This document shows positions 1-64,000 of a DNA stretch of 64,000 bases, one piece after another. A model generated the notes under the pieces. It saw only the letters and a program-made list of their open reading frames with translations, did no database searches and was not told the origin of the DNA. The stretch covers positions 1,278,501-1,342,500 of the forward strand of contig NZ_CP121694.1 of NCBI RefSeq assembly GCF_035573695.1, given 5' to 3'. The DNA is from Metallumcola ferriviriculae. GTDB lineage: Bacteria > Bacillota > JADQBR01. Position numbers and translations under genes: made by a program. Numbering within the stretch: position 1 is the stretch's first letter; each line of letters begins with the position of its first letter.

Positions 1-805
1 AACGATGTTCTGGGTGAATCAGCCTGACGAACAAATCCGGATCATTGTAAAACTCATCAATTGTATATCCGGTAATAGTGGCGGCAGCAGGACTGATATA
101 TTCCATACTAGGTTTGGGATTTAGTTGATAACGAAAGATGATGTCTTGGGCATTTTCTGCCAGCAGGCGAAAGCGCTGTTCATTTTTACTTAAATCATCC
201 CTGATTTTTTGATAATAGACCAATAAAGTACTGTGAGCAAGAACAAAGGCCAAGATGGCAGCGATAATATAACCGATGGCGGCAAGCCATGAAGCTTGGA
301 CCAAAAACGGATAATCTGCTAGGTGAATGCCCAGGATAATAAAAAGCCAGCCTGTTATATATTTTCCGGTTACCTCAGTTTCTTTTGATTTCAGGAGACC
401 AACACCGGCCCAAATAAAAATCAGGCCTAGGAAAAAGAAAATGGGAACTAACCTGACCGAATCGGGTAATCCAATAAATAAGGATGCAAAAATCCACAAA
501 CATAGGGATATAGCGCCGTATGTCCATATACGGGGAAGCTTTTTATCAATAAATTTAAAAATCCCAATGGGCAGCAGGGTGCCGCCTAGAAGCCAGCATA
601 GCAGAGCAGAGGCATGAATAATAATGGAGTTGTGGCCTAGGAAAGCTAATATTTCATAGGGATATTTTAATGACCATAGCGTCCAAGCAGAGCCCCAGAT
701 TAAAAGGTATATCTTTCGGTCGTGCCAGTAGTGATAGAAGAAAACTAAGGCAAGTACAGAACTTAAGGCCATTTGTGCTATTTCGGATGGTATAAACCAA
801 GACAT
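1..805 (-). CDS. Membrane sensor protein with PAS domain, probably a histidine kinase (3' part outside window)
   Basis: The reverse strand is open from an ATG at 805 to the window edge and gives 268 residues. The first ~220 residues contain about seven hydrophobic segments (for example around residues 5-23, 28-45, 90-110 and 190-215). A PAS-type sequence follows, beginning near 'RFRLLAENAQDIIFRY' with 'YISPAAATITGY' further on. No kinase domain is visible because the gene runs off the left edge. Its place directly downstream of an OmpR-type regulator on the same strand (gap ~89 bp) supports a sensor kinase partner. A diguanylate cyclase or other PAS-linked output cannot be excluded. Confidence 0.75.
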   Translation of the reverse strand, partial: MSWFIPSEIAQMALSSVLALVFFYHYWHDRKIYLLIWGSAWTLWSLKYPYEILAFLGHNSIIIHASALLCWLLGGTLLPIGIFKFIDKKLPRIWTYGAISLCLWIFASLFIGLPDSVRLVPIFFFLGLIFIWAGVGLLKSKETEVTGKYITGWLFIILGIHLADYPFLVQASWLAAIGYIIAAILAFVLAHSTLLVYYQKIRDDLSKNEQRFRLLAENAQDIIFRYQLNPKPSMEYISPAAATITGYTIDEFYNDPDLFVRLIHPEHR

Positions 806-894
806 CTTACCACACCTCAAAACTTTAGTAATACGTTAGCATTGAAGAATATACTACAGGTAGAGTGATTATCTTGCGTTGATAGGATTCGAAG

Positions 895-1587
895 CTATAT
901 AGTAAATCTATAACCGACATTTCTGACCGTTTGGATGTATTTTGGGCGGGAGGAATCCGGCTCAATTTTTTTTCGCAAATTACTGATATGTACCACTACG
1001 GTGCGCAGATCCCCCGAAGCGTCTTCCTGCCAAACATAGTCAAAAAGCTGTGAGGCGGTAAATATTTGATTGGGATGTTGGGCCAAAATATTGAGAATTT
1101 GAAATTCTTTAGCCGAAAGGCATACAGTCTTTCCGTTGGTACGGACTGTGTAACTGGATGCGTCGATTTCTATGCCATGGAATTTTAATACTTGCTTATT
1201 GTCAGGGTTGTTGGTTAAATAACGATGTCTGCGCAGATGGGCTTTTACCCGGGCTACCACTTCGCTCGGGCTGAAGGGCTTTACAATGTAATCATCTCCA
1301 CCAAGTTCCAAGCCTAGGACTTTGTCAGAGGCATCGTCCTTACAGCTGATAAAGACTATAGGTACGGTGCTTTTACTGCGTATTTGTTGACATACTTCAA
1401 TTCCATTTATGTCGGGCAAGAGGATATCAAGGATGATAAGATCGGGTTTTTCGGTATCTACCAGTTGGATTGCCTTTTTGCCACTGCTGGTCACAATAAC
1501 TTGAAACATTTCTCTGGTTAAATACCTATCAAGAAGATGGCTTATTTCCTGCTCATCATCCACTATTAAGATCTTTTCCTTGGCCAT
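895..1587 (-). CDS. OmpR/PhoB-family response regulator
   Basis: The 230-residue protein has a receiver domain (about 1-115) with acidic pocket D10/D11, phosphoacceptor D54 in 'LIILDILLPD', switch S81 and K103 in 'IVKPFSP'. A winged-helix DNA-binding domain (about 130-228) ends in 'VRNVGYRF', which is typical of OmpR/PhoB proteins. It is a full-length transcription factor, presumably phosphorylated by the membrane sensor encoded just downstream. The start at 1587 lies 6 bases from a run of 12 G (coding strand), which serves as its ribosome-binding site. The regulated genes are not known. Confidence 0.93.
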   Translation of the reverse strand: MAKEKILIVDDEQEISHLLDRYLTREMFQVIVTSSGKKAIQLVDTEKPDLIILDILLPDINGIEVCQQIRSKSTVPIVFISCKDDASDKVLGLELGGDDYIVKPFSPSEVVARVKAHLRRHRYLTNNPDNKQVLKFHGIEIDASSYTVRTNGKTVCLSAKEFQILNILAQHPNQIFTASQLFDYVWQEDASGDLRTVVVHISNLRKKIEPDSSRPKYIQTVRNVGYRFTI

Positions 1588-1593
1588 ATCGTT

Positions 1594-1605
1594 CCCCCCC
1601 CCCCC
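1594..1605 (-). repeat. 12-base homopolymer (G on coding strand) acting as ribosome-binding site of the response regulator
   Basis: Twelve consecutive C on the plus strand (G on the minus strand) lie immediately upstream of the regulator's start. The run is the only purine-rich Shine-Dalgarno-like sequence there. Runs of this length are prone to slipped-strand length change, which would alter spacing or translation efficiency. They are also a common place for sequencing error. Confidence 0.7.
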
Positions 1606-1887
1606 TTTGGTAACTTATATATTTCCTACCGATCGACAGAAAACCTTTATATCTTCCCAGATAATTTCAAAAATTTATCTACACTTTATATTTACTTTGC
1701 TTCAAGTTAATGTAAGTCCATTAAACTTATAATGTAGCATCTTTGTCCACTGAAATAATATTTTTAAAATTTAAGCATTTTTAATGGTTAATTTACGGGA
1801 GGGGATTTGCCCTTTCCTGGAAAGCTTTTAGCTTTATGGAGGTGTGCATATTTTTTCATCACAGGATTAAATCAAGGGGGGATTAAA

Positions 1888-2124
1888 TTGACAGGGGTTA
1901 CTCAATTTAAGGGTAAAATTATTTCCTGGCTTACTATTATTGCATTGGTATTTACGTTGGCACCGGGGTGGGCCCTTGCTTCGGTTTCTTATGATAGGGG
2001 AGGGCTTACCGGGGAACCTAACAGTTCCCAAATCGACGGTCCGGGTGGGTCTACCATGGTATTTGAGCCTAACTTGGAGACGCTAAGTTTATTTACCGAA
2101 GTAATAGTGAAACGCTGTTTTTAA
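1888..2124 (+). CDS. N-terminal fragment (signal peptide) of the SLH surface protein, frameshifted
   Basis: A TTG start at 1888 follows 'AAGGGGGG' at the right spacing. The translation is a signal peptide: a basic start, a hydrophobic stretch 'WLTIIALVFTL', then 'APGWALA' as cleavage region, followed by a mature part that reaches 'FEPN'. This motif is normal for the N-terminus of SBBP-repeat proteins. From about 2073 the family sequence continues in the -1 frame ('LGDAKFIYRSN', then 'ETLFLTSQKAVFSLSG'), while this frame ends at 2124 with unrelated residues. One base is therefore missing near 2070-2076, by mutation, sequencing error or, less likely, programmed shifting. Confidence 0.75.
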   Translation: MTGVTQFKGKIISWLTIIALVFTLAPGWALASVSYDRGGLTGEPNSSQIDGPGGSTMVFEPNLETLSLFTEVIVKRCF

Positions 2125-2168
2125 CTTCACAGAAAGCAGTTTTTTCACTGTCCGGCCTTAATAAAGAT

Positions 2169-5100
2169 GTGCCTAAAGAGTCTGCAGTCTTACAAATGCA
2201 GTTTATGGAAGCAAATGCATCTGCACAAATATTTGGCGAGGAGTTATTGCCTTCGGTAAGTAATTATTTCCGTGGCAGTGACCCGGACGATTGGCAGGCG
2301 GAAATACCTAATTACGGAAAAGTAAAGTATCAGGATCTTTACCCTGGTGTGGATTTAGTCTTTTACGGTATTGACAGCGGCTTGAAATATGACTTTATAG
2401 TTAATCCGGGTAAAGACCCGGGAATTATTAAGTTGAACTTTAATGGATCGGAAGATACCTATATAAAAGAAAACGGAGATTTAGTGCTGCTTGTTAATGG
2501 TACTGAAATCGTGCATCAGGCGCCGTACATTTACCAAGAAATTGGCGGCAGTAAGGTCAATGTTCCAGGGAAATACCAATTAAACAATGGCGTTGTAACC
2601 TTTCAGGTTGGGGATTACAATCCGGAATGGCCTTTAGTGATTGATCCAGTGATAGAATATTCCACCTATTTAGGCGGTAGTGGTTATGACCAGGGAACAG
2701 GAGTGGCCTTAGATAAAGATAACAATGTCTTTATTACGGGTAAGACATCATCTGTTGAGTTTCCGTTAACTAACGCCTACGATGGAGAGCTTACCCAAGA
2801 AGGCTACTATGATGTATTTGTAACTAAGTTTGATACACAAGGTGACTTGATTTTTTCAACTTATCTGGGGCCTTCCGGCCTTAGGGTGCCGGATATTGCA
2901 GTAGATCCTGAAGGAAATGTTTATGTTGCCGGAGTAGCTGCGGCGGGTTTCCCTATCACTACAGGTGTTGTAGACGAAAAGAGGGAGCATATAGAGGCCT
3001 TCGTAACCAAGCTTAGTGCTGATGGCGGTACTCTAGTTTACTCCACATATCTCGGCGGAAACAATCAAGATGAAATTCACGACATTACAGTGAATGCCGA
3101 TGGTAACGCCTATGTGGCAGGATATACTTTTTCCACTGATTTTCCTGTTTCAGACCCGGCTTACCAAAAGACTAAGTCATCCTGGGATACCACTCGTGCA
3201 GATGGATTCTTGGCCAAAATAAATAGTGCAGGGACACAGCTTGATTACGCTACCTATTTTCGGGGGACAAACGTTCATGGCATAGCAGTGGATGGCAGCG
3301 GTAATGCCTATATAACCGGGGATGCCGATAGCAATTTGCCCCTTGTGGGCGACCCATATCAAGCAAGTTACGGCGGCAGCGGGGATGTCTTTTTAACCAA
3401 ATTTGATTCCACTGGTATTCCTGCGTACTCTACCTTTCTCGGGGGAAGTAAAAAGGAGCGGGCCTGGGACATTGCGGTAGATGCGGCCGACAATGTTTAT
3501 GTTACCGGTTATACTGAGTCCGATGATTTTCCACTGTTGAATGCAGTTCAGGATACGAAGTCAAACTATTATACTACGAAGGACGCTTTTATAACTAAGT
3601 TTAATGCTAGCGGACAATTGGATTTTTCCACTTTCCTTGGCGGCAGCCACAATGACGAAGGGAATGGTATTGCGGTGGCCCCGGATGGCAGTATTTACGT
3701 CACCGGTAGCACTTCATCTTCAGACTTTCCGTTGGTTTACTCGCTTAAAAAGTATCGGCAGAGTTCAGAAGCATTTGTAACAAAAATAAATGCTGAAGGA
3801 AATAATCTGGACTACTCTACCTATTTAGGTGGTTATGGTTCAGATACTGGTAATAAGATTGCGGTTGATACTGCGGGAAATGCTTATGTGGCAGGGACCA
3901 CCTATTCGTACGATTTCCCAACAACCAAAGGTGCAGTTGTCACAGATTACGGTGATAATGACGATGCGTTCTTCGCTAAGATTTCACCGATTAATGTACC
4001 GGATATTACGGTGAGTACTTCTGTGAACTTTAATGAGATAAATATGGGTGAAACTGCCTCACGGATGCTAAGCGTTAGAAATACGGGGCATGCGGATTTA
4101 AAAGTCGGCACCATTACAATTTCAGGAGATGGGTTTAGTATTTTAGAAGATAATGTTTCTAATAAAAACATCTCCCCGGGAGATTCCTTATCACTGACAG
4201 TGCAGTTTCAATGTGGGGCGAATGCACTTTATACGGGCAGCCTAGTAATTCCTTCGGACGACCCTGATGAGAGTCAAGTGACTGTGGATTTAAGCGGGAA
4301 GCCACAATTCCTAATCAGCCCATATCCCGTAGAATTTGGAGAGGTAAAGGTAGGAAGCAGCGTTGATAGAACCGTCACGGTTACCAGCCAACTCTCTTGG
4401 GGTTCCGAATGGTTTTATTCCACTGTACAGCCGGGGCCGTGCTTCAGCATTGTGGAGGATAATGTTTCATCCCGTAATTTATCCAGCGGGGATTCAGCTA
4501 CGCTTGTTTTGCGGTTTTCGCCGGAAACTGCGCAAGACTACTCTGATACTCTTACCCTTAGGTATGGTGAGGGGACGTGGGAAATACCTGTCGGCTTAAG
4601 TGGGACGGGAACGACAGAAACAGTGCCGGTACAAACCCCTCCTGAAGCCGATGCAGGGGGCCCGTATCAGATTTTCGCCGCGGATAGCCTTGAGCTGGAT
4701 GGAAGTGCTTCGACGGACCCAGATACAGGGGATAGTATCATTAGTTATGAGTGGGATTTAGATAATGACGGTACCTATGAACTAAGCGGCAGTGATCAAG
4801 CTGTAATTGTGGATTGGTCGGTGCTTTCGGGATATAGTTTTCAAACAGCAGACCCTTTAACAGACCAACCAAGTTATACTATCGGTTTACGAGTGACCGA
4901 CGAAACAGGTTTAGTTGATACTGATAAGACCACCCTAACAATATATTCAAGGATTCCCGATGCCAGGGACGATAATTATACTGTAGGCCAGGGCCAAAAT
5001 GTCACATTAAATCTTTCAGCACCCGGGGTACTTACTAATGACGTAGATGCGGATAACGATACTTTAGAGACGCATTTATTAACTGGGCCGGATCATGGCA

Positions 5101-7748
5101 TAGTCGCTCTCAGTGTCTACGGCTCTTTCATTTATCAACCGGAAAATATGTTCTCTGGGCAAGATAGCTTTTCATATGAAGTCACAGATGACGATGGTTC
5201 GGATTCTGCTACTGTTACCATATCAATATATGAACGCTATAGCAATCCTCCTGAGGCAGATACAGCAGGGCCTTACCAGGTATCTGAAAGCGAAGATTTA
5301 GTACTAGACGGAAGCGGTTCATCTGACCCTGATGCTGAGGATGCCATAGTAAAATATCAGTGGGATTTGGATAATGACGGTACTTATGATATAGAAGGCG
5401 CCTCAGCCACTGTTAGCTGGTCAGAACTAACAGGAAACTATAGTTTTCAAATAGCTGACCTTGACACTGGTCAACCAAGTTACAACATTACCCTTAAAGT
5501 AACTGATATGACTGGCCGGATGGATACTGACACCACAACGCTAACCCTACTATCTCAACCTGATATCAGTGTTCCTTACTGGACGTATGGCAGCAGCTTA
5601 AATGCCTCTAACGTAGGGTATGACAGATTAACCTTAGATTGGAGTGCTGCAACAGATGATACTGCGGTAAAGAACTACCGCATATTCATGGGTGGAAGTG
5701 AAGTGAGTACTGTCTCAAGTGATCAGTTTAGCTTTAACGTTACAGGTTTATCAGCCAAAACTGATTATGATTTTAAGGTGGAGGCGGCTGATGCCGCGGG
5801 CAACTGGAGTACTGACGGCCCGCAGTGCTCAGCTACCACGGGTTCGCGTCCTACTTCCGGAGGAAGCAGACCGCGCCCCATAGTAAGAGATGAAATTACC
5901 CCTTATTGGCCAGGCGGCGGGCAACTTACTGCGGAGATGGTCAGTAAAACTAGTCTCATTCTGAAATGGACCGGGGCCGAGGATAATGTCGGAGTAATAG
6001 GCTATAGGGTTTACAGGGACGACAAATTGGTATCCCGAATTGGCGGAAGTAACTTGTCACGTACAATAAAAACACTTGCACCCGGGGAAATATACACTTT
6101 TACGGTAATTGCAGTGGACGCAGCGGGAAATAAAAGCGCATCAAACCCATCCGTCACCGTTACTACCGGCGTCAGTCTCAAATCCCTCGTCATAGAACCA
6201 AAACAAGCTACCAGCGGTATGCAGTTCCGGGGTAGAGTTACCCTCACCCTGCCTGCTGACAAAAGTGATATCCAGGTGCAGTTGAGCGCAGATAATGAAA
6301 AGCTTATAAAACTACCTAAAACTGTAACCATTCCAAAAGGTAAAGAGGCTGCGGAATTTGATATCCTAGCCCTTGAAGTGGATGAAATTACCGGCGTCAC
6401 GGTAAACGCTGAGTTGAACAAAAATTCCGTTCAGGATACCATTGTGGTACTTCCTCAATATGAATATGTGCTAACAGATATTGGTATTGTGGAAGACCCT
6501 CAAGCCAAGGGCCCGGCAACTGCTTTTACATTTGATGCCAATGGTAAAGTTACCGGAGCGTTATGGGCAGAAGATTCCTTCAGTGGTTCATTGTATCTAC
6601 CCCCGGGCGGAACCTCCGGCAGGCTAAACTTGCCTCCGGAAGCAGAAGTCTTTGCTGTCGGTACCTCTGGTAGCGCTGTGGGCCAGGTGCGGACAACTGA
6701 GCGAAATTTATCCAATGAACTTGTGAATGTCATTCGTGCTTTTAGATACAGGCCATCCTATGGTCTTCAGGTGTTGGGCACGTTGGGTGGTTTGAACAGC
6801 GCTGCCTATGATGTGAATAATGAAGGCTACATCGCAGGCTGGTCTGAAGTCCCAAATTCATCGGAACGTCATGCCTTCCTGGCCGACCCCGGTACAGGGG
6901 TGACCAATTTCGCAGCCAGGCAATGGGTGGAAATAAATCAGCCAAAGATGACGGATCTGGGGACTTTGGGCGGCTCAAACAGCGCCGCTTACGGCATTAA
7001 TGACGCTGGTTACAGTGTGGGAAAATCAGACATCAAAGAGGAAGGTCTTGAACATGCCTTTATTTTTAAGCCTGAAAAGGGGATGGTGGATCTTAACTAT
7101 CTAATTGATCCTCAGCTGGGCTGGAAAATTACCGGGGCTAACGATATCAACAACCTGGGGCAAATCATTGCCGAGGGCTTCGTGGACGGAAAAAAACGTT
7201 TCTGCCTGCTGACACCCAGGAACCCTGCCGATATTTACCAGGCTCAGGTGCAGTTTCCTGATGTGATGCCAACTAATTGGTATTTTGGGGACATTATGTC
7301 CCTCTTCTCCAAGGGTGTGATATCGGGTTACCCCGATGGAACGTTTAAGCCGAGGAAGAGTGTACATGTCGACGAGTTTATCAGTATGGTGGTAACATCT
7401 TTGGGCCATAACGGTCTGGATGCGAGCCAAGGATACTGGGCCGGCCCACGCATTGAGCGGGCTAAGCAGTTAGGGTTGGTAGAGGAAAGTGAGTTTGCCA
7501 CTTATAAAAGGCCCATTACCAGGGCGGAAATGGCTCGGATAATGGCCAGGGCTGCCGAAGGAACGGGTTCCAGTGCAGATAATGCTGGTAAAATTGCCGA
7601 CATTGGCAACATTGCCCCGGACTTGCGGTCATATGTACTGACGGCTTATTCCAAGGGCCTGATAGCGGGTTTCCCGGACGGGGAATTCAAACCTAAGGGG
7701 GAAACTACTCGGGCCCAAGCAACGGTGGTGATTATGCGAATGATTTGA
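2169..7748 (+). CDS. Giant SBBP beta-propeller / PKD / fibronectin-III / SLH surface protein
   Basis: The 1859-residue product is the main body of an exported S-layer-associated protein. In order it shows: an N-terminal domain typical of SBBP proteins (1-160); about eight SBBP-type propeller repeats ('YSTYLGGSG', 'GNAYVAG', 'DFP'; ~163-607); two ASH/HYDIN-like Ig domains (~612-815); a PKD domain (~824-925); a cadherin-like tandem domain (~930-1020); a second PKD (~1026-1125); two FN3 domains (~1135-1330); HAF-type repeats ('LGTLGGSNSAAYGIN'; ~1430-1690); and SLH repeats (~1694-1859) that should bind pyruvylated cell-wall polymer. The frame is open upstream to 2073, and the signal peptide lies in another frame at 1888-2073, so export depends on resolving that frameshift. 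The role is probably surface scaffold or adhesion; the ligand is unknown. Confidence 0.88.
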   Translation: MPKESAVLQMQFMEANASAQIFGEELLPSVSNYFRGSDPDDWQAEIPNYGKVKYQDLYPGVDLVFYGIDSGLKYDFIVNPGKDPGIIKLNFNGSEDTYIKENGDLVLLVNGTEIVHQAPYIYQEIGGSKVNVPGKYQLNNGVVTFQVGDYNPEWPLVIDPVIEYSTYLGGSGYDQGTGVALDKDNNVFITGKTSSVEFPLTNAYDGELTQEGYYDVFVTKFDTQGDLIFSTYLGPSGLRVPDIAVDPEGNVYVAGVAAAGFPITTGVVDEKREHIEAFVTKLSADGGTLVYSTYLGGNNQDEIHDITVNADGNAYVAGYTFSTDFPVSDPAYQKTKSSWDTTRADGFLAKINSAGTQLDYATYFRGTNVHGIAVDGSGNAYITGDADSNLPLVGDPYQASYGGSGDVFLTKFDSTGIPAYSTFLGGSKKERAWDIAVDAADNVYVTGYTESDDFPLLNAVQDTKSNYYTTKDAFITKFNASGQLDFSTFLGGSHNDEGNGIAVAPDGSIYVTGSTSSSDFPLVYSLKKYRQSSEAFVTKINAEGNNLDYSTYLGGYGSDTGNKIAVDTAGNAYVAGTTYSYDFPTTKGAVVTDYGDNDDAFFAKISPINVPDITVSTSVNFNEINMGETASRMLSVRNTGHADLKVGTITISGDGFSILEDNVSNKNISPGDSLSLTVQFQCGANALYTGSLVIPSDDPDESQVTVDLSGKPQFLISPYPVEFGEVKVGSSVDRTVTVTSQLSWGSEWFYSTVQPGPCFSIVEDNVSSRNLSSGDSATLVLRFSPETAQDYSDTLTLRYGEGTWEIPVGLSGTGTTETVPVQTPPEADAGGPYQIFAADSLELDGSASTDPDTGDSIISYEWDLDNDGTYELSGSDQAVIVDWSVLSGYSFQTADPLTDQPSYTIGLRVTDETGLVDTDKTTLTIYSRIPDARDDNYTVGQGQNVTLNLSAPGVLTNDVDADNDTLETHLLTGPDHGIVALSVYGSFIYQPENMFSGQDSFSYEVTDDDGSDSATVTISIYERYSNPPEADTAGPYQVSESEDLVLDGSGSSDPDAEDAIVKYQWDLDNDGTYDIEGASATVSWSELTGNYSFQIADLDTGQPSYNITLKVTDMTGRMDTDTTTLTLLSQPDISVPYWTYGSSLNASNVGYDRLTLDWSAATDDTAVKNYRIFMGGSEVSTVSSDQFSFNVTGLSAKTDYDFKVEAADAAGNWSTDGPQCSATTGSRPTSGGSRPRPIVRDEITPYWPGGGQLTAEMVSKTSLILKWTGAEDNVGVIGYRVYRDDKLVSRIGGSNLSRTIKTLAPGEIYTFTVIAVDAAGNKSASNPSVTVTTGVSLKSLVIEPKQATSGMQFRGRVTLTLPADKSDIQVQLSADNEKLIKLPKTVTIPKGKEAAEFDILALEVDEITGVTVNAELNKNSVQDTIVVLPQYEYVLTDIGIVEDPQAKGPATAFTFDANGKVTGALWAEDSFSGSLYLPPGGTSGRLNLPPEAEVFAVGTSGSAVGQVRTTERNLSNELVNVIRAFRYRPSYGLQVLGTLGGLNSAAYDVNNEGYIAGWSEVPNSSERHAFLADPGTGVTNFAARQWVEINQPKMTDLGTLGGSNSAAYGINDAGYSVGKSDIKEEGLEHAFIFKPEKGMVDLNYLIDPQLGWKITGANDINNLGQIIAEGFVDGKKRFCLLTPRNPADIYQAQVQFPDVMPTNWYFGDIMSLFSKGVISGYPDGTFKPRKSVHVDEFISMVVTSLGHNGLDASQGYWAGPRIERAKQLGLVEESEFATYKRPITRAEMARIMARAAEGTGSSADNAGKIADIGNIAPDLRSYVLTAYSKGLIAGFPDGEFKPKGETTRAQATVVIMRMI

Positions 7749-7823
7749 ACCGGCTAAGTAACTAATTAAAAGATTAATGACATCGTACTTTGTTTTGGGA
7801 CTAAATGAAGAGGGGGAAACAGT

Positions 7824-8834
7824 GTGAAAAAGGGCTTTATCGGTATATTACTTATCCTGCTTTTATTTGCTACCATGTTTTTCGGTACCGGTTTATCTTA
7901 TGCTGAAACTACCTGGAACATGGAAATAGTGGACCAGTCTGATAATACCAACCGTGGCAGTACAATAGCTGTAGACGCTAATGGCAGACCCCATATAATA
8001 TATAACAAATTGGAGTCTTACTCCTACAACAATTCTACCTATACGGTAAGATATGCTTACTTGTCGGGCAGCACGTGGGTTGTCGAGGATCTTTTAAGCG
8101 GCAACTTTACTACTTCTAATTTAATCTTAGACAGCAGCGGTAATCCCCATATTGTATTAGTCGATCGTTTTAACAAAAAATTCATATACGGTTTCCGAAC
8201 GAATAACACTTGGACCTATGAAACAATTTATAATTACAATATGAATCCAATTACCATTGGTTTCGATTTTACTCTTGATAGTAACGATCAACCGCATATT
8301 ATATTTGAACTTGAAAATTACAATGTTGATACTGCAAGTGAAGGTCATATTAAATACGCTACCAGAAATAGATACGCTACCAAAAGTGCAACTAACTGGT
8401 CTTTAGAGCCTTTAGAAGCAATATCCAAGCCACAAAATACTGCCGATGTGCTCGACGGAGTTTCAATTGTTATGGATAGTAATGATAATCCGCATGTAAG
8501 CTATTCCTATAACAATAGTATCAAGTATGCTTTTAAGCAGGGCAATACATGGGTAAAAGAAACAGCGACTAACGGCAGAAATCCCCAAATAGTTATGGAC
8601 AGCAATAATGTTCCCCATATAGTTGTCGCGGGAGTAAGATATATCACGAAGACATCGACTGGTTGGGGCAGTTTTTATATCCCTTTCTCCGACGATAGCA
8701 ACGATAGATTCCAGACTGAAATAAAATTATGGGCGATTGATTCAATGGGAAAACCCTATATTTACTTTTTTTCGGACTATGACAGCCAATATTTTCAGTA
8801 TAAAAAAATTAATTATAGTTATATCTGTCAGTGA
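7824..8834 (+). CDS. Exported beta-propeller-like repeat protein
   Basis: A GTG start at 7824 follows 'GAGGGGGAAAC'. The 336-residue protein opens with a signal peptide ('MKKGFIGILLILLLFATMFF', cleavage likely after 'LSYA'). It then contains about six copies of a short motif D-(S/A)-N-x-x-P-H-(I/V), for example 'DANGRPHII', 'DSNDQPHII' and 'DSNNVPHIV', spaced 45-60 residues apart, as in BNR/sialidase-like propellers. It lies 75 bp behind the SLH protein and has no anchor of its own. The C-terminus stops abruptly where a fragment of another surface protein begins in a different frame, so the gene may be truncated. Function is unknown. Confidence 0.75.
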   Translation: MKKGFIGILLILLLFATMFFGTGLSYAETTWNMEIVDQSDNTNRGSTIAVDANGRPHIIYNKLESYSYNNSTYTVRYAYLSGSTWVVEDLLSGNFTTSNLILDSSGNPHIVLVDRFNKKFIYGFRTNNTWTYETIYNYNMNPITIGFDFTLDSNDQPHIIFELENYNVDTASEGHIKYATRNRYATKSATNWSLEPLEAISKPQNTADVLDGVSIVMDSNDNPHVSYSYNNSIKYAFKQGNTWVKETATNGRNPQIVMDSNNVPHIVVAGVRYITKTSTGWGSFYIPFSDDSNDRFQTEIKLWAIDSMGKPYIYFFSDYDSQYFQYKKINYSYICQ

Positions 8835-9030
8835 TCCCGATGGTGACCAGGTAATTCTCGGCTTGTCCGGCGATGCCCCAGGATTTGCTTCCCTTGACGG
8901 CTCTCAGCTTGTCCTCGCACCCAAGGACGAGGATGCGGGCACCCATACATTCCTGCTGCTGGCTTCAGACGGGCGGGGCGGATTGGGAGTACAGAAGGTT
9001 AAAGTGGTTGTTCTTTCGGGGGCTAAATGA
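8815..9030 (+). pseudogene. C-terminal remnant of a cadherin/PIG-like surface protein
   Basis: This frame ends at 9030 and reads 'VSDPDGDQVILGLSG', then 'GFASLDGSQLVLAPKDEDAG' and 'ASDGRGGLGVQKVKV'. It is the typical end of an Ig-like putative-immunoglobulin (He_PIG) or cadherin-like domain from a large exported protein. It has no start or ribosome site and overlaps the end of the preceding gene in another frame. It is best read as the tail left by a deletion that fused two surface-protein genes. Confidence 0.5.
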
Positions 9031-9042
9031 ATGGCTTGAAAT

Positions 9043-9083
9043 AAGTGACACCCTTTGGTGCCTGGCACCAAAGGGTGTCACTT
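9043..9083. terminator. Perfect 20-bp inverted repeat with one-base centre (bidirectional terminator or palindromic repeat)
   Basis: The arm AAGTGACACCCTTTGGTGCC (9043-9062) is exactly mirrored at 9064-9083 around a single T. It lies between convergent genes ending at 9030 and 9097, as a two-way terminator would. The near-zero loop and the core TGGTGCCTGGCACCA also resemble palindromic interspersed repeats of REP-type elements. Confidence 0.65.
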
Positions 9084-9096
9084 ACTTGGTTAGTAT

Positions 9097-9528
9097 CTAA
9101 TCCATTTCAACTACGGCCAATGTCACCGTGGCTTTTGCGACCAATTTTTCTATTCCTTCATTGACGCTGAATACTTCAGATTCAGACACATAAATCCTTC
9201 GCCCCGGTTTTAACACCTTGGCGCGGCATATAATTAACTCTCCTTTCGCCGGTCGCAGCAAATTGATTTTGAATTCGATGGTCAGCACTTCTTCTTTCTC
9301 TGCCATGAGTGAATATGAGGCAAAACCACTAGTGTGGTCAGCCATAGTTGCCAGGGCGCCGGCATGAACGTAATTATGTTGTTGTAGAATTTTCGGATGG
9401 GGCACCATTTTAGTATGGAACCAGCCGGGGCCAAAATCTACAATCTCAATACCCAGAGTATGTATTAGCCCTCGCTTATTAAACGATTGTAAAACTTTTT
9501 CCTTATAATTGGCAGCCTGGGATTCCAA
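9097..9528 (-). CDS. PaaI-type hotdog-fold acyl-CoA thioesterase
   Basis: The ~143-residue single-domain protein has the hotdog signature: 'HAGALATMADHTSGFASYSL' around residues 52-71 (the HxGxxxxxxD/E motif that binds the acyl thioester), then 'LTIEFKINLLRPAKG' and 'SEVF', as in YiiD/PaaI-like thioesterases. It should hydrolyse an acyl-CoA; the substrate is unknown. A TTG start at 9528 sits behind GGAGGTG; an ATG five codons upstream (9543) is the alternative. It converges on the SLH region and is not obviously linked to a pathway here. Confidence 0.85.
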   Translation of the reverse strand: MESQAANYKEKVLQSFNKRGLIHTLGIEIVDFGPGWFHTKMVPHPKILQQHNYVHAGALATMADHTSGFASYSLMAEKEEVLTIEFKINLLRPAKGELIICRAKVLKPGRRIYVSESEVFSVNEGIEKLVAKATVTLAVVEMD

Positions 9529-9611
9529 GTATTTCACCTCCATCTAAGCAGTAATATTTGTAATGTTATGAATTTTAACACTATTATATTTAGGGATATA
9601 AGACTTAAAGC

Positions 9612-11036
9612 TTAATTTCTTAAATTATCTGCATCAATTCCATATTTTTTTAATTTATAATGCAGTCGTTGTCTGGTGATCTTGAGTATTTTTGCAGCAT
9701 TTGTAATATTGCCTAAAGATGTTTCTAGGGCATCTATTATCACTTTTCTTTCCAAATTACTCATAATATTATCTAATGATTCCGGATTTCCTATCCGTAT
9801 ATTGGGTAATTTATGTTTAATTTTACTAGGACTTTCTTTGTTTATCACTTCATTAAAATAGATAGGTAAATCTTTAGTTTCAATAATTCCCCGGTCCACA
9901 TAATTTATTGAGGATTCGATAACATGTTGAAGCTCCCTTACATTGCCGGGCCAATCATACTTTTCAAAGAGATTTTTAACTTCTGTAGATACACCTGTTA
10001 GATGCTTATTCATTTTTTTATTATATTTATCTATAAAATATTTGATGTACAGCGGGATATCATTTTTTCTTTTTTTCAAGGGGATTAGCTTAATGCTGAC
10101 TACGTTTAGCCTATAAAATAAATCTTCTCTAAGTTGTCGTTTTGCCACAGCTGCTAAGGGGTCAATATTCATTGCTGCTATGATCCTTACATCTACTTTC
10201 CTATCTCTATGATCCCCTATCCTTAGAACCGTGCCTTCTTGTAAGACTCTTAATAGTTTTGCCTGTAAATTAATAGGCATCGAATTTATTTCATCTAAGA
10301 ATAACGTACCTCCATTTGCTAATTCAAACAAGCCTGGTTTATCCTCAGCTCCAGTGAAACCCCCTTTTACAGAACCAAACAGAATAAATTCGAATAGGGC
10401 TTCGGGTAAAGCTGCACAATTTTGAGCAACAAAGGGCTGCTTACTCCTATTGCTATAATTATGAATGGATTGAGCGTACAATTCTTTTCCGGTACCTGTT
10501 TCCCCATATACTAAAACTGAAGAGGAATTATTAGCTATTTTTTTTACTCTTTCAATATTATCTAACATATCTTCATTACAGGTAATTATGTCATCAAGAG
10601 CAAATTTAGCGGTGAATCCACCACTTTTTTTGTTAGTTTTTTTAATATTATCTCTATTAGAAGTAAAATTCTCTTGGATCTTAGTAACATCTTTTGATAT
10701 TTCCACAGCTCCCAACACTCTACCTTTTTTAATAATTGGAAGTACTAAATTATTACATACCATGTATTTGCCTTTCCAGTCTTTGAAGCTTTGTCTTTCC
10801 GTATAGATAGCTTTTCTTTCTTTTATGCAGTTAATTACGGTGCTTTTTTCGGGCGAAAATGTAGGGAATACCTCCAAAATATGTTTGCCAATTATGCTTT
10901 CAAAATCCCTTTTTGATGAATCCTCGTTAAATAATGGATTATTTCTTAAAGAATACAATATTTTGCCATTATTATCCATTATAGTAATGGCATCTATGAA
11001 TTCTAAGCCTCTATTTCCAAAAAAATTATCTATCAT
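9612..11036 (-). CDS. Sigma-54-dependent enhancer-binding activator with PAS sensor domain
   Basis: The 474-residue protein has three parts. An N-terminal PAS domain (~8-115) is followed by a sigma-54 AAA+ domain with Walker A 'GETGTGKE' (178-185), the loop motif 'GGFTGA' (225-230; the usual GAFTGA with A to G at position 2) and Walker B 'GGTLFLDE' (242-249). A Fis-type helix-turn-helix near 430-470 ends it ('ITNAAKILKITRQRLHYKL'). It is transcribed away from the opine/ABC-transporter operon, and a textbook -24/-12 promoter precedes that operon, so it most likely activates it on sensing a small molecule through PAS. The start has the ribosome site TAGGAGAG. Confidence 0.93.
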   Translation of the reverse strand: MIDNFFGNRGLEFIDAITIMDNNGKILYSLRNNPLFNEDSSKRDFESIIGKHILEVFPTFSPEKSTVINCIKERKAIYTERQSFKDWKGKYMVCNNLVLPIIKKGRVLGAVEISKDVTKIQENFTSNRDNIKKTNKKSGGFTAKFALDDIITCNEDMLDNIERVKKIANNSSSVLVYGETGTGKELYAQSIHNYSNRSKQPFVAQNCAALPEALFEFILFGSVKGGFTGAEDKPGLFELANGGTLFLDEINSMPINLQAKLLRVLQEGTVLRIGDHRDRKVDVRIIAAMNIDPLAAVAKRQLREDLFYRLNVVSIKLIPLKKRKNDIPLYIKYFIDKYNKKMNKHLTGVSTEVKNLFEKYDWPGNVRELQHVIESSINYVDRGIIETKDLPIYFNEVINKESPSKIKHKLPNIRIGNPESLDNIMSNLERKVIIDALETSLGNITNAAKILKITRQRLHYKLKKYGIDADNLRN

Positions 11037-11278
11037 TGTAATTCTCTCCTAGCTAAGAAAATAATTCTTGAGAGATTCAGGGGTACACCTACAGATGTAA
11101 ATTCAACGTATCTTTGTTAATCTCCTTCTTAAAGCTCATTCTAAGAGGTAATGTACATGCTGGATTCTTTTCTGAGGCGAAATTAGTTGACAGCTTTTTT
11201 GCGACAAATTTTATTACAGAGGTGTAAGACAAACTGTCATATTTACTAGAAATATACCAGTTTCTCTTACTTTCGGTA

Positions 11279-11296
11279 TTGGCATTGGTTTTGCAA
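11279..11296 (+). promoter_or_regulatory. Sigma-54 (-24/-12) promoter of the opine-dehydrogenase operon
   Basis: The sequence TTGGCATTGGTTTTGCAA has the invariant GG (11281-11282) and GC (11293-11294) exactly 10 bases apart. This matches TTGGCA-N5-TTGCA for RpoN. It ends 46 bp before the ATG at 11343, leaving room for a start site near 11305. The divergent gene encodes a sigma-54 activator. No clear duplicated activator-binding palindrome was identified in 11037-11278. Confidence 0.82.
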
Positions 11297-11342
11297 CTAT
11301 TCGCTGTTAAGAATATTGTGAAAAAAGGGTAGGTGAATATTA

Positions 11343-12422
11343 ATGAAAGTAGCAGTATTAGGTTCTGGAAACGGTGGATGTGCGGTAGCATTTCGATGGG
11401 CGAAAGACGGCCACGATGTCTTTTTGTTTGATTTTGAAGATTTTCCCGATAATATAGACGCAATCTCAAAGAATGGCGGAATATATTCGGAAGGTCAACT
11501 GAAAGGATTTACAAAAGTAAAATACGCCGGGCATGATATTAGATGTACTGTAGATGAAGCAGATATTATATTTGCAGTTGGTCCTGCTTATAGTACCGAA
11601 GCTTTTGCAAAGGTTGTTAAGCCCTACTTAAAGCCAGGTCAAACAATTATAGTGTGTCCAGGTTCTTGTGGCGGGGCGATAGTATTTAAAAACGCATTAG
11701 GTTTAAATTTAGAGGATGAGAAATATATCATTGCAGAAACTAGCACCCTTCCATATGCTGTACGAGTAACAGAACCAGGAAAAATAAGAATTTTCCTGGA
11801 ATTAAAAGGCGGGGTATATTTAGCAGCTTTACCAAGCAAGAATACTGAAGATGTGTATAAATTAGCAAAAGATGTTTTTCCGATGTTAGAGCCAGCAAAA
11901 AATGTCTTTCAGACTACCTTGCAAAATGGAAATCCAGTTATTCATCCTGCCGTAGTTTTGTTAAATGCAGGATTGGTTGATAGAACAAATGGAGACTTCT
12001 ATTTTTACGAGGAAGGGGTAACTAAAGCAGTTGGGAGGCTTATAGAAGGATTAGACAATGAAAGAATAGCTTTAGGGAAAGAACTGGGTTTAGATATTCT
12101 AGCAGAGCCTGTAATAGGCATAAAAGAAGGATACATGCAAGAAGCAACTTACGATAGGGGGTATATCGAAGCTGACGGTTTCAAAGGAATTAAGGCTTTG
12201 TCAAGTTTAGATAGTAGATTTTTTAATGAAGATGTAGCGTTCGGATTGGTATTTATGAGCGAGTTAGGAAAGCGGGTTGGAGTAAAAACGCCTACGATGG
12301 ATGCAGTTATAGAAATAGCTTCAGTAATAATGAGAAGAGACTACAGAAAAGCAGGAGAAAGAACACCTAAAACGCTGGGGCTAGACAATTATAGTATCAG
12401 CGAAATAATGAGGATATTATAA
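11343..12422 (+). CDS. NAD/NADP octopine/nopaline (opine) dehydrogenase family protein
   Basis: The 359-residue protein has an N-terminal Rossmann fold ('VLGSGNGGCAVAFRW', dinucleotide motif GxGxxG at residues 7-12). A C-terminal helical domain follows, with the family's conserved 'NPVIHPAVVLLNAG' segment near 198-211. Opine dehydrogenases reversibly join an amino acid to a 2-oxo acid by reductive amination; a catabolic role would release amino acid plus keto acid. It is the first gene behind the sigma-54 promoter. The neighbouring importer and saccharopine-dehydrogenase-like enzyme suggest uptake and breakdown of an N-carboxyalkyl amino acid. The exact substrate is inference. Confidence 0.88.
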   Translation: MKVAVLGSGNGGCAVAFRWAKDGHDVFLFDFEDFPDNIDAISKNGGIYSEGQLKGFTKVKYAGHDIRCTVDEADIIFAVGPAYSTEAFAKVVKPYLKPGQTIIVCPGSCGGAIVFKNALGLNLEDEKYIIAETSTLPYAVRVTEPGKIRIFLELKGGVYLAALPSKNTEDVYKLAKDVFPMLEPAKNVFQTTLQNGNPVIHPAVVLLNAGLVDRTNGDFYFYEEGVTKAVGRLIEGLDNERIALGKELGLDILAEPVIGIKEGYMQEATYDRGYIEADGFKGIKALSSLDSRFFNEDVAFGLVFMSELGKRVGVKTPTMDAVIEIASVIMRRDYRKAGERTPKTLGLDNYSISEIMRIL

Positions 12423-12757
12423 GTTAAGTAGGGTAGGTATGTGAATGGGTAATAAGGAAACATGTTATAATATTCAAAATTGTCAAATAAAACACACAAT
12501 TAAAAAGGAAATGGTCGGAACAACAGAGAATATGAATTGGTAATACCAAGCTCGTACCAGTGGCATACCATGATTTTGAAGATGGTATCCGGATATAGGC
12601 AAATAGAATTATTTGTGTAGACTTTGAAAGGTTCCTTCATATCATGGAATGTTGGACAAGCGGACTGAACATCTTTTTGCAAGGGGGGGAAATGGCAATT
12701 GTTTTTGTAGTGTAGACACTATCATTAAAATAATAAAATCAAATGGAGGTCAAAAAA
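12423..12757 (+). other. 335-bp intergenic stretch inside the transport operon, with a small palindrome
   Basis: No convincing gene was found. A 6-bp inverted repeat TAGTGTAGACACTA lies at 12708-12721, 37 bp before the binding-protein start, and could be an operator or part of a leader. A weaker inverted repeat (ATACCA...TGGTAT) lies near 12566-12590. The length of the gap leaves room for a second promoter, but no good -24/-12 or -35/-10 pair was found. Confidence 0.4.
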
Positions 12758-13621
12758 ATGAAACGTTTTTATAAAATAACTATAACTTTACTTCTTGTGT
12801 TAGGGATTATGTTAGTTTTTACAGGGTGTAGCGGTAGTCAAGAAGATAGTGGGAAGAAGGAGAATAAGGAAGTAAGCCAGGCTGATGAAAAACAACCTAA
12901 TGAGGATAAAGAGGTTAAGACACTAGATAGAGTGAAGGAATCTGGCGTATTGCGGGTAGGGTTTGAAGGAACATATCAGCCTTTTAATTTCTTAGATGAT
13001 AATAATGAATACGCAGGATTTGATGTGGATGTAGCTAATGAGTTAGCAAAGAGATTAGGTGTCAAGGCTGAATTTACTGCTACTAAGTGGGAGAGTCTTA
13101 TTGGTGGGCTTAAAGCAGACAAATTTGACGCCATCATAGCACAAATGACAATCACAGAGGAAAGAAAGAAAAGTGTTGATTTTACTGATCCATATGTAGT
13201 CACAGGTTCGGTTTTACTCACAAGAGAAGATACAAATGATATAACTAAATTAGAAGATTTAAAAGGAAAGAAAGTTGGCGTCGGGGGAGGCACAACTTTT
13301 GAAGAGATAGCTAGAAGTGTTGAGGGCTCAGAGGTTGTCCTGTATAAAGCCGTTAGTGACTACATCCAAGATTTAGTTAATGGACGGTTAGATGTGATCA
13401 TTAATGATCAATTGTTAATGAGCTACAACATAAAAGAAGAAGGCCTCCCAATAAAAATCGCAAGCGACATTGTTAGAAAAGATGAGCTAGGTATGGCTAT
13501 AAAGAAAGGTAACCCTGAATTTGTCCAAGCGTTAAATGAAAACTTAGCAGCAATGGTTAAAGATGGCACATACGCTGAAATCTACAAAAAATGGTTGGGT
13601 TCAGAACCATTGATAAAATAA
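12758..13621 (+). CDS. Polar amino-acid ABC transporter, lipid-anchored substrate-binding protein
   Basis: The ~287-residue family-3 solute-binding protein has a lipoprotein signal peptide with lipobox 'FTGC' (Cys near residue 24), then an acidic linker. The binding domain includes the signature 'GFDVDVANELAKRLG' and ends 'YKKWLG'. The start at 12758 is chosen because GGAGG lies just before it; the earlier ATG at 12743 overlaps that ribosome site. It should capture an amino acid or opine-like compound outside the cell and deliver it to the permease and ATPase encoded downstream. It sits between the two dehydrogenase genes. Confidence 0.93.
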   Translation: MKRFYKITITLLLVLGIMLVFTGCSGSQEDSGKKENKEVSQADEKQPNEDKEVKTLDRVKESGVLRVGFEGTYQPFNFLDDNNEYAGFDVDVANELAKRLGVKAEFTATKWESLIGGLKADKFDAIIAQMTITEERKKSVDFTDPYVVTGSVLLTREDTNDITKLEDLKGKKVGVGGGTTFEEIARSVEGSEVVLYKAVSDYIQDLVNGRLDVIINDQLLMSYNIKEEGLPIKIASDIVRKDELGMAIKKGNPEFVQALNENLAAMVKDGTYAEIYKKWLGSEPLIK

Positions 13622-13642
13622 CATTTCAAGGAGGCATCACCG

Positions 13643-14794
13643 ATGGAAGTAGTTGTATTAGGAACTGGAATGATAGGTACAACCGTTGTTAGAGAACTTG
13701 TTAAGTATCAGAATATAGAGAAAGTCATTGCAGTGGACGGTTTTAGTGAAAATATTAATAAATGTCTGGCTGTTACAGATAACGCGAAAGCAGTTGGCAA
13801 GTTAGCTAATTTGCAAACAGAAGAAGATATTTTTGATGTATTAAAAGATGCTGATGTAGCCATTGCGTGTTTGCCTCATTCGTTAAGTCTACCGGCAATT
13901 AAGGCAGCAATTGCTGCTAAATGTAACTTAGTGGATTTAGTTGGTTCTAAGTACGAGGAAAAAATGAAGTTAGACAGTCTTGCTAAAGAAGCTGGAATAA
14001 TCGTTATACCGGGGTGTGGTGTAGCCCCGGGAATAACGAACTTTTTAGCAGCGCAAGGAATTGAAATGTTAGATGAAGCAGATGAGGCAGTAATGATTTG
14101 TGGAGGGATACCGAGACACCCATTACCTCCATTATGGTATCAAGTAGTATTTCGATTGGAAAGTGTGATGGGCCTTTATACTAGACCAGCTAAGGCGGCT
14201 GAAAATGGAGAAATTGTCACCTTACCGCCATTATCGGGACTTGAAGCGCTGAGTTTCCCTAGTCCTGTTGGTGAATGTGAAGCGGTGATAACCGATTCAC
14301 ATAGTACTGCATACACCCTCAAGGACAAAGTAAAAAAACTGTATGAGAAAACAGTCCGGTATTCTGGTCATTGGCACAAAATGTCTGTACTTGCTGAACT
14401 CGGATTTCTTGAAGAAGATTCCATTGAAGTGGATGGGAATTTAATAAGTCCAAAGCGGTTAACTGAGAAAATATTGGAACCAAAATTACGGGGGCAGTCT
14501 ATTGAAGATATTACTGTTTTACGAGTATTAACTAAAGGTAAAAAGAACGGTGTTAGCACAACACACATCTGGGAAATGGTAGATCTTTACGACCATGAAC
14601 GTAATATAACTTCAATGGCTAAAACAACGGCAATTCCAGCTATGCTATTGGCAAATTGGATTTTAAGCAAGAAAATTACTGAGACAGGAGTTGTTCCCGT
14701 AGAAAATATCATTATTGGTGACCGGTTTAACCCGTTCATAGAACAACTAGATAAATATGGTATTGAAATAAAATATCAAGAACAACAAAGTTAA
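13643..14794 (+). CDS. Saccharopine dehydrogenase family protein
   Basis: The 383-residue protein has an N-terminal Rossmann fold ('VVLGTGMIGTTVVREL') and the family segment 'GCGVAPGITNFLAAQG' around residues 127-142, followed by a C-terminal saccharopine-dehydrogenase-like domain. Members cleave or form N-(dicarboxyalkyl) amino acids with NAD(P). The ribosome site AAGGAGG is 9 bases upstream. Its position between the binding protein and permease genes implies a shared metabolite, probably an opine or saccharopine-like secondary amine. The direction of reaction and the real substrate cannot be read from sequence. Confidence 0.88.
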   Translation: MEVVVLGTGMIGTTVVRELVKYQNIEKVIAVDGFSENINKCLAVTDNAKAVGKLANLQTEEDIFDVLKDADVAIACLPHSLSLPAIKAAIAAKCNLVDLVGSKYEEKMKLDSLAKEAGIIVIPGCGVAPGITNFLAAQGIEMLDEADEAVMICGGIPRHPLPPLWYQVVFRLESVMGLYTRPAKAAENGEIVTLPPLSGLEALSFPSPVGECEAVITDSHSTAYTLKDKVKKLYEKTVRYSGHWHKMSVLAELGFLEEDSIEVDGNLISPKRLTEKILEPKLRGQSIEDITVLRVLTKGKKNGVSTTHIWEMVDLYDHERNITSMAKTTAIPAMLLANWILSKKITETGVVPVENIIIGDRFNPFIEQLDKYGIEIKYQEQQS

Positions 14795-14854
14795 ACATAC
14801 TATCAGTCTACTTTGTTAATACTTTTTTGCATAAAAATTTTATGGAGGGGTTTC

Positions 14855-15508
14855 ATGGATCTTTCAATAGTCATAAAATTTTTCCCAACACTATTAAATG
14901 CGACGATTATTACGATTATGCTAGCTGTAGTTTCAGTAGTTTTCGCATTAATATTGGGCTTCTTTTCGGCGCTAGCAAGAATTTCAAAAATAAAAATATT
15001 AAAAGCAATGGCATCCATATATATATCAGCTTTCCGCGGCACCCCTCTTCTAGTCCAAATCTTTGTGATTTACTATGGTTTGCCGCAGATAGATATTGCA
15101 ATTGATCCTATACCATCAGGTATCCTAGCGTTAAGTCTAAATGCAGGTTCCTATTTGTCTGAATCTTTTCGTGCGGCCATTTTAGCAGTTGATAAAGGTC
15201 AGATGGAAGCGGCAGTTTCTATGGGGATGACTTATGGGCAAGCAATGAGACGAGTCATCCTGCCGCAGAGCATTCGTATAGCTATTCCGACACTATCAAA
15301 CACATATATAATTTTGATAAAAGATACTTCATTGGTGTCTGTCATTACAGTCACGGAACTACTACAAATGTCTACCTTAATAATTGCCAAAACATTTGAA
15401 CCTTTAACAATTTATTTGATGGCAGCTGCAATCTATTGGGTTGTTATTACATTCTTCACTGTAGTACTGGATCATTTGGAGAAGAGAACATCAAGACATG
15501 TTGCTTAA
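14855..15508 (+). CDS. Amino-acid ABC transporter permease
   Basis: The ~217-residue inner-membrane protein of the HisM/GlnP type has about five transmembrane segments. The permease loop is visible as 'SFRGTPLLVQIFVIYYGLP' near the N-terminal third and 'EAAVSMGMTYGQAMRRVILP' (the EAA motif that contacts the ATPase) near residues 112-131. The start at 14855 follows TGGAGGGG. It should form the membrane channel together with the neighbouring ATPase and binding protein. Being single, it probably works as a homodimer. Confidence 0.93.
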   Translation: MDLSIVIKFFPTLLNATIITIMLAVVSVVFALILGFFSALARISKIKILKAMASIYISAFRGTPLLVQIFVIYYGLPQIDIAIDPIPSGILALSLNAGSYLSESFRAAILAVDKGQMEAAVSMGMTYGQAMRRVILPQSIRIAIPTLSNTYIILIKDTSLVSVITVTELLQMSTLIIAKTFEPLTIYLMAAAIYWVVITFFTVVLDHLEKRTSRHVA

Positions 15509-15566
15509 GAGCTTTGCTTTTATTCGACTCTAGCGAAATCGAATGCCGTTACAGGAGGTAAACCAT

Positions 15567-16322
15567 ATGGAAATAGTAAGTGTTAAAAACATAAGGAAGT
15601 CTTTTGATGATAATGTTGTACTAAAAGATATTAACCTCACTGTTGATAAAAGCGAAGTAGTAGTAATCATGGGACCTAGTGGCTCCGGCAAATCGACGTT
15701 ACTACGCTGTATGACATTTTTGGAAGAACCGGACAAGGGAATTGTGAAACTTGGTGAAAACGAGGTTGAAGCAGCAGTAAAACCAAATAAAAAAAGAAAG
15801 TCTTCAATAAGGCAATTACGCCAAAATACGGGCTTTGTTTTTCAACAGTTTAATTTGTTTCCCCATAGGACTGCCCTTGAAAACGTGATGGAAGGTCCAA
15901 TGATAATTAAAGACATGGACCGCAATAAAGCCAAGGAAAAAGCTATGACATTACTAGATAAAGTTGGGTTGGCAGATAAAGTGGATCATTATCCAGCTAA
16001 ACTCTCAGGAGGTCAACAACAAAGGGTTGCGATAGCCAGAGCCCTTTCTATGGAACCAATGGTAATGCTCTATGATGAGCCAACCTCAGCATTAGATCCA
16101 GAACTAGTGCGGGAAGTTCTTTTAGTTATGAAACAACTGGCTAAGGAAGGTATGACCATGATTGTTGTAACGCATGAAATGGGATTTGCAAAAGATGTAG
16201 CTGACCGGGTGATTTTTATGGATGAAGGCGTAATAGTGGAGGAAGGAAGTTCAGATCAGATGTTCAATAATCCTAAAGAGGAAAGAACTAAGCGATTTCT
16301 GAGAGATGTAAGTGAAGGATAA
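15567..16322 (+). CDS. Amino-acid ABC transporter ATP-binding protein
   Basis: The ~251-residue GlnQ/HisP-type ATPase has Walker A 'GPSGSGKST', Q-loop '[11 protein letters not shown]', signature '[15 protein letters not shown]', Walker B '[13 protein letters not shown]' and the H-switch 'VTHEMGFA'. The start at 15567 is preceded by AGGAGG; an ATG at 15543 in frame lacks one. It is the last gene of the operon and is followed by a strong hairpin at 16371-16403. It powers import of the amino-acid-like substrate. Confidence 0.95.
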
Positions 16323-16370
16323 GAGAAGCTGCTATTGCATATTTAGCAGGTACTGATTTGCGCTATAAAA

Positions 16371-16403
16371 GCGACACCCCTTGATACACCTAAGGGGTGT
16401 CGT
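16371..16403. terminator. Bidirectional terminator hairpin between the transporter and EPS clusters
   Basis: CGACACCCCTT (16372-16382) is complementary to AAGGGGTGTCG (16392-16402) across a 9-base loop, with flanking A-rich and T-rich bases on both sides. It separates two convergent operons. Confidence 0.8.
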
Positions 16404-16414
16404 TTATGCCCGGT

Positions 16415-17083
16415 TTATTTGTAATAATACTGGGAATCCTTTTTGTTTAGCTTGACCCGATTTAATACAACTCCAAGTACGGTTGCACCCGCTTGGGAAA
16501 AACGTGCCTTTACTTCTTTCGCAGAATCTATTCGGGTAGAGCGAGCATCTAATACAATAATCACGCCGTCTGCTTGTTTAGAAAGGACCAAAGCATCTGA
16601 AACTGCTAAAACAGGCGGGGAATCGATTAAAGTGTAATCGAATGTTTCCGTTGCCTCTGCCCAGAATTGTTTGGCAGTATTTGACGAAATTAGTTCAGAA
16701 GGGTTCGGGGGAATGGGCCCGCTGGTTAACACCCATAGCCCGTCTGTCACATTATGTGCCAGCTCTGGAATGCTTTTATTCTGCGATAGAATGTTGGTCA
16801 GGCCCGATGAATTATTAAGGTTGAAGAGTTTATGTAGGGAAGGTTTTCTTAAATCACAGTCAACTAGTAATACTTTTTTGTCAGTCTGGGCTAAGATAAA
16901 TGACAGATTTGCAGCAATTGTTGACTTGCCAACTCTGGGGTGTCCACTGGTGAAAAGCAAACAGCGACAAGGATGGTCCGCGCCGACAAAACTAAGATTG
17001 GTCCTTAAAGTCCGATAAGCCTCCGCAGTCAGTGAAGATGGATTGTCTTTAGTAACCAAGAGGGTATTATGAGTAGTAGCCAT
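16415..17083 (-). CDS. CpsD/CapB-type bacterial tyrosine autokinase
   Basis: The 222-residue cytoplasmic kinase has Walker A 'SGHPRVGKST', Walker A' 'VLLVDCDLRKPS', Walker B 'LIDSPP' and a C-terminal tyrosine cluster ('QYYYK'), the phosphorylation site that controls export-complex assembly. The start at 17083 (MATTH) follows AAGGAGG. It works with the Wzz-type membrane protein encoded just upstream on the same strand, which activates it, and with the PHP phosphatase, which reverses it. Together they control exopolysaccharide chain length and output. Confidence 0.93.
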   Translation of the reverse strand: MATTHNTLLVTKDNPSSLTAEAYRTLRTNLSFVGADHPCRCLLFTSGHPRVGKSTIAANLSFILAQTDKKVLLVDCDLRKPSLHKLFNLNNSSGLTNILSQNKSIPELAHNVTDGLWVLTSGPIPPNPSELISSNTAKQFWAEATETFDYTLIDSPPVLAVSDALVLSKQADGVIIVLDARSTRIDSAKEVKARFSQAGATVLGVVLNRVKLNKKDSQYYYK

Positions 17084-17114
17084 TCTATTATCCTCCTTGT
17101 ACAAAATAGGGTTA

Positions 17115-18107
17115 TCAATCGATAGAAATAGAATCTCGTTTAATTTGGGGAATCATCCCTAGTGTTGGTAGGACTAGATGATCGGCCACATCGTTGGGTG
17201 TCTTGATTTTATAATCAAGATGTTCTAGTAGAAATGCCAAGGGGATAAAAACTAACAACCCAAGGAAAAATGCGATGACGATGTTTAATATTTTTCTAGG
17301 TCTGATCGGCTCTAGCGGTAAAGATGCGGGTGATACTACAAGAATGCTGGCCTGGCCGAAATCCATCGATCCCGAAATCCGATTTTCAGCAATTTTCTCT
17401 GCAAGTAGGTCCATTGTCTGTTGTAGGCGACTAACTTCATTCATAAGGTTCGTTTTTTGCACTTGGCCTTCCAAAGATAAAAATGTACCCGCGGTGTTAT
17501 TGACCTTAGACAATCTACCGAGGGCAGAGTAGAGGTCCGTTTCAATAAGGGCGTATTGGTCTTTTAGGAAAGTTATGGATTGCTCCATTTGTTGTTGGTT
17601 AATTTCTGAAACGAATTTTATGTATTCTATGCTGATAGTATCCCCAAGGGTCTTGGCTAAAGTTGGCTTTGTAAATCTGGTTTTTAACAGAATGAGATTA
17701 GAATCTTTAATCACAGAAACATCGGTTAATTTCAATAGGGTTTTTAGATCTATATCTTCTAAGCCTATCCCCAAGTTATCTCTGACCCTTTGCATTAGGG
17801 CATCGCTAGTTAACAACCTTACGTGAGTTTGCATAGTCATTTCAGGAAGTTGCGACATACTACTAACGACTGCCTCTAAGCCTTGATTATCCACAATGCG
17901 GTCTCTAATTGATTGAACAGGGTGGGATACACGGAGTAGTACCCTTGCCTCGTAGACTGGGTTGAAGACATAAATATTAAGAGATACGCTAATAAGTATC
18001 GCCAATAAAACGCCAAGTATTATTATCCATTTTCTTTTCACTAATACTTTGAACAATGAACGTAAGTCTATGATTTGAATTTTAACCATTTCATTTTCTG
18101 TAGCCAT
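17115..18107 (-). CDS. Wzz/CpsC-type polysaccharide chain-length determinant
   Basis: The 330-residue protein has an N-terminal transmembrane segment (~31-52, 'WIIILGVLLAILISV') and a large extracytoplasmic part with coiled-coil character (~150-240). A second membrane segment lies at ~277-300, preceded by the proline-rich 'PASLPLEPIRPRK' that is diagnostic of the Wzz family. It partners the tyrosine kinase encoded 31 bp downstream. It sets polymer length during Wzy-dependent synthesis. Confidence 0.92.
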   Translation of the reverse strand: MATENEMVKIQIIDLRSLFKVLVKRKWIIILGVLLAILISVSLNIYVFNPVYEARVLLRVSHPVQSIRDRIVDNQGLEAVVSSMSQLPEMTMQTHVRLLTSDALMQRVRDNLGIGLEDIDLKTLLKLTDVSVIKDSNLILLKTRFTKPTLAKTLGDTISIEYIKFVSEINQQQMEQSITFLKDQYALIETDLYSALGRLSKVNNTAGTFLSLEGQVQKTNLMNEVSRLQQTMDLLAEKIAENRISGSMDFGQASILVVSPASLPLEPIRPRKILNIVIAFFLGLLVFIPLAFLLEHLDYKIKTPNDVADHLVLPTLGMIPQIKRDSISID

Positions 18108-18189
18108 AATCTTTTCAGCCCCTTAAATGATACTACTACGTGCCTTGATTTTCTAACTTACCAAATTCTCGTACTTATTATTAGTTATA

Positions 18190-18909
18190 TTAGGCTGTCC
18201 TGCCTTGTATTATTAATTTTGGGTTGTCCTTTAAAATGAGGTGCGCATCTTTTTCCCCTACAAGACATTTCAATCTTCGAATGGCCTTCCGCACGATAGA
18301 CATTCGTCGTCCCGGGCCGTGCATATCCGATGCCATAACATGAACTAATCGCTTACGCAGAAGAAACTCCGTAACTTTTTTAGTATCCCTGCCAAAGAGC
18401 CCCATCAGGCTACCTGCAGTAATTTGAACAAGTACCCCTCTTTTTACCAAATTTATTAGGATAGCAGGGTTTTGGGATATTTCTTGGTTTCGTTCAGGAT
18501 GGGCCAGTATCGGTGTTACTCCCAGCAGCTGCAAATCAAAAAGAATGGAATTAAGCTGCAAGGGAAGTTGCAGTTTGGGTAGTTCGACCAAGAGGTAGTT
18601 CCCGGTATTGTTTACCGTAAGTAACAATCCCATTGAGAATTGCTTTGTTAATTCGGGTACTAGGTAATATTCTGCGCCCGACAGCAGCTGCGCATCTATA
18701 CCATGCTGCAACAGAGTATGGTTTAAGCTGCTAGTAGCCTCCAAAATCATATTCTTTGAGTTTTCATATATTTCCGGTCTAACATGAGCTATGGCAACAA
18801 TCTGATTGAAACCAACCGATAAGGCTTGTTTTACTGCAAGTAGTGCCTCATGCTCATGGCAGACACCATCATCTAAGCCCGGCAATACATGGGCGTGAAG
18901 GTCAATCAA
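18190..18909 (-). CDS. CpsB/YwqE-type PHP-domain tyrosine-protein phosphatase
   Basis: The ~239-residue PHP metal-dependent phosphatase has the metal-binding motifs 'DLHAHVLPGLDDG' at its N-terminus, 'AHVRPEIY', 'LAHPERN' and 'ASDMHGPGRR' near the C-terminus. The preferred start is the TTG at 18909, which has AAGGGGGG upstream. It overlaps the end of the flippase gene by 8 bp, implying translational coupling. It removes phosphate from the CpsD-type kinase. Confidence 0.9.
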   Translation of the reverse strand: MIDLHAHVLPGLDDGVCHEHEALLAVKQALSVGFNQIVAIAHVRPEIYENSKNMILEATSSLNHTLLQHGIDAQLLSGAEYYLVPELTKQFSMGLLLTVNNTGNYLLVELPKLQLPLQLNSILFDLQLLGVTPILAHPERNQEISQNPAILINLVKRGVLVQITAGSLMGLFGRDTKKVTEFLLRKRLVHVMASDMHGPGRRMSIVRKAIRRLKCLVGEKDAHLILKDNPKLIIQGRTA

Positions 18910-20524
18910 GGGTAGTACCCCCCTTCTCTGGTATGGTTTGCTCAGTGGCGAGAGCATTTATCCTTTTGTGCAGCCTTCCGAGCCTAAAAATCGAGAGTAG
19001 ATGTAAAAGATGCCTAGTTTCATAAATCCGAAGGCCGAACCCAATTATGCCAAAAGTTAAGGCTCCCACGCCAACGTCTATGCCTAACCGGGTGGCTAAA
19101 AGTAATAGTCCAAAACCTAATTTAGCCGCTAGAAAGGTATCAACCAGGTAGACGACATACCCCATCGCAACCCCAGAAGCTATGGTTGCGCCGATAAAAC
19201 GAAAGAAAACCCCATCAAATAGTCCGCCCATACGTTGCTGAAAAAATACAGATAGAATAATTGCAGTAGTAAATAGGGTCAATGTCGTCGTAAGTGCCAG
19301 TGCAGAATGTCCCAGCGAGGGAACTAGCAGAATGTTTAAGCTGATTTTAAGACCCAAGGTGGTTACCACAACTAAAAGTGGAGTACGCACGTCTTTCATA
19401 GCAAAAAAAGCCCGTGTCAGGGGTATATAAAAGCAAAGCCCTACTATACCGAAAGAGTAGAAAAACAGGGCATCAGCCGTCATCGATGTTGCGCGTGGGT
19501 CAAACGCGCCCCTTTCAAATAATAATGTTACAATCGGCTGCCTCAGTACAACCATACCAATGGCCCCGGGGATTGCCATTAACAGGATTGACTTCAATCC
19601 TGTTCGCAGCGAAGTAATCATCTCTTTAGACTTAGCTTCTGTTGCTAACCTGCTCAGTGTTGGATAGATGGCAGTTGTTACTGCTGTAATAAAAAGGGAC
19701 TGGGGTAACTGCATTGTTTTTCTTGCATAGTTTAGTGCTGCTATACTTCCTTCGCTTAACGCCGAGGCAAAACGAAAATCGATTAAAGTATAAAGTTGAG
19801 TTATGCCAGATACTATTAGAATAGGTAATATGGCTAGCATAATTTTATATAGAGCCGGGTCTTTGAAGTCAAATGAAATAAAATATTTGAAACCGATACC
19901 TTTAAGGGCTACAAGTTGGACTAACAGGAAGAATAGTGAACCAACTACAGTGCCGATAACTAAACCGTAGACGCCTAACCACATTGTACTGAACATGGCG
20001 AAAAGGATAATCGTAATGTTCATGATGGCTGGACCTACTGCGGGCGGCCCAAATACATTATTCGCATTTAAAATCCCCCCTAGCAAGCCTGATAAAGTCA
20101 TAAAAATAATTGAAGGCATAATTAGTGATATGAGAATGGTTGCAATTCCTAAAACTTCTGTGTTGAAACCTGCGCCGAAGAAATTAGCGAGTGTTGCTGC
20201 GTTGATTATAGCTACAACGGTACTAGCGGTGGTAATAAGAAAGACTAAATTAATGACCTTGCTTAATAATTTCCAGGAAGCAACACGTTGTCCAAGGGCG
20301 ACGTATTCGGAATAAACAGGTATGATAACGGTGGACAGAGTCCTTCCTACTGCGCTGTAAAAGATGAAAGGAATGGTAAAGGCAATAAGAAATGCATCGG
20401 CAGTCCCGGTAGTGCCAAATCTGTAGGCAATTGCAGTCTCTCTACCAAGGCCTAAGATGCGTGACAGTAATGTAAGAATTAATATTAGAAAAGTATTTCG
20501 GGTCATTTTTCCACTTACATTCAT
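18902..20524 (-). CDS. MurJ/MVN-family lipid-linked oligosaccharide flippase
   Basis: The 540-residue protein has about 13-14 membrane segments and the MurJ signature region 'SRILGLGRETAIAYRFGTTG' near the N-terminus, with the later 'ALNYARKTMQLPQSLF'. MurJ flips lipid II; paralogues inside polysaccharide clusters are thought to flip undecaprenyl-linked repeat units. No Wzx gene is seen elsewhere in the cluster, so that is its likely job here. It begins the overlap with the phosphatase gene. Confidence 0.88.
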   Translation of the reverse strand: MNVSGKMTRNTFLILILTLLSRILGLGRETAIAYRFGTTGTADAFLIAFTIPFIFYSAVGRTLSTVIIPVYSEYVALGQRVASWKLLSKVINLVFLITTASTVVAIINAATLANFFGAGFNTEVLGIATILISLIMPSIIFMTLSGLLGGILNANNVFGPPAVGPAIMNITIILFAMFSTMWLGVYGLVIGTVVGSLFFLLVQLVALKGIGFKYFISFDFKDPALYKIMLAILPILIVSGITQLYTLIDFRFASALSEGSIAALNYARKTMQLPQSLFITAVTTAIYPTLSRLATEAKSKEMITSLRTGLKSILLMAIPGAIGMVVLRQPIVTLLFERGAFDPRATSMTADALFFYSFGIVGLCFYIPLTRAFFAMKDVRTPLLVVVTTLGLKISLNILLVPSLGHSALALTTTLTLFTTAIILSVFFQQRMGGLFDGVFFRFIGATIASGVAMGYVVYLVDTFLAAKLGFGLLLLATRLGIDVGVGALTFGIIGFGLRIYETRHLLHLLSIFRLGRLHKRINALATEQTIPEKGGTTLD

Positions 20525-20535
20525 CTTTAGTACCC

Positions 20536-21630
20536 CTATAAAATAGAATAATTACCCCGGTAAAGCTGAGTTATATCCTGCCTTAGTCGATGTAATCCAA
20601 ATCGTTCAAGTGCGGAGTCTCTTGCCCACTGTCCCATTTCCATTCTCAACTTACTGTCATTAGTAAGGAGATCAACGTAATCAACCATTTCTTTCAAGTT
20701 GCGCGCTATAAACCCGGTCCTGCCATGCTCTATAACATCACGGTTGCCTACCACATCGGTTACCACTGCGGGGATTCCCGAAACCATGGCCTCTATTACC
20801 GATAGGGGCATACCTTCCCACAACGAAGTTTGGATGTATATATCCAACGTGCTTAAATAGGTCAAGGCGTCTTCTCGGGGAAGCCAACCGGTTAATGTAA
20901 TGTTTTTTTGCGTCTGAAATTTAAATCCTTCGTTACCGCCTCCAATCCAGCAAAAGGCAACATTGTCCCTATGGACATAATTCATAACTAATTGCTCAAA
21001 CATCTGAGGATTCTTTTGGGGGCAAAGCCGGCCAACAGTACCAATTTTTATAACATCTGTTTGCTCACAGGACCAATCTTTTTTCGGTATAATATCAGTG
21101 TCCACCGCGTTTTCAATGATGATGATGTTATTCTTTCTTAATCGACTCGCTTCTTTGGCCTCGCTAGCAGAACATGCAACAGTAATTCCTCCAAGGTTAG
21201 TGCCAAACTTTTCAATATAGAAATACATTAATTGTTTCAGAGACCGAACGTTTAATTGCAAAAAGCCAAAGCCCCGGGGCGAATAAAATACTTTAATTTT
21301 TTTCCCCAAAACCATACGATTGGCTAACCTACCGATCAATCCAGCTTTAGAGGAATGAAGGTGAAGGATATCTGGATTTACCTTTTTTAAAATTTTGCGC
21401 ATCTCAAATAGCCCCAATAAATCACGATATGGTGCTATCTGTCTGACGAGATTAATTCTGATGGTCTGTATCCGCGGGTCTAATTTGGCACTAAAATCTG
21501 ATGGAGTTTCCTGCCTCATTGAGTAAGCCAGAAATACATCGTTCTGATCGAAAACCTGCACATTACATAATTGAGAAACAGAAGTTAAAACTCCTCCGGC
21601 AAAGCTTTCTACCACATGAAGTACCCTCAA
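20536..21630 (-). CDS. Glycosyltransferase family 4 (GT-B fold)
   Basis: The 364-residue enzyme has an N-terminal acceptor domain ('HVVESFAGGVLTS', 'HLHSSKAGLIGR') and a C-terminal donor domain ('GTVGRLCPQKNP', 'WEGMPLSVIEAMVSGIPAV'), which contains the retaining GT4 E-x7-E motif. It probably adds a sugar to the undecaprenyl-linked repeat unit on the cytoplasmic side. Its start overlaps the end of the upstream gene by 4 bp (21627-21630). Donor and acceptor sugars are unknown. Confidence 0.9.
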   Translation of the reverse strand: MRVLHVVESFAGGVLTSVSQLCNVQVFDQNDVFLAYSMRQETPSDFSAKLDPRIQTIRINLVRQIAPYRDLLGLFEMRKILKKVNPDILHLHSSKAGLIGRLANRMVLGKKIKVFYSPRGFGFLQLNVRSLKQLMYFYIEKFGTNLGGITVACSASEAKEASRLRKNNIIIIENAVDTDIIPKKDWSCEQTDVIKIGTVGRLCPQKNPQMFEQLVMNYVHRDNVAFCWIGGGNEGFKFQTQKNITLTGWLPREDALTYLSTLDIYIQTSLWEGMPLSVIEAMVSGIPAVVTDVVGNRDVIEHGRTGFIARNLKEMVDYVDLLTNDSKLRMEMGQWARDSALERFGLHRLRQDITQLYRGNYSIL

Positions 21631-22366
21631 CTTTCTGACCCTGATTCTCTCTTCAGCAAGAAACTATTTTGTATCTTTTGGATTGTTTTAATTAAGCGAA
21701 GCGTAACAATAATATATGCAGAAACATAAAACAATGCATAAAAAACGACAACCCAATCAAGTTTCCCAAAAATAACTCCTAGTAAAACAGCTGGCATTAG
21801 GAATCCTGTTACTCCAAGATTTGCACCAACTCGCTTATGAGCTTTAATTGTTTGCGCGGCATTTTCTCCTTGGATACTTCTATAGTGTTGATATTGCAGT
21901 CGCATGAGGAGATTAGCCATTGCAGCGACAGCACTGATAATAATAAAGTTAAAATGGTGAAAAATGGCGGGTGATCCAAGCTGCTCTGCAGCTATGCCAC
22001 TAGCTAATAGGACGCAAGAATAAGCCATATATCCGCCAAGGGCATCCATCCAACCGCCGTAACTACAGGCTTCTTTCTTTACACGGGCTACATGGCCATC
22101 GATACAATCTAGAAGAGCAAAGGAATTAAAGAGAATTGCTCCTATAATAGCATGATTTCGGTGCCCTAAAGCCATCATGGTTGCTGCGACAAGCGAAACT
22201 AATAGCGAAAACAATGAAATTTGATTAGCGGATAAGCCAAGTCGAACGCAGACCCAAGCGGCCGGAAAAGATAATGGGCGCAAAATGAACTGTGTCCACA
22301 GGGGTTCCCATTTATGGGGGGGTATGAGGCTTTAATGTCTGACAAAGAAGGAAATTGAGTTTTCAT
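21627..22366 (-). CDS. CDP-alcohol phosphatidyltransferase family protein, frameshifted near the N-terminus and lacking one catalytic Asp
   Basis: The main frame (21627-22283) encodes a membrane protein with the family motif 'DCIDGHVARVKKEACSYGG' then 'WMDALGG'. Aligned to D-x2-DG-x2-AR-x8-G-x3-D-x3-D, the fourth Asp, the usual catalytic base, is Gly. The natural N-terminus ('MKTQFPSLSDIKASYPP') starts at 22366 in another frame. It joins 'HKWEPLWTQFILRPLSFPAA' if one base is added to a run of 7 C (coding strand; G at 22316-22322). The gene is therefore frameshifted in this assembly. Relatives in polysaccharide clusters make phospho-alcohol or inositol-type conjugates; activity here is doubtful. 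Confidence 0.78.
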
Positions 22367-22400
22367 AAGATGTAACCTCTTTTCCTTGGACCATCGTATT

Positions 22401-23723
22401 TTAGTCAAGAGATGACTTCATAAATAATTGGGTTCCTTGGGCCATAAGTAAGCCCAGTAATACCCAGAGCAAAGGTAAGGTAGTACCACCGAAAGAATCG
22501 CTTAATTGATTACTAAAAATATATGACAAGATACCGAAAACTAGGCCTACGGCAGTTGCCTGTTGGTCTAGAGACAGTTTGCGGCTGGTTTTTAATACAT
22601 AGTAAGACAAGAAAAGGATGCTTTCTAAGAAAGATGTAAAAGCAAAAAGACCGAAACGACCTAGGGTTAGGTAATACTCAATAAAAACATTGTGCGCATG
22701 ATTGATGCCCAAATGCGTTTCCGTATTTCCTGCGCCAATGCCAAAGTTAGGATACCCTTTTACAAGCGTTAATGCTTCGTGCCATATTTCCTGACGAATG
22801 ATAAGAGTTCGGTATTCTTCCGGGTTAGCTAATACAAGTTGGAGGTTTCTAAAAGTCTCGGGAACTAATTCTAATAGTAAGAAAAAAGCGGCTGCCCCGA
22901 TGCAAGAGACCGCTATGAGGGTGCCAAGCAGGGACCACATTCTTTGAGAATACTTATGTTTAAAGGTATTCATAATTAATAGGGTGGCAGGACCTAATAC
23001 ACCGGCGATAAGTAAATTGGTTTTTGATCCGCTGATGACCAACCCTCCTGCCAGTAATAATGTCACTATCCACTGCTTGATTTTACGAAAATCTAATGAA
23101 AGATGTGCACAAGCTGCCGGAAATAAGGCCGCCAGCATCATGCCGAATTGATTAGGGTGCAAAAGAAATCCTTGTGCCCTATTAAACTGGTTTAGAGTAA
23201 CCTCGCCTAACGGCGCAAATAAAAAGCCTGCAAAAGCGAAAATTACGGATAAAACTGCTCCTGTCACGGTCACCCGCAAAAGAAAACGAATCCAATCATA
23301 ACTGAAAGAGGCCCCTAGGAATACCAGTAAAATTGCCAGGCCCATTAAATAACTTACTTGAAATTTTAGAGCTTCTACTATATTGACAGCGTTGGACATT
23401 GATAAGAAACCTGCGGTTAAAATAAGAACAATGCTTGCGAATAGCCAAATTACATGAATCAAAATAGGGGATGGTAACCGGCAAAGTTCCAAGTTGTTGG
23501 ACATCAATTTATTTAGAGCAAATACTAAAATTAAAAGAAGTGTCATTGAATGAGTAATTTGCATACCGACACCAGAAAAGTAAAAAGGTCTACCTACCCA
23601 TAAAAAGAAAGCTAAAAGGCCGGTTAAATAACCTATCATGGATAGCTTAACAACTAAGAATATTTTTCCATTCTCCATTGTCAACGAAACAATCGCATTT
23701 TTGTCTCTCAAATGGTTACACAT
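22401..23723 (-). CDS. O-antigen ligase / polymerase (WaaL-Wzy type) membrane protein
   Basis: The 440-residue protein has about 11-12 transmembrane segments and a large extracytoplasmic loop near residues 275-345 holding 'GYPNFGIGAGNTETHLGINH' followed by 'AHNVFIEYYLTLG'. This is the conserved Wzy_C pattern. It should join or polymerise lipid-linked oligosaccharides outside the membrane. It lies directly downstream of the sugar transferase gene. Confidence 0.88.
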   Translation of the reverse strand: MCNHLRDKNAIVSLTMENGKIFLVVKLSMIGYLTGLLAFFLWVGRPFYFSGVGMQITHSMTLLLILVFALNKLMSNNLELCRLPSPILIHVIWLFASIVLILTAGFLSMSNAVNIVEALKFQVSYLMGLAILLVFLGASFSYDWIRFLLRVTVTGAVLSVIFAFAGFLFAPLGEVTLNQFNRAQGFLLHPNQFGMMLAALFPAACAHLSLDFRKIKQWIVTLLLAGGLVISGSKTNLLIAGVLGPATLLIMNTFKHKYSQRMWSLLGTLIAVSCIGAAAFFLLLELVPETFRNLQLVLANPEEYRTLIIRQEIWHEALTLVKGYPNFGIGAGNTETHLGINHAHNVFIEYYLTLGRFGLFAFTSFLESILFLSYYVLKTSRKLSLDQQATAVGLVFGILSYIFSNQLSDSFGGTTLPLLWVLLGLLMAQGTQLFMKSSLD

Positions 23724-23738
23724 CCCACCATAATTACC

Positions 23739-24419
23739 TTAGTAGGCCCCTTTGCCACCGAACACAACAGAAATAGTACGAATCAAAATGACTAAGTCCA
23801 GCCAGAGTGACCAGTTTTCAACGTACCAAGTATCCATTCTTAACCGTTGATCAAATGTGACATTGTTGCGACCACTCACTTGCCAAAAACCACTAATGCC
23901 CGGAGGAACTCGTAAAATGTCTTCATGCCCTTCTAAATATTGCTTTTCCCGTGGTAAATAAGGACGGGGCCCGATAAAGCTCATGTCGCCTAGAATAACA
24001 TTTGCTACCTGGGGCAACTCGTCTACACTTAATTTTCTAAGGATTGTTCCAACTCTTGTCACTCGTGGGTCAAACCCCTTGATTTTGGCGAAATTCTCCC
24101 ATTGTTTTTGGAGGTCTGGGCTCGATGCCAAGTGTTTTTGCAGCAGGACATCTGCATTTTGATGCATGGTTCTTAATTTAAAAAACGGGAATTCCCTGCC
24201 GTTCTTACCTATTCTTTGCCCCGAATAAAAGACCGGGCCACTTGAATCCAGCTTGATCGCGATTGCTGCAACTGCTATCACCAGACAAACAATAGGCATT
24301 AAGAACAGAGCAAGAAGGACATCGAGAAGCCTCTTCAGCCCTCTCGCGAATTTAAAAGATGCTTTACTTGATGAAGTCGGGTTGCAGGATGATTGAAGTA
24401 ATAATTTTTCGTTACTCAT
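23739..24419 (-). CDS. Undecaprenyl-phosphate sugar-1-phosphate transferase (WbaP/RfbP catalytic type)
   Basis: The 226-residue protein has one N-terminal membrane hairpin ('LLDVLLALFLMPIVCLVIAV'). The bacterial sugar-transferase domain follows: 'SSGPVFYSGQRIGKNGREF', 'FKLRTM', 'KLSVDELPQ', 'GDMSFIGPRP', 'PGISGFWQVSGRNN'. It performs the first committed step, loading a sugar phosphate on undecaprenyl phosphate. It is the first gene of the leftward EPS operon, divergent from the UDP-glucose dehydrogenase gene. Confidence 0.95.
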   Translation of the reverse strand: MSNEKLLLQSSCNPTSSSKASFKFARGLKRLLDVLLALFLMPIVCLVIAVAAIAIKLDSSGPVFYSGQRIGKNGREFPFFKLRTMHQNADVLLQKHLASSPDLQKQWENFAKIKGFDPRVTRVGTILRKLSVDELPQVANVILGDMSFIGPRPYLPREKQYLEGHEDILRVPPGISGFWQVSGRNNVTFDQRLRMDTWYVENWSLWLDLVILIRTISVVFGGKGAY

Positions 24420-24621
24420 GAGCCACCACCAGTTCTGCTAGTGATTTTGGGGTGTAATTGGCAGGCTTGTAATTAAGGGGCGTTACAGTTTATATATTGT
24501 GAAGCTTATTTTGTTAGAACGAATAAACTTGCATTGATTAGTGTAAATATTTTCCAGAGAAATTTTGACCATATAACTAACCCGCCGAATATAGAATGTT
24601 AGAAGAAGGGAGTGAAAATTA

Positions 24622-25974
24622 TTGAAGGTTACGATAATAGGGGCGGGATATGTCGGTCTTACCACTGCCGCCGCAATGGCATATACAGGACACGAAGTAC
24701 ATTGTATCGATAAGGATACCGAACTGATTAAAGAGCTGCGTAAAGGAAATGTGCATTTTCATGAGCCGGGTATTATTGAGTTATTATCTATGGAGCTGTC
24801 ACTCTCTTTTGGGGATTGGGAAACCTTTGACAGGGGTTCTGATTTGATTTTCATAGCAGTGGGTACACCGCCCAAGTCTAATGGTGATGCAGATTTAGCT
24901 TATATTGAATTGGCTGCCTATGAAATTGGACGTCGAGCCGCTAACGTAGCCCATATAAACGTTGTTATTAAATCAACTGTGCCCGTAGGTACAGCGCAAA
25001 AAGTGCAATCTATTATTAGTCAAGTAAGACTTAAATCCGGGGATATGGATGCTTCTGTTACAGTAGCCTCCAATCCAGAATTTCTCCGTGAGGGTGCAGC
25101 ATTATTTGATACATTCTACCCAGGGCGAATTGTTGTTGGATCTGAATCTTCTGGTTTAATCGATATGCTGGATAAACTATATAAGCCTATACTTACGCAG
25201 ACTATCAGTCCACCGGCTTTTTTACCCCGCCCGAAAAAAACTATTACCCCTGCATTCATTTCTACAACTACAGCTAGTGCAGAACTAATTAAATACGCGT
25301 CGAATGCATTTCTCGCTATGAAGATATCATTTATAAATGAGTTTGCCGGTTTAGCAGAGTTTTTGGGAGCAGACATTGAGGATGTGGCAATGGGGATAGG
25401 CCTAGATAGACGTATCGGGCCTGAGTATTTGCAGGCGGGTGTAGGCTGGGGAGGCAGTTGTTTCGGTAAAGACATCGGCACAACGCTAGCTACTGCAAAG
25501 AAGTATGACTATAATATGCATCTATTAGAAGCCACGGTGATGGTGAATAACCGTCAACGTGAAGCTATCATAGAAAAGCTTGTACGACAGCTTAAAGAAA
25601 TTAGGGGTGCTAACATAGGTATTTTGGGAGTTTCCTTCAAGCCGGAAACGGATGATGTACGGGATGCCCCTTTTTTAGCCATTTCCCGTATGCTGCATAA
25701 ACTTGGCGCCAACGTGAAGGCGCATGATCCTGTCGCAGTTTCTAACTGCATGCGAAAACATCCCCAACTGCCTGTTACTTACTGTAACGAGCCCGAAGAA
25801 GCTGCTGAGAATGCTGACGCATTGTTGATACTTACTGAATGGGAGCAGTATCAAACGCTTAATTATGCAGCAATTGGACAAATAATGCGGCAGAAATTAC
25901 TTATTGACGGACGTAATATGTTGAATTCTGAGCAGATGCGTCAAGCCGGATTCATATACATTGGAGTAGGATGA
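24622..25974 (+). CDS. UDP-glucose/GDP-mannose dehydrogenase family protein (UDP-glucose 6-dehydrogenase)
   Basis: The 450-residue protein starts at TTG 24622 behind AAGGGAG. It has an N-terminal Rossmann fold ('IIGAGYVGLTTAAAMAYTGH'), the substrate loop 'SNPEFLREG', the active-site Cys in 'GWGGSCFGKDI' (usual GGSCFPKD with P to G) and a C-terminal 'GVSFKPETDDVRDAP' domain. It oxidises UDP-glucose to UDP-glucuronate using two NAD. The next gene, overlapping by 4 bp, is a UDP-glucuronate 4-epimerase-like enzyme, so the pair likely supplies uronic acids to the polymer. Confidence 0.94.
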   Translation: MKVTIIGAGYVGLTTAAAMAYTGHEVHCIDKDTELIKELRKGNVHFHEPGIIELLSMELSLSFGDWETFDRGSDLIFIAVGTPPKSNGDADLAYIELAAYEIGRRAANVAHINVVIKSTVPVGTAQKVQSIISQVRLKSGDMDASVTVASNPEFLREGAALFDTFYPGRIVVGSESSGLIDMLDKLYKPILTQTISPPAFLPRPKKTITPAFISTTTASAELIKYASNAFLAMKISFINEFAGLAEFLGADIEDVAMGIGLDRRIGPEYLQAGVGWGGSCFGKDIGTTLATAKKYDYNMHLLEATVMVNNRQREAIIEKLVRQLKEIRGANIGILGVSFKPETDDVRDAPFLAISRMLHKLGANVKAHDPVAVSNCMRKHPQLPVTYCNEPEEAAENADALLILTEWEQYQTLNYAAIGQIMRQKLLIDGRNMLNSEQMRQAGFIYIGVG

Positions 25975-26936
25975 TGTTAAAGAAAACACAGAAAGTATTG
26001 GTTACCGGCGGTGCGGGATTTATTGGCAGCCACCTAATTGATAACTTAATAGAGGAGGGTCATATAGTAATCAGCGTAGACGATTTCAATGAGTACTATG
26101 ATCCTGATATAAAATGGCGAAACATTTCTGCTCATTGTGGAAATCCAAAATTCAACTTGATACGGTGTGATATTTGTGACCGTAGTAGGATAACGCAGGT
26201 ATTTTTAGATAACCAGCCAGATATAATAGTTCATCTGGCAGCCAGGGCTGGGGTTCGACCGTCTTTGACAAACCCCTCTCTTTACACAGAGGTTAACGTA
26301 AATGGAACGCTTAACATCTTAGAGGCTGCAGCCAGAATTAAGGTAAAGAAATTTATCTTTGGGTCATCGAGTTCCGTCTATGGGGTAAACAAAAAAGTTC
26401 CCTATTCAGAAAATGATGCCCTATTGACACCTATATCGCCCTATGCTGCTACTAAAATTGCCGGGGAGGCACTTTGCCATTCATTTGCACATCTTCATCA
26501 TATTAATATGATTGCACTGCGCTTTTTTACTGTTTACGGGCCAAGACAGCGTCCTGATTTGGCTATACATAAATTTGCAAATTTAATTATGGCTTCCCAA
26601 CGAGTTCCCGTCTATGGGGATGGCAGCAGTCAGCGCGATTATACCTACATAGGAGATATAGTAAAGGGTATCCGTCTAGCGATGGATTATCAGTTGCCCC
26701 AGTATTATGAAGTATTTAACATTGGCAACTCACAACCCGTGAAACTGCTGGATTTAATCAGTTGGTTGGAAGAGGTCATAGGAATTAAAGTTGAAGTAGA
26801 CTATCAACCTACTCAACCGGGGGATGTACCGATTACTTGGGCAGATACGCAAAAAGCAGAACGCCTATTAATGTATCGACCTATTACACCACTTAAAGAG
26901 GGCTTAGTATCTTTTGTCAATTGGTTGGGGAAATAG
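25971..26936 (+). CDS. NAD-dependent epimerase (UDP-glucuronate 4-epimerase-like)
   Basis: The 321-residue extended short-chain dehydrogenase has the cofactor motif 'VTGGAGFIGSHL' and catalytic Ser/Tyr/Lys in 'SSSSVYG' and 'YAATKIAGE'. 'RFFTVYGPRQRPDLAIHKF' is characteristic of UDP-glucuronate 4-epimerases. The ATGA overlap with the dehydrogenase gene indicates translational coupling. The likely reaction converts UDP-glucuronate to UDP-galacturonate; a UDP-glucose epimerase is the alternative. Confidence 0.92.
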   Translation: MMLKKTQKVLVTGGAGFIGSHLIDNLIEEGHIVISVDDFNEYYDPDIKWRNISAHCGNPKFNLIRCDICDRSRITQVFLDNQPDIIVHLAARAGVRPSLTNPSLYTEVNVNGTLNILEAAARIKVKKFIFGSSSSVYGVNKKVPYSENDALLTPISPYAATKIAGEALCHSFAHLHHINMIALRFFTVYGPRQRPDLAIHKFANLIMASQRVPVYGDGSSQRDYTYIGDIVKGIRLAMDYQLPQYYEVFNIGNSQPVKLLDLISWLEEVIGIKVEVDYQPTQPGDVPITWADTQKAERLLMYRPITPLKEGLVSFVNWLGK

Positions 26937-26990
26937 GTGGAGAATACAGCCGGACCTTTACAGCAAATAAAAGAAGTGAGCTGAGTTGTT

Positions 26991-27986
26991 TTAGTCCTGA
27001 TTTAAATATTTTTCAGAGAGCTCCCTGATTTTATCTGTTTGCGGCACCCAATAGAACAGTTTCTTCTTGATAATTGGATCTACTGTGCGCTCTGATGCAC
27101 CGGGAATTTGAAAATATTCAATATCGTCTTTAGAGATGCTGTGTACCAGCCATGCAAGGCTTATCATATCACTGTTAGTTAAGTTAGTATCAAGAATATA
27201 ACTTCTAGACTGCTTAACTAAAGTTGGTACTTTAGGCAATTGGTTGGCATTTAAAAGTTTTTCGCTGAGGGCATCCAATAGGAGCAGGTTATTCTTTTGC
27301 CGCCCAAAATCGCCGCCGGGAAGTGAATAGCGCTCCTTTGCCAGCTTTAATGCTAAATCCCCGTCCAAATGCTGCGAACCGGCAGGGAGGGTTTTGTCAG
27401 CAAAGGTTAATTTTAAGGGTTGAGGCAGTTCAATATCAAGTCCCCCAATTTCATCCACAAAATCTTTAAAGCCCTGAAAGTTAATTTTAAGATAATAGTT
27501 GATTGGGCAGTATAGCAAGCTGCTTACCGCTTTAACTGAGGCCATAGTTCCTGCATGGCTGCCGCCTTCTAATTCACCTAGAATATGTGCGTGGTTAATT
27601 TTTGTATAACCTACCCCTGCAAGTTTCACCTTGGTATCCCTTGGTATCGAGATGAGGTATATCTTTTTCGTAGTTGGATTTATATTGGCGAGCATTAGTA
27701 AATCAGTGCGGGATAATTCTTCATTTCTCGCATCTATCCCCAGTAGTAAAACATTAAAAGTTTCATCAGGATACTCTGCCGCCTGCTGTTGCGGCACAGA
27801 ATCGTCAGATTGCCTCTTAGGGTCTTTCACTTTATTAGATGTTTTTGGGGAGTCAGGTGTAGTTTCTAAAATAGGCATGTTACTGGTATCAAAGTGACGA
27901 TTTGGCTGCAGATTCCAAACGAAGTATATTGCTAGGATGGTAGAAATCATAAAGACAACCACCACTGCCTTTGACCACATTTTCAT
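26991..27986 (-). CDS. LytR-CpsA-Psr (LCP) family glycopolymer ligase
   Basis: The ~331-residue protein has one N-terminal membrane anchor ('AVVVVFMISTILAIYFVW') and a low-complexity linker. The LCP domain (~75-250) includes 'LLLGIDARNEELSRTDLLML', 'ISIPRDTKVKLAG' and the family's arginines. The start at 27986 follows AGGAGG; a longer frame to 28046 lacks one. LCP enzymes transfer undecaprenyl-linked glycopolymers to peptidoglycan outside the membrane. Here it likely anchors the polymer made by this cluster. Confidence 0.93.
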   Translation of the reverse strand: MKMWSKAVVVVFMISTILAIYFVWNLQPNRHFDTSNMPILETTPDSPKTSNKVKDPKRQSDDSVPQQQAAEYPDETFNVLLLGIDARNEELSRTDLLMLANINPTTKKIYLISIPRDTKVKLAGVGYTKINHAHILGELEGGSHAGTMASVKAVSSLLYCPINYYLKINFQGFKDFVDEIGGLDIELPQPLKLTFADKTLPAGSQHLDGDLALKLAKERYSLPGGDFGRQKNNLLLLDALSEKLLNANQLPKVPTLVKQSRSYILDTNLTNSDMISLAWLVHSISKDDIEYFQIPGASERTVDPIIKKKLFYWVPQTDKIRELSEKYLNQD

Positions 27987-28066
27987 TGAGAATATCCTCC
28001 TAATTTTTACGTTTGGTACTTGCTGGCTTAGCTTGAAAGGAGACAAACTGTGGAGCTAATAATGCT

Positions 28067-29536
28067 ATGAATAAACCCTTAGCAATTTCATTAGAATTCT
28101 GTAACCTGTTAGAAAAGAATAATATTAATTACTGCTATTGGAAATGCAGCCGTGATTTTTCCAGTGCATTGGCAGGAGCTAAAGATATAGATATGCTGGT
28201 AGACAAAAATCAAGCAAGCGAGTGCGAACAAATTTTATTAAATTTGGGATTCAAAAGAGTTATCTCACAAAGCTGGGCAAGGTTCCCTGGAATTGAAGAT
28301 TGGCTGGCTGTTGATGAAGTAAGCGGCAAGTTAATCCATGTTCACCTGCACTATCAGCTGCTGTCAGGATTAAAATTCGTAAAAGAACAAGTCATACCGT
28401 GGGAAAAAATCATCTTAGAGACTGTAGTTAAAGACACCTCTTCCGGTGTGGCCTTGGTTGACCCTAATTTAGAGCTTATTCTTTTGGCAGTTAGGATCGG
28501 TGGGGAAACAACGCTTTTTTTCTATTTGAGCAGGATGTTTCAAAAGACAAAACTGCCGAAAAAATTTAGCGGGCAGAGGAATTACCTTTTAGGCAGGATA
28601 AATGAAGCGGAGCTGCATCGCTGGGGCGAGAGGCTTTTTAGCTCCCAAAATGGTCCACAAATCATTAGCTTAATCTCAAAGCCCAACCTTAAGCTGTGTT
28701 CTATTATAAGATTGAGAATATTAATTGCTAGAGAAATGTCTAGATATAGAAGACACCGCAAAGTGCCCGCGATTATAATTCAAATGTTATGTTATTTTTA
28801 CGTTATTTTACTAAAGCTTAGACATAAAATATTTAAGATTCCGGTGCCAAAGAAACGTTTTCATAACAGTGGATTTATTATTGCAGTCATAGGCTGTGAT
28901 GGTTCAGGGAAGTCAACTATTACTACGGAATTAGCGCGTTGGTTTTCGTCGAAGCTTGAGGTGAAAAAGTTATATTTGGGAAGCGGAGATGGGTTAGGCC
29001 CTTTGTTTCGAGGGCTGAAAATACTGGTGAGGCGCTTTAAGGGTATTAAAAGAGATGGCGTTAAAACAAAAAAAATATCTAAAACTGATACAAGCATATC
29101 GCTGCCTGCTTATCTATGGAAAGCATATATTGCATCCATGAGGTATCGAAAAATCATAAAGGCAAAAATGGCCGGCTGCAGTGCTGTTGTTATAACGGAC
29201 CGTTACCCTCAGAAACAGTTTAATGGGATTTATGATGGTCCATCGCTGCAGGACCGGAAGGGACTACCGGTAATATATCAGTTTTTGGCAAAATATGAAC
29301 AGGTGAAATACAAGCAAATGGACCAATTGCCACCTGATATTCTCATAAAACTTCATTTGACTCCTGAGACCGCTGTTAGTCGGAAACCAGACCATACTTT
29401 AAGCGAGGTTAAGGCTAAAGCAGTGATTACGCCTCAAATATATTACCCAGGTACAAGAATAATCAATATTGACGCATCTGAACCTTTGGAGATGGTGGTG
29501 AAAAAGGTAAAAACAAGAGTCTGGGAATTACTATAG
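28067..29536 (+). CDS. Two-domain protein: nucleotidyltransferase-like N-terminus and thymidylate-kinase-like P-loop C-terminus
   Basis: The 489-residue protein has an N-terminal part (1-230) with 'YCYWKCSRDFSSALAGAKDI' then 'DMLVD', as in nucleotidyltransferase-like proteins of polysaccharide loci. The C-terminal kinase (~265-489) has P-loop 'GCDGSGKST' and 'VVITDRYPQ'. The fold is that of thymidylate kinase, but such fusions occur in EPS clusters, where they may phosphorylate a sugar or lipid. It is not expected to be the housekeeping Tmk. The stop codon TAG ends at the first base of a 233-bp mobile element. Confidence 0.75.
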   Translation: MNKPLAISLEFCNLLEKNNINYCYWKCSRDFSSALAGAKDIDMLVDKNQASECEQILLNLGFKRVISQSWARFPGIEDWLAVDEVSGKLIHVHLHYQLLSGLKFVKEQVIPWEKIILETVVKDTSSGVALVDPNLELILLAVRIGGETTLFFYLSRMFQKTKLPKKFSGQRNYLLGRINEAELHRWGERLFSSQNGPQIISLISKPNLKLCSIIRLRILIAREMSRYRRHRKVPAIIIQMLCYFYVILLKLRHKIFKIPVPKKRFHNSGFIIAVIGCDGSGKSTITTELARWFSSKLEVKKLYLGSGDGLGPLFRGLKILVRRFKGIKRDGVKTKKISKTDTSISLPAYLWKAYIASMRYRKIIKAKMAGCSAVVITDRYPQKQFNGIYDGPSLQDRKGLPVIYQFLAKYEQVKYKQMDQLPPDILIKLHLTPETAVSRKPDHTLSEVKAKAVITPQIYYPGTRIINIDASEPLEMVVKKVKTRVWELL

Positions 29537-29768
29537 AAGACACGGGGACGTTTCTGTTGTCTTACTTGATAACCTCTGTTATGAATAGGGTGATGGAAAT
29601 GGGAAGGGAAGCAAGCAAAAGTTCAACTGGGATATATCATATTATGTTAAATCAGGGATATGTACCATAATACAGGAACTAGTAACGGCAATTAGGAAGA
29701 GTAATAGGAGGAAAGACAATTATAGAGAAAGCAATTAGACAAGACAGATGAAACGTCCCTGCGTCTTC
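29536..29768. mobile_element. 233-bp non-autonomous element, copy A
   Basis: The ends are imperfect inverted repeats: GAAGAC-(A/G)-CGGGGACGTTTC on the left, GAAACGTCCCTGCGTCTTC on the right. Inside, 'ATGGGAAGGGAAGCAAGCAA' begins a ~23-codon frame (GREASKSSTGIYHIML) matching the N-terminus of Y1/REP-type transposases, so it is a deletion derivative of such an element. Essentially identical copies lie at 37998, 43349 and 50985. A second right end (TCGTCCCTGCGTCTTC, 29771-29786) follows, suggesting a tandem or partial insertion. Confidence 0.85.
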
Positions 29769-29872
29769 TTTCGTCCCTGCGTCTTCTTTGCTTGCTGGGT
29801 GTCTCGGAACGCCAGTTGAAATGTTATTATGGGCGGGTGCCGAAGGGTTGAAAAAAGTTATCTAGACCAAAC

Positions 29873-29917
29873 GACCAAACAGCATACCAAGCACAGATCC
29901 TGGTATGCTGTTTGGTC
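29873..29917. terminator. Long hairpin (17-bp stem) downstream of hicB, copy 1
   Basis: GACCAAACAGCATACCA (29873-29889) pairs perfectly with TGGTATGCTGTTTGGTC (29901-29917) over an 11-base loop. It sits 5 bp beyond the stop of hicB and is repeated at 37114-37158 and 45030-45074. It is likely a bidirectional terminator. Confidence 0.75.
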
Positions 29918-29921
29918 CAAT

Positions 29922-30296
29922 TTATTTTTTTATATTGTCACCTAGCACGCGGGCCAATTGATAGTTGATATATTGATTGAGACTGACATTTTCCTCTTTC
30001 GCTTTTTGTACTAGCAGGCGGTGTAAAGACTTGGGAACCCTTACGTTAAACTTCCCGGAAAACGCATTTTCGACGGTCGGCTCAGGTATTGTGAAGCCGT
30101 CTTCCAGAGCGGAAGCTAACCAGCAACGTTTGGCATCTTCGATCATCTCCAGGGCCTCTTTCACTGTTTCGCCCTGAGAGATACATCCGGGCAGTTCAGG
30201 TAGTTCAACAATATAACCGCCTTCTTCAGCGGGGTAAAGAACTACCTTATAATTAAGGTTGGTATAATGCTGTAAATCCTTATTAGTCATCTTCAT
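29922..30296 (-). CDS. hicB: HicB-type antitoxin, copy 1
   Basis: The 124-residue protein has an N-terminal HicB fold ('YKVVLYPAEEGGYIVELPEL', 'GCISQGET') and a C-terminal ribbon/helix DNA-binding part ('RVPKSLHRLLVQKAKEENVS'). It neutralises the HicA mRNA interferase and represses the operon. The gene overlaps the 3' part of the hicA sequence. The second copy at 45079-45453 differs by two residues. Confidence 0.88.
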   Translation of the reverse strand: MKMTNKDLQHYTNLNYKVVLYPAEEGGYIVELPELPGCISQGETVKEALEMIEDAKRCWLASALEDGFTIPEPTVENAFSGKFNVRVPKSLHRLLVQKAKEENVSLNQYINYQLARVLGDNIKK

Positions 30297-30518
30297 TCTC
30301 TCCTTCGAGAAGGGCTAATGCTCTCTCAACATAAATAGTTTTTACGTGGGGTTGACGGTAAGGAACCGTCAATCGTTTTTTTAAATGTAGTGACTTGAAC
30401 CGATACCTGGTTGGCGCCTAGTGAAACCGCTTCTAATTAATATTTTATCTAATTCCTGAAAACGTACTTGCTTTGGATTGTTTTTCACTTTTTGAAGCAG
30501 TTTTTCTAACTTGGTCAT
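30283..30518 (-). pseudogene. hicA: hicA toxin, frameshifted, copy 1
   Basis: From ATG 30518 the frame reads 'MTKLEKLLQKVKNNPKQVRF', then 'GFTRRQPGIGSSHYI', and stops at 30381. In another frame the HicA family sequence resumes at once ('LKKRLTVPYRQPHVKTIYVE') and ends at 30283, overlapping the hicB start as expected for hicAB. The shift lies in ATTTAAAAAAAC. Copy 2 at 45440-45675 has the same defect, so it predates the duplication and is not a read error. The catalytic His in 'SSHYI' is before the shift. Confidence 0.8.
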
Positions 30519-30621
30519 CGCGGCCACCTCTGAATTTATAGTACCATATATAGTGGCAGAAAAACAAGTTCCGATGAAGTTTAAAGGAAAAAGGAATTCC
30601 GGCAACCTCGTAGAATGAGTA

Positions 30622-31173
30622 TTGTTAAATGTTGGAGACTGGAGACTTAAGAAAAGAGGATGCTTAGTGCTTTTTGAAACAGAGTTTAATTACCACGATG
30701 AAGAGTGTGCGCCGCAATGTTGGGTGTTGTTTAAAGGGGATAAAATTCTTACTTTAGAGAATAAGGGACAAGTTGTTTTATCAGATGTTGAGTTAGATAA
30801 GTTAAAACTAAAGCCTGTTCGGCAGCAGTATCTTGGTCGATTGAATGATCGGTCTTATTATGTCGGTGAACTTGCAGCTGATAAAGCCGCACCGGAAGGT
30901 GTATTGTTTTACGACTTAAGGCGCTTATTGGGACAGGTCCCAGACGATTTATTTTCATTAGCGGGTAAAGCGTATCACCTTTTGCATTGGGATCGTACCC
31001 ACCAATACTGCGGCGGATGTGGAGTACCTACAGAAAATAAAATAGATGAAGTGGCTAAAATTTGCCCAGCTTGTGGATTAATTAAGTATCCTAGGATTTC
31101 TCCTGCAATCATCGTCGCTATTATCAAGGATAACCAAATATTGCTGGCCCAGGGGAGACAGTTTCGGGGTTAT
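30622..31173 (+). pseudogene. nudC: nudC (NADH pyrophosphatase) truncated copy
   Basis: The frame matches the first ~180 residues of the intact NudC at 45829-46689, including the zinc ribbon 'YCGGCG...CPACG'. It breaks at about 31170, just after 'LLAQGRQFRG', before the Nudix box. The catalytic part is missing, so it should be inactive. The junction is also the left border of the metal-resistance locus. The frame continues by chance to 31203. Likely starts are TTG 30622 or GTG 30667. Confidence 0.85.
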
Positions 31174-31180
31174 TTTTATA

Positions 31181-31211
31181 TTGCATATATCACAATATCA
31201 TGATATATTGT
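31181..31211 (+). promoter_or_regulatory. Promoter with overlapping ArsR-type operator for the metal-resistance operon
   Basis: TTGCAT (31181-31186) and TATATT (31204-31209) are 17 bp apart. An imperfect palindrome ACAATATCATGATATATTGT (31192-31211) covers the spacer and -10 box, the usual place for an ArsR/SmtB repressor site. The regulator gene starts 24 bp downstream. Confidence 0.68.
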
Positions 31212-31234
31212 AATTAAACAAAGGAGGGTAATTT

Positions 31235-31579
31235 ATGTCAGATACCCCAAATAACTCACAAGAGCAGTTTAAAATACATGCTGATATCTTAGCAAAATTC
31301 TTTTCAGGTCTTTCCCACCCTATCCGTTATAGGATAGTAGCCACGCTTGCGCAAAAAGAAATGACGGTTAATGAAATTGTAGGTGAGTTGGGCTGTTCCC
31401 AAAGTCAAATCTCCAACCACCTTGCCTGTCTTAAATGGTGTGGGTATGTAAGCAGTCGTCAGGAAGGCAGGAGTGTATATTATCAAGTTACTGATAAACG
31501 TATACTGGATATTTTAGAGCTTGCTAAAAGAGTTGTATCAGATAATGCCAAACATATTAGCTCATGCACCAGAATGTGA
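31235..31579 (+). CDS. ArsR/SmtB-family metal sensor, CmtR-like
   Basis: The 114-residue winged-helix repressor has the recognition helix 'CSQSQISNHLACLKWCGYV'. Cys65 and Cys69 lie in that helix with spacing four, and Cys111 is in the C-terminal tail. This is the arrangement used by CmtR (C57, C61, C102) to bind Cd(II)/Pb(II), and soft thiophilic metals such as Hg(II) would fit. The ribosome site AGGAGGG is ideal. It sits over its own operator and heads an operon with metal-binding and MerB genes. Metal identity is inference. Confidence 0.88.
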   Translation: MSDTPNNSQEQFKIHADILAKFFSGLSHPIRYRIVATLAQKEMTVNEIVGELGCSQSQISNHLACLKWCGYVSSRQEGRSVYYQVTDKRILDILELAKRVVSDNAKHISSCTRM

Positions 31580-31629
31580 CGGAATCTGTCTCCATCATAC
31601 TTTATCCAATCTTTCAGGGTTAAAGGTAG

Positions 31630-32037
31630 GTGAATAAATTGAAAAAAACCTTAGTTATAAGTATTTTTTTTACATCTTTAATACTTTTACTAGTAGTAGG
31701 ATGCAGTAATACAACTAATAACACTGCTAAGACTAAGATTAACACCTCGCTTAAAGAGGGAACCCAGGTAGACAAGGGAATTAATGCTATCCCAGGTGAA
31801 TTTGTAACAAAACAGTTTTTTATAACTGGATTTACTTGAGCCAGTTGTGCATCTACCGCTCAATGGGTGCTATCCAGGCTGGATGGTGTCCAAGAAGCGA
31901 AAGTTGAAGACACAGGTGATGCGACGATTATTTATGACACAGATAAGGTGAACTTGGATGAGTTTAAAGAGGCTTTAAAACCCTATAACTATCAAATTGA
32001 TTACATAGGTAATTGCGAAATTCAAAATTTAACGTAG
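31630..32037 (+). CDS. Lipoprotein with heavy-metal-associated (HMA, MerP/CopZ-like) domain, in-frame TGA at the first metal-binding Cys (candidate selenoprotein)
   Basis: The N-terminus is a lipoprotein signal ('LILLLVVGCSN'). The HMA domain begins 'VTKQFFITGFT', then TGA (31837-31839), then 'ASCASTAQWVLSRLDGVQEA' and 'IIYDTDKVNLDEFKEALKPY', ending at TAG 32037. In HMA domains this motif is GMTCxxC; the TGA replaces exactly the first Cys, giving GFT-U-ASC. Read through, the protein is 135 residues, a normal size. Candidate SECIS hairpins lie at 31849-31870 and 31872-31884. Starts GTG 31630 or TTG 31639 (better ribosome spacing). The alternative is a nonsense mutation. Confidence 0.75.
31849..31884 (+). 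promoter_or_regulatory. Candidate SECIS hairpins of the HMA lipoprotein mRNA
   Basis: Hairpin 1: GCATCTA (31849-31855) pairs with TGGGTGC (31864-31870), loop CCGCTCAA beginning 16 nt after the TGA. The loop lacks G in its first two bases. Hairpin 2: ATCCA/TGGAT with loop GGC (31872-31884), loop beginning 37 nt after the TGA. Both fall at the edges of the accepted 16-37 nt window for bacterial SECIS, so support is moderate. Confidence 0.35.
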
Positions 32038-32159
32038 GCAGCTAATCAGAAAGTTTAATAAAGAGGACAGAAAATTTTAAGCAGAGGTTGGACAGAAAAA
32101 ATTCGGCACAAATAACCGCAAGTATTTTGCGGGTTGAAAGAGCAAGTATAAAGGATTTG

Positions 32160-33584
32160 CTAAGCCAAAAGAGGTTTAAGGCTTCTGATGAGTTCGTGTT
32201 TATGGAGTTTGTCTGCAAGAATAACGGTAAGCAGTTGAGTAATTCCTGCAAGGAGTAAGTCAGCCTTAATGGTTAAAGCATTTGTAGTTTTTCTGTTGGC
32301 GACGCCAAAATTGGATTTAAAGTGTTGAATGGTTTGCTCAATAACGCAACGATTTTTGTAGATATCAATCCATTCAGGGGTGTCTCTAATAATGCCAGGA
32401 TAAAGTCTTAAGTCTTTTTCAGGATAGGTATAAAACATTCTACCAGAAGGAGAGTCGGAGCAAGGATGTTCACATAAAGTAATGCGTTTAGAACCTTTCC
32501 ACTTCATTTTTGGGCAAACCCATTTATCTCTAACAACGCCACTCCTTAAGGGCGCTTTACCTTCATATTTCATGGGTAAAGAAGAATCTAACGGACACAG
32601 AGGTTGTCCAGATTCGTTGAACCCGGGTTCAGGGAGGTTCTTAGAACCTCGTTCGTTCAGAGGAATGACTGTTTTTAAAAAGTGACAATCCTTCAATAAA
32701 AAGTTATAGGAATCGTTTGTATCAAAAGCAGCATCGCCAATAAACGTGCTGGGTTTAAAATGAGTATGTGTTTTAAAAAAGTCGCGCAGAACAGGTTTAA
32801 GTGCTTTAGAATCGGATAAGGATTTATCTTCATCAGGGGAATCAGACTTTTTCTCTATTGGGATTTCAGGGTGTGCATTTATAAAGTCTTCATCAAAAAA
32901 GGAAATATTTCTGACTATACCAAGGCCATTTGTGAGCATACCAAATTTATAGACATAGCAAAAATGGCCATTGATGTAAAGCTGTTTGACATTTGGATTT
33001 GATGATGCGCAGGAAGGCATAATGCCGTATGCCATTTTGTATGGGTCAACAGAAGAGTTGCCTTTGTATTGAGACTTAAGCTGCTTGATTAAGCGATTGA
33101 TAAACTTAGGATTATTCTCAGTAACGTAAGCTTCAACGCCAGAGGTATCAAAGACGAGATATGAAGCAAGTTCTGAGTTAATTTGCTCACAAATAGGTTC
33201 AGTTTGATCAACAAGGTTATCAAAAAGTGTTTGAAGATGTTTAGAAAAATCTTGCTTAAATCGTGTAAATTTTGATGCATCAGGTACTTTAGAAAAACCA
33301 CAGAATTCACGGATTTCCTTGGAAAAATTCAAAAAAATAATCAGAAGCGCATCTGTAGGAATAGAAAAGATTCTCTGAATGATGAGTGCATAAAGAAAAG
33401 ACTCAAGCTTAAATTTTCGTTTGCGACCAAAGTGCTTGTAAAAAGCCTGATAGAAACTCAGCGAAATATACTCTGAAAGTTGAATATGCTCTTCAAGAAG
33501 CGCTAGAAACCGAGGTTTATCCTTATCAACGAAATCAAGACAACCGTCATAAATATCAGATAGGGATAATTGTTTAAATTTCAC
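32160..33584 (-). CDS. IS1182-like DDE transposase inserted in the metal-resistance operon
   Basis: The 474-residue transposase has an N-terminal DUF772-like region ('LYALIIQRIFSIPTDALLI'), DDE acidic residues in 'LVFDTSGVEAYV' and 'STFIGDAAFDTND', and the C-terminal 'NRCVIEQTIQHFKSNFGVAN' block with the catalytic Glu. It lies opposite to, and splits, the operon between the HMA lipoprotein and the CopZ-type gene. Terminal inverted repeats were not identified with certainty; the element lies within about 32040-33665. Confidence 0.85.
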   Translation of the reverse strand: MKFKQLSLSDIYDGCLDFVDKDKPRFLALLEEHIQLSEYISLSFYQAFYKHFGRKRKFKLESFLYALIIQRIFSIPTDALLIIFLNFSKEIREFCGFSKVPDASKFTRFKQDFSKHLQTLFDNLVDQTEPICEQINSELASYLVFDTSGVEAYVTENNPKFINRLIKQLKSQYKGNSSVDPYKMAYGIMPSCASSNPNVKQLYINGHFCYVYKFGMLTNGLGIVRNISFFDEDFINAHPEIPIEKKSDSPDEDKSLSDSKALKPVLRDFFKTHTHFKPSTFIGDAAFDTNDSYNFLLKDCHFLKTVIPLNERGSKNLPEPGFNESGQPLCPLDSSLPMKYEGKAPLRSGVVRDKWVCPKMKWKGSKRITLCEHPCSDSPSGRMFYTYPEKDLRLYPGIIRDTPEWIDIYKNRCVIEQTIQHFKSNFGVANRKTTNALTIKADLLLAGITQLLTVILADKLHKHELIRSLKPLLA

Positions 33585-33666
33585 AGAATAGATCTCCTTT
33601 CTTGTTGAATGTAGATATTGCCTGTTAACTATATTTTACACAAGACAAGTGAGGAGTTCTATATAA

Positions 33667-33738
33667 CTAAGCAAGAAAAAAGATAGAATTTGCAAGGGTT
33701 GCGGCGTTTTGCAAACGCCTAAAATTGATTACAAATAA
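33667..33738 (+). pseudogene. Short Cys-rich C-terminal remnant beyond the IS element
   Basis: A frame ending at TAA 33738 reads 'KDRICKGCGVLQTPKIDYK'. It contains a CxxC pair, has no start codon, and abuts the IS-bearing interval. It may be the tail of a metal-binding gene cut by the insertion. The fragment is too short to assign. Confidence 0.25.
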
Positions 33739-33754
33739 CGAGGAGGTTTTATTA

Positions 33755-34228
33755 ATGGCTGATTGTTGTGCTGTAAAAACGCCAAGTAAAGTAGAAGAAA
33801 AGTTTAACTGCCCGAAATGCGGCAACGATGGGAAAAAGGTTGAAATTGTGACGTTAAAGAGTTTACTGGTTCCAGACGCATTGGCTAAGCTTAGCCCACA
33901 AAATAGCTATCGTATGTGTAGCAATGAAACATGTGATGTGGTCTATTTTAACGAAAAGGAAGAAATATATACCACCGAGGATGTCAAAGTAGCTGTTTTT
34001 CAAAAAACTGATGCTGAAGATTGTCCTGTATGTTATTGCTTTGGCTGGTCCAGAGATAAAATTAAAAAAGAGTTAGAGGAAACGGGCGAGAGTACTGCAG
34101 GTGACACTATATCAGAACATATTAAGGCGGGTAGATGCGGATGTGATGTTAACAATCCTCAGGGTTCATGCTGCCTGGGAAATGTAAAGAAAACCGTCGC
34201 AGAGTATACCTCACAGCACAATAATTAA
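33755..34228 (+). CDS. CopZ-type iron-sulfur/zinc metallochaperone (zf-CopZ domain)
   Basis: The 157-residue Cys-rich protein starts at 33755 behind AGGAGG. Cysteine motifs in order are 'DCC' (3-5), 'NCPKCG' (~18), 'MCSNETC' (~55), 'DCPVCYCFGW' (~90) and 'RCGCDV...SCCLG' near the C-terminus. This matches the N-terminal domain of Archaeoglobus CopZ, which binds a [2Fe-2S] cluster and zinc and assists soft-metal handling. The HMA domain normally fused to it is absent; the HMA lipoprotein upstream may supply it. MerB follows 16 bp downstream. Confidence 0.82.
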   Translation: MADCCAVKTPSKVEEKFNCPKCGNDGKKVEIVTLKSLLVPDALAKLSPQNSYRMCSNETCDVVYFNEKEEIYTTEDVKVAVFQKTDAEDCPVCYCFGWSRDKIKKELEETGESTAGDTISEHIKAGRCGCDVNNPQGSCCLGNVKKTVAEYTSQHNN

Positions 34229-34244
34229 CTGGCAGGTGACTTAA

Positions 34245-34880
34245 TTGGCGAATACCGAAGAATTGGGAAACTACTTTGAAAGTCTATCTAGTGAGGAAAA
34301 AGCTGTTAGAGATACTGCATTTTTCTCTATCTTGGAAGGATTACCCTCTTCCATTAGCCATTTGAAGGAAGAGACCAACCTTTCCATGACGCAGCTAAAG
34401 ACTGTTATACTTGAACTAGAAGCGAAAGGAATAATAGTTGTTGAAGAAACAACAGGTAACATAGTAGGGAGTTTCGGTCTTTCCTTAGTAGAAACCCCTC
34501 ATCAATTGCAGATAAATGGAAGACATCTCTATACCTGGTGTGCTGCGGATACTATCGGTATCCCAGCGGCATTAGGTATGGATGCCATGGTAAAGTCTTA
34601 TTGTTTTACCTGTAGAAAGCCTCTAACTATCAACATTTCTAAGGGAAAAGTAGTATCGGCTTCGGAACAAAACATAAGGTTATGGGTAATTGAAGCCGAC
34701 TTAGGTAAATCAGTGGCAGGCTGCACCTGACCACAAATTAACTTTTTTTGCTCAGTTGAGCATTATAATTTATGGGAAACGGAAAACCGTAGAACTAAGG
34801 GACAACTTCTTGTTTTAAAAGAGGTTGAGGATTTAGGGAAAAGATGGTGGAAGGATGTAGTACAAACTGTATTGATTTAA
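34245..34880 (+). CDS. merB: Organomercurial lyase MerB with in-frame TGA at the catalytic Cys159 position (candidate selenoprotein)
   Basis: From TTG 34245 the frame matches MerB: an N-terminal helical domain, then 'GRHLYTWCAADTIGIPA', which holds Cys99 and Asp102 (E. coli Cys96, Asp99). Codon 162 is TGA (34728-34730). Translation beyond it continues 'PQINFFCSVEHYNLW', then 'LLVLKEVEDLG', to TAA 34880. This aligns with the MerB tail (HVHFFASV...EDW...LAIVSVHEAFGLG). The constant offset of three puts the TGA exactly on catalytic Cys159. The total of 211 residues equals normal MerB (212). A SECIS-like hairpin follows. MerB cleaves C-Hg bonds. Confidence 0.82.
34749..34762 (+). promoter_or_regulatory. 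Candidate bacterial SECIS hairpin in merB
   Basis: TGCTC and GAGCA form a perfect 5-bp stem around the loop AGTT (34754-34757). The loop starts 23 nt after the TGA, inside the 16-37 nt window of bacterial SECIS elements, and has G in its first two bases like the fdhF loop AGGUCU. The stem is short, so folding energy should be checked. Confidence 0.55.
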
Positions 34881-35248
34881 TAATTGTGAAAAAGAAATAA
34901 TGTCGTACCGTTTTATGAGTGCGACGGAACTAGATAGTTAAAGAACGAAAACAAAGCCAAATCAACCGGAATTGTGGCTTCGTTTTACTGGTCTGGCAGG
35001 GCCCAGGAAGGTCCGCATTATCCATAAACTATCACCTTTCTTCAAGATAACTATAGATACATACTTACCGAAAGGAAAGACACGAACTAATGAATGCAAC
35101 GTTTGGAAAACGGCAGGGTTAGCGCCCCCAATAGGCAGCCTAAAAAAGGGTACCACCCGCTATCGGAAAAAGCCATTGGCGCCTTTAAAGGGAAGAAAAA
35201 AGAAACTGGAACCAGACTAAGCTGCCCCAAGTAAACTTGTAATTGCTT
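34881..35248. other. 368-bp stretch without a recognised gene
   Basis: Frames of 64-82 codons exist on both strands but show no recognisable domain and lack good ribosome sites. It separates the merB end from a decayed DUF2339 gene. No hairpin terminator of note was seen immediately after merB. Confidence 0.4.
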
Positions 35249-35884
35249 TTGGGGCAAATTTTAAACCGCCTTGGTGTGGTTGCTTTAATAGTGGGCCTGG
35301 CCATCTTTTGAAAGTATTCCTTTGATAACCAATGGATCGGTCCAACCGGGAGAATAATCCTCGGTATGCTGCTGGGGGCCGGACTATGGGCCGGCGGCGA
35401 ATTCACTAAGGAGAAATATCCACGGTATGCCCAAGGGCTGCTGGGCGGAGGCAGCTTGGCTATGTTTTTTTCGATTTATGCGGGATACAGCTTTTATGAT
35501 CTATATTCCCAGGCAGCCACCTTCATCGTGCTGGTGGAGATTTTTATGTTTCTCACCATGCAAAATACGCATTTCTTCTCCAAGAAGGAATTTGATTTTC
35601 TACTGTCGCCGGAGCAACTAAGTCTCAGCGGCATTTGGATGCTTTACGCTATCGTCTTGTTTACGCTGGGGTTGAAAAAATATAACAGGTACCTGCGTTT
35701 TGGGGGACTGGGGCTAATAGGCATTGTGATAACCAAGGCGTTTTTTGTTGACCTTGCGGGTTTAGCCACAGTTTATAAGATAGTGTTGTTTATTATTCTT
35801 GGGTTATGCTTGCTGGGTGTCTCCTTCGTGTATCAGAAGCAGAAAGACATCATAATCGGCCAAGACAACGGGGAGGAAATGTGA
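35249..35884 (+). pseudogene. DUF2339 multi-spanning membrane protein, decayed
   Basis: The frame reads 'LNRLGVVALIVGLAIF', then TGA (35309-35311), then 'KYSFDNQWIGPTGRIILGML', with several further membrane helices to 35884. In DUF2339 proteins the stop position is a Leu (TTG to TGA). The family is usually several hundred residues longer; 'VEIFMFLTMQNTHFFSKKEF' marks an internal deletion. The gene is non-functional. It is useful as a contrast to the two TGA codons at cysteine positions in the preceding locus. Confidence 0.7.
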
Positions 35885-35986
35885 TGAGACGGATGCTATT
35901 CTTATTGGTTTTTTTGTTGGGTTTTCAATCCATCGCTTGGGTTGCCGAAGATATCAGCCATTTCAAATATCAAGGCAGTGTAGATG
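35884..35986 (+). pseudogene. DUF3999-like exported protein, N-terminal stub cut by a mobile element
   Basis: ATG 35884 follows GGGGAGGAAATGTG. The start 'MRRMLFLLVFLLGFQSIAW' then 'AEDISHFKYQ' looks like the signal peptide and mature start of DUF3999 proteins, which commonly follow DUF2339 genes. From 35987 the sequence is the right half of the 233-bp element, so the gene is destroyed. Confidence 0.55.
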
Positions 35987-36081
35987 ATACAGGAACTAGT
36001 AACGGCAATTAGGAAGAGTAATAGGAGGAAAGACAATTATGAAGCAATTAGACAAGACAGATGAAACGTCCCTGCGTCTTC
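35987..36081. mobile_element. 233-bp non-autonomous element, right-half copy E
   Basis: This is identical over most of its length to the right 95 bases of the full copies, from ATACAGGAACTAG to GTCCCTGCGTCTTC, with a small internal deletion (ATTATGAAGC instead of ATTATAGAGAAAGC). The left half is missing. The bases after it match those after copy C. Confidence 0.8.
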
Positions 36082-36181
36082 CGTCTAGGGTTTATAGAAA
36101 GCCCCATGTCAGGTAGCGTATTGCTATTTGCAGGATAACTAAGGGCACGATGCGAACTACCTTAAAAGGGGGAATATAAAG

Positions 36182-36718
36182 GTGGATATCCGGCAAAAAG
36201 CCCGTCAACTAGGGGCGTCTAAAGCTCTAATTATTACCAAAGAGCAGTTAGTGATAGAAGAGGCGGTAAGAAATGCTTGTGTTGAAAACCAATGCGGTCA
36301 TTACGACAGTAACTTTATGTGCCCTCCCCATGTGGGAGAAATATCGCACTTTGAAGAAGTTCTTGATGAATACAGCCAAGGTCTATTAGTGCAGGTAAAA
36401 CGTGATATTAAATCTCTCGAGGACAAAGAGGCAATTTTATCATTGGCTGGACAATTACATCAGTTGGTGCTAGCTATAGAAAAAGAAGCAAAGCAGCAGG
36501 ACTATTCCCGCGCAAAGGCCTTAAGCGCAGGTCATTGTAAACTTTGCGAACCATGTCCGATTAATACGGGCGCCGACACGTGCATTAAACCCGACCTGGC
36601 TCGCCCTGCCATGGAAGCAGTGGGAATCAATGTAGTGGAAAGCTGCCGTCGCGCCGGGGCACCGCTTGAATTTTTGCAACATGAGGTTACCTGGGTTGGG
36701 CTGATCTTACTAAAATAA
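36182..36718 (+). CDS. DUF2284 Cys-rich metal-binding protein, copy 1
   Basis: The 178-residue protein starts at GTG 36182, with AAGGGGGAA upstream. Conserved cysteines occur in 'CVENQCGHYDSNFMCPP' (~32-48), 'GHCKLCEPCPI' (~117-127) and 'ADTCIKPDLARPAMEAVGI', the DUF2284 pattern that suggests an Fe-S cluster. Function is unknown. It differs from copy 2 (43682-44218) at only three residues. It is followed by a truncated SGNH hydrolase gene. Confidence 0.85.
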   Translation: MDIRQKARQLGASKALIITKEQLVIEEAVRNACVENQCGHYDSNFMCPPHVGEISHFEEVLDEYSQGLLVQVKRDIKSLEDKEAILSLAGQLHQLVLAIEKEAKQQDYSRAKALSAGHCKLCEPCPINTGADTCIKPDLARPAMEAVGINVVESCRRAGAPLEFLQHEVTWVGLILLK

Positions 36719-36723
36719 GCGGA

Positions 36724-36980
36724 CGATATACCGGCAACTAAGCGGCAGGGGGCTTGAAGTAGTGGCCCACCGGTTAGAAAATTACCGTGAAGCTTTTCGG
36801 AACTTAGTTCAAGAGCAGAAGGTTGTTATGATAGATTTCTATACCCCATTAATGGATGCTGATACAGGTTGGGGGAAAGAGGAATATTTCTATGACGATG
36901 CTCATCCCAGTCATGCGGGATACCGTAAGATGGGAGAAACAGCTACGACATTTTTTAAGAAGCAATTACATCATCAATGA
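36724..36980 (+). pseudogene. SGNH/GDSL hydrolase, C-terminal fragment
   Basis: The sequence equals the last ~85 codons of the intact gene at 44321-44896 ('VAHRLENYREAFRNLV', catalytic 'DDAHPS'). The first 420 bp, including the GDSL serine, are deleted directly after the DUF2284 stop. It is inactive. Confidence 0.85.
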
Positions 36981-37113
36981 TCAAAAAGTCATTTTCTTTG
37001 GTGCCCTGACACCACGTAATTGCGGTTATTGCTTGCTGGGTGTCTCGGAACGCCAGTTGAAATGTTATTATGGGCGGGAGCCGAAGGGTTGATAAAGGTT
37101 ATCTAGACCAAAC

Positions 37114-37158
37114 GACCAAACAGCATACCAAGCACAGATCCTGGTATGCTGTTTGGTC
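37114..37158. terminator. Long hairpin, copy 2 of the hicB-linked terminator
   Basis: The 17-bp stem GACCAAACAGCATACCA / TGGTATGCTGTTTGGTC is the same as at 29873-29917, but no hicB follows. The duplicated block ends at this point. Confidence 0.75.
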
Positions 37159-37190
37159 CGCCGCTGCCGTCCCATCCGACAATAAAAAAG

Positions 37191-37220
37191 CGACATCCCT
37201 TGGTGAAACCTGGGATGTCA
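37191..37220 (-). terminator. Terminator hairpin downstream of the MNT gene
   Basis: GACATCCC (37192-37199) pairs with GGGATGTC (37212-37219), with an A-rich run (AAAAAAG) on the left that becomes a U tract for leftward transcription from the MNT/HEPN pair. Confidence 0.65.
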
Positions 37221-37226
37221 CTAACT

Positions 37227-37574
37227 TTATACTGATAACTGAACAAGTTTTGTATCGGGTTGGTTAAGTATATGTCGAATGAAATTGCTTTCGCGTTGGA
37301 TACATGTTTCAATTTCTTTCGGTGTAAAGGCAAGAGGTTCGATAGGTTCCATTATTTTTGCTACTGCCTTGCCTAGTATCTCCCATCTTTCCCAGTCGGG
37401 CATTTGCGAAAAATCGCTGGAGATTACAATTAAGTCAATATCGCTATTTTCGTCGGCAGTACCACGTGCATGGGAACCAAACAGGTAGTACTTTTCTATT
37501 TTAATACCTTGCTGCTTGATGGCTTCGATATAATCCGAAATAATCTTATCTAGTCTAGCAGCTTCTGTAGACAT
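37227..37574 (-). CDS. MNT-type minimal nucleotidyltransferase (antitoxin of HEPN/MNT pair)
   Basis: The 115-residue protein has the nucleotidyltransferase motif GSHARG...DSDIDL ('LFGSHARGTADENSDIDLIV', residues ~31-50). The catalytic acidic pair is intact. In HEPN/MNT toxin-antitoxin systems, such enzymes (MntA) silence the HEPN RNase by adding AMP to it. Its start overlaps the HEPN gene by 25 bp. Confidence 0.88.
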   Translation of the reverse strand: MSTEAARLDKIISDYIEAIKQQGIKIEKYYLFGSHARGTADENSDIDLIVISSDFSQMPDWERWEILGKAVAKIMEPIEPLAFTPKEIETCIQRESNFIRHILNQPDTKLVQLSV

Positions 37575-37933
37575 AGTAGCACTTCCTTTGTCTTAGCGAG
37601 GTATTCCGCAGCTACATGGCGAGGGTATTTCTCAACAGCCTTTTGAAGCATTTCGGGGTATCGGGTGTTAATTGCTGCAGTATTTAATATTGAAATAAAT
37701 TCACGATGTTTCTCATCTAGTTCTGCCTTTGAAAGCTTAGTTAATTTCAAGAGATTATGGATTTTGGGTGGGACGGTTTTGCTGCGCTCTGCAATTAGTC
37801 CTTTCAGCGCCTTTTCCAGCGCCAGGTGGCACATGAATACCGTATAAATATGTCTTTGGCTACTATACATAGCCTCAGCAGTCTCGTAATCATATTTAGC
37901 TTGTGAAAACCACTCTTTAGTCTCTGCTAGCAT
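37550..37933 (-). CDS. HEPN-domain protein (toxin of HEPN/MNT pair)
   Basis: The 127-residue helical protein starts 'WFSQAKYDYETAEAMYSSQR' and contains 'CHLALEKALKGLI', the HEPN signature of HepT-like partners. The usual RNase motif R-x4-6-H is not obvious, so it may be of the non-catalytic-looking 'YIFTVFMCHLALEKALK' class found with MNT proteins. It is the first gene of the operon. Confidence 0.82.
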   Translation of the reverse strand: MLAETKEWFSQAKYDYETAEAMYSSQRHIYTVFMCHLALEKALKGLIAERSKTVPPKIHNLLKLTKLSKAELDEKHREFISILNTAAINTRYPEMLQKAVEKYPRHVAAEYLAKTKEVLLCLQKLLD

Positions 37934-37997
37934 ACAGTTTTTTCCACCTCTCGGGAAAAATTATAACATATTTGTATCTATATTTCAATTACCTAAG

Positions 37998-38230
37998 GAA
38001 GACGCGGGGACGTTTCTGTTGTCTTACTTGATAACCTCTGTTATGAATAGGGTGATGGAAATGGGAAGGGAAGCAAGCAAAAGTTCAACTGGGATATATC
38101 ATATTATGTTAAATCAGGGATATGTACCATAATACAGGAACTAGTAACGGCAATTAGGAAGAGTAATAGGAGGAAAGACAATTATAGAGAAAGCAATTAG
38201 ACAAGACAGATGAAACGTCCCTGCGTCTTC
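37998..38230. mobile_element. 233-bp non-autonomous element, copy B
   Basis: The length and ends match copy A (GAAGACGCGGGGACG left, GTCCCTGCGTCTTC right), with the same internal REP-transposase N-terminal remnant. It is inserted in or next to a serine-recombinase gene, whose fragment starts at the next base. Confidence 0.87.
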
Positions 38231-38380
38231 TGTAAAAAGTTCTTAGGATACGATAAGGATGAAAACGGTAATCTTATCATCAATAAAGAGCAGGCCAAGA
38301 TTGTCAGGAGTATTTATAATTTAGATGTTAGGGGTTTACGAGTGAACGGTTTAGATGTTTTTCAGATTTTACGAGGATGA
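38231..38380 (+). pseudogene. Serine site-specific recombinase fragment
   Basis: The frame 'KKFLGYDKDENGNLIINKEQ', then 'AKIVRSIYNL', is the recombinase-domain segment that follows the catalytic domain of large serine recombinases. It stops at 38380 after unrelated residues. No other part remains. It indicates past phage or integrative-element activity here. Confidence 0.6.
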
Positions 38381-38585
38381 AAGAGCAGGATGGATGACGT
38401 ATATATCGAACCCTTTCATTTAAGGGTTTAACGGTCAAAAATGCACGAAAAAGCAATTTAGATTGTTTTTGGAAAGGCAAAAAGAAAAGGGACTCATTAT
38501 AGCGAAAAGCGTGAGAAGCACGATCGAACTTTTTAGTCTGAAACGAAGAGTTTACTATGAATTACAAAAAAAGTGAGGTGAGAAA

Positions 38586-39188
38586 GTGTATAAAAAACTT
38601 CTGACGAAAAAATTTTTTCAAGATAATCCATACTCGGAAAACTCCGTGCAACGGTTTATTTATAGCATGCTTTTATACGAAGGAATCGAAGATGCAGCAA
38701 ATGAAATACTGATGAAACAAGTAGGATTGAGCGATGAACGCCTTATACAGATCACTCGGGAGAAGGAACTAATCCAGTCAGAACAAAACCCAGAGGAGAT
38801 ATTTCAGCTCTTACGCAAAAAAATAGATGTGATCAATCGGGACGACCTGATCAAAAAAGCGTTGGAGTTTGAAGAAGTGCTCCTCCCTATGGTTATAGAA
38901 AAGCTGATGCGTAGCTATCATGATATTTTTATCGAAAATTCAATACAGCTGCTTGCTAGAAGTCATAAAGACTTTACTCAGCTGTTGAAGGAAAAATATG
39001 CCGAGATCCGAAGCCCTTATGTGCAGTCATTAGTTTGTCTGATTCTTGGTTTGAGAGGGGAAGAAAACACCATTCCTTGGATACAGGACAGATTCTTTGA
39101 ACTAAAAAATCTTTACCCAGGTGAAACTTATGATCAGGGTCCGCTGCTTGCCTTGCACGAACTTAATTGCCGCTTCTATGATAAGTGA
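38586..39188 (+). CDS. Hypothetical protein, all-helical
   Basis: The 200-residue protein starts at GTG 38586 behind GAGGTGAG. It is rich in Glu, Lys and Leu, with repeated amphipathic helices ('LLARSHKDFTQLLKEKYAEI', 'PYVQSLVCLILGLRGEE') that suggest a HEAT-like or bacterial immunity-type fold. No signal peptide or known motif is visible. The upstream 100 bp hold a short frame ending at 38576 ('IAKSVRSTIELFSLKRRVYY') with no start codon. I do not recognise the family. Confidence 0.6.
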   Translation: MYKKLLTKKFFQDNPYSENSVQRFIYSMLLYEGIEDAANEILMKQVGLSDERLIQITREKELIQSEQNPEEIFQLLRKKIDVINRDDLIKKALEFEEVLLPMVIEKLMRSYHDIFIENSIQLLARSHKDFTQLLKEKYAEIRSPYVQSLVCLILGLRGEENTIPWIQDRFFELKNLYPGETYDQGPLLALHELNCRFYDK

Positions 39189-39219
39189 CAAGGGGATAAG
39201 TGACAAGGGGACGGGGATA
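39183..39219. repeat. REP-like sequence, tandem (left flank of the Y1 transposase)
   Basis: AAGTGACAAGGGG occurs twice in tandem (39183 and 39198), the second followed by ACGGGGATATT. The same unit appears at 40773 and, degenerate, at 42073. An inverted relative, CCCCGTCCTGTGTCAC, lies at 40041-40056 behind the transposase gene. Confidence 0.7.
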
Positions 39220-39247
39220 TTGACGCAAAACACCCAAATGGTATAAT
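39220..39247 (+). promoter_or_regulatory. Promoter of the Y1 transposase gene
   Basis: TTGACG (39220-39225), a 16-bp spacer and TATAAT (39242-39247) form a near-consensus sigma-A promoter whose -35 box begins at the edge of the REP unit. Confidence 0.65.
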
Positions 39248-39267
39248 TTGCTAAAGGGGTGTGTTTA

Positions 39268-40029
39268 GTGCCTAGAGCGGCAAGGATAAAAAGCAAAAGT
39301 GGAATATATCATATCATCATAAGAGGAATAAATCGTCAAACCCTGTTTGAGGATAAGGAGGATAGCTCTAAGTTTATCCAAACCTTATAAAGATACAGGG
39401 AAATTTGCGAATACAAGTTATATGCTTATTGTTTAATGGGTAATCACCTGCATTTACTGTTAAAGGAAGGTAAAGAACCATTAGAGACTGTGATGAGAAG
39501 GATATGTGGCAGCTATGTTTTATGGTATAACAACAAGTATGACAGGGTAGGGTACTTGTTTCAGGATCGATTTAAAAGCGAGCCGGTAGAGGATGATGCA
39601 TATTTTCTCACAGTACTTCGATATATTTTCCATAATCCTTTAAAGGCTGGTATAGCAACTAAAATTCAAAACTATATCTGGACTAATTACAGTGACTATA
39701 TTGAAGGAAGTAATGGAACCGATACGGACCTTGCTCTTGATATTTTTAATACAGATAGAGAAAAAGCAGTAAGGCTTTTTATTGAGTATATAAATAAAGA
39801 AAGCGACGATAAATGCCTGGATATACCTGGAAAAGGGCGGTTAACAGATGATGAGGCCAGAAGAATAATCAAGGATCACTGTAAAGTTGACCATACGATA
39901 GACCTACAAAATTTTGACAAAGATAAAAGGAATTCATACATAAAAGACCTAAAGGAAGGCTACGGCTTATCAATTAGACAGATCGAGAGATTAACAGGAA
40001 TTACTAGGGGGATAATCCAAAGATTATAG
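39268..40029 (+). pseudogene. REP-associated tyrosine transposase (Y1/TnpA-REP), interrupted by a stop codon
   Basis: From GTG 39268 the frame reads 'ARIKSKSGIYHIIIRGINRQ', hits TAA at 39388-39390, then resumes in frame with 'YAYCLMGNHLHLLLKEG' (the HUH metal motif HLH) and 'LRYIFHNPLKAGI', ending in a helix-turn-helix-like tail at 40029. A single C to T change in a CAA codon would explain the stop. Flanking REP-like repeats in opposite orientation complete a decayed REPtron. Confidence 0.85.
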
Positions 40030-40057
40030 TGTGACGATAACCCCGTCCTGTGTCACC
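40030..40057. repeat. REP-like sequence, right flank (inverted)
   Basis: GTGACGATAACCCCGTCCTG then TGTCAC is the reverse complement-type partner of the left GTGACAAGGGGACGGGG unit and can itself fold through GTGACG/TGTCAC. Confidence 0.6.
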
Positions 40058-40158
40058 GGCATAACAGAATGGTGCGTGAAGATTTAACAAGGCTCAAACC
40101 ATTCAACAGGGTTGGAATGAAGCGAAAGATATAATATTTTGAAAACAGGTGAGTAAAT

Positions 40159-40716
40159 ATGATAATTATGCTTTTTGGTATATCTAATGTAGGAAAGACT
40201 GTAACGGGTGGGAAGCTTGCTGAAAGGTTGAAATATTCTTTTTTTGATTTGGATGAAGAGATAAAAAGAAAATTTCAAATAACCTTGGAAAAATTTATGC
40301 AAGATTACCCATATTCATATGAGAGACATAAAATAAAGGGTAAGATTTTAAAGGATTTAGTTAATAAATATAAAGATAATATGGTTATTGCAGTAAGTCC
40401 AATTTATTATGCAAGGAATTTTAACTCACTTTTAGATTTGGAACAGGTAATTGCAATTGAATTGCAGGATTCAGAGGAACATATTTTTGAGAGAATGGTT
40501 TTTTCTGACGAGAATGATAATATTTATAAGGATGATGCATATAAGGAAGCGCATAAAGATTATTATATTAGAGATATACATGAAGATATTGTATATGCAA
40601 AAAGGGTTTTTAAAAAAGTAGACAATAAGTATTTCATAGATAATCGCTCCGTAGATCAAGTTGTAGATGAGTTGATTGTTGTAATTCATAATATAACTGT
40701 AAATAAATGCGGATAA
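40159..40716 (+). CDS. Shikimate-kinase-like P-loop protein
   Basis: The 185-residue protein has a Walker A-type loop 'LFGISNVGKTVTGGKLAERL' at residues 5-24 and 'FFDLDEEIKRKF', as in shikimate/gluconate kinases. The base composition is strongly A+T-rich relative to the EPS and transporter genes, which suggests recent transfer. It is not near aromatic biosynthesis genes, so the substrate is unknown; a cytidylate-type or defence-related kinase role is possible. Confidence 0.7.
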   Translation: MIIMLFGISNVGKTVTGGKLAERLKYSFFDLDEEIKRKFQITLEKFMQDYPYSYERHKIKGKILKDLVNKYKDNMVIAVSPIYYARNFNSLLDLEQVIAIELQDSEEHIFERMVFSDENDNIYKDDAYKEAHKDYYIRDIHEDIVYAKRVFKKVDNKYFIDNRSVDQVVDELIVVIHNITVNKCG

Positions 40717-40772
40717 AAGCAAAGAGTGGAGTCATAATAAACCTTTCTGTTTATATATTCTATTGCCATATC

Positions 40773-40795
40773 GTGACAAGGGGACGGGGATATTG
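40773..40795. repeat. Solitary REP-like sequence
   Basis: GTGACAAGGGGACGGGGATA then TTG, identical to the unit that flanks the Y1 transposase at 39198-39221, but without a transposase gene. Confidence 0.7.
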
Positions 40796-40922
40796 GCAGA
40801 GAAATAAAAAGAAATATCGAGTTTAAAGTTCAAAGCAAAAGAAACCGGAATAAACTTAGTTCCAATATTAACCTCGGCAATTTGGGGTAACGATCTGCTA
40901 TTGCCGGAAGGGAGAGTGAGTT

Positions 40923-42023
40923 ATGCAAATTGCACTGACGAAAAAGTTAGCGGATACCATAGGAGTGAAGCCTCCTGCCATTGATGAAACAATCAATCCA
41001 CTGTTTTCATGGACAGCAAACTGGACAAAGGTATGGGATAATCGAAGAACAGAGGACATGATTGTTTTGGTGAACAACGCTACACGCTTCACGGTAGCCA
41101 TTTACCAAGTCAAACGGAAAGACCTCAAAAATCTGGAAGTGATGATGAAAACGGCCATTTTCAACACGTTATTGTTCATGAATGTTAATCTGGAGATAGT
41201 CAAAGAATATATGCGATTAGCGGGTGAAGTTGAGTTAACGCAAAATCGCGGTAGACAATCGGCAGCATGGGTATCAAAAGCGGGAATTGAGTGCAGTTTT
41301 TATGTTGGAAGAGAATACAACGGCATTGAAAAAATGTTTTGTGACACTGTAGGAGTCCCCACAAATTACCGACATGTCAATATTTCCACGAATAGAGATG
41401 AGGGGTTTGTTCCTTACCGGGCAATGGTTAATGCGTTAATTGAGCTTACAGGAATGCTAGCTTACAAATACCGTGCCTTTGAATTGTTGGTTTCACTTAA
41501 TTTGGAAGTTTACAAGGCAGTGCGGAGGATTATTGTACCCGCAGACTTGGAATTTGCACGGTTACACAAAGTACTGCAATCCGTGTTTGGATGGAAAAAC
41601 TACCACCTATATGACTTTACCATCTTTGACGGCAACAAGCGTTTACCGGTTGCCCGAATTGTTCCCTTTGAGGATGACCTGGAGTACGATGAACACGCTA
41701 TTTTAATGAAAGGGCATACATTAGCGGAGTTTTTGCCGGAGCACAAGCATATGCTCTACACCTATGATATGGGCGATAACTGGGAACATGAAATCCAGCT
41801 TGTGCAAGTGATTGAGGAGCACGACAAGGAATCACCCTATTTACTGGAAGCAAGTGGACAAACACCACCGGAGGATGTGGGCGGTGTAGGAGGATATGTG
41901 AATTTCCGTGAAATCATGCTCAATCCAGATAATTCGGAATATAAGGAAATGAAGGAATGGGCAAGGTTTTGGGAACCAGAGCTTAGTGATTGGGAAAAAC
42001 GTCCAAGGATTATCCATCTTTGA
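40923..42023 (+). CDS. Plasmid pRiA4b ORF-3-like / IS1096 passenger TnpR-type protein
   Basis: The 366-residue protein has an N-terminal DUF6933-type domain ('QIALTKKLADTIGVKP', 'FTVAIYQVKRKDLKN'; ~1-180). A C-terminal PRiA4_ORF3 domain (~205-360) follows with 'LHKVLQSVFGWKNYHLYDF', 'YTYDMGDNWEHEI' and 'PPEDVGGVGGYVNF'. Proteins with this domain are common on mobile DNA; their biochemical role is unclear. The start at 40923 follows GGGAGAGTGAGTT. The gene is monocistronic. Confidence 0.85.
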   Translation: MQIALTKKLADTIGVKPPAIDETINPLFSWTANWTKVWDNRRTEDMIVLVNNATRFTVAIYQVKRKDLKNLEVMMKTAIFNTLLFMNVNLEIVKEYMRLAGEVELTQNRGRQSAAWVSKAGIECSFYVGREYNGIEKMFCDTVGVPTNYRHVNISTNRDEGFVPYRAMVNALIELTGMLAYKYRAFELLVSLNLEVYKAVRRIIVPADLEFARLHKVLQSVFGWKNYHLYDFTIFDGNKRLPVARIVPFEDDLEYDEHAILMKGHTLAEFLPEHKHMLYTYDMGDNWEHEIQLVQVIEEHDKESPYLLEASGQTPPEDVGGVGGYVNFREIMLNPDNSEYKEMKEWARFWEPELSDWEKRPRIIHL

Positions 42024-42072
42024 TATTTGTAAGACATCAATATTGTTCTCCCAACCGTAAGGCTGTAATTAA

Positions 42073-42089
42073 GTGACAAGGGGATGAGG
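42073..42089. repeat. Degenerate REP-like sequence
   Basis: GTGACAAGGGGATGAGG, a variant of the unit at 40773, lies 50 bp after the preceding gene. Confidence 0.5.
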
Positions 42090-42266
42090 AAGTTTTGATA
42101 TAGACGATTTTATTCTTAATATGTTGGGGGCTTTAGTAGGATTTATGATTTGGTAAACTAAATTTATTCAAAGATTATTAAAATAATAAGGTTAAAATTT
42201 TTAGCAAAATTAATTTGCAATCTTTATATGATACGCAAAAATAAATAAAAAGCAAGTTTTTGATTA

Positions 42267-42314
42267 TACCGTTATCGGAATAACCTTGACATTATTCCGA
42301 TAACGGTATATTAT
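42267..42314 (+). promoter_or_regulatory. Promoter embedded in a 17-bp perfect inverted-repeat operator (fic gene)
   Basis: TACCGTTATCGGAATAA (42267-42283) is exactly mirrored by TTATTCCGATAACGGTA (42292-42308). The 8-bp spacer contains most of TTGACA (42286-42291). The right arm precisely fills the 17-bp spacer to TATTAT (42309-42314). Binding to both arms would occlude RNA polymerase. The gene starts 20 bp downstream and its product has an N-terminal DNA-binding-like segment, so autoregulation is likely. Confidence 0.8.
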
Positions 42315-42333
42315 ATTGATGAGGTGGTTTTTC

Positions 42334-43254
42334 ATGAAATATATGAGTTCTAAAGAAGCAAGTGAAAAATGGAGAATAAGTGATCGTCGAATTCGGGTGC
42401 TTTGTAATGAGGGGCGTATCGAAGGTGCTATAAAAATTGGGCGAAATTGGTCTATACCTACCGATGCTGCTAAACCTGCAGATGCAAGGGAAACGAGTAA
42501 GAAGAAATACATTGGAATGGAATTTAACTTCAGTTATTTAGATTCACTGAAGGAATCTATCGACGAGCACAGACCTTTTTCCAAAGGACTTGCCAATTCG
42601 CTGCAGGAGAAACTCATTGTTGAATGGACATATAATAGCAATGCCATAGAGGGGAATACTCTGACATTGTCAGAGACTAAAGTTGTTCTTGAAGGGATTA
42701 CTATTGGTGGGAAAAGTATGATTGAACATTTAGAAACAATCAACCATCGTGAGGCAATACTCTTTATAGAGAAACTTATTTCTAATAAAGAACCCCTATC
42801 TGAATGGAATATCAAAAATATCCATGCCTTGATACTTAAAGAAATAGATAATACTAACGCCGGTAAATATCGGAGCGAAAATGTTGTAATAAGCGGTGCT
42901 AAGCATATTCCACCGAAGCACTATGAAATTGGAGATTTGATGCAAAAACTTATAGCAGAGTATCAGAGTGAATGGGAAGGGTTTCATCCAGTCGTGAGAG
43001 CAACATTGCTACATGGAGAATTTGTGAAAATTCATCCTTTCATTGATGGAAATGGAAGGACTTCTAGACTGCTTCTCAATTTTGAGTTAATGAAATATGG
43101 ATATCCTCCAATCATTATCAAGAATACGCAGCGGGCAAGATACTATGATGTTCTTGATCTGGCACATACAACTATGAATTACGAGCCATTTGTAAAATTA
43201 GTGTCAGAACTGTTGATAGAGTCAGAAAAACTATGGTTATCCGTATTAGATTAA
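42334..43254 (+). CDS. Fic-domain AMP-transferase with N-terminal helix-turn-helix
   Basis: The 306-residue protein starts at 42334 behind GAGGTGG. Residues 1-50 form an excisionase/MerR-like helix-turn-helix ('SSKEASEKWRISDRRIRVLC'). The inhibitory helix motif 'SNAIEGN' is near residue 105, and the Fic motif 'HPFIDGNGRTSR' near 229-240 is complete. The self-inhibiting motif in the same chain makes this a class II Fic protein, adding AMP to target hydroxyls when relieved. The operator overlapping its promoter suggests it represses itself. Confidence 0.93.
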   Translation: MKYMSSKEASEKWRISDRRIRVLCNEGRIEGAIKIGRNWSIPTDAAKPADARETSKKKYIGMEFNFSYLDSLKESIDEHRPFSKGLANSLQEKLIVEWTYNSNAIEGNTLTLSETKVVLEGITIGGKSMIEHLETINHREAILFIEKLISNKEPLSEWNIKNIHALILKEIDNTNAGKYRSENVVISGAKHIPPKHYEIGDLMQKLIAEYQSEWEGFHPVVRATLLHGEFVKIHPFIDGNGRTSRLLLNFELMKYGYPPIIIKNTQRARYYDVLDLAHTTMNYEPFVKLVSELLIESEKLWLSVLD

Positions 43255-43348
43255 AAAGCTAAAGAATAATGCTTCATTACATTAAGTTGTCTCTATAAAG
43301 CCGATAGGTTGATGCACATATCAAATGGGGTGAATATTTTTGCAACTG

Positions 43349-43581
43349 GAAGACGCGGGGACGTTTCTGTTGTCTTACTTGATAACCTCTGTTATGAATA
43401 GGGTGATGGAAATGGGAAGGGAAGCAAGCAAAAGTTCAACTGGGATATATCATATTATGTTAAATCAGGGATATGTACCATAATACAGGAACTAGTAACG
43501 GCAATTAGGAAGAGTAATAGGAGGAAAGACAATTATAGAGAAAGCAATTAGACAAGACAGATGAAACGTCCCTGCGTCTTC
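43349..43581. mobile_element. 233-bp non-autonomous element, copy C
   Basis: Same length and termini as copies A, B and D. It lies immediately before the most complete copy of the DUF2284-SGNH-hicBA-nudC module. The 100 bp that follow are identical to those behind half-copy E. Confidence 0.88.
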
Positions 43582-43681
43582 CGTCTAGGGTTTATAGAAA
43601 GCCCCATGTCAGGTAGCGTATTGCTATTTGCAGGATAACTAAGGGCACGATGCGAACTACCTTAAAAGGGGGAATATAAAG

Positions 43682-44218
43682 GTGGATATCCGGCAAAGAG
43701 CCCGTCAACTAGGGGCGTCTAAAGCTCTAATTATTACCAAAGAGCAGTTAGTTATAGAACAGGCGGTAAGAAATGCTTGTGTTGAAAACCAATGCGGTCA
43801 TTACGACAGTAACTTTATGTGCCCTCCCCATGTGGGAGAAATATCGGACTTTGAAGAAGTTCTTGATGAATACAGCCAAGGTCTATTAGTGCAGGTAAAA
43901 CGTGATATTAAATCTCTCGAGGACAAAGAGGCAATTTTATCATTGGCTGGACAATTACATCAGTTGGTGCTAGCTATAGAAAAAGAAGCAAAGCAGCAGG
44001 ACTATTCCCGCGCAAAGGCCTTAAGCGCAGGTCATTGTAAACTTTGCGAACCATGTCCGATTAATACGGGCGCCGACACGTGCATTAAACCCGACCTGGC
44101 TCGCCCTGCCATGGAAGCAGTGGGAATCAATGTAGTGGAAAGCTGCCGTCGCGCCGGGGCACCGCTTGAATTTTTGCAACATGAGGTTACCTGGGTTGGG
44201 CTGATCTTACTAAAATAA
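43682..44218 (+). CDS. DUF2284 Cys-rich metal-binding protein, copy 2
   Basis: The 178-residue protein is nearly identical to copy 1 at 36182 (differences at residues ~6, 27 and 56), with the same cysteine motifs and GTG start. Here it is followed by an intact SGNH hydrolase gene 102 bp downstream, which probably shows the ancestral order. Confidence 0.87.
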   Translation: MDIRQRARQLGASKALIITKEQLVIEQAVRNACVENQCGHYDSNFMCPPHVGEISDFEEVLDEYSQGLLVQVKRDIKSLEDKEAILSLAGQLHQLVLAIEKEAKQQDYSRAKALSAGHCKLCEPCPINTGADTCIKPDLARPAMEAVGINVVESCRRAGAPLEFLQHEVTWVGLILLK

Positions 44219-44320
44219 GCGGAAACCAGTTTTGATTTTATTAAAGGAAGTTTAATATGGTTCGCTAAATAGAAACTATTAGCTAATAAATAGAAACTAT
44301 TATTGGAAGAGGTAGAAAAT

Positions 44321-44896
44321 ATGCCCAACGTAATTTGTCTTGGTGATAGTCTCACTTATGGTTTTCCCTTTGGCCCTAAAGCTTCATGGGTAGAACTGGC
44401 CACAAAGACGACAGGCCTTGCTCTGGTGAATAGGGGTATAAACGGTGAAACCACTGGCGACATGCTGTCTAGATTTGTGAAGGATGTGGTTCAAAGAAAC
44501 CCAAGCGTTGTTGTCATTCTTGGAGGGACAAACGATGCATGGTCCGGTGTGCCCGTTTCTGAAACAAGGCAAAATATGGACGCTATGACCGAGTATGCGC
44601 TAACAGCTAACATTAGACCTGTGATTGCCTTGCCTCCGCCGATATACCGGCAACTAAGCGGCAGGGGGCTTGAAGTAGTGGCCCACCGGTTAGAAAATTA
44701 CCGTGAAGCTTTTCGGAACTTAGTTCGAGAGCAGAAGCTTGTTATGATAGATTTCTATACCCCATTAATGGATGCTGATACAGGTTGGGGGAAAGAGGAA
44801 TATTTCTATGACGATGCTCACCCCAGTCTTGCGGGATACCGTAAGATGGGAGAAACAGCTACGACATTTTTTAAGAAGCAATTACATCATCAATGA
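44321..44896 (+). CDS. SGNH/GDSL-family hydrolase
   Basis: The 191-residue enzyme has all four SGNH blocks: 'CLGDSLTYG' (Ser near residue 9), 'NRGINGETTGD' (Gly), 'VILGGTNDAW' (Asn) and 'YDDAHPSLAGY' (Asp/His) near the C-terminus. It resembles lysophospholipase/arylesterase TesA-like proteins but has no signal peptide, so it acts in the cytoplasm. The start at 44321 follows GGAAGAGGT. The substrate is unknown. A truncated copy lies at 36724-36980. Confidence 0.9.
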   Translation: MPNVICLGDSLTYGFPFGPKASWVELATKTTGLALVNRGINGETTGDMLSRFVKDVVQRNPSVVVILGGTNDAWSGVPVSETRQNMDAMTEYALTANIRPVIALPPPIYRQLSGRGLEVVAHRLENYREAFRNLVREQKLVMIDFYTPLMDADTGWGKEEYFYDDAHPSLAGYRKMGETATTFFKKQLHHQ

Positions 44897-45029
44897 TCAA
44901 AAAGTCATTTTCTTTGGTGCCCTGACACCACGTAATTGCGGTTATTGCTTGCTGGGTGTCTCGGAACGCCAGTTGAAATGTTATTATGGGCGGGAGCCGA
45001 AGGGTTGAAAAAGGTTATCTAGACCAAAC

Positions 45030-45074
45030 GACCAAACAGCATACCAAGCACAGATCCTGGTATGCTGTTTGGTC
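45030..45074. terminator. Long hairpin downstream of hicB, copy 3
   Basis: The 17-bp stem is identical to those at 29873 and 37114, followed by a T-rich stretch. It lies between convergent SGNH hydrolase and hicB genes. Confidence 0.75.
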
Positions 45075-45078
45075 CAAT

Positions 45079-45453
45079 TTATTTTTTTATATTGTCACCT
45101 AGCACGCGGGCCAATTGATAGTTGATATATTGATTGAGACTGACATTTTCCTCTTTCGCTTTTTGTACTAGCAGGCGGTGTAAAGACTTGGGAACCCTTA
45201 CGTTAAACTTCCCGGAAAACGCATTTTCGACGGTCGGCTCAGGTATTGTGATGTCGTCTTCCAGAGCGGAAGCTAACCAGCAACGTTTGGCATCTTCGAT
45301 CATCTCCAGGGCCTCTTTCACTGTTTCGCCCTGAGAGATACATCCGGGCAGTTCAGGTAGTTCAACAATATAACCGCCTTCTTCAGCGGGGTAAAGAACT
45401 ACCTTATAATTAAGGTTGGTATAATGCTGTAAATCCTTATTAGTCATCTTCAT
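45079..45453 (-). CDS. hicB: HicB-type antitoxin, copy 2
   Basis: The 124-residue protein has the same domains as copy 1 (HicB N-terminal fold plus C-terminal 'RVPKSLHRLLVQKAKEENVS' DNA-binding part), differing at 'DDITIPEP' against 'DGFTIPEP'. Its partner toxin gene is frameshifted, so it may persist as a solitary repressor or antitoxin acting on other HicA proteins. Confidence 0.88.
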   Translation of the reverse strand: MKMTNKDLQHYTNLNYKVVLYPAEEGGYIVELPELPGCISQGETVKEALEMIEDAKRCWLASALEDDITIPEPTVENAFSGKFNVRVPKSLHRLLVQKAKEENVSLNQYINYQLARVLGDNIKK

Positions 45454-45675
45454 TCTCTCCTTCGAGAAGGGCTAATGCTCTCTCAACATAAATAGTTTTT
45501 ACGTGGGGTTGACGGTAAGGAACCGTCAATCGTTTTTTTAAATGTAGTGACTTGAACCGATACCTGGTTGGCGCCTAGTGAAACCGCTTCTAATTAATAT
45601 TTTATCTAATTCCTGAAAACGTACTTGCTTTGGATTGTTTTTCACTTTTTGAAGCAGTTTTTCTAACTTGGTCAT
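45440..45675 (-). pseudogene. hicA: hicA toxin, frameshifted, copy 2
   Basis: Same structure as copy 1: ATG 45675, a frame broken at ATTTAAAAAAAC after 'GIGSSHYI', and the remaining HicA sequence ('LKKRLTVPYRQPHVKTIYVE') in another frame that overlaps the hicB start. Full-length HicA could be produced only by ribosomal frameshifting. Confidence 0.8.
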
Positions 45676-45828
45676 CGCGGCCACCTCTGAATTTATAGTA
45701 CCATATATAGTGGCAGAAAAACAAGTTCCGATGAAATTTAAAGGAAAAAGGAAGCACGAAGACGGTTCTTCTGCTTCCTCTCCCTTTACTTCCGAGAAAG
45801 GAATTCCGGCAACCTCGTAGAATGAGTA

Positions 45829-46689
45829 TTGTTAAATGTTGGAGACTGGAGACTTAAGAAAAGAGGATGCTTTGTGCTTTTTGAAACAGAGTTTAATTGC
45901 CACGATGAAGAGTGTGCGCCGCAATGTTGGGTGTTGTTTAACGGGGATAAAATTCTTACTTTAGAGAATAAGGGACAAGTTGTTTTATCAGATGTTGAGT
46001 TAGATAAGTTAAAACTAAAGCCTGTTCGGCAGCAGTGCCTTGGTCGATTGAATGGTCGGTCTTATTATGTCGGTGAACTTGCACCGGATGCAGCCGCACC
46101 GGAAGGTGTATTTTTTTGCGGCTTAAGGCGCTTATTGGGACAGGTCCCAGACGATTTATTTTCACTAGCGGGTAAAGCGTATCACCTTTTGCATTGGGAT
46201 CGTACCCACCAATACTGCGGCGGATGTGGAGCACGTACAGAAAATAAAATAGATGAAGTGGCTAAAATTTGCCCAACTTGTGGATTAATTAATTATCCTA
46301 GGATTTCTCCAGCTATTATCGTTGCTATTATCAAGGATAACCACCTACTGCTGGCCCAGGGGAGACAGTTTCGGGGTAAGTTTTATAGTGTTTTGGCCGG
46401 CTTTGTAGAGCCCGGAGAAACATTTGAAGAGTGTGTACAAAGGGAAGTAAGAGAGGAAGTAAACATAAAGGTTAAAAACATAAAATATTTTGGCAGCCAG
46501 CCCTGGCCATTCCCTGATTCCTTAATGGTAGGATTCACCGCAGAGTACCATAGCGGGGATATAAACATTGATAAAAGAGAAATCGTGGATGCTGGGTGGT
46601 TTACCGCAGAGCAGTTGCCGTTGATACCTGGCAGCGGTAGTATAGCCCGGCGTTTGATAGATTGGTTTGTAAAAGAATATAGGGAATAG
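45829..46689 (+). CDS. nudC: NAD(+)/NADH pyrophosphatase NudC
   Basis: The 286-residue protein has a zinc ribbon ('YCGGCG' and 'CPTCG', ~124-146), the Nudix box 'GFVEPGETFEECVQREVREE' followed by 'V' (~186-206), and the NudC-specific 'SQPWPFPDSL' downstream. It hydrolyses NAD(H) to NMN(H) and AMP and can remove NAD caps from RNA. The start is TTG 45829 or, with a better ribosome site (AGAGGA), GTG 45874. A truncated duplicate lies at 30622. It ends the most complete module copy. Confidence 0.93.
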   Translation: MLNVGDWRLKKRGCFVLFETEFNCHDEECAPQCWVLFNGDKILTLENKGQVVLSDVELDKLKLKPVRQQCLGRLNGRSYYVGELAPDAAAPEGVFFCGLRRLLGQVPDDLFSLAGKAYHLLHWDRTHQYCGGCGARTENKIDEVAKICPTCGLINYPRISPAIIVAIIKDNHLLLAQGRQFRGKFYSVLAGFVEPGETFEECVQREVREEVNIKVKNIKYFGSQPWPFPDSLMVGFTAEYHSGDINIDKREIVDAGWFTAEQLPLIPGSGSIARRLIDWFVKEYRE

Positions 46690-46866
46690 TTGTTATTTTT
46701 GTTCCCAAAAAACTTTTTATGTGAGAAATATCCAAAATATTTCACAACAAGCTGATTGTGGATTATAAGACGGATGAGGTGAACTTCAGTCATATTCTGC
46801 TCCTCCGAAACAACATATTTAAGCGCTGATGCTGGAGAGTGTATAATTCAATGAGGGTGAACTAAA

Positions 46867-47172
46867 ATGCTAGATGAACAGAGCGCCAAACAGAGAAAAT
46901 TTATTAAAGAAAGCATCGAAGCATTACAAGAAATTAAACGATATTACAGAGGCGTCCGGCAGCAAAAAGCAGCATTTGATGCCTTAGTAACCGATTTAAG
47001 AAAGGCCTATAGGACTTTTCCGGAATTATTTACTAAGATGGACATTATGGTACTGAAGCACGTGATCCAGCAAGTCGGGAGTTATACCGGCAAACTGGAA
47101 TATAGTGATGACAATTTAAATGAGTTAGATATTTTGCATTTACCTTTAGGAGCAATAGTATTTCATAGGTAA
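46867..47172 (+). CDS. Hypothetical small helical protein
   Basis: The 101-residue protein starts at 46867 behind GAGGGTGAAC. It is predicted helical and charged ('QRKFIKESIEALQEIKRYYR'), without Cys, membrane segment or known motif. A good terminator follows at 47244-47271, so it is probably a real monocistronic gene. Function is unknown. Confidence 0.55.
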   Translation: MLDEQSAKQRKFIKESIEALQEIKRYYRGVRQQKAAFDALVTDLRKAYRTFPELFTKMDIMVLKHVIQQVGSYTGKLEYSDDNLNELDILHLPLGAIVFHR

Positions 47173-47243
47173 ATAGCATGCCGTTGAAATCGAATTGGTC
47201 AAAAAAGTGAAAAATGGGGATTCCGATCAAATTAGCCACCAAA

Positions 47244-47280
47244 CACCACTCATTACCTAAATAGAGTGGTGCTTTCTTTT
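47244..47280 (+). terminator. Rho-independent terminator
   Basis: CACCACTC (47244-47251) pairs with GAGTGGTG (47264-47271) over 12 bases, followed by CTTTCTTTT. Confidence 0.75.
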
Positions 47281-47390
47281 GGCCGAAAAAGTAATAAATG
47301 TCTAAACTAGAAAGAGGGCAAAATCAATCTGCGTATATGTAAAATTATGAGTATGTTGCAGACTATTGAATTATTGAGAATTCGCATTGG

Positions 47391-48245
47391 CTATTGTTTA
47401 CACCCTAAAGCACAACAAATCTGCCAATACGTATCAAAATGTTTTCCCCTTATGCTACTACAAATTTTGGGAGAATGTTCATCAGGATGAATTGTTTTCC
47501 TTTTGGTCACACTTTTATTTACGGGGTCGCATGGTTTGGGTACTTTGTTTCCGCGGGCTGTATTTATTGCCGCTAGTTCTTCAAGGATTTCTTGCTTATA
47601 TAAAATATTAAATCCTACAGGCTCAAAGTATTCTGCGTATATTCTTACCTGGTGTTCTTTTGCCCAGTTTCCTTTACCTCTCGTATTGGGGTGCCCCCAT
47701 AGAATATTTTGTACAGGTATGTTTAAGGTGGGATCCTGCAACAATGAGCATATTTGGATGGGTAATACCCAGTTACTATTCATTATTTCTAGGTAGACTC
47801 TGTGTCGGCCTGATTGATCATAATTGCTCTTTCTTATAAAACCCGCCACGTCAGCAAAACCTTTCAAAAAATTTAGCTTTGCACTACCTGGAGCTTGAAA
47901 AAAGAGGCTTGGAATTCTAAATTTGGTGTAATCACTTGCATAGTTGAAGAAATGTGTTATATTTTGCCATGTATGGGTGTTCCCGCCAAAAGGAACTAAA
48001 ATATCAATTTGATTTTTAAATGCTAGTTTTTTTACGGGAATGCCTGTAAATTCAATTAGTTTGTTAACTATGGGGTCAAGCCCGATGATTAATTTATCTT
48101 CTTGGTCAAAAGTTTTTGTTACTCCCGTGGCCTTGATAGACTTATAAAGAAAATGGATTGTTAAATGTTTCTTAGAATAATCTAGTTTTCCCCGGCCGCA
48201 AGTTAAGCCTAGCAAATAGGCCAAGTCATCTAAAATGCATTGCAT
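47391..48245 (-). CDS. Putative restriction-associated protein with two LAGLIDADG-like motifs
   Basis: The 284-residue protein begins directly after the stop of a DNA methyltransferase gene (zero spacing), which suggests a restriction-modification partner. Two segments resemble LAGLIDADG helices: 'LAYLLGLTCGRGKL' at residues 8-21 and 'FLKGFADVAGFIR' near 128-140, but the usual catalytic acids before the final G are Arg and Ala. The C-terminus has Cys residues ('QICCALGCK'). It may be a restriction endonuclease on a homing-endonuclease scaffold or an inactive DNA-binding subunit. Function is inferred from context. Confidence 0.6.
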   Translation of the reverse strand: MQCILDDLAYLLGLTCGRGKLDYSKKHLTIHFLYKSIKATGVTKTFDQEDKLIIGLDPIVNKLIEFTGIPVKKLAFKNQIDILVPFGGNTHTWQNITHFFNYASDYTKFRIPSLFFQAPGSAKLNFLKGFADVAGFIRKSNYDQSGRHRVYLEIMNSNWVLPIQICSLLQDPTLNIPVQNILWGHPNTRGKGNWAKEHQVRIYAEYFEPVGFNILYKQEILEELAAINTARGNKVPKPCDPVNKSVTKRKTIHPDEHSPKICSSIRGKHFDTYWQICCALGCKQ

Positions 48246-49067
48246 TTATATTGCCACCCCAGGTTTTTTAAAAATGCAAATATACTCATGTACCTTATTA
48301 ACCCTAAAGACATAGGGGTATCCCAAGGGGCGTAAATTGTTATAATCTTTTCGTCTGTCCCAAATAATATAATCCTCTAAATGGAAGCCTTGTTTTTGCA
48401 TCAAGTTTGTAACGTCGATATGTAGCGGGTAGAATTCCTTCTTTTTTCTTATATCCATTACAATTATAATACAGTGTCTTCCGGCCTTAAGTACCATATA
48501 AAGGCCTTTAATAACCTCACCTATTTCACAAAGAAACTTTTGATAGTCTTTTATGTTGCCGAGATCGTTCTTATCATCTCCGTAATTTCTAATTTGTTTG
48601 TAGTCAGCGGACCTCTTTCTATTCAAAATGTCCCAATACGGAGGAGAAGTAAGGCAAAAATCTACAGAGTTAGCATGTAAGTAAGTGTTCATGTTTAAGC
48701 AGGACTCATTTATGACATAGTTTGTAAGATTATAATTCTTAAGTAGGTGGTTAGCTACTTTAAAATAATCATTATTTATCTCAAATCCAGCACCCAGCCT
48801 TTTAAGGCGGTTTGCAGCGATTAACGTGCTGCCAACCCCCATAAAAGGATCGAGAACTATTTCACCGGGTTTACTATAAATTCTAATTAACTTTTGTACC
48901 ATGCTAACTGGAAAAGAAGCAGGATGATTTAAAGATTTCTCTTCTTTTGACTTACAGTCATCCCATACACTAATTGAGTACTTTATCCAATCTTTACCGG
49001 ATATTTTTTCTTCGTCGCTGCTCATCCCATTCTCTTCAACATGCAAGTTGACCGCTTTAGTATCCAA
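48246..49067 (-). CDS. DNA methyltransferase (N4-cytosine/N6-adenine type), motif order I then IV
   Basis: The 273-residue protein has motif I 'VLDPFMGVGSTLIAANRL' at ~72-89 and catalytic motif IV 'TSPPYWD' near 139. SPPY is typical of N4-cytosine methyltransferases, and I before IV is the alpha/permuted order. The start is TTG 49067 behind AAGGGGGG. A LAGLIDADG-like protein gene follows immediately, forming a likely restriction-modification operon. Target sequence unknown. Confidence 0.88.
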   Translation of the reverse strand: MDTKAVNLHVEENGMSSDEEKISGKDWIKYSISVWDDCKSKEEKSLNHPASFPVSMVQKLIRIYSKPGEIVLDPFMGVGSTLIAANRLKRLGAGFEINNDYFKVANHLLKNYNLTNYVINESCLNMNTYLHANSVDFCLTSPPYWDILNRKRSADYKQIRNYGDDKNDLGNIKDYQKFLCEIGEVIKGLYMVLKAGRHCIIIVMDIRKKKEFYPLHIDVTNLMQKQGFHLEDYIIWDRRKDYNNLRPLGYPYVFRVNKVHEYICIFKKPGVAI

Positions 49068-49371
49068 AAAGATCCCCCCTTGTCCTGAGATAAACCTATG
49101 AAGGAGGGATTGTCCTAAATCACTGGTAAATTATAGTGAAATTTAAGAAGGTGCGATGATTCGTCATTAACCAAACGTCTTAACTCTTATTGAGCGGTGT
49201 GTTTCATGGTACATACCGCCTTTTGCATTTCCTGGGTTAATGTCCCATAAAATTCACTGGTAAACAATGACAGTATAATGTACCCATGAATTCAGACAAA
49301 ATTTTCGACAAACTAAGTGAACCTGATATAATAAACGGCAGGAAAACTGTCAGAAAGAAGGTTCATACAAA

Positions 49372-49707
49372 ATGGGAAGACGAAAATTTACAGCCGAATT
49401 CAAAACTAAAATCGTACTGGAGCTACTCAAAGAAGAAAAACAGATCGGCGAACTAGCAGCCGAACATGAGTTAAGCCCCAATCAACTGCGCAACTGGAAA
49501 AAAGATTTTTTAGAGAATGCACCACAGGTGTTCTCACAAAGCAAGCAAGAAAAAGAGCTTCGTGCCCAAGAAAAAGCTTTGGACGAAGAAAGAACCGAAT
49601 TAATGGCAAAAGTCGGTCAACTCACTATTGAGAATGACTGGCTCAAAAAAAAATCTAAAGAAGTTCTTGGGGTCGACTGGGAGAATAAGTCTGGTTTCAA
49701 AAAATAA
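49372..49707 (+). CDS. IS3-family transposase OrfA
   Basis: The 111-residue helix-turn-helix/leucine-zipper protein has 'MGRRKFTAEFKTKIVLELL' at the N-terminus, 'LSPNQLRNWKKDFL', then a coiled coil. It is the DNA-binding part of an IS3-type transposase. It overlaps orfB by 80 bp. Frame offset to orfB is +1 (equivalently -2), whereas IS3 elements usually use -1, so either an indel is present or orfB is initiated separately. Confidence 0.92.
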   Translation: MGRRKFTAEFKTKIVLELLKEEKQIGELAAEHELSPNQLRNWKKDFLENAPQVFSQSKQEKELRAQEKALDEERTELMAKVGQLTIENDWLKKKSKEVLGVDWENKSGFKK

Positions 49708-50515
49708 CAAACTGCCGGTTAATCGGCAATGCCAGTTACTTGAGATCAATAGAACCAGTTTTTATTACACACCTAAAGAACCTGACAGAGAGCGCGAAAA
49801 TATGATTAAAAACAGGCTTGATTACTGGCATACCAAGATGCCATATCTAGGGGTTAGGAAGCTTCGCAAAAAGCTACAGAATGAAGACCACATTAAGGTT
49901 GGCCGTAAGTTAATTAAACGCTATATGGACGAAATGGGAATATATGCGGTCTATCCTAAACCCAACCTGTCAAAGCGTAATAAGCAGCACAAAATCTATC
50001 CTTACCTGTTAAGAAACCTAGATATTAATCGGGCAAACCAGGTTTGGGCCATTGACATTACCTACATTAAGATGGGCAGAAGTCATATGTATCTAACAGC
50101 CGTCATCGACTGGTATAGTCGTTACATAGTAGGCTGGGAACTATCAGATACTTTGGACACCGCACCGGTGTTAGCAGCAGTTAAAGAAGCTATCAACAGA
50201 TACGGCACGCCGGAAATTATCAACAGCGATCAGGGGTCTCAGTTCACAAGCGCTGATTACACAGAATATTTAAAGAGCGTGAACATCAGACAAAGCATGG
50301 ACGGCAAGGCCCGTTGGATTGATAATGTTATCATAGAGCGATGGTTTAGAAGTCTAAAAACCGAACAAATCTACACACATGAATATCTAACACCTAGAGA
50401 CCTAAGGATCGGTATTAGAGAATATATCCAAGAATATAATATAGAACGGCCACATCAAACCCATGACTACCTAACTCCTCAAGAAGTCTATCTGGGGATA
50501 AGCAAGGCAGCTTAA
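49628..50515 (+). CDS. IS3-family transposase OrfB (DDE integrase)
   Basis: The rve integrase domain carries 'WAIDITYIKMGRSHMYLTAV' (first D), 'NSDQGSQFTSADY' (second D) and 'DNVIIERWFRSLKTEQIY' (E). The family N-terminus 'LPVNRQCQLLEINRTSFYY' begins near residue 29, so residues 1-28 are readthrough of the overlap. An A9 run at 49645-49653 and 'TTCAAAAAATAA' at the orfA end are possible slippage sites. Confidence 0.92.
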   Translation: MRMTGSKKNLKKFLGSTGRISLVSKNNKLPVNRQCQLLEINRTSFYYTPKEPDRERENMIKNRLDYWHTKMPYLGVRKLRKKLQNEDHIKVGRKLIKRYMDEMGIYAVYPKPNLSKRNKQHKIYPYLLRNLDINRANQVWAIDITYIKMGRSHMYLTAVIDWYSRYIVGWELSDTLDTAPVLAAVKEAINRYGTPEIINSDQGSQFTSADYTEYLKSVNIRQSMDGKARWIDNVIIERWFRSLKTEQIYTHEYLTPRDLRIGIREYIQEYNIERPHQTHDYLTPQEVYLGISKAA

Positions 50516-50859
50516 TAATAGCAAGACATATCGTATATCAAAGTCAAGTAGGCTGATGGATAGTGCCGCCATGTGGACAACCCTCCGCTACGCTCCAGGT
50601 TGACGCACAAGGCTTGGACAACAAAAACCGTGTTGTCCACACTCTCCACAGCCTCGGCGACTGGTCTAAAGTTTACGACGACGATAAAATCATTTCAAAA
50701 GAGGCAACTAATAGCATCGTTATTGCTGCTACTAAATGGGAATATCTGGTTCACTTAGAAAATTAAAATTTCTGTCTTGACAAGGGGGACACTTTACAGG
50801 ATTTGCAAATATTCTGTTGAATTATAAGGAATAGGTAACTTTAATAGGCGAGGTTTAAA
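50516..50859. other. IS right flank without a recognised gene
   Basis: It contains short inverted segments (TGTGGACAACC... and GTTGTCCACA near 50573-50645) and a 60-67-codon frame with no recognisable domain. It probably includes the right end of the IS3-type element; the exact boundary was not resolved. Confidence 0.35.
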
Positions 50860-50984
50860 ATGTGCGAAAATATTTTCACTGCCATTGAGCAGCACTTACA
50901 GACAGTTTCATATCGTAGACACCAACTAATTATTATATGCGGCCAGACTTGCAGCGATGTTCTGACTGGTTATGCATCCAGGAA
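50860..50984 (+). pseudogene. Truncated start of a possible BrxF-like P-loop gene
   Basis: ATG 50860 follows GCGAGGTTT. The frame reads 'MCENIFTAIEQHLQTVSYRR', then 'HQLIIICGQT', resembling the beginning of small P-loop proteins such as BrxF of BREX systems (helix, then beta strand leading to the P-loop). The expected GSGKT is not present, and the frame runs into element copy D at 50985. Assignment is tentative. Confidence 0.25.
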
Positions 50985-51217
50985 GAAGACGCGGGGACGT
51001 TTCTGTTGTCTTAGTTGATAACCTCTGTTATGAATAGGGTGATGGAAATGGGAAGGGAAGCAAGCAAAAGTTCAACTGGGATATATCATATTATGTTAAA
51101 TCAGGGATATGTACCATAATACAGGAACTAGTAACGGCAATTAGGAAGAGTAATAGGAGGAAAGACAATTATAGAGAAAGTAATTAGACAAGACAGATGA
51201 AACGTCCCTGCGTCTTC
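50985..51217. mobile_element. 233-bp non-autonomous element, copy D
   Basis: Full-length copy with the same ends; single-base differences from the other copies include CTTAG for CTTAC near the left end and GTAATTAG for GCAATTAG near the right end. It precedes the TIR/caspase operon by 176 bp. Confidence 0.88.
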
Positions 51218-51393
51218 CCTGTTAAGGTAAACCAAATGTTATTAGTAGGTAGTCAACAGCCTGCTGATTAACGAGATATTTTGGTATTCCTATTTAAATG
51301 GGGAAATTTGTAAAAAAACAGAAATTATAAAGGGGATTTATTAAGGATAAAGAAGTTTACAATAAATCATCTCTAGAGACGAGGAGGGTGGAT

Positions 51394-51846
51394 ATGAAGA
51401 TATTTATTTCACACAAAGATGTAGATTCTGATGTTGCTACCCAAATAAATAAGTATCTATCCAGTAGAGGTATTCAAACTTACTTAGATGTACTTGACAA
51501 TAGTGTAAGCGGAAGTGGGAAAAAGTTAACGCAACACTTAATGCGTCAACTAAATCAATGTACGCACTTGATGACGATTTTATCTAAGGATACTCGATAT
51601 TCATGGTGGGTTCCTTTCGAGATTGGAATGGCGTCGCAAAGACGATTTCCTATAGCTAATTACCTTGTTGAGGGGGTATCTCTTCCTAGCTTTTTAGAAT
51701 ATTGGCCACGATTGAAAAGATTGAGTGATTTAGATAAATATATTATTGCAATACATAAACCGGAAGTCGAACTTAATAAGTCTTTTGAGTATAAGGGACT
51801 AGAATATTCAGACCAATTCCACAAATATTTGAAGTCAATTTTATGA
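51394..51846 (+). CDS. TIR-domain protein (ThsB-like), first
   Basis: The 150-residue single TIR domain starts at 51394 behind GAGGAGGG. It opens 'KIFISHKDVDSDVATQINKY' and contains 'YSWWVPFEIGMASQRRFPIA', where the Glu of FEIG matches the catalytic Glu of NAD-consuming bacterial TIRs. In Thoeris-type defence, such proteins sense infection and make a cyclic ADP-ribose-type signal. It is the first gene of a TIR-TIR-caspase operon. Confidence 0.88.
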   Translation: MKIFISHKDVDSDVATQINKYLSSRGIQTYLDVLDNSVSGSGKKLTQHLMRQLNQCTHLMTILSKDTRYSWWVPFEIGMASQRRFPIANYLVEGVSLPSFLEYWPRLKRLSDLDKYIIAIHKPEVELNKSFEYKGLEYSDQFHKYLKSIL

Positions 51847-51907
51847 AAGATTTAGGGTGGATACTTGTAAGCAAGTAACGAATTTCGGGAAGAGAGGGGT
51901 CTTAATC

Positions 51908-52288
51908 TTGGCGAAAAAGAGAGTGTTCATTAGTTTTGCAATTCAGGATGTACGTTATAGGGATCTCCTTAAAGGACAAGCATTAAATACTAATTCACCA
52001 TTTGAATACGTTGATATGTCGGCAAAAAAAGCATGGGATAGCAAGTGGAAAACGAATTGCCGTACTCGTATAAAGGGTTGTGGTGGAGTCATTGCACTGA
52101 TTAGTAAGCATACTCGTCTGGCAGATGGTGCTAAATGGGAAATGCAATGTGCTAACTATGAAGGAATACCAATGATTGGCGTTCATATCCATAAAGACGA
52201 TAAGGGGCAGATTTCTCCACAGTTAGCAGGGAGAAAAGTTATTGAGTGGAAATGGGAGGGAATTAAAAAATTTATCAATAGTATATGA
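51908..52288 (+). CDS. TIR-like protein (MTH538/DUF1863 type, ThsB-like), second
   Basis: The ~126-residue protein starts at TTG 51908 behind GAGAGGGG. The sequence 'KRVFISFAIQDVRYRDLLKG' and 'SKHTRLADGAKWEMQCA' (candidate catalytic Glu in KWEMQ), with 'IPMIGVHI', matches the compact TIR-like family that includes Thoeris ThsB. It differs strongly from the first TIR, so the operon may respond to two kinds of trigger. The caspase gene begins 12 bp downstream. Confidence 0.85.
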   Translation: MAKKRVFISFAIQDVRYRDLLKGQALNTNSPFEYVDMSAKKAWDSKWKTNCRTRIKGCGGVIALISKHTRLADGAKWEMQCANYEGIPMIGVHIHKDDKGQISPQLAGRKVIEWKWEGIKKFINSI

Positions 52289-52300
52289 GGTGGTCATGAT

Positions 52301-53254
52301 ATGAGAAAAGCATTAGTTGTTGGTATTGATTATTATAAGAATGTTTCCCGACTTTATGGGTGCGTTAATGATGCTTATTCTGTTAAAAGTGTTCTAGACA
52401 GAAACAGTGATGGAAGTATTAATTTCGGTGTAAGGTTGGAGGTCGCAACTGGGCCAGATGAAATGATAACTAGAAAACAATTAAAGGAACAGATAGTAGA
52501 GTTGTTTAGAGACAATAGTGATATTGCGTTATTATACTTTTCGGGACATGGATATGTTGAGAGTACTGGCGGGTTTTTAATTACTTCTGACTGTAATGAT
52601 GGGGACGATGGTTTTTCCATGAATGAATTGCTTAAGCTCGTTAATGATTCTCCCGCCAAAAATAAAATAATTATTTTGGATACGTGCCATTCGGGAGTTG
52701 CTGGCACACCTGATTTGGATGAAAACAAGGCCGTTTTGAAGGAAGGCACTACTATTCTCACAGCATCAAGTGCTGACCAGTATGCTGTCGAGGAGAATGG
52801 GGCGGGAGTATTCACAACATTATTAGTTGATGCACTTAATGGCAGTGCCGCAAACCTAGTTGGTGATATAACGCCTGGAAGTATATACGCGCATATTGAT
52901 CAGTCTTTAGGACCATGGGAACAGCGTCCGGTCTTTAAGACTAATGTAAAAAGTTTTACTACTCTGAGAAAAGTCCACTCTTCAATTTCCCTAAACGACC
53001 TAAAACAAATAATTGAACTTTTTCCTGAGAAAGGTTATGAGTTCCAATTGGAACCGAGTTATGAACCAGAGAGTAAAAACCCAGTGCAAGAAAACACTGA
53101 GAAGCTTGCAGTACTACAAAAGTATAATCGAGTTAATTTAGTTGTACCAGTGAACGCGCCACATATGTACCATGCTGCTATGGGATCAAAATCATGCAAA
53201 CTCACCATTTTGGGCCAACATTATTGGAAACTTATTAAGAAGGAAAGGATATAA
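52301..53254 (+). CDS. Caspase-like (peptidase C14) protease, Thoeris-type effector
   Basis: The 317-residue protein has a caspase fold with the catalytic His in '[10 protein letters not shown]' (~residue 86) and catalytic Cys in '[11 protein letters not shown]' (~residue 130). A C-terminal region (~225-317) with '[19 protein letters not shown]' may sense the signal. The TIR-TIR-caspase order matches the caspase-effector form of Thoeris, in which a TIR-made nucleotide switches on a protease that kills the infected cell. The start has GAGGTGG. Confidence 0.9.
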
Positions 53255-53345
53255 CATTAAAGTTTATCTGGTGCAATATGAAATGACTTGGAGGAAATTA
53301 TTTCTATTAGTGCATCTTGCGGATGACAAATATGGAGTGAAAAAA

Positions 53346-54317
53346 ATGAATACTAGAATAAAATGCGCAGTATGTGACGAAGCCTTCTCAAATCAGAATG
53401 ACTACTTATCCCATTTACAAGCAGTTCATACTGATCAATTCAATAGTTTCATAGATAGCTTATTAAATTTAAATGATACCGGATATATACTTTCAGAACA
53501 CGACGAAGAAACTGACAATAATGGGCTTTCTACTATTAAAGAAGAAAGCGGTTCATACATACCAAAAAAGTCTCGAAGAATAACATCTTGGGAACCGGAC
53601 AACTTTAAAATGGAAGCAACGTCTATTTGGAGTTTTCCCAACAGAGGAGCTTGGGCAACCCATAATGCCAAGTACAGGGGAAATTGCTCCCCGTATATAC
53701 CACGAAATATTATTTTAAGATATTCTGAAGCAGGGGATTATGTCCTGGACCAATTTCTTGGTAGTGGCACTACCTTAGTAGAAGCTAAATTATTAAACAG
53801 GAGAGGGATAGGTGTTGATATCAATAACGGGGCATTAAAAATAGCCAGAAACAATCTTAGCTTTAAAAAGGTTAATTGTTTCGAGCCTAAAGTTGTCCAG
53901 GGAACCGCGAAAGAGCTGGGCTTCATTAAAGATAATAGTATTGATTTGATATGCACTCATCCTCCGTATGCTAATATTATTAAATACAGTAAAAACATCC
54001 CGGGGGATTTGTCTCTTTGCGATACGGATGACTTTTTGGAAGAGATGAAAATGGTTGCTGATGAAAGCTATAGGGTACTTAAGTCCAATAAATACTGTTC
54101 AATCCTAATGGGGGACACAAGAAGGAAAAAACATATTATTCCTTTAGGGTTTAAAGTGATGCAGGTATTTTTAGAGGCTGGTTTCGTTTTAAAAGAAATT
54201 GTTATTAAAGAACAGCATAATTGTAAAGCCACAGGATTTTGGCATCAAAAAAGCATTGACTATAATTTTCTATTGATTGCTCATGAGTACTTGTTTGTAT
54301 TTAGAAAGCCGGAATAA
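53346..54317 (+). CDS. DNA methyltransferase with N-terminal C2H2 zinc finger
   Basis: The 323-residue protein starts at 53346 behind GGAGTG. Residues ~6-30 form a canonical C2H2 finger, C-x2-C-x12-H-x4-H ('CAVC' ... 'HLQAVH'). The methyltransferase domain follows, with motif I 'YVLDQFLGSGTTLVEAKLLN' and catalytic motif IV 'CTHPPYANI'. The order (I then IV) is the same as in the methyltransferase at 48246. No endonuclease gene adjoins it, so it may be an orphan or belong with the TIR/caspase operon 91 bp upstream. Confidence 0.85.
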   Translation: MNTRIKCAVCDEAFSNQNDYLSHLQAVHTDQFNSFIDSLLNLNDTGYILSEHDEETDNNGLSTIKEESGSYIPKKSRRITSWEPDNFKMEATSIWSFPNRGAWATHNAKYRGNCSPYIPRNIILRYSEAGDYVLDQFLGSGTTLVEAKLLNRRGIGVDINNGALKIARNNLSFKKVNCFEPKVVQGTAKELGFIKDNSIDLICTHPPYANIIKYSKNIPGDLSLCDTDDFLEEMKMVADESYRVLKSNKYCSILMGDTRRKKHIIPLGFKVMQVFLEAGFVLKEIVIKEQHNCKATGFWHQKSIDYNFLLIAHEYLFVFRKPE

Positions 54318-54332
54318 CGTAAAATGCTTATA

Positions 54333-54352
54333 AGGTAGGGCGGTCCCTACCT
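54333..54352. terminator. Hairpin terminator
   Basis: AGGTAGGG and CCCTACCT form a perfect 8-bp stem with loop CGGT, 16 bp after the methyltransferase stop. The T tract is weak. The rest of 54353-54623 shows no gene. Confidence 0.6.
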
Positions 54353-54623
54353 CTATTTATTAAAGTGCATGTACTCATTATCTTATATCTATAGCTAACT
54401 CCGGCTTGAGTTGTAGATTAAAGTAGTATAAATATTTGGAATGCCCAGCGATACTGGCAACCTCAGAACAGTAAAAACTTTATCTAAGGCATTAGAGCAG
54501 AAGAAGTGACGCAATTGGTGAGGCTTATATTCGCTAGTTAGCAATCTTAGAGTTTTTATTGAACATCCTATTAAGGTGATTCTATCAAGTTGCGGTTCCC
54601 GGTCTGAGCTGCTATTTGAGCTG

Positions 54624-55907
54624 TCACAATGTCAATTCTATTATCCATTCTATCCATTTTTTCACCGTTGACGCTCTTCGATAAAATGTATCATTAGAGT
54701 TGATATTATAGAGATTAGATTGTTTCATTATCGTCACAACTTCATCGGCGGGAACAATCCCTGCACGCAGATAAAGTTTTAAAGTTTCGTTAAATACTCT
54801 ATAACTTAATATAATTCTCACGAACTCTAGTTGTCTTGCCCGCAGAGAAAGCTTGAATAAGTCTCTACCTTCATCTGTTAGAAAATAAATTATCTCTCCA
54901 TCGTTATTTTTTGCCTTATCTACAAGCCCCAGGTAACGGGCAGCATCTGTATAATAGTTTGTTTGTCGGTTGGCGAAATCATACATTGTTGTAATTTCAT
55001 CCCTTGTTAGTACTTCGCTCTCATGTAATAGTTCGCAAAGATTGATCAATCTTAGAAAGGAATTCGCCTGCGGGAATTGCAATCGTGGTTCTTCAACTAT
55101 TTGAACTGTACGTAATATTTCTTTAATATCTTCTAACTCTATATTCCCTTTGTCAATAGTATAGTTTTTTTGTCTTACTAAAAATAAAGAGTTGTAGTGA
55201 CTAGGTTCTCTAAATTGATATTCATAAAGGCTAAATATACCGTTACTATAAGTAAGATAAACATTTTTTATGTCTTTTCTGATTTTACTTTGCCAGCATC
55301 TGAATGGATAGTATATTTGTCTCACTAAAAAATCATCGGATAATGAGTTCTTCGCTTCAATTAAAGTAAAATATCGTAAGCTTTCATAACCAGCGTCAAT
55401 TTCAATTTGAGAATTTTGGACATTAACGGTAAAGTTAGTTCCTTGAGCTACATTTTGAATATTAAAATTAAACTGACCCGAACTCATTCTGCCGAACACG
55501 GTCGGTAAGATTTCTTCATCTTCAATAAAATTGCCAAGAATACCAGTGATATAAGCACAACTTATAGCTGCTGATTCACTTGTTATATTTTCATAATCAA
55601 TTGTTTCAATATAGTCTGGGAATATTATCGTTTTTACTTCTGGTTTTACATTTTCAAACTTGTGATATGCTTTCAGATTGGAAATTATATAGCTTCCCCG
55701 TGTCACAGGCAATATAGACAGACCGTTTTGTTCAAACATTTGAGGAAGGTTAGACTTATGATCAAACTTCGTCATAAGTCTTGCCTCACGGAATTCATTA
55801 ATTTGAGCAGCAGTAATTTCAAAATATTCGTGTTTTTTAACGTGGGGGAGAATATTGTACTTATCAAATAATTTCGCCCAAGCTATATCATTCTTTGTTT
55901 TAGTCAT
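54624..55907 (-). CDS. Type II restriction endonuclease partnered with a Dam-type methylase
   Basis: The 427-residue protein has a nuclease core with 'IEIDAGYES' and, 12 residues on, 'LIEAKNSLSDDF', a D...E-x-K arrangement of the PD-(D/E)xK superfamily (~residues 178-200). The C-terminal half has winged-helix-like segments. Its start overlaps the methylase gene by 8 bp, the usual organisation of a restriction-modification unit. The cleavage site is probably the methylase target. Confidence 0.85.
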   Translation of the reverse strand: MTKTKNDIAWAKLFDKYNILPHVKKHEYFEITAAQINEFREARLMTKFDHKSNLPQMFEQNGLSILPVTRGSYIISNLKAYHKFENVKPEVKTIIFPDYIETIDYENITSESAAISCAYITGILGNFIEDEEILPTVFGRMSSGQFNFNIQNVAQGTNFTVNVQNSQIEIDAGYESLRYFTLIEAKNSLSDDFLVRQIYYPFRCWQSKIRKDIKNVYLTYSNGIFSLYEYQFREPSHYNSLFLVRQKNYTIDKGNIELEDIKEILRTVQIVEEPRLQFPQANSFLRLINLCELLHESEVLTRDEITTMYDFANRQTNYYTDAARYLGLVDKAKNNDGEIIYFLTDEGRDLFKLSLRARQLEFVRIILSYRVFNETLKLYLRAGIVPADEVVTIMKQSNLYNINSNDTFYRRASTVKKWIEWIIELTL

Positions 55908-56736
55908 AATTTCTCACTAACACCTCGTCAATCTCGCCTCTCTTATCCCCCTTGGAGTTTAAGGCCCTTTTAGCCTGCACTATCTCTATTTTATAATCTC
56001 GATACAATTGCTTAATAAAATCTGTTGATGAGTTTGATAGTAAGAATTTTATACCTCGTTTATTGAGCTTGTCGCATAGCCTTTTTAGTCGTTCTTGCTC
56101 GTCTTTGTCGAAGCCGCCTTTATCATATCCCGTAAAGGACGCTGTATCACTAACGGGGTCATACGGTGGATCGAAATAGACAAATGCTCCCTTTCGTATC
56201 CTTTTGAGAGCATCTTCAAAGTCATAACATCTAAAGGTTATCTTAGACTGATTGAAATACTGGCCTACAGCACGCAAAGTACCTTCGTTTACAATGTTGG
56301 GGTTTTTATACTTGCCGAACGGGGCATTAAATTGTCCTGCACTATTAACTCTGAACAATCCATTGTAGCAAGTTTTATTGAGGAACACAATTCTTGACGC
56401 TCTTTCAATTGGGCTAAGTTTACTATATTGCTCTTTATCTCTATCCAGCTCTCGCAGTTTGTAAAAATAATCTACTTCGTTTTTATGTTTAGATAAATCT
56501 TCAATTAGCTCTTCGACATTATCACGAATAACACAATATACATTCATTAATTCTTCGTTTACATCATTCAAAATTGCTTTTTTAGGCTGTAGACGAAACA
56601 GTACCGCCCCGCCGCCCAGGAATGGCTCGTAGTAAGTAGAGAATTTTTGTGGTATGTATTTTTCAATTTCAGAAAGTAATTGTCTCTTACCGCCAGCCCA
56701 TTTAAGCACTGGTTGAGCAAGCTTATTCTTCCGCAT
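55900..56736 (-). CDS. DNA adenine methylase (Dam/MboIA, D12 class)
   Basis: The ~278-residue protein starts at 56736 behind GGGGAGGG. Motif X/I region 'PVLKWAGGKRQLL' and 'YEPFLGGGAVLF', and catalytic motif IV 'VYFDPPYDPVS', define an N6-adenine methyltransferase of the alpha class, often GATC-specific. It protects host DNA from the overlapping restriction enzyme. GATC specificity is inference. Confidence 0.93.
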   Translation of the reverse strand: MRKNKLAQPVLKWAGGKRQLLSEIEKYIPQKFSTYYEPFLGGGAVLFRLQPKKAILNDVNEELMNVYCVIRDNVEELIEDLSKHKNEVDYFYKLRELDRDKEQYSKLSPIERASRIVFLNKTCYNGLFRVNSAGQFNAPFGKYKNPNIVNEGTLRAVGQYFNQSKITFRCYDFEDALKRIRKGAFVYFDPPYDPVSDTASFTGYDKGGFDKDEQERLKRLCDKLNKRGIKFLLSNSSTDFIKQLYRDYKIEIVQAKRALNSKGDKRGEIDEVLVRNYD

Positions 56737-56892
56737 GATGTCCCTCCCCTGTGTTAGCAATTCAAAGGACTTCTTTCTATAATTTTTACAGAAAATCCTC
56801 CCAAGTAGCAGGAAAAGTTACATAACGCTAATTATGTTACTATAAAAGTAAAATCCCGCTATTTTTCCATCAAGTGCATAACTCTTTTAAGC

Positions 56893-57245
56893 GGTAAACA
56901 CGGTACTATCGATGAACCAATCAATGACAGTAAGGGATGCGGTGGTGTGATGCGAGTTGCGCCGGTGGGGTTATTCTATCCCAGGGAGCAAGCATTCAAA
57001 ATGGCAACTGACTTTGATGCTTTAACACACGGGCACCCTTCGGGCTATTTATCTGCCGATGCGTTGGACATTATGATTTCCTTGATTATAAATGGCTCGG
57101 ATATTGATGAAGCAGTGTAAGAGACTTTAATTGAACTAGAGAAACATGAAAACCATCGGGAGTGTTATCAATCCCTTGAAAAGGCACTTGAATTATCAAT
57201 CAGTGACATGAAGCCGTTGGACGCGATTTCAGTATTAGGGGAAGG
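56893..57245 (+). pseudogene. ADP-ribosylglycohydrolase remnant
   Basis: The frame reads 'GTIDEPINDSKGCGGVMRVA', then 'PVGLFYPREQAFKMATDFDA' and 'THGHPSGYLSADALDIMISL', the core of ADP-ribosylglycohydrolases. It has TAA at 57118-57120 after 'GSDIDEAV', then continues 'AISVLGEGS' and stops matching near 57245. Both ends of the ~300-residue family are missing. It lies between defence modules and was not otherwise annotated by any open frame. Confidence 0.78.
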
Positions 57246-57253
57246 TTCGCGGC

Positions 57254-57847
57254 CTAGTTTACAAAGGATTCAGGGCTGCTCAATGTTTCGCCTGGTGACA
57301 GAACCGGATCAAGCTCCGCCGACAAATCATTTAAGCTATAAGACCGTTTCGCCGGAACTCTAATAAGGGGTAACCCGGCATCACTAAAGGCCTTGTCTAA
57401 AAATTCATCCCGTTTAATTCTGTCAGCCCTCTGGTGGGAGGAATCATCAAGTTCTATTGCCGCTATCGGTGAAATTGTGTCTCGGTCGCATAGTACAAAA
57501 TCAATATGTTTGGATTGAATTTTGTTAATATAGGTCTGCCTATTGTCTGTATTTTTTTGAATGTATAGTAAATCGGCTATTCTGATCTTAGGGAAAATGT
57601 AATAATTATGCTTTACATTCCAAGTACTTAGAACCTGAAAAAATGATTTTTCAGCGATTGATAATAGGTACTTTTTCTTTCTGTAAGGATAAGTCACACT
57701 TTCTTCTTCTGTTTCTTCTTCCGTAGAACTTTCCTCCCAGGGGTCTGGTAGGGTGCTATTTGTTTTATGTTTAGATCCTCGGGAAGATTGCTGCTGCCAA
57801 AATAAATATAAAATCACCGCTAACAAAACGATTACTAAAAAAGACAT
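57254..57847 (-). CDS. DUF2726 membrane-anchored nuclease-like protein
   Basis: The 197-residue protein has an N-terminal membrane helix ('FLVIVLLAVILYLFW'), an acidic linker, then a DUF2726 domain (~60-180) with 'HIDFVLCDRDTISPIAAIEL' and 'DDSSHQ'. This resembles the D...E-x-D/K core of Vsr/PD-(D/E)xK-like nucleases. The C-terminus includes 'GLPLIRVPAKRSYS'. The role is unknown; the context is a defence island. Confidence 0.82.
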   Translation of the reverse strand: MSFLVIVLLAVILYLFWQQQSSRGSKHKTNSTLPDPWEESSTEEETEEESVTYPYRKKKYLLSIAEKSFFQVLSTWNVKHNYYIFPKIRIADLLYIQKNTDNRQTYINKIQSKHIDFVLCDRDTISPIAAIELDDSSHQRADRIKRDEFLDKAFSDAGLPLIRVPAKRSYSLNDLSAELDPVLSPGETLSSPESFVN

Positions 57848-58027
57848 TACGTCACCTCCAAGTACTAAAAATCACTTCGCCCTAATGCCACAAATTTCCT
57901 TTATTCTCAGCAATTTCATATTAATGTTGTATTAGAAGTTTGGACGAGAGGTTTAACTCAGCCGGGAAGGATTACATTAGCATTTTGTGGAAATAAGGAA
58001 TATATTGTTTTTCCTAGGAGGATAGCT

Positions 58028-58390
58028 ATGAACTGTCCTTTTTGTTCTGATAAAGAAATAATTATGGAAAACTCCCATGCCATAGCTATTTATGATAAGT
58101 ACCCGGTTAATCCGGGTCATATGCTAATTATGCCCAAAAGGCACTTTTGCGACTATTTTGATGCAACAGTAGATGAAAAAGACGATATCTGGGCACTGGT
58201 GGATGAATGTAAGCGCTATCTCGATGAAAAGTGTCAACCGGATGGTTATAATGTAGGAATTAATGCGGGTATTGCTGCAGGGCAGACGGTAATGCATTTA
58301 CATGTGCATCTTATTCCTAGATATAAAGGGGATATGGATAACCCTACAGGTGGTGTAAGAGGGGTTATTCCTGATAAGCGGATATATTGA
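58028..58390 (+). CDS. HIT-family nucleotide hydrolase/transferase
   Basis: The 120-residue protein has the full HIT motif 'HLHVHLIPR' near residues 94-102 and an N-terminal zinc-type 'CPFC'. 'YPVNPGHMLIMPKRH' is conserved in HIT proteins. It probably hydrolyses dinucleotides or nucleotide-phosphoramidates. It sits 24 bp before the McrB-like gene and may be co-transcribed with it. The start follows CCTAGGAGGATAGCT. Confidence 0.9.
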   Translation: MNCPFCSDKEIIMENSHAIAIYDKYPVNPGHMLIMPKRHFCDYFDATVDEKDDIWALVDECKRYLDEKCQPDGYNVGINAGIAAGQTVMHLHVHLIPRYKGDMDNPTGGVRGVIPDKRIY

Positions 58391-58414
58391 TTGACAGTGA
58401 GGGGGGGGATATTC

Positions 58415-60460
58415 TTGTCTGTAGTTAGTAAATTAGACGAAAACCTTAAGAGGCGTCAGGCTTCCTATAAAATGGTTACAGTATTGGCCATGCTTGAGAC
58501 TACGTCGCACAATGGGATAGCCAGTGTTTCTAATGTAGTAGATTACTTCAGAGAATTTTATCAAAGGCGGCAGCGTTACGGTAAGGTGCCGGAGAAAGAC
58601 AAGCAAGCAATGGCAAAAGTATCTTCAATGAGTGATGCTCAAATAAAGAGTTTGTTGTTAAGAAACCCTGTCAAGTATTTGCAAGGAATAGTTATTCACG
58701 ATGCGAAGCGGGACGAACTGAGATTTTCAGAACAGATTGAAAACGAATTAAAATTAAATGTTGAACCCAAACGAGAAATTAGAAACGTGGCTTATAAGCA
58801 CTTATATCACTATTATAAAGATTTCGACCCCCATCAGCTTAACCTTCAGGAGTTAGCTGACCTTCCTATTGGTTCTGCAGCCACAGCCGCTGACGTGGCA
58901 GCGATATCGGGTCATAACCAGGTGAAGGGAATTCACCCGATAGATAAAGAGGATTATAAAGCCGTTATTATCCTTTCTACTATTGGCGGAGAAAATTACT
59001 CGAACCAGTGGTTAGATGAGGGGAAAAATCTACTAAGGTATTACCTTGAAGGAAGAACAGACAGAAAAACAGGCAAACGAACATATAATCTGAAGTTAAA
59101 TACAAACAAATCAATTATTGAATCCCGGGAAGAGGGGTATCCCGTCTATGTTTTCGCGAGAGATAAAAAAGGTGAGTTATTTCACTTTGCTGGTGAGTTT
59201 TTATATGAGAAAGTTGAAAAAGAAGAAAGCGGAGATTATTATTTTATTCTAAAACGTAAAGAGGGCGAGAAACCGGTGGGTATTTCTGATGTACCAAAAG
59301 TTAAGGAAGGTCCTGAAAAAGATGACCCGAGCACCAGTGAGGTAGTCGGAGGTATTTATAATTACATAACAAGCAAAGGATTTGTATTTGAAGAAAGTTT
59401 AGTAAAGAACTTTTATCTTAGTCTTAAAACTAAGCCCTTCGTCATACTGGCTGGCATTTCCGGTACCGGTAAGAGTAAACTGGTGGAGCTATTTGCTGAA
59501 GCAGTTGGCGCTACTAATGATAATGGAAGATTCAAACTTATCCCGGTGAGGCCGGACTGGAATGACAGCTCAGATTTGCTTGGGTATAAAAACTTAGAAG
59601 GTAAGTTCCTGCCCGGTCCTTTAACAAAGGTAATCCAAGAGGCAATTAAAGAACAGGACAAGCCGTATTTCGTTTGTTTGGACGAAATGAATTTGGCCAG
59701 GGTAGAGTACTATTTTAGTGATTTCCTAAGTCTTTTGGAGACGAGAAAGATTCATGGGGAAGAGTTGCGCAGCAACACGTTATTTAGAGAGTCCAACTTT
59801 CCATTAGACGAGGATAAGAAACAATTTAGCACTTTATATATTCCTGGGAACTTATTTATTGTCGGTACTGTAAATATGGATGAAACTACCCATCCATTCA
59901 GTAAGAAAGTACTAGATCGGGCTAATACTATTGAATTTACCGATGTCTATTTGGATAACTTTAGCTCCAATATAGATGAAACAGAATTTCAAGAGGTAAA
60001 TAATACTCTCTTCAAAAGCGAATATTGCTTCTTAAAGGACTGTTTAGCTGGTTTTGAGGAAATGGTGCAGAAAACAGTTGCGGAATTAATCCAAATTAAC
60101 GGAGTATTAACCGAGGCCAATCTCCATGTCGGCTATCGGGTGAGAGATGAGTTATGTTTCTACATGATTTATAATCAGCGTTTTGCTTTGATGAAATGGA
60201 ATGAAGCTTTGGATTGGCAGCTGCTGCAAAAGATTTTACCGCGTATTCAAGGGAGCTCCCGCCAAATAAGTAAGGTGCTTAATAACTTATTTGAGCAAGC
60301 GACAGGAGTAAAATTGGAAAACGAATATGAAGGCAACAGAGAAGAGGCAGAAAAGTTACTGGAGAGCTCAAGTAAAATCAAATGGCCGCGCAGTGCCCGA
60401 AAGATTGCTTATATGTTAGGGAGGTACGAAGAGGATGGTTTCACATCTTTCTGGGCGTAA
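58415..60460 (+). CDS. McrB-like AAA+ ATPase/GTPase (restriction)
   Basis: The ~681-residue protein starts at TTG 58415 behind a G8-containing ribosome site. The N-terminal half (1-310) includes a DNA-recognition-type region and 'GEFLYEKVEKEESGDYYFIL'. The AAA domain (~335-600) has Walker A 'LAGISGTGKSKLVELFAEA' and Walker B 'PYFVCLDEMNLARVEYYFSD'. 'VGTVNMDETTHPFSKKVLDR' is characteristic of McrB-like motors. It drives DNA translocation for the nuclease encoded by the overlapping next gene, and likely restricts modified foreign DNA. Confidence 0.88.
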   Translation: MSVVSKLDENLKRRQASYKMVTVLAMLETTSHNGIASVSNVVDYFREFYQRRQRYGKVPEKDKQAMAKVSSMSDAQIKSLLLRNPVKYLQGIVIHDAKRDELRFSEQIENELKLNVEPKREIRNVAYKHLYHYYKDFDPHQLNLQELADLPIGSAATAADVAAISGHNQVKGIHPIDKEDYKAVIILSTIGGENYSNQWLDEGKNLLRYYLEGRTDRKTGKRTYNLKLNTNKSIIESREEGYPVYVFARDKKGELFHFAGEFLYEKVEKEESGDYYFILKRKEGEKPVGISDVPKVKEGPEKDDPSTSEVVGGIYNYITSKGFVFEESLVKNFYLSLKTKPFVILAGISGTGKSKLVELFAEAVGATNDNGRFKLIPVRPDWNDSSDLLGYKNLEGKFLPGPLTKVIQEAIKEQDKPYFVCLDEMNLARVEYYFSDFLSLLETRKIHGEELRSNTLFRESNFPLDEDKKQFSTLYIPGNLFIVGTVNMDETTHPFSKKVLDRANTIEFTDVYLDNFSSNIDETEFQEVNNTLFKSEYCFLKDCLAGFEEMVQKTVAELIQINGVLTEANLHVGYRVRDELCFYMIYNQRFALMKWNEALDWQLLQKILPRIQGSSRQISKVLNNLFEQATGVKLENEYEGNREEAEKLLESSSKIKWPRSARKIAYMLGRYEEDGFTSFWA

Positions 60461-62963
60461 GGATGAAGAGTTACTGGTAATAGAAACCAAAGAGCTGACT
60501 CTAGCTATTAAGGGAAAGCCTGTTCACCCCACGGTTGACCGACTTAATTTACATCAAAGTGAGGCTGGGGACTGGGTGAAAGCGGAGCTAGTAATTTCTT
60601 CGTATGATGGGGAATTTGAAGCTGGTGTTTTTGACCCATTTAAAGAAGGAAGTAAAAGCGCATACAACTTAGGAGGTAAAGTTTTTCCTTGTTTTTACGA
60701 AAATCAAACGTATCAGTTAGTAATTGAGGATAAAACGGATGGTGACCTCGAGTTCTTCCACGAAAATAAATATTTACGGCAGGCAGTAGGTTATATCGGA
60801 AACTCTAAGGTGATGACAGGTAACTTAAATTTTAGAAACGATATTGGCTACTCTGAGTTTAAAGTTTTAGGCGCAAACGCCCCAGTACTGGCCGTCAAGC
60901 TAGAAGTCTTTCCCGCGAAGATTGAATACCGCAGTGACTATTATAAGTTGTTAACTGAAGTGAATGCGGAGCTTTATAATCTGGCATTTGACTTCATGCG
61001 GCGCACCTATCTTTCTGCAGCTGTGACCCCAAGTAAAAAGCCAACTCCTACCGAATTTTTTAGCATTATCCAATACTGTTTTGAAAAGCTTTATCAAGCA
61101 TTAGAAAGAATCAAACGCAATCCCCATCACATAGTTAGTTCAAGAGAGCAGTTAAACATACCGGAAAAAGTAAAGCGCACTAATGGACATACTTTAAAGT
61201 GGCTGTCTAAGAATCAATCTCTCTTAGAAAAAAGCAAGAGAGGGATTACAGTTAACAACCAAAAGTATCTACCGCCGAAATTATTGGAAAGTAGAAAAGA
61301 AGTTAATTTCGATACTTTTGAAAACAAGTTTATTAAGTGGGTAATCAAAACGATTGAGAATAAATTAAAACAGTTTCAATATACATACCAAAGGGCAATT
61401 AACGAAGATGCCTACGATGATGCACTCAGCCAAAAAATAGCTTCCATGCGGAATAGGCTTTCTCGTTTTACGCGCTACAGTTTTTTAGCCGATGTTGGGG
61501 AACTGCATAGTTTTACCAACCTTTCCTTAGTGCTGCAAATGGCTCCTGGTTATCGGGAAGTTTATAAATATTATTTGATGCTAATTAAGGGGTTAAGCCT
61601 GCAGTCTGATGTGTTTAATATCTCTATTAAGAATATTGCTCTTTTGTATGAGTACTGGTGTTTCTTAAAAATGAATTCTATTTTAAGGGACAAGTACCGG
61701 TTAGATAAACATGATTTAATTAGAGTGAATAACAAGGGTCTGACAATGCAGTTAGATAAATCTAAGCGAGCTAATATTCATTATACCGACCCGCAAAATG
61801 ATGAAAAGATTGTGCTTGCGTATAATAACCTACTGAACATTAAGATGCCGACTACCAATCAGCAGCCGGACAATATGCTTACTTTAAAAAAGGAAAATAG
61901 CGATACCAAATACCAGTATGTTTTTGATGCAAAGTATCGCATTAATCCGGCTATGCCCGGCAGTTCATACTTTGAAAAGTACGGTAAGCCGGGACCAGAG
62001 GAAGATGATATTAATACGATGCATCGTTACCGGGATGCAATTATGTATGCTCAAGGAGAGCAGCTAAGTAAGACGGTGTTTGGTGCTTATATTCTTTTTC
62101 CCTTCCGGGATGGGGAAGATTATGCCGGTGCGAATGACGGAAATCCCCATCAATTCTATTCAAGTATAGACCAAGTGAATATCGGCGGCCTTCCCTTTTT
62201 GCCTGGGGAGACATCTTTAATGGAAGAGTTTTTGGATGAGCTTATTTTGGATTCCACGGAATCCGCTTTTGAGCGAGTGGTTAGTCAAAGCGGTGCTGAT
62301 AGGTATTATCAAGAAAAGTATCAGCGAAGAACAGTTTTAGTAGGGGCATTAAAGAGGAAAGAACAGCTGAAGGTTAACTTAGACAACAACTTTTATTATA
62401 TACCCTATGATAGTGTGAAGAAAACCTGCTTTAACATTAAGTATGTCGCTCTTTACCAATCCGAGGGTCATTTTTCAGGAGAAAGCGGTGTAAGACACTA
62501 CGGGGAAGTAGCGGATATGGAAGTTATCAAGCGAAGTGAGATTAAGGAGCTTCCCAGCAGTAATGAACGGCTTTATGTGAAATTTAAAATAAAAGAATGG
62601 CAGGAACTGAAGAAGCCAATCAAGCCGGTGGGGTATGGGGTAAGGAGCCATCTATATACCACCCATCATTTACTTAAAATGGCTGCGGAACTTCCTGAAT
62701 TGAGTATTGGTTCCGATGAGGAGTTACGGCTTTGGAAGGAATTGCGGCGGATTGATAAGGCGGTTAAATTGAGACCCAGTGGTAGACAGTTAGGTGAAGG
62801 AGACAATGTGAAAGGCATCGAATTTAGTAACTTACTGCTGGAGGTAAAGGATGGGCAGTTGTTGGTTACTGATGGGGATGAAGTGGAGGTTATTTCTCTT
62901 GGGCTATTGCATTCCCAGCCTCGGAGTGTGGTGAAGCGGATTTTGCGGTTATCCCAGCAATGA
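60435..62963 (+). CDS. DUF2357 McrC-like nuclease subunit
   Basis: The 842-residue protein starts at ATG 60435, overlapping the ATPase gene by 26 bp. It has a DUF2357 domain in the middle (~190-420, 'FDTFENKFIKWVIKTIENKL'). A PD-(D/E)xK-like nuclease follows (~480-600) with 'YQYVFDAKYRINP', whose D-A-K is the catalytic pair, and 'HRYRDAIMYA'. Such pairs are McrBC-type restriction systems. The target is unknown; modified DNA is likely. Confidence 0.85.
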   Translation: MVSHLSGRKDEELLVIETKELTLAIKGKPVHPTVDRLNLHQSEAGDWVKAELVISSYDGEFEAGVFDPFKEGSKSAYNLGGKVFPCFYENQTYQLVIEDKTDGDLEFFHENKYLRQAVGYIGNSKVMTGNLNFRNDIGYSEFKVLGANAPVLAVKLEVFPAKIEYRSDYYKLLTEVNAELYNLAFDFMRRTYLSAAVTPSKKPTPTEFFSIIQYCFEKLYQALERIKRNPHHIVSSREQLNIPEKVKRTNGHTLKWLSKNQSLLEKSKRGITVNNQKYLPPKLLESRKEVNFDTFENKFIKWVIKTIENKLKQFQYTYQRAINEDAYDDALSQKIASMRNRLSRFTRYSFLADVGELHSFTNLSLVLQMAPGYREVYKYYLMLIKGLSLQSDVFNISIKNIALLYEYWCFLKMNSILRDKYRLDKHDLIRVNNKGLTMQLDKSKRANIHYTDPQNDEKIVLAYNNLLNIKMPTTNQQPDNMLTLKKENSDTKYQYVFDAKYRINPAMPGSSYFEKYGKPGPEEDDINTMHRYRDAIMYAQGEQLSKTVFGAYILFPFRDGEDYAGANDGNPHQFYSSIDQVNIGGLPFLPGETSLMEEFLDELILDSTESAFERVVSQSGADRYYQEKYQRRTVLVGALKRKEQLKVNLDNNFYYIPYDSVKKTCFNIKYVALYQSEGHFSGESGVRHYGEVADMEVIKRSEIKELPSSNERLYVKFKIKEWQELKKPIKPVGYGVRSHLYTTHHLLKMAAELPELSIGSDEELRLWKELRRIDKAVKLRPSGRQLGEGDNVKGIEFSNLLLEVKDGQLLVTDGDEVEVISLGLLHSQPRSVVKRILRLSQQ

Positions 62964-63400
62964 CTTTTATTATGGTAGACGGCAAGGGAGGCCCGTTAAA
63001 CGAAGAATAGCAGGTGGCCATAAATATTCTTTATACATTAGCATATACAATCAGAATGAGTCACAATGTGCCAAGCTTGTCTATAAATGGAAGTTGGGTA
63101 GTTAAGTTCAAGGTTCTTCTACCGGAGTCTGATGAGACCTCAAAAAGAAATTTTGCAAGCATGAGTCATGCAAGTAGAGCACATTAAAAAAACCGAGGAA
63201 TAATCACCTCGGTTTTTAGTAAACAACACTAGCGTTGCATAAAAACTTTTAACAAATAGCAAACACGTCATTTCAGGATTCGTAATTTACTACATATTGA
63301 ATATATGTAATAATTTTACAGGAGAGTTCTCCTGCTTGGTGAAAGAGGAGCAACCACCTAAAGGTAGTCCTCATCCACATTTTGACTGACAATATACTGT
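62964..63400. other. 437-bp gap between the McrBC-like operon and the IS4-type element
   Basis: No gene was recognised. The only clear signal is the terminator at 63188-63217. The part after ~63230 probably includes the 3' end of the IS element, but no terminal repeat was resolved. Confidence 0.4.
63188..63217. terminator. Strong bidirectional terminator
   Basis: AAAAACCGAGG (63188-63198) pairs with CCTCGGTTTTT (63207-63217) over 8 bases, with poly-A upstream and poly-T downstream. Confidence 0.85.
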
Positions 63401-64000
63401 TTACAGAATTACCGGGTCATAGTCCAGATCATTCAAGTGATCTGTTTCGCCTGCTATCACCTGCCTTAGTGTTTCTTGATATATTGCTTCATGGTCCGGC
63501 GGTCGTCGTCGGCCTTTAGAAGGTCGCGTAGGCTTTTTGTAAAGCTTTTGCACGAAGCAATTGAAAGGTTCGTAGAGACAGGTTTTTAACAAACGTTTAA
63601 TGGTCAATAACGGGCCCTTATAGCCTGTTTTCAACTCAAGCATTTTCAAAAGACAGTAGGTAATTAGGGCAATGAATAACTGGTTTTTTACGGCCTGCTC
63701 ACTTTTACCGTGAAAGTGTTTTACCTTTAGGTGCTGTTTCAGCCATTTGAAGAAGATTTCGGTCTGCCAGCGGTTTTTGTAGATATCGCCTATTTCCTCT
63801 GCTGTAAGGTCGAAATCATTGGTAATGATAATGACTGGTTTTCCTTCGGTATCTACTGTTTCAATCAGGCGTAGTTTGTGCTTCATTTTATTAGTGTAGG
63901 GGTTTCCAAGAAGAACAATCTGGTGCTTTTTTAAGGGACCGTCAGTGTCTATTGGAAGTTCTTCAACAACTTCTTTGATGGCAATACCTTTTAAACGGGT
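63401..64000 (-). CDS. IS4-family transposase (5' part outside window)
   Basis: The reverse frame is open from the right edge to 63401. It contains 'GPLKKHQIVLLGNPYTNKMK', then 'IITNDFDLTAEEIGDIYKNR' followed by 'WQTEIFFKWLKQHLKVK', the Y-(2)-R-(3)-E-(6)-K signature of IS4 transposases with the third catalytic acid. An ATG at 63886 is internal and not the true start. The C-terminal tail is basic ('RPSKGRRRPPDHEA'). Confidence 0.88.
   Translation of the reverse strand, partial: TRLKGIAIKEVVEELPIDTDGPLKKHQIVLLGNPYTNKMKHKLRLIETVDTEGKPVIIITNDFDLTAEEIGDIYKNRWQTEIFFKWLKQHLKVKHFHGKSEQAVKNQLFIALITYCLLKMLELKTGYKGPLLTIKRLLKTCLYEPFNCFVQKLYKKPTRPSKGRRRPPDHEAIYQETLRQVIAGETDHLNDLDYDPVIL

What the first reader, a model, noticed from the sequence alone, without database searches (positions are those of the whole stretch)
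47391..49067. Methyltransferase coupled to a LAGLIDADG-like protein: possible unusual restriction system
The stop of the methyltransferase is followed without a gap by a gene with two LAGLIDADG-like helices whose catalytic acids are changed (R and A). Restriction enzymes on a homing-endonuclease scaffold are rare. Alternatively this is a non-cleaving specificity or controller subunit.
Basis: partly seen in the sequence, partly recalled or inferred. Interest (0 to 1): 0.5.

Follow-up and report, generated by a model that had tools for sequence, protein, structure and literature searches.

The report
Homing-endonuclease fold reused in restriction systems
A DNA-cutting protein of selfish genetic elements seems to have lost its cutting ability and become the DNA-reading part of a widespread bacterial defence system; the copy in this genome sits next to a DNA-marking enzyme but has apparently lost the separate cutting partner that nearly all its collected relatives have.

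Summary
In detail: a circularly permuted N4/N6 DNA methyltransferase (48246-49067, -) abuts a 284-aa gene (47391-48245, -) without Pfam, NCBIfam or PADLOC match. AlphaFold2 and structure comparison show a two-motif LAGLIDADG fold (best I-Tsp061I, Z 16.7, rmsd 3.0, 186 aligned); none of 91 collected sequences shows an acid at either catalytic position. In 79 of the 80 relatives kept from a scan of about 85,000 genomes a small PD-(D/E)xK nuclease gene follows directly (one of the 79 has a broken frame), and 77 of 80 have two methyltransferase classes, as expected for an asymmetric site. Best reading: an apparently undescribed split restriction enzyme in which a dead LAGLIDADG protein reads the DNA and a separate nuclease cuts. 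The window and its closest intact relative (59% identity) are exceptions: no recognisable nuclease or second methyltransferase, so the window copy is probably a reduced, non-restricting derivative, although its LAGLIDADG gene looks constrained. No biochemistry; function is inferred. Novelty rests on open-access papers and family libraries; REBASE was not searchable.

The parts
48246..49067 (-). Circularly permuted N6/N4 DNA methyltransferase ('permN'), 273 aa, TTG start (an ATG is codon 15)
   Evidence: PF01555 1.1e-35 with the profile's C-terminal part matched first; residues 19-106 align to 189-274 of 2zie; motif IV downstream of motif I
48822..48851 (-). Motif I DPFMGVGSTL (AdoMet binding)
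   Evidence: sequence; D73 P74 F75 G77 G79 S80 T81 invariant in a 4-row alignment; motif name recalled
48633..48650 (-). Motif IV TSPPYW (catalytic)
   Evidence: sequence; invariant in the 4-row alignment; motif name recalled
47391..48245 (-). Non-cleaving LAGLIDADG-fold protein, 284 aa, proposed DNA-recognition subunit
   Evidence: structure model and comparison; 147 genomic relatives found, best 80 kept
48183..48218 (-). LAGLIDADG helix 1, residues 10-21 (YLLGLTCGRGKL); R18 at the catalytic-acid position
47835..47870 (-). LAGLIDADG helix 2, residues 126-137 (FLKGFADVAGFI); A134 at the catalytic-acid position
47394..47525 (-). C-terminal segment after the LAGLIDADG core (residues 241-284) with family motif HPxE...RGxH
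   Evidence: outside the 1-240 range that most structural matches span; of 67 rows H253 62, P254 65, E256 64, R266 58, G267 67, H269 65
46690..47390 (.). Place where relatives carry the PD-(D/E)xK nuclease gene; no such gene or recognisable remnant here
   Evidence: six-frame search of 44-56 kb; the nuclease control L013 was found at 1.5e-50; own genome

Best explanation
The 284-aa protein belongs to a family of domesticated, non-cleaving LAGLIDADG proteins that act as the DNA-recognition subunit of a split restriction enzyme. In the complete systems two methyltransferases of different classes protect the two strands of an asymmetric site; the LAGLIDADG protein binds that site as a pseudo-dimer and brings a separate ~165-aa PD-(D/E)xK nuclease, probably acting as a dimer like the endonuclease domain of a Type IIS enzyme, to cut unmethylated DNA. 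Shown: gene order, predicted folds, loss of the LAGLIDADG catalytic acids, conservation of the PD-(D/E)xK residues, two methyltransferase classes per locus, and the clustering of methyltransferase class on the LAGLIDADG tree. Inferred: DNA binding, contact between the two subunits, asymmetry of the site, and restriction itself. In the window the nuclease and the second methyltransferase are missing, so this copy most likely methylates one strand of the old site without restricting. Its LAGLIDADG protein still looks constrained, for a reason not shown (perhaps site binding, regulation or help to the methyltransferase).
For: 79 of 80 kept genome loci, none of them used to build that profile, have a nuclease match next to the LAGLIDADG gene. 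Over all 91 loci 88 do (8 of these were in the profile or are copies of rows in it), always on the same strand, start overlapping or within 11 nt after the LAGLIDADG end. Nuclease D66, E83, K85 in 88 of 88. Nuclease model pLDDT 94.9; best structural match the endonuclease domain of Type IIS enzyme PaqCI (8em1, Z 8.8, rmsd 3.5, 127 aligned). LAGLIDADG model pLDDT 90.7, Z 16.7 to I-Tsp061I (rmsd 3.0, 186 aligned) and 14.6 to the regulator WhiA (8dy7, rmsd 3.5, 185 aligned). No acid at the catalytic positions in 91. Two methyltransferase classes in 77 of 80; of the other three, two contigs are cut 447 and 1,065 bases upstream; labels checked with Pfam on representatives. Methyltransferase class changes 8 times on the LAGLIDADG tree against a shuffled mean of 34.0 (0 of 200 as low). 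A nuclease scan of viral contigs returned the same four contigs as the LAGLIDADG scan. Phage and plasmid carriage. Window copy: no nuclease match in its genome, in a call where one control genome rang; codon-position identity with L012 0.658/0.722/0.394 for LAGLIDADG, 0.678/0.785/0.385 for the methyltransferase.
Against: No biochemical data; binding, cleavage and subunit contact are untested. The nuclease's structural matches are modest (Foldseek best E 2.5e-3, none under 0.001; Z under 9). The nuclease profile A6 missed the divergent nuclease of G209, so a very divergent nuclease elsewhere in the window's genome is not excluded. Methyltransferase labels cluster partly because near-copies cluster, and the tree warns of long branches, the join of window and L012 with the L013 group among them. 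In the window the retained LAGLIDADG gene without a nuclease is not predicted by a pure nuclease-targeting role. One of the 79 nuclease frames (L088, 93 aa) is broken after the D, E, K residues.
Confidence: 0.68

Rival explanations
1. The LAGLIDADG protein is a controller (C-protein-like) or regulator of the methyltransferase operon, comparable to WhiA, and the PD-(D/E)xK protein alone is the restriction enzyme.
For: WhiA, a transcription factor with a LAGLIDADG domain, is among the structural matches (Z 14.6, rmsd 3.5, 185 aligned). The window and L012 keep the gene without a nuclease, and it looks constrained.
Against: The gene is adjacent to the nuclease gene in 88 of 88 loci that have one; the ~165-aa nuclease is about the size of a bare endonuclease domain, leaving little room for site recognition. 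A regulator need not track methyltransferase class.
Confidence: 0.15
2. The LAGLIDADG protein is a shared specificity subunit that also directs the compact permuted methyltransferase, as HsdS does in Type I systems (HsdS recalled).
For: In the window and L012 methyltransferase and LAGLIDADG gene persist together without nuclease, and by my reading the permuted enzyme has little sequence outside the catalytic core. In viral contigs the two relatives of this enzyme that a scan found are both in LAGLIDADG loci.
Against: Sixteen of 16 loci examined (of 46 phylum genomes with a match, the window and G361 among the 46) that hold a 46-54% identical permuted methyltransferase have no LAGLIDADG gene within the bases fetched, so this enzyme type stands alone elsewhere. 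Other loci use EcoRI-type and C5 methyltransferases that match nearly the full length of their Pfam families.
Confidence: 0.12
3. The window gene is a decaying relic with no function (compatible with the best explanation for the complete relatives).
For: The nuclease and second methyltransferase are absent; related genomes G361 and G401 hold a broken copy and a C-terminal remnant.
Against: Intact 284-aa frame; third codon positions are diverged (0.394) while first and second are held (0.658, 0.722) between window and L012; window keeps 42 and L012 39 of 49 family-conserved positions, against 43 of 50 in the most divergent nuclease-bearing rows and a median of 49 of 49. Constraint before the loss cannot be told from constraint after it.
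Confidence: 0.12
4. The LAGLIDADG protein itself cleaves with an unconventional active site (for example the HPxE...RGxH motif), i.e. the first reader's main reading.
For: The motif is nearly invariant across the family.
Against: Both standard acids are missing in the collected family and an intact PD-(D/E)xK active site is encoded next door. Some nuclease-bearing members have a changed motif: N at H253 in L018-L021, E256 and H269 changed in L039 and L048.
Confidence: 0.04

Closest known systems
LAGLIDADG homing endonucleases (I-Tsp061I, I-DmoI, PI-SceI)
   Same: Fold with two LAGLIDADG helices in one chain: 2dch Z 16.7, rmsd 3.0, 186 aligned; 4unb Z 15.4, 2.7, 166; 1vde Z 16.1, 4.4, 195
   Different: Catalytic acids absent in the 91 sequences collected; a free gene in R-M operons next to a separate nuclease, not in an intron or intein
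WhiA (LAGLIDADG-derived transcription factor)
   Same: Same fold, reused without cleavage (8dy7 Z 14.6, rmsd 3.5, 185 aligned; absence of cleavage recalled)
   Different: WhiA has an HTH domain (start of abstract of PMC11701221 in a search listing); a link to R-M genes was not looked for
Type IIS enzyme PaqCI (and R.BspD6I small subunit)
   Same: Nuclease subunit resembles PaqCI's endonuclease domain (Z 8.8, rmsd 3.5, 127 aligned) and R.BspD6I2 (2p14, Z 7.0, 3.5, 115; a Z of this size is common); PaqCI separates endonuclease and recognition domains (passages of PMC10201449)
   Different: PaqCI is one chain; the words LAGLIDADG and WhiA do not occur in that paper's main text and 'homing' only in its reference list
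MhoVII R-M system of Mycoplasma hominis (PMC12898733)
   Same: Two methyltransferases of different class (YhdJ-type and D12) protect the two strands of a non-palindromic site (abstract, first parts of results and discussion)
   Different: One restriction endonuclease gene; no LAGLIDADG subunit described in the parts read
Type IIB R-M with a specificity subunit (BsaXI)
   Same: Recognition carried by a subunit separate from cleavage (recalled for the class)
   Different: BsaXI is an (RM)2S assembly (start of abstract of PMC11997821); here the methyltransferases are separate genes and the proposed recognition protein has a LAGLIDADG fold

Membership tests
LAGLIDADG homing endonuclease | Two LAGLIDADG helices in the LAGLIDADG fold | tested here: met
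   Z 16.7 with I-Tsp061I, rmsd 3.0, 186 aligned (predicted model)
LAGLIDADG homing endonuclease | Catalytic acidic residue at the end of at least one LAGLIDADG helix | tested here: not met
   no acid seen at either position in 91 sequences (one has a gap at the first)
LAGLIDADG homing endonuclease | Lies in an intron, an intein or another homing context | tested here: not met
   its own gene beside methyltransferase genes, with the nuclease gene directly downstream in 88 of 91 loci
Type II restriction-modification (complete relatives) | Methyltransferase(s) encoded beside a restriction nuclease | tested here: met
   79 of 80 kept genome loci; that the nuclease restricts is inferred
Type II restriction-modification (complete relatives) | Site-specific cleavage of unmethylated DNA | not testable with these tools
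   needs an enzyme assay
Type II restriction-modification (window copy) | Restriction nuclease present | tested here: not met
   a very divergent nuclease is not excluded (G209's was missed)
PD-(D/E)xK nuclease (neighbour gene) | Conserved D...ExK residues | tested here: met
   D66, E83, K85 in 88 of 88
PD-(D/E)xK nuclease (neighbour gene) | Restriction-endonuclease-like fold | tested here: met
   best Z 8.8, and restriction enzymes are frequent among the 50 rows shown; Foldseek best E only 2.5e-3; Pfam PDDEXK_3 E 0.032 and YhcG_C E 0.019, both below cut-off
Specificity subunit (HsdS-like) | Required by the methyltransferase for target choice | tested here: inconclusive
   related permuted methyltransferases stand alone in 16 of 16 loci examined, which argues against; not assayed
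WhiA | C-terminal helix-turn-helix domain | tested here: inconclusive
   the 44-residue C-terminal segment is outside the range most matches span and was not searched alone

The most novel reading that the evidence does not exclude
A whole class of R-M systems, spread over bacteria, archaea, phages and plasmids, uses a domesticated dead homing endonuclease as a separable DNA-reading subunit, and the window shows a further step in which reader and methyltransferase, freed from the nuclease, persist as a two-protein module (one-strand methylation plus a constrained site-binding protein) with a role of its own, such as gene regulation.
Probability: 0.3. Interest if true: 0.85.

Novelty: new variant of a known kind. 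Interest (0 to 1): 0.7.

Why it matters
Other homing-endonuclease folds are also used by restriction enzymes (PD-(D/E)xK, HNH, GIY-YIG; recalled, for GIY-YIG also in the start of an abstract listed), but I know of no LAGLIDADG example and the paper searches made found none. If confirmed, it gives an evolutionary route from selfish element to immunity, a natural separation of a LAGLIDADG reader from its cutter (of interest for genome engineering, where such readers are already redesigned), and a defence family without a match above cut-off in Pfam, NCBIfam or PADLOC among the members scanned. It can be tested directly with complete loci from laboratory-friendly hosts such as Lactiplantibacillus plantarum.

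Tried and rejected
Tried without result: phmmer and profile searches of solved-structure sequences with the LAGLIDADG family and the nuclease (best E 0.74, 0.13, nothing); Pfam, NCBIfam, PADLOC and PHROGs on members of both (nothing above a cut-off; PF05204 Hom_end at E 0.0074 for one relative, YhcG_C 0.019 and PDDEXK_3 0.032 for two nucleases); viral-structure search (hits named as terminases, polymerases, homing endonucleases and the like, which I take for inteins); single-protein scan of viral contigs (none).

Considered and rejected: that the HPxE motif is lost because the nuclease is lost (it is changed in L012 and in the G361 and G401 remnants, but also in nuclease-bearing L018-L021, L039 and L048, and kept in the window). 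That the convergent HNH gene beside L012 replaces the nuclease (it resembles phosphorothioate-DNA restriction enzymes below cut-off, E 9.6e-19; it was not sought in the window's genome, so this is a judgement). That the permuted methyltransferase needs the LAGLIDADG protein. That the type II nuclease at 54624-55907 serves this pair (it has its own adjacent D12 methyltransferase; not excluded). dN/dS could not be computed (synonymous sites saturated), so only codon-position identities are given. In the remnant search only the nuclease and D12 profiles had a positive control; weak matches were a 0.035 nuclease and a 0.0012 N6A hit in the G361 region, a 0.013 N6A hit in the window that is another methyltransferase, and two N6A hits in L012 at 0.23 and 0.29. 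Families not listed by VIA-align are not excluded. Literature: (open-access PMC) gave no description of a LAGLIDADG subunit in an R-M system among the titles and abstract starts listed; GmrSD, once said to carry LAGLIDADG motifs, was found not to (passages of PMC4619093).

Full report
Observation. The first is a DNA methyltransferase (PF01555, 1.1e-35). Its parts are in permuted order: its residues 19-106 match the C-terminal part of a solved relative, 2zie. The second, 284 aa, has no family match better than chance (best E 0.22 in NCBIfam, 0.43 in PHROGs) and no credible sequence relative among solved structures.

Fold. With 66 relatives in the alignment (A5) AlphaFold2 gives a confident model (pLDDT 90.7, pTM 0.91). 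Foldseek ranks LAGLIDADG proteins first (2dch, E 6.7e-6), and VIA-align 2 gives Z 16.7 (rmsd 3.0, 186 aligned) to I-Tsp061I, 15.4 (2.7, 166) to I-DmoI and 14.6 (3.5, 185) to WhiA. The helices end at R18 and A134, where homing endonucleases carry their catalytic acids (recalled). In the 67 aligned sequences these positions are N 53, R 8, H 3, K 3 and T 65, A 2. In all 91 collected sequences, near-copies and the window included, no acid is seen; one has a gap at the first position. So the loss is a family trait as far as collected.

Relatives and neighbourhood. A single-sequence scan of viral contigs found nothing, but tblastn found full-length relatives at about 30% identity in two L. plantarum plasmid records and two gut phages, annotated 'hypothetical protein'. 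A profile scan of one genome for each of 84,980 species found 147 relatives, of which the tool kept the best 80. All genome counts below are on these 80, chosen by short conserved patterns and by similarity to the window; the other 67 were not seen. In 79 of the 80 a match to the ~165-aa nuclease profile lies directly downstream (the profile A4 held none of these 80). In L088 that frame is broken after 93 aa; L029 (133 aa) and L037 (146 aa) run into the contig end. Counting all 91 loci, 88 have it (exceptions: the window itself, L012 and the decayed G361 copy). The nine of these 88 that are not among the 79 are the rows of the profile itself or, L003, a copy of one, so they match by construction. 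All 88 are on the same strand, with a start from overlapping to 11 nt after the LAGLIDADG end (starts were taken as the first start codon, so overlaps are upper bounds). This protein has D, E and K in 88 of 88, plus E8 in 88 of 88 and Q96 in 87 of 88 (one gap). Its model (L047, pLDDT 94.9) is closest to the endonuclease domain of the Type IIS enzyme PaqCI (Z 8.8, rmsd 3.5, 127 aligned; R.BspD6I small subunit Z 7.0, 3.5, 115). These Z values are modest, and no Foldseek match is under E 0.001 (best 2.5e-3). Restriction enzymes are frequent among the 50 rows shown, and the conserved residues fit a PD-(D/E)xK site.

Converse test. A scan of viral contigs with the nuclease family returned four contigs, the same four as the LAGLIDADG scan; in the plasmid collection both queries gave the same two records. 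In a draw of 398 genomes of the window's phylum the LAGLIDADG profile found 3 (window, G209, G361) and the nuclease profile A6 none, although G209 has a gene that I take for a divergent nuclease (18% identity, D, E and K kept) next to its LAGLIDADG gene. A6 therefore misses distant members.

Methyltransferases. Of the 80 loci, 77 carry two methyltransferase classes within 6 kb upstream or 3.5 kb downstream: N6A + permuted 36, EcoRI-type + C5 24, C5 + N6A 9, D12 + permuted 8, fused or separate. The other three are L012, with 3,703 bases upstream, and L018 and L082, whose contigs end 447 and 1,065 bases upstream. The labels come from small profiles made here. On representatives Pfam agrees: EcoRI-type and C5, N6A as Eco57I/N6_Mtase (4 of 4), D12, permuted as N6_N4_Mtase. 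Two different methyltransferases are what an asymmetric site needs, as shown for another system, MhoVII (abstract and first parts of results and discussion of PMC12898733). On a LAGLIDADG tree of 70 rows the methyltransferase class changes only 8 times (least possible 5; shuffled mean 34.0, 0 of 200 as low). That is expected if the LAGLIDADG protein reads the same site, though co-inheritance and near-copies alone would give some of it. The tree was made by the quick method and warns of long branches.

Spread. By record title the 80 loci fall in Bacillota (44), Bacteroidota (16) and 12 further named phyla, two Thermoplasmatota archaea included, with 3 unplaced. Many are metagenome bins, so some may be misbinned. 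Others lie on phages and plasmids. An accessory gene family of 124-149 aa occurs in 39 of 91 loci and remains unidentified.

The window copy. No nuclease match was found in the window's one-contig genome, nor in L012's genome, in a call where one control rang (G411, 5.9e-49) and the divergent G209 did not. A six-frame search of 44-56 kb for the nuclease and four other methyltransferase families gave only one weak cross-match, to another methyltransferase at 53.2-54.3 kb; only the nuclease and D12 profiles had a control there. The closest intact relative, L012 (a Thermoanaerobacterales bin; LAGLIDADG 58.7%, methyltransferase 63.5% identical, on the identical L092), has the same reduced pair. 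G361 has a broken pair and G401 only a C-terminal remnant. On the LAGLIDADG tree window and L012 lie beside the D12 + permuted group (support 87, not starred; a join that the program flags as long branches meeting). They fall within a starred set of 15 rows whose other 13 carry nucleases, which points to loss of the nuclease; the root is not inferred, so this is an inference. The methyltransferases of the pair instead group with 16 solitary permuted methyltransferases from the phylum (support 97*, quick method). I fetched regions around 16 of the matches in 46 genomes. None of the 16 has a LAGLIDADG gene or remnant in the bases fetched, on either strand, and no nuclease was labelled on the same strand nearby. 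One of the two that sit beside parA/parB-like genes was checked with Pfam (L130: ParB and ParA-type ATPase; L137 by likeness only). The pair thus looks like an intermediate between a complete R-M system and a solitary methyltransferase. Yet the LAGLIDADG gene looks constrained: between window and L012 codon positions 1, 2 and 3 are 0.658, 0.722 and 0.394 identical, close to the methyltransferase's 0.678, 0.785 and 0.385. Window keeps 42 and L012 39 of 49 positions held by at least 60 of the 65 nuclease-bearing rows; the most divergent nuclease-bearing rows keep 43 of 50 of a comparable set, the median row 49 of 49. So some relaxation is possible, and constraint before the loss cannot be separated from constraint after it.

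Mechanism. Most likely, in complete systems the LAGLIDADG protein binds an asymmetric site and positions a separate PD-(D/E)xK nuclease, in effect a Type IIS enzyme split into reader and cutter. Steps shown: gene order, predicted folds, dead and live active sites by sequence, two methyltransferase classes, co-clustering. Steps inferred: binding, contact, asymmetry, restriction. The rivals' odds are not exclusive of the best explanation (the relic rival concerns the window copy alone).

Known or new. Eight searches of open-access papers (listings, plus the passages and sections named above) showed no description of this, and the family libraries used here have no match above cut-off for the members scanned. 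Most subscription journals and REBASE were not searchable. I file complete systems as a new variant of Type II restriction-modification, working like a split Type IIS enzyme; membership of a Type II subclass is unproven without assays.

Noticed in passing
51388-53254: Two TIR/ThsB-like genes (51388-51846, 51857-52288) followed by a caspase-like Peptidase_C14 gene (52301-53254), all on +: looks like a further defence locus.
   Followed up: no
54624-56760: Conventional type II R-M pair: PADLOC REase_II (DUF6996/DUF6997/DUF7226) beside a Dam/D12 methyltransferase.
   Followed up: partly
53172-54317: Another N6_N4 methyltransferase with a weak C2H2 zinc-finger-like stretch (residues 64-86, below cut-off) ahead of it; overlaps the end of the caspase-like gene as called by first start codon.
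   Followed up: no
49372-50515: Two transposase-type ORFs (IS3-like by my reading; integrase core domain in the second) directly upstream of the methyltransferase, on the opposite strand.
   Followed up: partly
36182-36718 and 43682-44218: Two genes of 178 aa with nearly the same first 70 residues (compared by eye); the second is DUF2284. A local duplication; a Fic-family gene (42316-43254) lies between.
   Followed up: no
L130 1197-2033, L137 4134-5012 and 14 further loci L129-L144: Solitary permuted methyltransferases 46-54% identical to the window's in genomes of the same phylum, one beside parA/parB; target and role unknown.
   Followed up: partly
L008 6362-6811, L013 2512-2886, L011 2868-3944: Accessory protein family (124-149 aa; in L011 part of a 358-aa protein) in 39 of 91 of these R-M loci, without family match.
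   Followed up: partly
L007 1135-2529: Divergent LAGLIDADG member with a C-terminal extension (464 aa) beside a C5 methyltransferase and a 225-aa nuclease-like protein.
   Followed up: no
L088 6854-7135: Nuclease gene with a broken frame in an otherwise complete locus (metagenome bin; could be an assembly error or a natural off state).
   Followed up: no
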